From a virus: DNA of 20,452 nt. The notes under the pieces are model-generated. The model did not search any database and was not told where the DNA came from. It saw nothing but the letters and a program-made list of their open reading frames with translations. The first letter of the stretch is position 1; each line of letters opens with the position of its first letter. The DNA lies in IMG/VR virus record IMGVR_UViG_3300045141_000002, positions 1-20,452 of that record, one strand, 5' to 3'. Made by a program: the position numbers and the translations under genes. This document shows positions 1 to 20,452 of the stretch, piece after piece.

Positions 1-1
1 C

Positions 2-142
2 AACCTGCAAGCAATGACCAAGGCGTGCCACGACCGAAAGACGGCGACGCATGACGGCGGCTTCGGCAATAGGCCTGCTCGTGGTCTGGCTCGTGCTGGT
101 CGCGATCGCCCTCCGAGGGGCCCGGAGGTCGCCCCGCGATGA
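2..142 (+). CDS. HNH endonuclease, C-terminal end only (packaging-associated)
   Basis: This open frame enters from the left edge and gives the last 46 residues of a protein. Residues 2-21 read LQAMTKACHDRKTATHDGGF, which matches the end of the HNH nuclease found next to P27-type small terminases: an LQA-x-x-K-x-CH-x-x-KT stretch holding the final metal/zinc-site Cys and His, then a D-GGFG motif. In that family the HNH protein works with the terminase when genome ends are cut at cos. Here it lies directly before the small terminase gene, as expected. After GGFG the sequence is a basic, Pro/Arg-rich tail with no recognisable domain. The start and the catalytic His are outside the window, so intactness cannot be judged. 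Confidence 0.72.
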   Translation, partial: NLQAMTKACHDRKTATHDGGFGNRPARGLARAGRDRPPRGPEVAPR

Positions 143-251
143 CGTCGCGCCGCGACCGGGTAGGGGGTCTAAAACCTAGATCGGTTTCATTTGACGACCG
201 CGCCCCCGCCATTTTTTTGCGGCGTCAAGTTAGCAGGCCGGGGATTCTAAT
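143..251. other. Candidate cos / packaging recognition region
   Basis: These 109 bases separate the HNH gene from the small terminase gene and are the only clearly non-coding stretch of this size in the first 9 kb. They hold a G run (163-167), an inverted repeat AAACC/GGTTT (172-176 and 183-187), a C run (203-207), and a short hairpin CCGC/GCGG (206-209 and 219-222) whose loop is mostly seven T. In HNH-plus-P27-terminase phages the cos site usually lies in exactly this gap, with similar G-run and T-run marks. The position and composition are seen; the cos role is inferred and the cut positions cannot be read from sequence alone. Confidence 0.4.
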
Positions 252-659
252 TTGACCGGTCCGGCAGCGAAGCCCGACCATCTGAAGATCATCGACGGAA
301 CTTTTCGGCGGGACAGATCGCATCCGCCGGTTGTCCCGTTGCTACCCGGTGAGCCAGTCAAGCCGGTATGGCTGACAGGTCGCGCCGCGAAAATCTGGTC
401 AGAGAAGACGGCAATTTACCGCCGTCGCGGCCAGTCAGTGGCGGGATGCGAGGCGGCGCTGGCGCAATACTGTGCGCTCGAAGCGGCCATGATCGAAATC
501 TATCGCCAGAAGCAGCGGCCGACCGCCACCGACGTGAACACTTACCGCACGCTGGCGCGCGAATTCTACGACACACCAGCCTCCCAGATATCCAAAGCGA
601 CAGGGGCTCCGGTGCCGGCCGCGAACCCTTTCCTGGCCCGGGGGCAGACTGGTGACTGA
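252..659 (+). CDS. terS: Phage terminase small subunit, P27 family
   Basis: A 135-residue protein with the length and layout of P27-family small terminases: a Pro-rich N-terminal segment ending LPGEPVKPVWLTG, then a helical core (about 42-110) and a polar C-terminal tail. It should bind the packaging site and recruit the large subunit. The start is TTG at 252. An in-frame stop at 231 leaves no ATG or GTG ahead, and a GGGGAT stretch just upstream is a modest ribosome binding site. Its 3' end overlaps the large terminase start by 8 bases. The neighbours (HNH before, large terminase after) fit the standard cos-packaging cassette. Confidence 0.82.
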   Translation: MTGPAAKPDHLKIIDGTFRRDRSHPPVVPLLPGEPVKPVWLTGRAAKIWSEKTAIYRRRGQSVAGCEAALAQYCALEAAMIEIYRQKQRPTATDVNTYRTLAREFYDTPASQISKATGAPVPAANPFLARGQTGD

Positions 660-2337
660 CTTCTGTGCGATTGCCGAAGCATACGCGCGCGATGTCGTCG
701 TCGACGACGGGACGAAGTTCTGCAAGTGGACCCGGCTCGCCGGCGCCCGCCATCTGGCCGACCTGCGGCGCCTGGAGACTGACCCCGACTGGCCGTTCTG
801 GTTCAGCGAATGGGACGGCAACGACATCTGCGAATTCGCTGAGCTGCTCCCGCATGTCGAGGGCACCTGGCGCTCGACGGCTATCACACTGGAGCCGGCC
901 CAGGTCTTCTGGCTGGTCAGCCTGTTCGGTTGGCGGCGATGGGGGAGCGACGTGCGTCGCTTTTCGAACGTCTACATCGAGATGGCTCGCAAGAACGCGA
1001 AATCGACGCTGGCTGCAATCATCGCCCTCTACTGCCTGACCTCCGAAGGCGAGAACGGGCCGCAGGTCCTCATCGCCGCAACGACCGGCGAGCAGGCCGG
1101 CAAGGTGTTCAACCCTGCGAAACGCATGGTCGAGCGGACGACAGCCCTACGCGAGGCCTACTTTGTCCGTGCGTTCGCGCGTTCGATCAGTTGCGGATCC
1201 ACCCAGGGCTTCATCCAGCCGATCAATGCGAAGGCCTCGACCCAGGATGGGTGGAACCCTCACTGCGCGATCCTCGACGAGTTGCACGCCCACAAGGATC
1301 GCGGGCTCTACGACGTCGTTCGATCGGCGTTTGGGGCGCGGCAGAACCCGCTGATGCTGGCGATCACAACGGCAGGCTACAACCACGAGGGTATCTGCTA
1401 CGAGCAGAGGACGCTTCTGACGAAAACGCTCGAAGGCGTCGTCCAGGCCGACCATCTGTGGGGGATCATCTACACCCTCGATGAGGGAGACGATCCCTTC
1501 GATGCGCGCTGCTGGGCCAAGGCGAACCCGCTCCTCGGCGTATCGATCCAACTCACCGAGTTGCAGGGTTACGCGATCGAAGCGCGGAACTCGAACGAAT
1601 CCGCCTACGAGTTCAAAACCAAGCGGTGCTGCTTGTGGCTGACAGCGCGCGGTGGTCACGTCCGGATTGAGCAGTGGCGCAAGTGCAGCGGGCCGGTAGA
1701 CCTGGATGCGCTCAAGGGGGTGCCAGCCTATGGCGGCCTCGACCTCGCAGCGACGACTGATATGTGTGCCTTCCGTCTGGTCTGGCGGACGGGCGGCAGA
1801 ACAAAGACCTGGGGCCGGTTCTATCTTCCGGAGGGCGCCATCGCAGCACGGTCTGAGAAAGCCTCGGTGCCGTATGGAACCTGGCGCGACAAAGGTCTCT
1901 TGCGGGTGACGGAGGGCAACGTCGTCGACTATGCGGTGATCCAGGCCGACATCGAGGAGGCGCTAGACCGTTTCGACATCCGCGGCATCGGCTTCGATCC
2001 CTGGAACGCCAGTGACCTGGTCAATAGGCTAACTGAGAAGGGCGCACCGATGGTGGAGTTTCGCCAGGGCGTCCGATCATTCAATGCACCGATGAAGGAG
2101 CTTGACCGGCTCTACATGGCTTGCGAGCTGGATCATGCTGGCGACGCGGTGCTGGCCTGGAATGCCTCGAACGTTGTCGCGAAGGCCGACGATAATGGCA
2201 ACGTCAAGCCGGATCGCCGGAACAGCCAGGAGAAAATCGACGGCTACGTTGCACTGTTGATGGCACTCGGGCTGGCAATTTCCACTGAGGACGGCGCCTC
2301 GGTCTATGAAGGCCGGGGACTCCTGGTGTTGGGATAG
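652..2337 (+). CDS. terL: Phage terminase large subunit (packaging ATPase and nuclease)
   Basis: A 561-residue packaging motor of the HK97/P27 group. The N-terminal ATPase shows a Walker A-like RKNAKST (113-119), a Walker B ending in the acidic pair of CAILDELH (205-212, D209/E210) and a coupling motif ITT (238-240). The C-terminal RNase H-like nuclease shows GGLDLA (D364), IGFDPW (D449) and KIDGYVAL (D530), a plausible metal-binding triad. All key residues are present, so it looks functional. It starts at GTG 652 inside the end of the small terminase gene, which suggests translational coupling. The length is normal for the family. It pumps DNA into the prohead at the portal and cuts at genome ends. 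Confidence 0.95.
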   Translation: MTDFCAIAEAYARDVVVDDGTKFCKWTRLAGARHLADLRRLETDPDWPFWFSEWDGNDICEFAELLPHVEGTWRSTAITLEPAQVFWLVSLFGWRRWGSDVRRFSNVYIEMARKNAKSTLAAIIALYCLTSEGENGPQVLIAATTGEQAGKVFNPAKRMVERTTALREAYFVRAFARSISCGSTQGFIQPINAKASTQDGWNPHCAILDELHAHKDRGLYDVVRSAFGARQNPLMLAITTAGYNHEGICYEQRTLLTKTLEGVVQADHLWGIIYTLDEGDDPFDARCWAKANPLLGVSIQLTELQGYAIEARNSNESAYEFKTKRCCLWLTARGGHVRIEQWRKCSGPVDLDALKGVPAYGGLDLAATTDMCAFRLVWRTGGRTKTWGRFYLPEGAIAARSEKASVPYGTWRDKGLLRVTEGNVVDYAVIQADIEEALDRFDIRGIGFDPWNASDLVNRLTEKGAPMVEFRQGVRSFNAPMKELDRLYMACELDHAGDAVLAWNASNVVAKADDNGNVKPDRRNSQEKIDGYVALLMALGLAISTEDGASVYEGRGLLVLG

Positions 2338-2390
2338 CCCATGACCGGCATCGTTAACTATTGCCGGCGGAAGTGGGCGGTCGCTCTCGA

Positions 2391-3752
2391 ATGACCTTCC
2401 GTGAGCGGTTGGGCGCCTGGCTGCTTGGTGGCTCGCCGGCGGCGGGGTCTGCCGCGCCAGAGACCAAAGACAGTGCCGCCGTGACATCAACGCTCGGCGG
2501 CCTCGGCTGGCCGCAACCGATGCTGTACGCCGCGCTCGGCGGCTACGCGAGCAATACCGGCGTTCCCGTTACCCCGTTCACCGCGCTGCAGGCGGCGGCG
2601 GTCTATGCCTGTGTCCGCTCGGTGTCGCAAGACATGGCGGTGCTGAAGCCGTTTGTCCGCCGCGTGCTGCCGAGCGGCGGCTATCGCCGCGAGCTTCAGC
2701 ATCCGCTCAATAAGCTGTTTCGCCGGCCGAACCGCTGGCAAACGCGATTTGAGTTCATTTCCTACGTGATCTCGTCGCTCTGCCTGCGCGGCAATTCGTT
2801 TGTCGTCGTCGAGCGCGACCGCGACGCCAATCCGATCGAGCTTGTGCCGATCGCACCGGATCGTGCGACGATCATGCTGACCGATGATGGCGAGCTTTGG
2901 TATCGCATCAACTCGCGCCGTATCGGCCAGGGGATCTTGATCCCGCCCGACGACATGATCCATCTCAAGAATATCTCGATGGATGGATACGTCGGCGTCT
3001 CGCCGATCGCCATCGCGCAGGATGTCATCGGCCTTGCGCTCGCAACGCAGCAACACGGCGGGATCCTGTTCCGCCAGGGCGGGCAGATCGGCGGCGTGAT
3101 AAGCCATCCCGGCAAGCTGTCGAAAGAGGCGTCCGACCGCATCGCGAATTCGTGGCGCGAGACGCATGCCGGCGTCCAGAACGCGCACAAGGCTGCGATC
3201 CTCGAGGAAGGGATGAAATTCGACAAGATCGCGATAACCAATGAGGAAGCGCAATTTCTCGAGACGCGGCGCTTTCAGGTGACCGATATTTGTCGGCTCT
3301 ATGGCGTGCCGCCGCATCGCCTCGGGGAATTGGACAAGGCGACGCTGAACAATATCGAGCAGCAAAATCAGCAATACGTCGATAGCGCGCTGAAGCCGAT
3401 CGCCGAGTCGATCGAGGAACTGTTTAATCATCACCTGTTATTCGACGACGAGCGCGCGATCCTCGAATGCAAGTTTGATTTCGACGACATGACGCGCGGC
3501 GATCTGTTGACGCGGTATCAGGCGTACCAGATTGGCACGCTCAATGGCTGGCTGAACCGCAATGAGGTTCGCGCCAAAGAGAACATGAACCCGATCGATG
3601 ACGGCCACGGCGACGAGTACCGCGTCCCGCTGAATACTGCCGTCCCATCCGACAATCTCGCGCCGGCCGAGGCCGCGCCGTCCGAGGCGGCAAACGCGCC
3701 GTCCGCCGCCGCGCCGAAGCCCGAGCCAGGACCGACCGATGCAGATACTTAG
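2391..3752 (+). CDS. Phage portal protein, HK97 family
   Basis: A 453-residue portal, forming the ring at the capsid vertex through which DNA passes. Typical marks are TALQAAAVYACVRSVSQD (64-81), the GNSFVVVERD strand (134-143), GYVGVSPI followed by a long helix (about 201-235), and the C-terminal LYGVPPHRLGELDKAT segment with NNIEQQ (about 298-323). The last 35 residues are Ala/Pro/Glu-rich. I chose ATG 2391, because family members begin with an MTxxERLG-like stretch; a TTG at 2361 would add ten residues without better support. The ribosome binding site is weak, and a 17-codon open frame (2341-2394) ends in an ATGA overlap with this start. The 3' end overlaps the protease gene by 14 bases. 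Confidence 0.93.
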   Translation: MTFRERLGAWLLGGSPAAGSAAPETKDSAAVTSTLGGLGWPQPMLYAALGGYASNTGVPVTPFTALQAAAVYACVRSVSQDMAVLKPFVRRVLPSGGYRRELQHPLNKLFRRPNRWQTRFEFISYVISSLCLRGNSFVVVERDRDANPIELVPIAPDRATIMLTDDGELWYRINSRRIGQGILIPPDDMIHLKNISMDGYVGVSPIAIAQDVIGLALATQQHGGILFRQGGQIGGVISHPGKLSKEASDRIANSWRETHAGVQNAHKAAILEEGMKFDKIAITNEEAQFLETRRFQVTDICRLYGVPPHRLGELDKATLNNIEQQNQQYVDSALKPIAESIEELFNHHLLFDDERAILECKFDFDDMTRGDLLTRYQAYQIGTLNGWLNRNEVRAKENMNPIDDGHGDEYRVPLNTAVPSDNLAPAEAAPSEAANAPSAAAPKPEPGPTDADT

Positions 3753-4467
3753 CGCGACGGCCTTCAAGAGCTTTAACCGTGGCCGCAACGTGACCCGCGC
3801 GGCGATCGGCGTCCGCAAGCAGATCATCGCGCCGGCCGAGACGATGACCGGCGACATGCGCGCGCTGCGCTTCTGCATCTCGACCGGCTCGGTCGATCGC
3901 GAGCAGGACAGGATTGCGCTCGCCGGCTGGCAGCTGGCGAACTTCCGGCGCAACCCGGTCGTGCTGTGGGGACATGACGCCTCGCGCCTACCGATCGGCC
4001 GCGCGTTCGACCTGCAAATCGACGGCGGCGCGCTGAAAGCCTCGGTGGAGTTTATCCCGTCTGACACGCCGGAAGTCGGGCAATTCGCCGATGCGGTTTA
4101 CCGGCTCGCGCGTGGCGGCTTTATCGCCGCGACCTCGGTCGGCTTCCGGCCGCTCGCCTGGGAATATACGACCGACAAATCGCGCGGCGCCGACGACTGG
4201 TTTCCGGGGATCGACTTCGAGGAACAGGAACTCGTCGAGCTATCCGTCGTCACCGTCCCGGCGAACCCCGAGGCGCTGATCGAGGCACCGGGGCCTGGTG
4301 AGGGGACGGCGATCGCCGCCGACACGCCGCCGGCCACCGGCGAGGAAATCACCGCGTTTGATCCCGAGGGGACCCGGGCGCGGGCTGATGCCGTCAATCA
4401 AGAATTAACAAGAGCACGAGCGCGCCGCCGACGCGCGTTCCAACTGGCACTCGCCGGATCAGGCTGA
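3739..4467 (+). CDS. HK97-family prohead protease
   Basis: A 242-residue maturation protease that would cleave the N-terminal scaffold (delta) region of the capsid protein during head assembly. The catalytic His lies in VVLWGHD (H79) and the Ser in AATSVGF (S133). An acidic stretch EQELVELSVVTVPANPEA (162-179) supplies the likely third residue and the characteristic VPANPEA end of the core. It begins at ATG 3739 inside the portal gene, with AGGA seven bases upstream. The N-terminal 35 residues extend beyond the usual start of the fold, so ATG 3844 is an alternative, but its ribosome binding site is poorer. The tail after residue 185 is low-complexity and basic. It sits just before its substrate, the capsid gene. 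Confidence 0.92.
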   Translation: MQILSATAFKSFNRGRNVTRAAIGVRKQIIAPAETMTGDMRALRFCISTGSVDREQDRIALAGWQLANFRRNPVVLWGHDASRLPIGRAFDLQIDGGALKASVEFIPSDTPEVGQFADAVYRLARGGFIAATSVGFRPLAWEYTTDKSRGADDWFPGIDFEEQELVELSVVTVPANPEALIEAPGPGEGTAIAADTPPATGEEITAFDPEGTRARADAVNQELTRARARRRRAFQLALAGSG

Positions 4468-4501
4468 CGCCGATCCGCTCCAACACATAGAGGATCAAAC
4501 A

Positions 4502-6052
4502 ATGGCCACCCTTTCCGAAAAACACCGCGAACTGAAGCGTCGGCGCGCTGAAATCGTCGGCAAAATGGGCGTTCTCGTTAAGCAAGAGGGCGACGACGAC
4601 AAGCCGCTGACGGACGAGGAATCGACGACGTTCGACGAGCTCGCTGCCGCGCTCGCGGCGATTGATCAGCGCCTGCAGCGCGTCGCCGCCGCCATGCAAG
4701 CCGCCGCCGAAGGCGCGCAGGACGCGAACGGCGACGGCGAGGACGATACGGAGGAAGCCGCATTGCGCGGCATTCATAGCGCCGGCTTCCGCGTCCAGGG
4801 TGGCGCCGCCAGGGCGCCTGCGCGCGCGAAGCGCGATCCCGACGCGGGCCTGAAGGATAAGCGTGGCGTCAAGGCCGCGCGCTACGTGCTCGGCGTCCTG
4901 CATGCGCGGTTCAACCATGTGTCGATGGAAAAGGCCGCCGAGTGGGTCACGAACCGCTTCGGCGACGATCTGGTCGCGCGCGCGCTCAATAGCGGCGTGA
5001 CCGGCGAAGGCGGCGCGCTAATCCCGCAAGATTTCATGGCGGACCTGATCGAGTTGCTTCGCGCGAATACCGTCGTCCGTGGCGCGAACCCGATGGAAGT
5101 CGGAATGCCGATGGGCAATCTGACGATCCCGCGCCTGGCCGGCGGCGCGACGGCGGCTTACCAGAACGAGCTTGACGATATCGCGGTCTCGCAAGAGCGC
5201 TTCGACGACGTGAACTTTGTCGCGAAAAAGCTCACCGCGATGGTGCCGGTCTCGAATGACCTGATCCGCCGCTCGCCGATCGGCGTCGAGGAAATCGTCC
5301 GCGATGATCTGGTGCAGACGATCGCCCGTCGCGAGGATTTGGCCTTCTTGCGTGGCGACGGAACCGACAAGGGTCCGGTGGGCATGCGCTCTCTTTGCCT
5401 GCCAGCGAACAAAATCAGCGTCACGACCATGCCGGCGACGCCGACGCCAGGTGACGCGCTGACCGCGATCCTCGCCGGCGCGTCGTCGGCGATCCTGGCG
5501 CTGCAAAACGGCATGTCGCGGATGATCCGCCCGACGTGGTTCATGCATCCGACGATCGCGCGATTCATCTCGCTCGCGCGCGATCAGGTCGGCGGGTTCT
5601 ATTGGAAGGACGAGATCGAGCGCGGCGTGTGGGAAGGCTACCCGATCCGACTGACGACGCAGATCCCGACAAACCTTGTGGTCGGCGCCAATACCAAGGG
5701 GTCGGAAATTTATTTCTGCGATATGGCCGATTTTGTGATCGCGGACACCTATAACGTGGTCGTCGATGCGTCGGACGTGGCGGCATACAACGACGGCGTT
5801 TCGATGGTATCGGCGTTCCAACGGGATCAGTCGTTGTTTCGCGTGATCGCCGAGCATGACTGCAACATGCGGCACCTTCAGAGCCTTGCGGTCCTGCTTA
5901 CGGCGGATTGGGCCTTCGCCGGCATTCCTGGCGCGCCTGGGACGCCTTACTCGACGCAGCCGCTTAACCCCACATGGTCGCAGGCCGCTGCCATCAGGCC
6001 CGCTCTGGCGACCGGCGCGAACGCGCCGCCGACCCTTAAAGATCCGGCATAG
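4502..6052 (+). CDS. Major capsid protein, HK97 fold
   Basis: A 516-residue capsid protein. Residues 1-75 form a charged, coiled-coil-like delta domain that acts as built-in scaffold. Residues 73-120 are a low-complexity linker where the protease probably cuts. The fold proper begins near GGALIPQDFMADLIELLRAN (170-189) and runs to about 470, including an AYQNELDDIAVSQ segment and a C-terminal MVSAFQRDQSLFRVIAEHD strand. After about 470 there is a Pro/Ala/Thr-rich tail of roughly 45 residues, which most HK97-type capsid proteins lack. AGAGGA at 4489-4494 is a strong ribosome binding site seven bases ahead of the ATG, as expected for the most abundant virion protein. Confidence 0.94.
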   Translation: MATLSEKHRELKRRRAEIVGKMGVLVKQEGDDDKPLTDEESTTFDELAAALAAIDQRLQRVAAAMQAAAEGAQDANGDGEDDTEEAALRGIHSAGFRVQGGAARAPARAKRDPDAGLKDKRGVKAARYVLGVLHARFNHVSMEKAAEWVTNRFGDDLVARALNSGVTGEGGALIPQDFMADLIELLRANTVVRGANPMEVGMPMGNLTIPRLAGGATAAYQNELDDIAVSQERFDDVNFVAKKLTAMVPVSNDLIRRSPIGVEEIVRDDLVQTIARREDLAFLRGDGTDKGPVGMRSLCLPANKISVTTMPATPTPGDALTAILAGASSAILALQNGMSRMIRPTWFMHPTIARFISLARDQVGGFYWKDEIERGVWEGYPIRLTTQIPTNLVVGANTKGSEIYFCDMADFVIADTYNVVVDASDVAAYNDGVSMVSAFQRDQSLFRVIAEHDCNMRHLQSLAVLLTADWAFAGIPGAPGTPYSTQPLNPTWSQAAAIRPALATGANAPPTLKDPA

Positions 6053-6063
6053 GAGGCTCCGCC

Positions 6064-6732
6064 ATGACAGACACGAAACAGACGCCGCCGGCGCCGCCGC
6101 GCGGTGGCGTGATCGCGGCCGGGTTCGAGTTTCCGCCGCGCCTCTATCCGCCCGATCCGCAACATCTCGATATCGTGCAAACCTATGATCCGCGCGTCTC
6201 GGTGCAGATGGAACGCGCGTCGCGCGACCTGGCGGCTGGCAAGCCGGGCGCGGCTGCGCAAGAGGACTTGGAACGCGGCGCGCCGGCACCGCAGCCGGAA
6301 CACTCGGTCGAGGGCATCCCGCAACGGGACACCCCGGTGACGTTCAATACGCAATTCGCCAGTTACTATGCCGGCGAGACGGCCGCTTTCACGCCAGAGG
6401 AAGCGGCCCGGCTCGCCGAGCTAGGGGTCGTCGGCGAAGCGCCGACGACTCCGACCGACCCACCGGGAAATGTCGATGTCCCGCATGTGAGCCAGGCGGG
6501 CGACAAGCTGACTTGTACGATGGGTAACTGGACCGGCACGCCGACGACCTATGCCTACCAGTGGAAACTTGACGGCGGCGACGTTGGCACCGACTCCGCG
6601 ACGCATACCGTCACAGCTGGCGACGCGGGCAAATCGGCGACATGCGTCGTCTCGGCGAGCAACGCGATCGGCTCGACGACCGCGCCGCCGTCAAATGCGG
6701 TCGTCGTCACTGATCCCGGCGCGGCGCGATGA
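6064..6732 (+). CDS. Probable head-associated protein with C-terminal Ig-like domain
   Basis: A 222-residue protein directly after the capsid gene, a common place for capsid decoration proteins. Residues 1-90 are Pro-rich and polar. Residues 97-122 carry a YYAGETAAFTPEEAARLAEL motif seen in many small phage head-region proteins. Residues 140-216 form an Ig-like beta-sandwich: TCTMGNW (C151, W156), AYQWKLDG (W167) and SATCVVSASNAIGS (C194), with the Cys pair and Trp where an Ig core has them. Ig-like domains on phage virions often give weak surface binding; that role here is inferred. AGGAGG at 6051-6056 overlaps the capsid stop codon and gives a strong ribosome binding site. The next gene starts in an ATGA overlap. 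Confidence 0.72.
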   Translation: MTDTKQTPPAPPRGGVIAAGFEFPPRLYPPDPQHLDIVQTYDPRVSVQMERASRDLAAGKPGAAAQEDLERGAPAPQPEHSVEGIPQRDTPVTFNTQFASYYAGETAAFTPEEAARLAELGVVGEAPTTPTDPPGNVDVPHVSQAGDKLTCTMGNWTGTPTTYAYQWKLDGGDVGTDSATHTVTAGDAGKSATCVVSASNAIGSTTAPPSNAVVVTDPGAAR

Positions 6733-6953
6733 GCGACCTTGTGCCTGGCACGATGGTCCGTATGCGGACGGTACGGCGGTTCTCGCATTACATGGCCGGC
6801 GAGCTCATTGCCGTGCCGATGGATGCGGCACAGGAGCTCGCCGCAAAGCGGCTGGCGCAGCCGCTTGACCTCTTGGTGCCTACGCCGGCCGGCGGGGACG
6901 AAACCTCGCCGGCCGGGCCGCTGCGGTCGCCTGGCGGGATCGTCCGGAAATAG
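6729..6953 (+). CDS. Small conserved phage protein with Y-x-AGE motif
   Basis: A 74-residue protein of unknown function, translationally coupled to the gene before it by ATGA. Its core, FSHYMAGELIAVPMDAAQEL (18-37), closely echoes the motif at residues 97-122 of the preceding protein (aromatic-x-AGE, hydrophobic, then an acidic/Ala-rich helix), so the two may share a small domain. The C-terminal 25 residues are Gly/Pro-rich. Its place between capsid and connector genes suggests a head accessory role. There is no signal peptide or membrane segment. It is a real gene by position, overlap and codon pattern, but the role is unassigned. Confidence 0.65.
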   Translation: MSDLVPGTMVRMRTVRRFSHYMAGELIAVPMDAAQELAAKRLAQPLDLLVPTPAGGDETSPAGPLRSPGGIVRK

Positions 6954-6954
6954 C

Positions 6955-7587
6955 GTGCACACCGCGCTGCGCGTGATCACTGGGCCGAGCAGCGAGCCGG
7001 TGACGATCGATCTCGCGCGCCAGCATTGCCGCATCGATGCCGGCTATGACGACGCGCTTATCGCCATGTATGTGACCGGCGCGCGGATAGAGGCGGAAGC
7101 CTATCTTAACCGCGCGCTGTTCACGCAACGGCTGCAATACGCGATCACTTGGGCGCCGCCGCCGACCGCGACGCCTCTGGTCCCGCAAAGCCTGATCGTG
7201 TTTCCCCTGAACTGGCCGCCGCTGGTCAAGCGGCCGATCGAGCTTCCGCGCGCGCCGGCAGTCTCGGTCGAGCAAATCATGTGGGGACCGATCGACGACA
7301 TGCAGCTTGCGGACGCCGACGATTACGACCTGAACCTGAACGTCGAGCCGGGTTACATCGCGGTCAAGCCGCAACTGCTGCCGCGTATCCCGCAACAGTC
7401 GATGGTGATCGATTTCACCGCCGGGTACGACGCGGCCGATCCGGCGGCGGTGCCGATGCCGATCCGCATGGCGATCCTCGTCGGCACCGCGCATTACTAC
7501 GAGAACCGGGGCGACGTGCCGGCCGAAATGCCGGCGGCGTTCTATCGCCTGCTCGATCCCTTCCGACTCTGGACGTATGCCGGCTAA
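6955..7587 (+). CDS. Head-tail connector, phiE125 gp8 / HK97 gp6-like
   Basis: A 210-residue connector that would form the ring below the portal. It opens with LRVITGPSSEPVTIDLARQH and RIDAGYDDALIAMYVTGA, the classic N-terminal helices of this family. It ends with VIDFTAGYDAADPAAVPMPI and ILVGTAHYYENRGDVP, the equally typical C-terminal helix. The frame is open back to 6739, but that part overlaps the previous gene, so I placed the start at GTG 6955, one base after the preceding stop; GTG 6973 is an alternative. The gene overlaps the next by 11 bases. It matches the family in length and order (connector, closure, gp10-like, terminator). Confidence 0.85.
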   Translation: MHTALRVITGPSSEPVTIDLARQHCRIDAGYDDALIAMYVTGARIEAEAYLNRALFTQRLQYAITWAPPPTATPLVPQSLIVFPLNWPPLVKRPIELPRAPAVSVEQIMWGPIDDMQLADADDYDLNLNVEPGYIAVKPQLLPRIPQQSMVIDFTAGYDAADPAAVPMPIRMAILVGTAHYYENRGDVPAEMPAAFYRLLDPFRLWTYAG

Positions 7588-8086
7588 TCCGTCCGGCGCG
7601 CTCGCCGCGTCGGTTGGCTCGCTGCGCTGGCTCGTGACGCTCTACCGCCGCGACCAGGCGCCTGCCGACGACCTGGCGCTGACCGAGAACCTTGTCCCGC
7701 TGGCGATCGTCCATGCCGATATCCAGCCGACCTATGCGTCGACGTTCTATCAGTCGACGCAAGTCGATACGCCGGTTACGCATATGATTTGCGTCCGCTG
7801 GCAGGATTACCCGGCGACGATTGACGTCGTGATCCGGTCGACGACGCGGCCGGACGATCAGACGATCCGTAGCGAGCTATTCCGCGTCCGCCGCTCGAAA
7901 GAGATCGCCGGACGGAAGCGCTTCATCCAGTTGGAATGCGAGCTAGAGCATAGCCGGATCACGCCGGACGATAGCGACGCGACGCGGAATCGCATGCTGA
8001 CCGAGCCGTACCTAGCGCCGGTCATATGGGACGGCGGCGCGACCACTTGGGACAATAGCTCGACCTCGTGGACCGATACGCGATGA
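7577..8086 (+). CDS. Head closure / head-tail adaptor protein
   Basis: A 169-residue protein placed where phages encode the head closure (SPP1 gp16-like or Phage_H_T_join) protein. The N-terminal strand LRWLVTLYRRDQ, the middle THMICVRWQDYP and the later LFRVRRSKEIAGRKRFIQLE follow the usual pattern of this small beta-barrel, in which the strand before the last is normally written as (Y/F)-x-(V/I)-x. Residues 149-169 are an unusual Trp/Asp-rich tail with three near-copies of a W-D-x-x-x-T-x unit. ATG 7577 overlaps the connector gene by 11 bases, so the two are probably coupled. Assignment rests on position plus pattern, not on catalytic residues. Confidence 0.72.
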   Translation: MPANPSGALAASVGSLRWLVTLYRRDQAPADDLALTENLVPLAIVHADIQPTYASTFYQSTQVDTPVTHMICVRWQDYPATIDVVIRSTTRPDDQTIRSELFRVRRSKEIAGRKRFIQLECELEHSRITPDDSDATRNRMLTEPYLAPVIWDGGATTWDNSSTSWTDTR

Positions 8087-8102
8087 AAGCGGGAGGCTAC
8101 GC

Positions 8103-8267
8103 ATGAGTCCGATTGTCCTCGTCGTGATCGTCCTCGTTGTCCTGTTGCTCTTCGGCGGCGGCTATTACGGACCGCGCTACGGATGGGGAACCTATCAATA
8201 CGGCGGCGGGATCGGCGCGATCGTCCTGATCCTGATTATCTTGCTCGTCCTCGGCTATCTTCGGTGA
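8103..8267 (+). CDS. Tiny two-helix membrane protein, DUF3309-like
   Basis: A 54-residue open frame. It has a strong ribosome binding site (GGGAGG at 8091-8096) and ends in a GTGA overlap with the next gene, so it is very likely translated. It has two hydrophobic helices (about 4-17 and 37-51) joined by an aromatic/Gly loop with YYGPRYGWGTYQYGGG. This layout resembles DUF3309, a family of tiny proteobacterial membrane proteins of unknown function with a Gly/Trp/Tyr loop between two Leu-rich helices. It is unusual inside a head-tail joining operon, and it could be a passenger gene or a membrane-acting lysis or exclusion peptide. Function is unknown. Confidence 0.72.
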   Translation: MSPIVLVVIVLVVLLLFGGGYYGPRYGWGTYQYGGGIGAIVLILIILLVLGYLR

Positions 8268-8800
8268 GCGATCTAAAGCTGACCGTCACGAATTGGGGCC
8301 AGGTCGCGCTCGACAAGCGCGAGCTTCGCAAGCTGATGCGCGCGGCGGGCAACGATATCAAGAACAAGACCCGCCGGCTGATCGGCAAGGCGGAAGGCGG
8401 CGGGCGGCATTACTCGGCGCATCCGGCGACGAAATACCGCGCGGCCGCGCCAGCCTATACCGCCTCGTCGCCGGGATCGCCGCCGGCCGCGCCGACCGGC
8501 GGCTTGCGCGAGTCACTGAAAACCTACGTCTACCCGAGCGCCGAGGGCTTCGCGGTCCGCGCTCGCAAGTTCTATGCGCTCTTCCTTGAAGCCGGCGCGC
8601 GCGGCGGCGGTCGGACCGGCGGCGGCGGACGTGGCGCGGCCAACCGGCGGACCGGCCGCAAAGCCGCCGCGAATACCAGCCGCGTCCTCGAGCCGCGTCC
8701 GTTCCTTGATCGCGTGATGGCGGCCGAGTCCGGCGATCTTACCCGCCGCGTCCGCGCCGCGATCGACAAATCGCTGACGTGGAAAGAGACCAAGACTTGA
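8264..8800 (+). CDS. HK97 gp10-like tail completion / neck protein
   Basis: A 178-residue basic protein. It has a helical N-terminus (LDKRELRKLMRAAGNDIKNK), a central segment TGGLRESLKTYVYPS, then ARKFYALFLEAGAR and the family ending RVLEPRPFLDRVMA (about 145-158). The PRPFL motif near the end and the Y-x-x-F-L-E-x-G stretch are typical of HK97 gp10-type neck proteins. Between them is a Gly/Arg-rich loop (about 111-135) longer than usual. The frame stays open upstream to 8183, but that region overlaps the membrane-protein gene; GTG 8264 gives a GTGA overlap with its stop, so I chose it. It probably helps finish the head-tail joint. Confidence 0.8.
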   Translation: MSDLKLTVTNWGQVALDKRELRKLMRAAGNDIKNKTRRLIGKAEGGGRHYSAHPATKYRAAAPAYTASSPGSPPAAPTGGLRESLKTYVYPSAEGFAVRARKFYALFLEAGARGGGRTGGGGRGAANRRTGRKAAANTSRVLEPRPFLDRVMAAESGDLTRRVRAAIDKSLTWKETKT

Positions 8801-9453
8801 CGATCGTCGCGACGTTTATCTCGCAACTTCGCGCGAATGCGCCGATCTTCGGCGGACGCGTCGCCGGCGCGGCGGAATTCTATGCCGGGCTGAAAAACTA
8901 CAACACGTCGCTCGCCCTCCCGGCGGCGTATGTCATTCCGCTCGGCCAGGACGCGGACGCCAATCAGGTTTGGACGGGGCTTATTCAGATCGTCCACAAG
9001 TCGATCGGCGTCGCGGTCGAGCTTGACGCGCAACAGGACCGGCGCGGTCAGGCGCCGACCATGAATTTCGAGGCGATCGAGGCGCAGATATTCGCCTCGG
9101 TGCTGAACCTAGAGATCGACGAGTGCCGCCAGCCGCGCGGGACCTCGTTCGGCGGCGCGCGGTATCTCGATCTCGACCGCGCGCGGCTGTTCTACCAATG
9201 GGAATTCAATATCGATTGGCAGATAACCGACGCGGACGGCGTTCAGCCCGTCTCGGTCGATATAAACCGGATCGAGGTCGATTACTTCAAGGCGCCGGCC
9301 GAGCCGGGCGATCTCCCGGCCGCCGTCGTCATGCTCCCGACCGGCGACCCGCCATACCCGCCGCCGACGAATGGGCCGTGGCCGGCCGGTCGCGCTTCGT
9401 GGCCTGATTTTCGTTTTGTCAACGCGATCCGATCTTGGAGGCGAGGGCGCTGA
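8797..9453 (+). CDS. Probable tail terminator protein
   Basis: A 218-residue protein in the slot of the tail terminator, between the gp10-like protein and the tail genes. The N-terminus TIVATFISQLRANAPIFGGR, the region AAYVIPLGQDADAN and the strand-rich middle with FEAIEAQIFASVLN fit terminator-like proteins of alphaproteobacterial phages that cap the tail tube. The C-terminal 45 residues are Pro-rich and then basic. I favour TTG 8797, which overlaps the previous stop as TTGA and has GGAAAGAG about eight bases upstream; GTG 8779 lacks such a site. The stop overlaps the next ATG by one base (TGATG). The assignment relies on position and pattern. Confidence 0.66.
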   Translation: MTIVATFISQLRANAPIFGGRVAGAAEFYAGLKNYNTSLALPAAYVIPLGQDADANQVWTGLIQIVHKSIGVAVELDAQQDRRGQAPTMNFEAIEAQIFASVLNLEIDECRQPRGTSFGGARYLDLDRARLFYQWEFNIDWQITDADGVQPVSVDINRIEVDYFKAPAEPGDLPAAVVMLPTGDPPYPPPTNGPWPAGRASWPDFRFVNAIRSWRRGR

Positions 9454-12425
9454 TGGCGAGCAACATCGACCCGAGCAAGCCGGCGGGACCGATCGCCTAT
9501 ACCGCCGACGTGCGTGGCAATTTCGCCGCCGCGAAAAGCGAGATCGAAGCGCTTCAGTCCGTCCTAGCCGGCGGTTCGTTTGTCCCGTTGAATGGCAGCA
9601 CTCCGATGACGGGGCCGCTGACGCTATCCGCTACGCCGCCTACGCAGCCGCTTCACGCGATCTCAAAACAATACGCCGACGCGATATCGGGGACCGGCAA
9701 GGTCGTCTTGACGCAGCCGGCGACCATTGCGACGATTACCATCGCGAACACTAAGACGCTGACGGCTAACAATACGCTTACGCTTGCCGGTACGGACGGC
9801 ACGACGATGACCTTCCCGGCGACCAGCGGGACGGTCGGGACGCTCAACAGTACCCAGGCGTGGTCGGGCCAGAACTTTTTCTACGCCAACACCACCATCG
9901 GCAATGCGACGACCGCCTATTCGCTGGGGTTTAACGGACCGGTCGGCAGCAATCGGACCATCACTTTCCAGGCTGCCGGGTCAACTCGCTGGCAACTGAA
10001 TGCGCTTAACAACGCCGCCACCAACGCGGCGAACTCCGATACCGATTTCGCCATCGGCGCCTACACCGACGCCGGCACGTTCAACGGGTTTGTCGCGCAG
10101 GCGCATCGCGCCTCCGGTCCCTACGGCAACGGCGTGCCGACAATCACACTTGGTCCCTGGTCGCAGGGCGGCGCGAGCGGACGCGGGCAGGCTACCATCC
10201 CGAACGGCCTCGTCGGAAATAACCAGGACCTGCATTTGTCGGGGGACTTGCAGCCGGCCCTAAGCCTGCCGGCCAACCCTATTTCGACGACCAGCGGGTC
10301 GCCGAACATGGTCATCACCTATCCCAACATCATCGCCCAGCATACGCCGGGATTCGACGTATGGGTCCTGATTACTGGCGCAACGGCGGTCGGCGGGATC
10401 ACGCCCAACGGCGTATGGCTGAACATCGCCAATAATATCGTTCCGCGCATTCCTATCGCCGCCAGTTGGTCCGGTGGCAACATCACCGTGAACACCAGCC
10501 AGAATCACGGCATGCGGCCGGGACAAGTCATCATCAACACCGGCTTCACCCCGGCCGGCTACAACGGCACGTTTACGACAATCGCCGGGACCGCCGGAAA
10601 CGCGCTGGTGTTCGCCGCCGCCGATCCCGGTGGCGCGGCGACTGTCCTGGGCGCGACCAACACCTACGGCGCACCCGCCTTTGTCACGACCGCAGCAAGT
10701 TGGGCTGCCGGTAGCATCACCTTCACGACTGCCACGCCGCACGGTATCTCGGTCGGACAGCAGGTCGTGACCTCTGGCTTCACGCCGGCCGGCTACAACG
10801 GGACCTTCACCGCGACCGCCGCCACTGCCGGCAGCGCCGTGGTCGTCACAGCGGCCAATCCGGGAGCCGCCAGCTTCCTGGGCCTGCTCTATGATCCGAA
10901 TAAGATCATTGTGCCGTGGAGCAGCAACGCGACCTCCACTGCTACCGGCGGCGGGTCCTCGGCCACCCTGCAACCGAGTTTTGCCGTCCAGTGCAATAAG
11001 TCTGCCTACAACGTATTCACCGGAGCCAACGGCTTCTCTGACAAGAACATCGACATTTATGACGTGCAGCCGATGTTCTACCAGACCCAGGCGGCTAACA
11101 CCGGAGGGGGCGCCTATCAGCAAAACTGGTTCGTTTGCATGGGGCCGCCCGATAAGACCCAGCAAAATCTGTGGGGCGTGAACTGGGCGGAAATTGACCT
11201 CGTCAATCGCGGCAGTGACGACGGCTACAACAGCAACCTTTACATCATCCCCCGTAACCAGATGGGCATCTGGATGGGGCCGACCGATGTGCTGGCTAAT
11301 ACCAGCGGCTCCGCCGCCGCGAACTGGAACACGTGTTTCGCAGTGTTCTCCGGACGTGGGCAGGGGCTTGGCGTTTACTGTGGCTACAACGTGACGCGGA
11401 ACGCCCTGGTGCCAGCGGCAATCGACCCAACGGGTCACGGCGGCGTCGGGGTCGATATTTTTGGCGCCTATTCCAATCCCGGCCAGAACCCCTACACCAC
11501 CGCCGCGTCGGGCAACTCGATACGCTGTCAGGCCCGCTTCCCACTGGACATGCGCGATCAGGTCAACGGCTCCCTGGTCCACATACCGGAGCGGCAGACA
11601 ATCTCGGGGGTGACGTTCGGCGGCAATGCGCCGCAGACCATGACCCTGGCCGCCAATCCGATCACCACCACCGCCGGCTCGCCGATACTCACGGTCGCGA
11701 TGCCGAATGCGGCCAAGCAGCTTACCGTATGGTCATCCATCACACTCAGCGGTGCGGCTACGGTGGGCGGGATCACGCCCAACGGGACCATGACGGTCCT
11801 GTCCACCACCGCCAACGCCTTCACAGTCCAGTGGACCGCCAACGCGACCAGCGGCGCGACCGGCGGTGGCTCCGCGGTGGTTCTCGGCTTCAATTCCTCC
11901 GTATACGTCATGTCCAGCGTCAACACGACGACGGGGTTCTTCACGATATTCGGCTCTGGCAACTCCGCTGGTGTGGTCAGCGGAGGCGGCTCCGGGCGGA
12001 TATTCTCTTTTGAGAACTATTCACCATACGCGCCCTATCAGGCGTACGGGACGTACCTTCACGGCCTGATCTTTGAGATGACGTTCCGGTCCTATGACGG
12101 CATGGCCGTCTCGGCGCCGGCCGGCAACGGCTACGGCTGGAACGCGACGACCGGAGCGACGGCTTCCGTCAATGCGACCGACGATGGCGCCGGCAATATG
12201 AACATCATCCTGACGCCCGCCGGGACCGGCACCATCCGGCAAATGTCCCCGGTCGCGCTGCCGTCCTATCAGGTTGCACGCCTGCCGCCTGCCTCCGCCG
12301 CCTATCGGGGCTGCATGGCCGTGGTTACTGACGCTACGGCGCCGACGTACAACGGCGCGCTAACGGGTGGCGGGGCGGTAACGGTGCCGGTGTTTTGCGA
12401 CGGCGCGGCTTGGCTGGCGCATTGA
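9453..12425 (+). CDS. Large fibre-like virion protein with nested repeats
   Basis: A 990-residue Thr/Ala/Gly/Asn-rich, beta-type protein. Residues 15-75 have the N-terminal pattern of phage tail-fibre and appendage proteins: VRGNFAAAKSEIEAL, then PLNGSTPMTGPLTLSA and LHAISKQYADA. Residues 272-510 and 732-813 hold repeats described separately. The last 45 residues (AYRGCMAVVTDATAPTYNG to PVFCDGAAWLAH) match a C-terminal module common in such proteins; its two Cys (954 and 982) may pair. I favour ATG 9453, which has GGAGG at 9437-9441, over TTG 9435. Its place between the terminator and tail sheath genes is not where Mu has its fibres (they lie at the far end), so this may be a head fibre, a tail decoration or an extra receptor-binding protein. 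No enzymatic motif is visible. Confidence 0.72.
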   Translation: MASNIDPSKPAGPIAYTADVRGNFAAAKSEIEALQSVLAGGSFVPLNGSTPMTGPLTLSATPPTQPLHAISKQYADAISGTGKVVLTQPATIATITIANTKTLTANNTLTLAGTDGTTMTFPATSGTVGTLNSTQAWSGQNFFYANTTIGNATTAYSLGFNGPVGSNRTITFQAAGSTRWQLNALNNAATNAANSDTDFAIGAYTDAGTFNGFVAQAHRASGPYGNGVPTITLGPWSQGGASGRGQATIPNGLVGNNQDLHLSGDLQPALSLPANPISTTSGSPNMVITYPNIIAQHTPGFDVWVLITGATAVGGITPNGVWLNIANNIVPRIPIAASWSGGNITVNTSQNHGMRPGQVIINTGFTPAGYNGTFTTIAGTAGNALVFAAADPGGAATVLGATNTYGAPAFVTTAASWAAGSITFTTATPHGISVGQQVVTSGFTPAGYNGTFTATAATAGSAVVVTAANPGAASFLGLLYDPNKIIVPWSSNATSTATGGGSSATLQPSFAVQCNKSAYNVFTGANGFSDKNIDIYDVQPMFYQTQAANTGGGAYQQNWFVCMGPPDKTQQNLWGVNWAEIDLVNRGSDDGYNSNLYIIPRNQMGIWMGPTDVLANTSGSAAANWNTCFAVFSGRGQGLGVYCGYNVTRNALVPAAIDPTGHGGVGVDIFGAYSNPGQNPYTTAASGNSIRCQARFPLDMRDQVNGSLVHIPERQTISGVTFGGNAPQTMTLAANPITTTAGSPILTVAMPNAAKQLTVWSSITLSGAATVGGITPNGTMTVLSTTANAFTVQWTANATSGATGGGSAVVLGFNSSVYVMSSVNTTTGFFTIFGSGNSAGVVSGGGSGRIFSFENYSPYAPYQAYGTYLHGLIFEMTFRSYDGMAVSAPAGNGYGWNATTGATASVNATDDGAGNMNIILTPAGTGTIRQMSPVALPSYQVARLPPASAAYRGCMAVVTDATAPTYNGALTGGGAVTVPVFCDGAAWLAH
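10266..11891 (+). repeat. Dispersed coding repeat A, first copy interrupted
   Basis: Copy 2 is continuous at 11646-11891 (residues 732-813), from LAANPITTTAGSP through GAATVGGITPNG to VQWTANATSGATGGGS. Copy 1 is split: its front half is at 10266-10451 (LPANPISTTSGSP to GATAVGGITPNG and NIVPRI) and its back half at 10902-10982 (KIIVPWSSNATSTATGGGS). The tandem B repeats occupy the break. The strand before the break (NIVPRI) resembles the one after it (KIIVPW), as if the joining strand was duplicated when the B pair entered. Confidence 0.7.
10458..10883 (+). repeat. Tandem coding repeat B (two copies)
   Basis: Two copies of a roughly 64-residue unit, at 10458-10652 and 10692-10883, encode residues 336-400 and 414-477 of the large fibre-like protein. 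Both read AASW, then HG, a Gly-Gln-V strand, GFTPAGYNGTF and a final Ala/Gly-rich strand. The shared GFTPAGYNGTF core is nearly identical at DNA level too, with mostly third-base changes, so this is a duplication that has since drifted. Each copy looks like a small beta-domain of the kind that recurs in phage and bacterial surface proteins. Confidence 0.8.
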
Positions 12426-12454
12426 TCCGATCAACGCGGGAGAGACGAATTGAC

Positions 12455-13042
12455 ATGATACGCCGCCTGATTCTCGCCGCCGCCGGGATCCTGCTATTCC
12501 CGGTCGTCGCGGTCTCGCAATCTCTCCCGCTCGGCCCTGGGGCGCCGCCGGCGAAGTACAGCAATTTCGGCGGCAATACGGCCGGCGCCTCTGGCAACGG
12601 CGCCGATCTGAACGAGGACATACTGCCGACCTGTAGCTTCACGATGCCGATTAACGCGATGCCGAACATCGGCGACGCATGGCAAGTCACGCTCGGCGGA
12701 AAATTCGCAGCATCGACCGACTCGAAAGCTGCTCGCGTCAGGTATGGCACAACGAATACCGGCGTTCCGATCATCTGGTCCGGAAGCGCGACGACGACGA
12801 GCCAAACGTCCTGGGTGGTGATTATTCGCTATATGAAGATTGGGTTTAATTCGCAGAATATCCTTATTCTGGCGAACATCGGACCGAACGCAAACGCCTT
12901 TAGCGGGACCGTTATCGGGCCGTCGAGCCTTCAGGAAACCCTGGTAAATAACTTCGTTGTGACCGGGCAGAATACCACCAACAGCGTCGCTAGTTCGGTC
13001 ACCTGTCAATACATGCAGATTGAATACTTCGGCGCCCAATAG
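12455..13042 (+). CDS. Exported beta-sandwich phage protein
   Basis: A 195-residue protein with a classic Sec signal peptide: MIRR, then a hydrophobic stretch (5-20), with cleavage likely near residue 22. The mature part has the pattern of a jelly-roll module found on phage fibres and small virion proteins: MPNIGDAWQVTLGGKFAAST, KAARVRYG, SWVVIIRYMKIG and a closing VTCQYMQIEYFG. Two Cys (about 64 and 185) could form a disulfide after export. The upstream GGGAGAG at 12438-12444 is the likely ribosome binding site, and ATG 12455 is favoured because it starts exactly at the signal peptide. It may be an exported virion accessory or a host-surface-altering protein. Its location next to the fibre gene links the two. 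Confidence 0.68.
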   Translation: MIRRLILAAAGILLFPVVAVSQSLPLGPGAPPAKYSNFGGNTAGASGNGADLNEDILPTCSFTMPINAMPNIGDAWQVTLGGKFAASTDSKAARVRYGTTNTGVPIIWSGSATTTSQTSWVVIIRYMKIGFNSQNILILANIGPNANAFSGTVIGPSSLQETLVNNFVVTGQNTTNSVASSVTCQYMQIEYFGAQ

Positions 13043-13051
13043 GATCAGGCC

Positions 13052-13420
13052 ATGCAAAAGACCGCCGCCGCGCTGTTGCTCGCTTCGCTGCTGATCCGGA
13101 CCGCGCAGGCGGAATCGGTCTTTACGGTTTCGGGTCCGCTGACCCTCGTCCCGCTCGACGTCGCGCTCGTCACGACCGGCGGGACCGCCGTCACGGCGCT
13201 CGCCGCCGGGCACCGCAATAAAGGCGGCTGGCTTTATAATCCGGCCGGCGCCGCGAGCCTTTGTATCAATGAGATCGCGGCGGCGTCGGGGACGGCCTCG
13301 GCCGGAAGCCTGACCTGTATCGCGGCGGGGCAAATCTATCGCCTCTCGCCGTCGCCCAACGCCGTTTCGGTCGTCTCGTCGGACTCAAATCACGCCTTCA
13401 GCGGTTACGGCTGGAACTAA
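13052..13420 (+). CDS. Small exported phage accessory protein
   Basis: A 122-residue protein that also starts with a Sec-type signal peptide (MQKTAAALLLASLLIRTAQA, with a likely cut after AQA at 20). The mature 102 residues resemble small beta-rich phage proteins with the pattern TTGGTAVTALAAG, KGGWLYNPAGAASLCINE, LTCIAAGQIYRL and a final HAFSGYGWN. The two Cys (about 72 and 90) are candidates for a disulfide. It lies nine bases after the previous exported protein and 13 before the DUF2635-like gene. AGGATCAGG just before the ATG is the likely ribosome binding site. Function is unknown; it probably belongs with the fibre-like protein as an accessory set. Confidence 0.66.
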   Translation: MQKTAAALLLASLLIRTAQAESVFTVSGPLTLVPLDVALVTTGGTAVTALAAGHRNKGGWLYNPAGAASLCINEIAAASGTASAGSLTCIAAGQIYRLSPSPNAVSVVSSDSNHAFSGYGWN

Positions 13421-13433
13421 AGGAGTCGCATCG

Positions 13434-13640
13434 ATGAAAGTCTATCCCGTGCCGGGACGCCTGGTGCGCGATCCGCGCAGCCTGCAGGAACTACCCGCCG
13501 AGGGCCGCGAGGTCCCCGACGATGATCCGTTCTGGAATCGCCGGCTTCGCGACGGCGACGTCAGCGCGACCGAGCCGGACGCGCCGGACCCGCCGCCGGA
13601 CCCGGAAGGCGCGCGGCTACCGCCAGCGAAGGAAGCCTGA
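13434..13640 (+). CDS. DUF2635 family protein (Mu gp38-like)
   Basis: A 68-residue protein with the DUF2635 signature: KVYPVPGRLVRDPRSLQELP, then EGREVPDDDPFWNRRLRDGDV (21-47), followed by a Pro/Asp-rich tail. In Mu and Mu-like contractile-tail phages this small protein is encoded just before the tail sheath gene, exactly as here, but its role is not established. AAAGGAG at 13419-13425 lies eight bases before the ATG. The stop is three bases before the sheath ATG, and the sheath ribosome binding site sits inside this gene's last codons. It marks the left edge of the Mu-like tail module. Confidence 0.87.
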   Translation: MKVYPVPGRLVRDPRSLQELPAEGREVPDDDPFWNRRLRDGDVSATEPDAPDPPPDPEGARLPPAKEA

Positions 13641-13643
13641 GCA

Positions 13644-15116
13644 ATGGCAATCAATTTCACCCACTACCCGACGAGCAATCGCGTCCCCGGCGTATTCGTC
13701 GAGATGGACCCGTCGCAAGCCAATACCGGGACGGCGCTGCAAAGTACGTTGTTGATCGGCCAGAAGTCCGCGACCGGGAACGCCGTCGCCGATACGCCGA
13801 TCGAGGTCGAAAGTCTCGCGCAAGTCCTCTCGCTTTGCGGCCAAGGCTCGATCCTCGCGGCGATGGCGCAGCGTTACCTTGACCGCGATCCGTTCGGCGA
13901 TCTCTGGCTGTTACCGCTCGTCGATCCGGCGGCCGGCGCGGCGGCGACCGGGACGATCACCGTCACCGGGACCGCGACCGCCTCGGGGACGCTCAATATC
14001 TACATCGCCGGCCAGCGGGTACAGGTCGCGGTTAACAATGGCGATACCGCCGCGATCATCGGACCGGCGATCAATACCGCGATCAATACCGACGACGATC
14101 TCCCGGTCACGAGCGCCGCCGTCGCCGGCGTCGTGACGCTGACCGCCATGAACAAGGGCGCGCTCGGCAACGACATACAGGTCCAGGCGAACTATCTCGG
14201 CGCGGGCGGCGGCGAGTATCCCGTCCCCGGCGTGACGCTCGCTTTCGTCGCGATGGCGGGCGGAACGGCTTCGCCGACGCTGACCGCCGGGCTCGCGAAC
14301 CTCTCGTCGAAACCGTTCGACTTTATCTGCACGCCGTACAACGATACCGCGTCGCTCAATGCGCTTCAGAGCTTCTTCGCCGATGACGTCGGCCGCTGGT
14401 CATGGCAACAGATGATCTATGGCGGCGCGTTCTCGGCGTTTCGCGGGACGCTCGGCGCCTGCTCGGCGTTCGGCAACGCGCGGAACGATCAGCACATGTC
14501 GGTTATGGCGTTCAACGGCTCGCCCGATCCGGTCTGGATATGGGCGGCCGAGTACTGCGCCGCCGCCGCGACGAGCCTTCGGATCGATCCGGGCCTCCCG
14601 CTTCAGTACATCAACACGACGCTTCAGCCGCCGCCGGTCGCCTCGCAATGGACGCTCGGCGAGCGGAATACCCTGCTGTACGACGGCATGAGCACAACGC
14701 GGGTCGGCGCGGGCAATACCGTGATTATCGAGCGGGCGGCGACGACCTATCAGAAGAACGCCGCCGGCGCGGTCGACAATTCGTACCTCGACGTCGAGAC
14801 GCCCTATGGGCTGATGTTCGTCTCGCGCGATCTCTCGAATTATCTGCTGACCCGCTACGCGCGCAAGAAACTGGTCAGCGATACGACGATGATCCTTCCC
14901 GGCTCGAATTGCGTTAATGGGCCTATGGTGCGCGCCTCGGTTATCGCCGAATATCGTGCGCTCGAAGCTGCCGGTTACGTACAAAACAGCCGCACATTTG
15001 CACAGAATGTCATTGTGGAGAATGCGGGCAACGGGCTTCTCAAAATCCTGGCGCCCGTGGATTTAGTCAACCAATTACGGCAGATAGCAATACTATTACA
15101 ATTCCGGAAAAGCTGA
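13644..15116 (+). CDS. Contractile tail sheath protein, Mu gpL-like
   Basis: A 490-residue sheath subunit whose contraction drives the tube through the envelope. The N-terminal NRVPGVFVEMDPSQA (12-26) and the LLIGQKSATG strand are the sheath start motifs. An inserted beta-rich domain spans about 95-215, with GTITVTGTATASGTLNIYIAGQ in it. The C-terminus LLKILAPVDLVNQLRQIAIL, ending QFRKS, is the conserved end that interlocks neighbouring subunits. AAGGAAG at 13629-13635 is the ribosome binding site. Length and order match Mu-like tails. From about 14970 the codons turn A/T-rich (ACA, TTA, CTA, ATA), unlike the rest of the gene, and an HNH endonuclease gene starts two bases after the stop. Confidence 0.94.
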   Translation: MAINFTHYPTSNRVPGVFVEMDPSQANTGTALQSTLLIGQKSATGNAVADTPIEVESLAQVLSLCGQGSILAAMAQRYLDRDPFGDLWLLPLVDPAAGAAATGTITVTGTATASGTLNIYIAGQRVQVAVNNGDTAAIIGPAINTAINTDDDLPVTSAAVAGVVTLTAMNKGALGNDIQVQANYLGAGGGEYPVPGVTLAFVAMAGGTASPTLTAGLANLSSKPFDFICTPYNDTASLNALQSFFADDVGRWSWQQMIYGGAFSAFRGTLGACSAFGNARNDQHMSVMAFNGSPDPVWIWAAEYCAAAATSLRIDPGLPLQYINTTLQPPPVASQWTLGERNTLLYDGMSTTRVGAGNTVIIERAATTYQKNAAGAVDNSYLDVETPYGLMFVSRDLSNYLLTRYARKKLVSDTTMILPGSNCVNGPMVRASVIAEYRALEAAGYVQNSRTFAQNVIVENAGNGLLKILAPVDLVNQLRQIAILLQFRKS

Positions 15117-15118
15117 CT

Positions 15119-15664
15119 ATGACGCCTGAACAGAAGCGGGAAGGTCATCGGCAAGCGCAGGCGCGATATTATGCGAAGAACCGTGACAAGTATGTAGCAT
15201 GGGAAGCGGACCATCGGGACGGGAGGCTTGCGCGCAAGCGGCTAAGGGATGGGGAGCGCAAGGAGCAGCGGCTTCATTACGCGCGGCAATGGCGCCGCGA
15301 TCATCCGGAGCATTTTCGCCAGCGCTATCAAACCGAGGAACACCTTCGGGTAGCGCACATACTTCGTGGGCATATTCATAGTGCATTAGTACACCGGGCG
15401 ACCGGCAAGGAATGGCGGTCGCACGCTAAAATCGGCGCAATCCTGGGCTGCTCGAAAGCTGATTTGATCGCACACATCGAGGCGCAATTCTTACCCGGCA
15501 TGTCATGGGCGAACTATGGCCGCAAGGGCTGGGAGATCGATCATATCAAGCCGTGTGTTACCTTTGACTTGACGCAGCATGCCCAGGTCTTGCTCTGCTT
15601 CCACTTCTCAAACCTTCGCCCGCTATGGCGATCGGATAATGCCCGCAGATCGCGAAAGGAGTAG
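15119..15664 (+). CDS. HNH endonuclease, probable free-standing homing type
   Basis: A 181-residue basic protein that ends in an HNH nuclease domain: GWEIDHIKPC (D141, H142), then CFHFSNLRPLWRSDNARRSRK (160-180), where N165 and N174 are the expected later active-site residues. The first 100 residues are Arg/Lys/His-rich and hydrophilic, probably DNA-binding, with ALGCSKADLIAHIE-like modules as seen in phage homing nucleases (here at 108-121). It splits sheath from tube, genes that are neighbours in Mu-like phages, with no role there. The upstream GGAAAAG is its likely ribosome binding site. Its last codons hold the AAAGGAG that serves the tube gene. Codon use is less GC-rich than in the rest of the module. 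It most likely spreads by cutting phages that lack it. Confidence 0.85.
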   Translation: MTPEQKREGHRQAQARYYAKNRDKYVAWEADHRDGRLARKRLRDGERKEQRLHYARQWRRDHPEHFRQRYQTEEHLRVAHILRGHIHSALVHRATGKEWRSHAKIGAILGCSKADLIAHIEAQFLPGMSWANYGRKGWEIDHIKPCVTFDLTQHAQVLLCFHFSNLRPLWRSDNARRSRKE

Positions 15665-15669
15665 TTGTA

Positions 15670-16035
15670 ATGGCAGCGTGCGAACGTCTGGCCGGGATCA
15701 CCGGCCTGACCATCGACGGGACGGCTTATATGGTCGTTTCCGATGTTACGTGGTCGCCGGCGCGGTGGAAGCGCGAGACGCTCGTCGGTCTCGATAGCGT
15801 CCACGGCTTTTCCGAAGTCCCGATTCAAGGCTACGTCGAGGCGACGCTTCGCGATAGCGGCGATATCAGCATCGGCGACTTCAACGAGATGCGCTGCGTC
15901 GAGATTCTCGTGACGCTCGCGAATGGCAAGGTCGTCGGCGGCTCGAATATGTGGAACACGAGCGCGCTCGAGGTCCGCGCCGCCGAGGGGACCTTTCAGG
16001 TCCGCTTCGACGGTCTCGACGTGAGCGAGTCATGA
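15670..16035 (+). CDS. Tail tube protein, Mu gpM-like
   Basis: A 121-residue protein that would stack into the inner tail tube within the sheath. The start CERLAGITGLTIDGTAYMVV, the central RWKRETLVGLDSVHGFSEVP and the stretch GYVEATLRDSGDISIGDFNE are the pattern of the Mu gpM / phage tail tube family, and the length matches. AAAGGAG at 15655-15661 lies eight bases before the ATG, inside the end of the HNH gene. The stop overlaps the chaperone start as ATGA. High expression is expected for a tube protein, and the strong ribosome binding site agrees. Confidence 0.9.
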   Translation: MAACERLAGITGLTIDGTAYMVVSDVTWSPARWKRETLVGLDSVHGFSEVPIQGYVEATLRDSGDISIGDFNEMRCVEILVTLANGKVVGGSNMWNTSALEVRAAEGTFQVRFDGLDVSES

Positions 16036-16379
16036 TGGACGCAATCACCGGCGAATTCGACGCGACCGAGGCCGAGCCGCTGCCGCGTACGCTCGATATG
16101 GACATTGATGTAACCTTTCAGAAAAAGCGGTTCACGTCGCTGCATCTCGAAGAACCTACCGCGAAACAGGTGGAAAGGGCCGAGTTGGAACTTGGCGCAA
16201 ACACCCGTTCGATGGATATCTCGCCTTATCAGGCGCGGCGCTATCAGATCGCGCTGGTCGCCGCCGTCGCGCAGGTGCCGCGTGAAGTCGTTCTCGAACT
16301 GAAGCACAGCGAGCTAATGAGGGCCGCCAATTTTTTGCGGGACTTACTAGAGCCCTCCCCGAAGGATGGCGGGACCTGA
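16032..16379 (+). CDS. Tail assembly chaperone, Mu gp41-like (unshifted product)
   Basis: A 115-residue protein between tube and tape measure, the fixed position of the tail assembly chaperone. The sequence RTLDMDIDVTFQKKRFTSLHLEEPTAKQVERAE fits the Mu gp41-like chaperone family, with a strand-rich start (26-44) and then helices. I start at ATG 16032 because it overlaps the tube stop (ATGA); ATG 16035 follows directly. The frame stays open further upstream to 15951 only as an overlap with the tube gene. Near its end, at 16331-16337, there is a -1 slippery heptamer, so a fraction of ribosomes should make the longer 159-residue form described in the next entry. The two forms would coat the tape measure and recruit tube subunits. 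Confidence 0.86.
   Translation: MMDAITGEFDATEAEPLPRTLDMDIDVTFQKKRFTSLHLEEPTAKQVERAELELGANTRSMDISPYQARRYQIALVAAVAQVPREVVLELKHSELMRAANFLRDLLEPSPKDGGT
16331..16337 (+). promoter_or_regulatory. Programmed -1 frameshift slippery site
   Basis: The heptamer T TTT TTG fits the X-XXY-YYZ rule in the chaperone frame (codons TTT 16332-16334 and TTG 16335-16337). After a -1 slip the tRNAs re-pair on TTT and TTT, and reading goes on at 16337. A possible hairpin follows: GCCCTCC (16352-16358) with GGATGGC (16364-16370), five-base loop and one mismatch, 14 bases after the slip site. The new frame is open for 57 codons. Frameshifting in this gene pair is a conserved feature of long-tailed phages. Confidence 0.8.
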
Positions 16380-16510
16380 TCGCCGATCTCACTCGCTTCT
16401 GGGGATGGGGGCCGCACGACGCATGGGGCCTGACCGGAACGCAACTGATCTGGTGGGCCGAGCAGTCGCACCGTATCGCCGAGCGCGAGCGAGCCGCGCG
16501 CGAGACCTAG
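16337..16510 (+). CDS. Tail assembly chaperone frameshift extension (GpE/gp42-like)
   Basis: This is the -1 frame reached after the slippery site; it has no good start codon of its own and is best read as a fused extension. It adds 57 residues to the 102 before the slip, for a total near 159. The part DLIADLTRFWGWGPHDAWGL, followed by LIWWAEQSHRIAE, has the Trp-rich look of the short downstream half of such chaperones (P2 GpE or the Mu gp41-gp42 pair): helix, WGW, Pro, W, then a WW-x-E helix. It ends at TAG 16508-16510, six bases before the tape measure ATG. In related phages the extension contacts the tape measure. Confidence 0.78.
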   Translation, partial: AGLTRALPEGWRDLIADLTRFWGWGPHDAWGLTGTQLIWWAEQSHRIAERERAARET

Positions 16511-16515
16511 CGTAA

Positions 16516-18594
16516 ATGGCCGGTTACGCCGTTACCTTCACGGTCGTCGACAACGCGACCAAGCAGATCGACGCGATCAATCGCCGCGTCGCGCAGATGC
16601 GCGCGCCGATGGAGCGAATGTCCCGCTCGGTCTCGCGCTTCGTCGACGTCTCGGGCTTGCGGAAGGTCGCGACGGGATTCGAGTGGATCGCGAAGTCGGT
16701 CGGCACGGTATTCCGCTCGTTAAGCGCCGTCGTCCCGCTGATGGGCGCGATCACCGGCGCGGCCTCGATCGCCGGCATGGTCAAGCTCGTGGCCTCGTAT
16801 GCCGATTGGGCGCGTACGCTCGTTCAGACCGCCGACAATATCGGCATCACGACGCAGCAGCTTCAACAATTCGAGGACGCGACACGGCTCGCCGGCGGCA
16901 ACGCGTCGGATATGGCCGGATCGCTGAAGTCGCTGCACGACAACCTGGCTGATTTCAACATCGGTCGCGGCAATGCCACCGAAGTCGGCCAGATGCTAAA
17001 CCGGCTCGGCGTCAATGCGCGCGACGCGACCGGGCATCTTCGTTCGGCCGGCGATGTCATGCGGGAAGTGATCCCCAAGATCGCCGCGCTGAAGGACCCG
17101 GCGGATCGCGCGCGGATCGCGACCGGCCTACTCGGCGCCGAGGGCGACAAGCTCGTCGAGACGTTCCGCCAGTCGAGCCAGAGCTTCGCGCAATGGTTCT
17201 CCGACGCGAGCCGATACAAGGAACTGACCGACGAGCAAAAGAAAAGCCTTCAGCAATTCAGCGAGGCGCAGGGCCGCGTCGGCGTCGCGTTCGACCATCT
17301 CGGACAGCAGATTAGCATTATGATCGCGCAGCACTTCGGACCGCTGCTGCAAAGGTTCGCGATCTTCGTCGAGAAACATACGCCGGATATCCTTCGCGCG
17401 CTCGATCAGCTATCGACGCGCTTCGCCGCTTGGCTCGAAAGTATCAAGTGGGAGGACGTCGAGGCCGGCATAACCAAATTCATCGACTCGCTGAAGTGGG
17501 TCTGGAAGCATCTCGACGATATCAAGCTCGCCGCCGAGGTCATCGCGACGCTCTTCGTCGTCAAATGGGGCGTCGGGATCGTCCGCGCGATCGGTGGCGT
17601 CGATACCGCGCTCGGCGTCGCCGGCGTCGGCGCGGCCGGCGGCTCGGGCTTACTCGGCTCGCTCGGCCGGACGCTCGCGCTCGCCAACGCGACGGTTCTC
17701 GCGTTCCAGACCATGCAGAAGGCGTACGATCCGGCGACATACGCGCCGGAAAACCTCCCGGCCGGCTCGCCGTTCTGGCAGGGCATCCCCGAGGACGAGC
17801 AGCGCAAATATCCGAATTCGCCGGTCAATCAGAAACGCGGCGGTGGTCCGTCGTTCCTACAGAACCCCGCCGGCTGGCTGAAAAATCGGCTGTTCAATAG
17901 CGGCGGTCCGACCGCACCGCTCGATCTGCCGCCGGGTACGCCAGGACAACCGGCTCCCGAGCTTTCCGCGCTCCCCGGTGACGAGTCATGGGGGCACTAC
18001 GGCGCGCGGGCGAACAATCCCGGCGATCTTGAATATGCAAATTGGGAAGGCGCGGGCGGCCGCTTCAAATACATCGATCCGCACGTCCACACCGCGCATA
18101 CGATGGCGGTGTTCAAGACGATGGAAGAGGGCGTCTCGGCGGCTTACAAACTGATGGAGGCGAAGCAAAAGAAATACGGCGCGACACTCGCCGGCGCGGT
18201 CCACGGATGGGCGGAAACGCCGGGCTATACCGATATGCTCGCAAAGCAAATCGGTATCGACCCGAACGCGCCTTTCGACGTTTCCAAGGCTGATCCGGAA
18301 ATGGTCCAACGCGTGTTGCAAGCGCAATTCAAACTAGAGGGTAGCACCAAGGGTTCGCATGGCGTGACGGGACAGCAGATTCTCGGCGGCATTAACCTCG
18401 CGCGTGGTGTCGCGCCTCCGGTCGCCGCCGCGCCGCCGGTCAATGTCGCGCAGCCGACGCCGCCGAACGGCGCGGTCGACGTCTCGATTACCCACAAGAA
18501 CGCGCCGCCGAATTCCTCCGTCACCGCGACCGGCTCGGGATCGGTCAATGTCGCGCCGGTCCGCGTCGAGCATCAGGACATGGCGAGCATATGA
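16516..18594 (+). CDS. Tail tape measure protein with C-terminal NNPG-type domain
   Basis: A 692-residue protein that sets tail length and is likely ejected with the DNA. The N-terminal helices include a hydrophobic stretch (68-96, SLSAVVPLMGAITGAASIAG onward), then a long helical core with TADNIGITTQQLQQFEDA, and a second hydrophobic area (about 340-400, with VIATLFVVKWGVGIVRAIGG). At 495-620 lies a separate domain beginning ARANNPGDLEY, with later motifs FKTMEEGVSAAYKLM, LAGAVHGWAETPGYTDMLAK and AQFKLEG. This resembles the NNPGN domain of phage structural proteins and muramidase-like proteins thought to act at peptidoglycan. The last 70 residues are Pro/Ala-rich. The start ATG 16516 lies six bases after the chaperone extension. 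The stop overlaps the next gene as ATGA. Confidence 0.88.
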   Translation: MAGYAVTFTVVDNATKQIDAINRRVAQMRAPMERMSRSVSRFVDVSGLRKVATGFEWIAKSVGTVFRSLSAVVPLMGAITGAASIAGMVKLVASYADWARTLVQTADNIGITTQQLQQFEDATRLAGGNASDMAGSLKSLHDNLADFNIGRGNATEVGQMLNRLGVNARDATGHLRSAGDVMREVIPKIAALKDPADRARIATGLLGAEGDKLVETFRQSSQSFAQWFSDASRYKELTDEQKKSLQQFSEAQGRVGVAFDHLGQQISIMIAQHFGPLLQRFAIFVEKHTPDILRALDQLSTRFAAWLESIKWEDVEAGITKFIDSLKWVWKHLDDIKLAAEVIATLFVVKWGVGIVRAIGGVDTALGVAGVGAAGGSGLLGSLGRTLALANATVLAFQTMQKAYDPATYAPENLPAGSPFWQGIPEDEQRKYPNSPVNQKRGGGPSFLQNPAGWLKNRLFNSGGPTAPLDLPPGTPGQPAPELSALPGDESWGHYGARANNPGDLEYANWEGAGGRFKYIDPHVHTAHTMAVFKTMEEGVSAAYKLMEAKQKKYGATLAGAVHGWAETPGYTDMLAKQIGIDPNAPFDVSKADPEMVQRVLQAQFKLEGSTKGSHGVTGQQILGGINLARGVAPPVAAAPPVNVAQPTPPNGAVDVSITHKNAPPNSSVTATGSGSVNVAPVRVEHQDMASI

Positions 18595-19472
18595 GCGGTA
18601 TCTTAGGGCCGATCTCTGGCGCGATCTCGGGCGTAAACCGGATCGTCCAGACCAGCGGAAGCCTCGTCAATGACGTCGCGCGGCTCGGCCAGAGCCTAAC
18701 CGGCTCGGGCCGTCCCGATACGTCGGCGCTATCATGGGCGGACGGCTCGTGGGCGCAACAGCTTCAGCCCGGCTCGTGGCGCGGCGTCGGCTTCGTCCTC
18801 GACGCCGGCGATACCGTCGCCGGCCGCCGGGTCGCGATCCACGAGTATCCCTACCGTGACGACGCATGGGCGGAAGATATCGGCAAGCTCCCGCGCCGCT
18901 TCAGCGTCCAGGCGTTCATTGTCGGCGATGACTGCTATCGGCAGCGCGACGCCATGCTGAAGGCATGCGAGCAAGCCGGCGCGGGGACGCTCGTCCACCC
19001 GACGCTCGGCTCGATCCAATGCGTCCTGCTCGAATTCCAAACCTCGGACCGCCGCGAGCGTGGCCGCGTCGTCGAATTGCAGTTTTCCTTTATCGTCGCC
19101 GGCGACGTCAAATATCCGACGACCGCGACCGCGACGTCGCAGAGCGTGACCGGCGCGGCCGCGCGGCTCAATACCGCCTCGGCCGGCGATCTCGGCGCGA
19201 CGCTGAAAAGCATCGGCTCGACGATCCACGACGTTACCGCGCCGGTGCTTCAGTTTACCTCGCTCGCGACGCATGCGGTCAGCGACGCCGCGCGGCTGTT
19301 CAATTCGGTCCGGGGCCTGCAGGGCTTTTTCGGCCGCTACGCGACCGGAAGCCGATCGACGCTTCAGCCCGTCACCGCGACCGTCCGGACGGTTCTCTCG
19401 GCGGCGACCTCGGCGCGCTCGCTGGTCAATTCGTCCGCCCGGCTGGTCAATAGCCTCGCGGCCTTCCTATGA
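18591..19472 (+). CDS. DNA circularisation N-terminal domain protein (Mu gpN-like, front part)
   Basis: A 293-residue protein whose residues 48-145 match the domain called DNA_circ_N in Mu gpN-like tail proteins: WAQQLQPGSWRGVGFVL, GRRVAIHEYPYRDDAWAEDIG, FSVQAFIVGDDCYRQRDAM and LVHPTLGSIQC. Despite the family name, gpN of Mu is a baseplate/tail protein. The first 45 residues are a hydrophobic/Ser-rich addition, and the C-terminal 120 are Ala/Thr/Ser-rich. Full-length relatives usually carry a second part; here that part seems to be in the next gene, joined by an ATGA overlap. Order after the tape measure is as in Mu. Confidence 0.86.
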   Translation: MSGILGPISGAISGVNRIVQTSGSLVNDVARLGQSLTGSGRPDTSALSWADGSWAQQLQPGSWRGVGFVLDAGDTVAGRRVAIHEYPYRDDAWAEDIGKLPRRFSVQAFIVGDDCYRQRDAMLKACEQAGAGTLVHPTLGSIQCVLLEFQTSDRRERGRVVELQFSFIVAGDVKYPTTATATSQSVTGAAARLNTASAGDLGATLKSIGSTIHDVTAPVLQFTSLATHAVSDAARLFNSVRGLQGFFGRYATGSRSTLQPVTATVRTVLSAATSARSLVNSSARLVNSLAAFL

Positions 19473-20035
19473 GCGCCGAGACCGACGCCTTCGCCGCCGC
19501 CGGCGTCGAGCTATGCGCCGCCCTCGCCGCCGCCGCCAACGATCCCGCCGACGCGATCCGGCTCTTGCTCCCGCTCGCCGGCTGGCTCCCGCCGCCGATC
19601 GACGGGACCGGCCCGCTCGCCGACAATGCCAGGGCGGTCGGGGACGCGATCGCGTCCAATCTTCGGTGTGCCGCTTGCGCGGCCTTGGCGGGCGCTACGG
19701 CGGCGTACGCGCCGGCGAGCTACCAAGACGCCCAAGCGGTCCGCCGTGCCGTATGCGACGCGCTAGACGCCGAAGCGACCCGATCCGGCGACGCCGGCCG
19801 GGACGCGACCTATCAGGCGCTCCGTGACCTTCGCGCCGCCGTCGCGCTCGATCTCGCCGTCCGGGGCGCCAACCTCGCTTGGCTCGTCGAGATCGAGACC
19901 GGCGCGCCTATGCCGTCGCTCGCCGAGGCGTGGACGCTCTACCAGGACACCCCGCGCGAGCCGGGTCTCGTCGCGTCCGCCGACCCGCCGCATCCGCTCT
20001 TTCTCCCGACCAGCTTCGTGGCGCTCAATCAGTGA
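19469..20035 (+). CDS. Mu gpN-like protein, separate C-terminal part
   Basis: A 188-residue Ala-rich helical protein. Residues 80-165, with YQDAQAVRRAVCDALDAEAT, ALRDLRAAVALDLAVRGANL, the IETGAPMPSLAEAWTLYQD helix and a closing HPLFLPTSFVALN, have the pattern of the C-terminal half of gpN-like proteins: a helix pair ending in a short HP-x-F-LP segment. As a free gene directly behind the N-terminal half, it reads as a fission of an ancestral single gene. ATG 19469 overlaps the preceding stop as ATGA, which would keep the two halves in step. The stop overlaps the next GTG. It probably sits with its partner at the tail tip or baseplate hub. Confidence 0.7.
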   Translation: MSAETDAFAAAGVELCAALAAAANDPADAIRLLLPLAGWLPPPIDGTGPLADNARAVGDAIASNLRCAACAALAGATAAYAPASYQDAQAVRRAVCDALDAEATRSGDAGRDATYQALRDLRAAVALDLAVRGANLAWLVEIETGAPMPSLAEAWTLYQDTPREPGLVASADPPHPLFLPTSFVALNQ

Positions 20036-20452
20036 GCGACGCGCATGGCGTCGTCAGGCGCGGACCGCCGCCCGGCGCGGCCGATATCCTGAGCCTGACG
20101 GTCGGCAATCAGACCGTCACCGGCTGGCAGCGCGTCGCCGTGACCCGGCCGCTCGCGGCGATCCCGGCGAGCTTCCAGATCGAGGCGACCGAGCGTTACC
20201 CGAATGCCGCCGATATCGACCTGAAGCCCGGCGCGCCCTGCGTCGTGAAGATCGGCAGCGATCTCGTCCTGACCGGCTACGTCGATCGCTACGCCTCGTC
20301 GATCTCGGCTGGCAATCATACGATCCGCGTCGAGGGCCGCAGCAAAAGCGAGGATTTGGTCGACTGCTCGGCGCTCGTCGAGAATACCAGCGCGGGAAGC
20401 CCGAGCACGCAGGGGATGCAGGTCGTCAACGGGACGACGCTCGATATCGTCC
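20032..20452 (+). CDS. Baseplate hub protein, Mu gpP-like (N-terminal part, runs off the window)
   Basis: An open frame from GTG 20032, overlapping the previous stop as GTGA, continues past the right edge and gives 140 residues. It has the start of Mu gpP / phage late control D-like hub proteins: TRPLAAIPASFQIEATERYP, LKPGAPCVVKIGSDLVLTGY (64-83), VDRYASSI and VEGRSKSEDLVDCSA. The last motif (GRSK-x-EDLVDCSA) is one of the most conserved of this group. These hub proteins sit at the bottom of the tube and hold the tip and other baseplate subunits. The start is fixed by the overlap, since no ATG follows with better support. The C-terminal portion is missing only because the window ends. Confidence 0.88.
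   Translation, partial: MSDAHGVVRRGPPPGAADILSLTVGNQTVTGWQRVAVTRPLAAIPASFQIEATERYPNAADIDLKPGAPCVVKIGSDLVLTGYVDRYASSISAGNHTIRVEGRSKSEDLVDCSALVENTSAGSPSTQGMQVVNGTTLDIV

What the first reader, a model, noticed from the sequence alone, without database searches (positions are those of the whole stretch)
14970..15664. Homing-type HNH gene with an altered sheath 3' end beside it
The HNH gene separates sheath and tube genes that are adjacent in Mu-like phages. It fits exactly between stop and ribosome binding site. The last 45 or so sheath codons before it use A/T-rich choices (ACA, TTA, CTA, ATA) that are uncommon earlier in the gene, while keeping the conserved sheath ending. This is what co-conversion of flanking DNA by a homing nuclease would leave.
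Basis: partly seen in the sequence, partly recalled or inferred. Interest (0 to 1): 0.6.

Follow-up and report, generated by a model that had tools for sequence, protein, structure and literature searches.

The report
Nuclease gene with a recoded neighbour
A selfish DNA-cutting gene sits beside a phage tail gene whose adjoining end is spelled with different codons for nearly the same protein, probably so that the nuclease cannot cut its own genome, and separate acquisitions of related nucleases in sister phages show the same pattern at either end of their target genes.

Summary
Two relatives with ~98% identical sheath proteins lack the HNH gene and have an ordinary GC-rich sheath end. In the window, 34-36 of the last 49 sheath codons differ from them and 31-33 of those changes are silent, against 11-12% of codons upstream. 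Across 71 related sheath genes, 10 of 11 with an HNH gene at the sheath/tube junction have a recoded sheath 3' end or tube 5' end, against 4 of 60 without (Fisher p = 2e-8). HNH genes upstream of the sheath go with a recoded sheath 5' end (7 of 7 independent pairs). Opposite gene ends are normal, and non-HNH inserts at the same junction leave the sheath end normal. Codon agreement beside the HNH falls to what random synonym choice would give. HNH clades mostly keep to one junction, while HNH carriers scatter over the sheath tree. Best reading: site-specific free-standing homing nucleases that move together with a synonymously recoded, cleavage-resistant copy of the gene end they target. This is a phage counterpart of yeast WHO elements, without a displaced duplicate and working on 5' as well as 3' ends. 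Cleavage, resistance and homing were not tested.

The parts
13644..15116 (+). tail sheath gene (490 aa), the inferred homing target
   Evidence: Pfam Phage_sheath_1, _domII, _1C; phrog_165 E=9e-167
14874..14966 (+). transition tract: 9-10 of 31 codons differ from relatives without HNH, mostly silent; possibly the left shoulder of the conversion tract
14967..15116 (+). recoded sheath 3' end (last 49 codons and stop): 34-36 codons differ from HNH-less relatives, 31-33 silently; across loci the recoding is densest in the last ~27 codons
15106..15112 (+). purine-rich GGAAAAG formed by the recoded last sheath codons; likely Shine-Dalgarno of the HNH gene
   Evidence: read from sequence; relatives have CGCAAGTCG here
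15119..15664 (+). free-standing HNH endonuclease gene (181 aa): long helical N-terminus, C-terminal H142/N165/N174 motif
   Evidence: phrog_1035 'endonuclease VII' 5.5e-9; alignment A2 of 19 relatives; AlphaFold model pLDDT 87.8 with a small strand-strand-helix C-terminus
15656..15661 (+). AAGGAG: last two HNH codons (Lys-Glu), doubling as Shine-Dalgarno of the tube gene
   Evidence: read from sequence; many family members at this junction end in -RKE
15670..16035 (+). tail tube gene; start unchanged here except two bases (15675, 15678), but recoded in other HNH carriers
   Evidence: Pfam Tail_tube 4.8e-26

Best explanation
The HNH gene is a free-standing homing endonuclease whose target lies in the conserved end of the gene next to it, here the last ~60-150 bp of the sheath gene of HNH-less phages. 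The mobile unit is the nuclease gene plus a synonymously recoded copy of that gene end. In a mixed infection the nuclease cuts the unrecoded sheath end of the other phage, and repair from the HNH-bearing genome copies in both nuclease and recoded end. The recoded DNA still makes a working sheath end but is no longer cut, so it acts as a built-in antidote. Shown here: presence/absence polymorphism, junction-specific nuclease clades, and gene-end-specific recoding that follows the nuclease across lineages. Inferred: cleavage, resistance of the recoded end, and repair-driven transfer.
For: Window versus HNH-less sisters: abrupt, almost entirely silent recoding from 14967 to the stop. Codon identity at conserved residues in the last 24 codons, recoded HNH carriers versus HNH-less loci: 0.298 against 0.546 in the body; HNH-less pairs 0.560. 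HNH upstream of the sheath: first 24 codons 0.372 against 0.545 in the body. Controls at the opposite gene ends 0.510-0.548. Tube start recoded in L016, L026, L027, L029 (0.28-0.30 against 0.474); tape-measure start recoded in L025 and L055 (0.24-0.25 against 0.534). 10/11 against 4/60, Fisher p = 2e-8. Independent pairs on the sheath tree: upstream HNH 7-0 (p = 0.016), junction HNH 6-0 with one tie (median p = 0.031). Non-HNH inserts of ~190-700 nt at the junction (L064, L070, L032, L047, L084, L086, L091) leave the sheath end normal. HNH proteins group by junction, 3 changes among 26 rows; the sister nucleases of L026 and L029 both face a recoded tube start. Recoded ends of distant sheaths share rare codons (AGA CAA ATT ... 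ATA).
Against: No cleavage, binding or homing was measured. L075 carries an HNH at the junction with neither side recoded. L044, L098 and, more weakly, L040 have recoded sheath ends without an HNH there; these could be losses or resistant recombinants. No donor nearly identical to the window's tract was found. Similarity of recoded ends does not track nuclease similarity (Spearman 0.22, p = 0.27), so co-inheritance of each pair is not proven by phylogeny. Part of the recoding is a shift to AT-ending codons. Junction and independent-pair counts are small, and the cut-offs for 'recoded' were set on the same data.
Confidence: 0.75

Rival explanations
1. Plain co-conversion: the flank is simply DNA of a diverged, perhaps AT-richer donor phage that came along with the nuclease gene; its codons have no function.
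For: Elevated divergence starts ~90 nt further upstream, like a conversion tract; recoded ends lean to AT-ending codons and the HNH gene (GC3 0.64) is below the sheath body.
Against: Even relatives with ~60% identical sheath proteins agree at ~0.54-0.56 of conserved codons, whereas recoded ends agree at 0.30. Where the GC/AT class of the third base is kept, identity is still lowered (0.557 against 0.745 and 0.747 against 0.959). At the sheath 5' end AT-ending codons of relatives are also lost (0.27 against 0.32). Recoded ends reach GC3 0.33-0.50 in the last 18 codons while the HNH genes have 0.60-0.70.
Confidence: 0.13
2. Mutagenic repair: repeated cutting and error-prone repair beside the target left many silent changes, as proposed for exon borders of mitochondrial mobile introns (PMC5378118).
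For: Changes concentrate next to the insertion and are mostly silent.
Against: Recoded ends of different sheath lineages share specific rare codons (AGA, ATT, ATA in 6 of 8); changes reach the level of random synonyms over 24 codons.
Confidence: 0.06
3. Expression signals: the recoding supplies promoter, ribosome-binding or mRNA-structure features needed because of the inserted gene.
For: The last three sheath codons do create a GGAAAAG before the HNH start, and HNH codons AAG GAG supply the tube Shine-Dalgarno.
Against: No promoter-like site in the recoded tract; other inserted genes at the same junction cause no recoding; the effect spans 20-27 codons and lies on the upstream or the downstream gene depending on the nuclease.
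Confidence: 0.04
4. Metagenome assembly artefact.
For: All close loci are metagenomic contigs.
Against: The pattern recurs in about twenty contigs from many samples, with intact reading frames and matching controls.
Confidence: 0.02

Closest known systems
WHO elements of Torulaspora and Lachancea yeasts (PMC7282813)
   Same: Endonuclease gene lies just downstream of a conserved essential gene; the mobile unit includes a 3' end of that gene that differs in sequence and confers resistance; each homing replaces the 3' end.
   Different: WHO uses a LAGLIDADG-type domain, leaves displaced gene fragments in clusters, and primarily targets one gene (FBA1). Here: HNH nuclease, phage tail genes, no displaced duplicate (5 nt between HNH stop and tube start), and 5' ends are recoded as well as 3' ends.
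Fungal mitochondrial mobile ORFs (Allomyces atp6; Glomus atp6, atp9, cox2, nad3; PMC3630166)
   Same: Endonuclease gene travels with a diverged copy of the host gene's C-terminus; 64-81% nucleotide but 94-100% protein identity.
   Different: The native C-terminus stays behind downstream; read there as horizontal transfer, not as recoding for resistance.
Free-standing homing endonucleases of T-even phages (Seg, Mob; PMC2988022)
   Same: Intergenic nuclease genes between conserved phage genes; cleavage in a neighbouring gene; co-conversion of flanks and marker exclusion.
   Different: Mostly GIY-YIG (Seg) or HNH with another C-terminal domain (Mob); systematic silent recoding of the adjacent gene end was not described in the passages read.
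F-CphI, Endo VII-like free-standing homing endonuclease of cyanophage S-PM2 (PMC6083498)
   Same: Small phage nuclease with a C-terminal catalytic motif, annotated 'endonuclease VII'.
   Different: F-CphI is protected by an intron in the target and carries the DHDH and Cys-pair motifs, which this family lacks.
Synthetic homing drives with recoded rescue (own knowledge, not looked up)
   Same: Nuclease inserted at an essential gene together with a recoded, uncuttable end that keeps the gene working.
   Different: Engineered CRISPR systems in insects; here apparently natural.

Membership tests
HNH endonuclease superfamily | H-N-H/N catalytic motif in a small beta-beta-alpha fold | tested here: met
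   H142 nearly invariant, N165 invariant, N174 (H in L026/L029) across 19 relatives; model shows E138-141, E167-170, H171-176. Pfam HNH reached only by one member, E=0.0016; no PDB fold match
DHHRN (Endo VII-like) homing endonucleases such as F-CphI | DHDH with CX2-4C before and CX2C after, conserved Arg and Asn | tested here: not met
   Window reads DHIKPC...; no second His and no Cys pairs; motif definition from PMC6083498
Free-standing homing endonuclease gene | intergenic nuclease gene, present or absent at the same site in close relatives | tested here: met
   Present in window, absent in L022/L023 (97-98% sheath identity); 11 of 71 sheath loci carry one
Free-standing homing endonuclease gene | cuts HNH-less alleles and is copied into them by repair | not testable with these tools
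   needs protein and co-infection
WHO-type element (nuclease plus resistance-conferring gene end) | nuclease gene adjacent to a target gene end that differs in sequence from nuclease-free alleles | tested here: met
WHO-type element (nuclease plus resistance-conferring gene end) | displaced old 3' end remains downstream | tested here: not met
   5 nt between HNH stop and tube start; no duplicate
WHO-type element (nuclease plus resistance-conferring gene end) | LAGLIDADG-type nuclease domain with zinc finger | tested here: not met
   HNH-type motif, no LAGLIDADG
WHO-type element (nuclease plus resistance-conferring gene end) | adjacent allele resists the nuclease, other alleles are cut | not testable with these tools
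   no biochemistry
Intron- or intein-borne homing element | nuclease gene interrupts the target gene inside a self-splicing element | tested here: not met
   sheath, HNH and tube are separate intact reading frames

The most novel reading that the evidence does not exclude
A family of phage homing nucleases has evolved a general two-part drive: each nuclease clade is dedicated to one gene border and carries a synonymously rewritten copy of the bordering essential gene end, 3' or 5', as a built-in antidote, so that natural selection has repeatedly produced what synthetic biologists call a recoded-rescue homing drive. Recoded ends left without a nuclease would be resistant alleles.
Probability: 0.6. 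Interest if true: 0.72.

Novelty: new variant of a known kind. Interest (0 to 1): 0.63.

Why it matters
How a free-standing homing nuclease avoids cutting its own genome is usually explained case by case. Here dozens of natural alleles, with and without the nuclease, at several gene borders, map the protected DNA codon by codon and predict the recognition region before any biochemistry. It would explain local mosaicism and odd codon patches in phage structural genes, give a sequence signature for finding active homing nucleases and their targets in metagenomes, and offer a natural model for recoded-rescue gene drives and for how resistance to them arises.

Tried and rejected
Genome collection scan with the sheath alignment found no prophage relative. 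Exact search for a 23-mer of the recoded end found no donor. A first loose iteration of nuclease searching drifted into unrelated frames and was discarded; one motif pattern was miswritten and redone. PDB sequence and fold searches of the nuclease gave nothing usable; NCBIfam no match. Promoter scan gave no site in the recoded tract. Correlation of nuclease similarity with recoded-end similarity was not significant. Cultured Vibrio phages with a related nuclease between terminase and portal genes were tried as a generalisation: against the empty-site phage 1.175.O, codon identity drops from 0.90 in the body to about 0.5 in the last 60 codons of the terminase gene of 1.246.O, but 1.158.O, which also lacks the insert but has a changed terminase end, agrees with the carriers, so the case is unclear. 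Two paper searches failed on syntax; others found no report of this pattern in phages, within an open-access library only.

Full report
What is there. The window is a 20,452-base virus record with a Mu-like contractile-tail module: DUF2635-type gene 13434-13640 (named from its place and its annotated counterparts), sheath 13644-15116, HNH gene 15119-15664, tube 15670-16035, tail chaperone from about 16047, tape measure 16516-18594. The HNH gene starts 2 nt after the sheath stop. Its last two codons, AAG GAG, are the Shine-Dalgarno of the tube gene, so the insertion supplies the downstream gene with a new ribosome-binding site rather than stopping short of the old one.

The altered sheath end is real. 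Two relatives, L022 and L023, have sheath proteins 97-98% identical to the window and no insertion (12 nt between sheath and tube). Against them, 11-12% of codons 1-410 differ, 29-32% of codons 411-441, and 69-73% of codons 442-490; in the last block 31-33 of 34-36 differing codons are synonymous. The tube gene differs only at 15675 and 15678 before becoming identical up to 15816. So a block running from about 14,880-14,967 to 15,678 has been replaced, and its sheath part is recoded with almost no change of protein.

It is not peculiar to this phage. From 80 further sheath loci I aligned 71 non-redundant genes and measured codon identity at residues that are conserved. For loci with an HNH gene at the sheath/tube junction and a recoded 3' end, identity to HNH-less loci is 0.298 in the last 24 codons and 0.546 in the body; HNH-less loci among themselves score 0.560 and 0.539. 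For loci with an HNH gene just upstream of the sheath, identity falls to 0.372 in the first 24 codons against 0.545 in the body. The opposite gene ends serve as controls and are normal (0.510 and 0.548). The profile shows the 3' effect concentrated in the last ~27 codons and the 5' effect in the first ~19.

The side varies with the nuclease. L027 and L029 have a normal sheath end but a recoded tube start; L026 and L016 have both. Taking either side, 10 of 11 junction-HNH loci are recoded against 4 of 60 without (Fisher p = 2e-8). L075 is the one exception. At the chaperone/tape junction, L025 and L055 carry a nuclease and a recoded tape-measure start (0.24-0.25 against a mean of 0.534); L023 is weaker (0.417) and L026 and L085 normal; the L085 gene there is truncated to 85 aa. 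Inserts of other genes at the sheath/tube junction (L064, L070, L032, L047, L084, L086, L091) leave the sheath end normal. L111 has an HNH gene plus the downstream insert that L086 and L087 have without HNH, and only L111 is recoded.

Relatedness does not explain it. The HNH at the junction changes state 9 times on a tree of the sheath body; shuffles give 8-11. Independent pairs agree 7-0 for the upstream position (p = 0.016) and 6-0 with one tie for the junction (median p = 0.031). Nearest-relative Fisher tests point the same way in all 8 and all 7 cases; not all are individually significant. The nuclease proteins, in contrast, sort by junction: 3 changes among 26 rows.

Mechanism. A nuclease that targets one conserved gene end, lives next to it and is found almost only with a rewritten version of that end is what one expects if the rewritten end is protected from cutting. 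Two observations argue that the rewriting is selected rather than merely inherited from a distant donor. First, agreement with relatives has fallen to the level of uniform random synonyms (0.30 against 0.31 expected; own-body codon usage would give 0.38-0.50), whereas even sheaths only ~60% identical in protein agree at about 0.55. Second, the change is not just a shift to A/T: where the third-base class is kept, identity is still reduced (0.557 against 0.745 for G/C-ending, 0.747 against 0.959 for A/T-ending), and the HNH genes themselves are less AT-rich at third positions (0.60-0.70) than the ends (0.33-0.50). An AT shift is nonetheless part of it. Recoded ends of different sheath lineages share rare codons (AGA at -12, ATT at -10, ATA at -8 in 6 of 8), which suggests that ends have moved between lineages, although their similarity does not correlate with nuclease similarity. 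The general principle, cutting followed by co-conversion of flanks, is established for T-even phages (PMC2988022). That cutting, resistance and transfer occur here is inference.

Comparison with known systems. [quoted passage not shown] The phage case differs in nuclease type, in the clean replacement without a displaced copy, and in acting on gene starts as well as gene ends. In five literature searches on phages I found no description of this pattern; nuclease genes at borders of genetic exchange are described (PMC10448857). I therefore rate it a new variant of a known kind.

The nuclease. It matches phrog_1035 'endonuclease VII' (5.5e-9), but lacks the DHDH and Cys-pair motifs that define the Endo VII-like homing family of F-CphI and instead has H142/N165/N174 of the HNH type. 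The model has long N-terminal helices and a small strand-strand-helix C-terminus, mean pLDDT 87.8. Foldseek found no PDB match; that does not exclude one.

Limits. All close loci are metagenomic contigs; the host is unknown; numbers of independent acquisitions are small; three loci (L044, L098, L040) are recoded at the sheath 3' end without an HNH there, to be explained as losses or resistant recombinants; and no biochemical result is available.

Noticed in passing
L023:5380-5931 (also L003), L025:5812-6363, L055:6482-7036: Sister HNH genes sit between the tail chaperone and the tape-measure gene; the tape-measure start is clearly recoded in L025 and L055, weaker in L023. The window lacks this one.
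   Followed up: partly
L085:5829-6086: A truncated 85-aa HNH gene before a tape-measure gene with normal start codons: probably a decaying element.
   Followed up: no
L044:4900-4973 (same as L009), L098:4900-4973, L040:4900-4973: Sheath 3' ends with recoded codons but no HNH gene at the junction; candidates for resistant alleles or nuclease loss.
   Followed up: partly
window 17914-18415: Stretch of the tape-measure gene that does not align with L022/L023 although both sides do; the proteins suggest that one C-terminal (probably cell-wall-degrading) domain is swapped for another.
   Followed up: no
L180, L182-L188 (Vibrio phages, terminase/portal junction): The terminase-portal border of cultured Vibrio phages holds several alternative nuclease types (related HNH, T5orf172-type) or none; terminase ends differ between some carriers and the empty-site phage 1.175.O.
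   Followed up: partly
L125:3001-3483, L128:3001-3552, L142:3001-3378: Far relatives (sheath 42-49% identical) also carry an HNH gene between sheath and tube, so the junction seems an old hot spot.
   Followed up: partly
window 16043-16500: The tail-chaperone region is strongly diverged from L023 while tube and tape-measure genes are nearly identical, another small replaced block.
   Followed up: no
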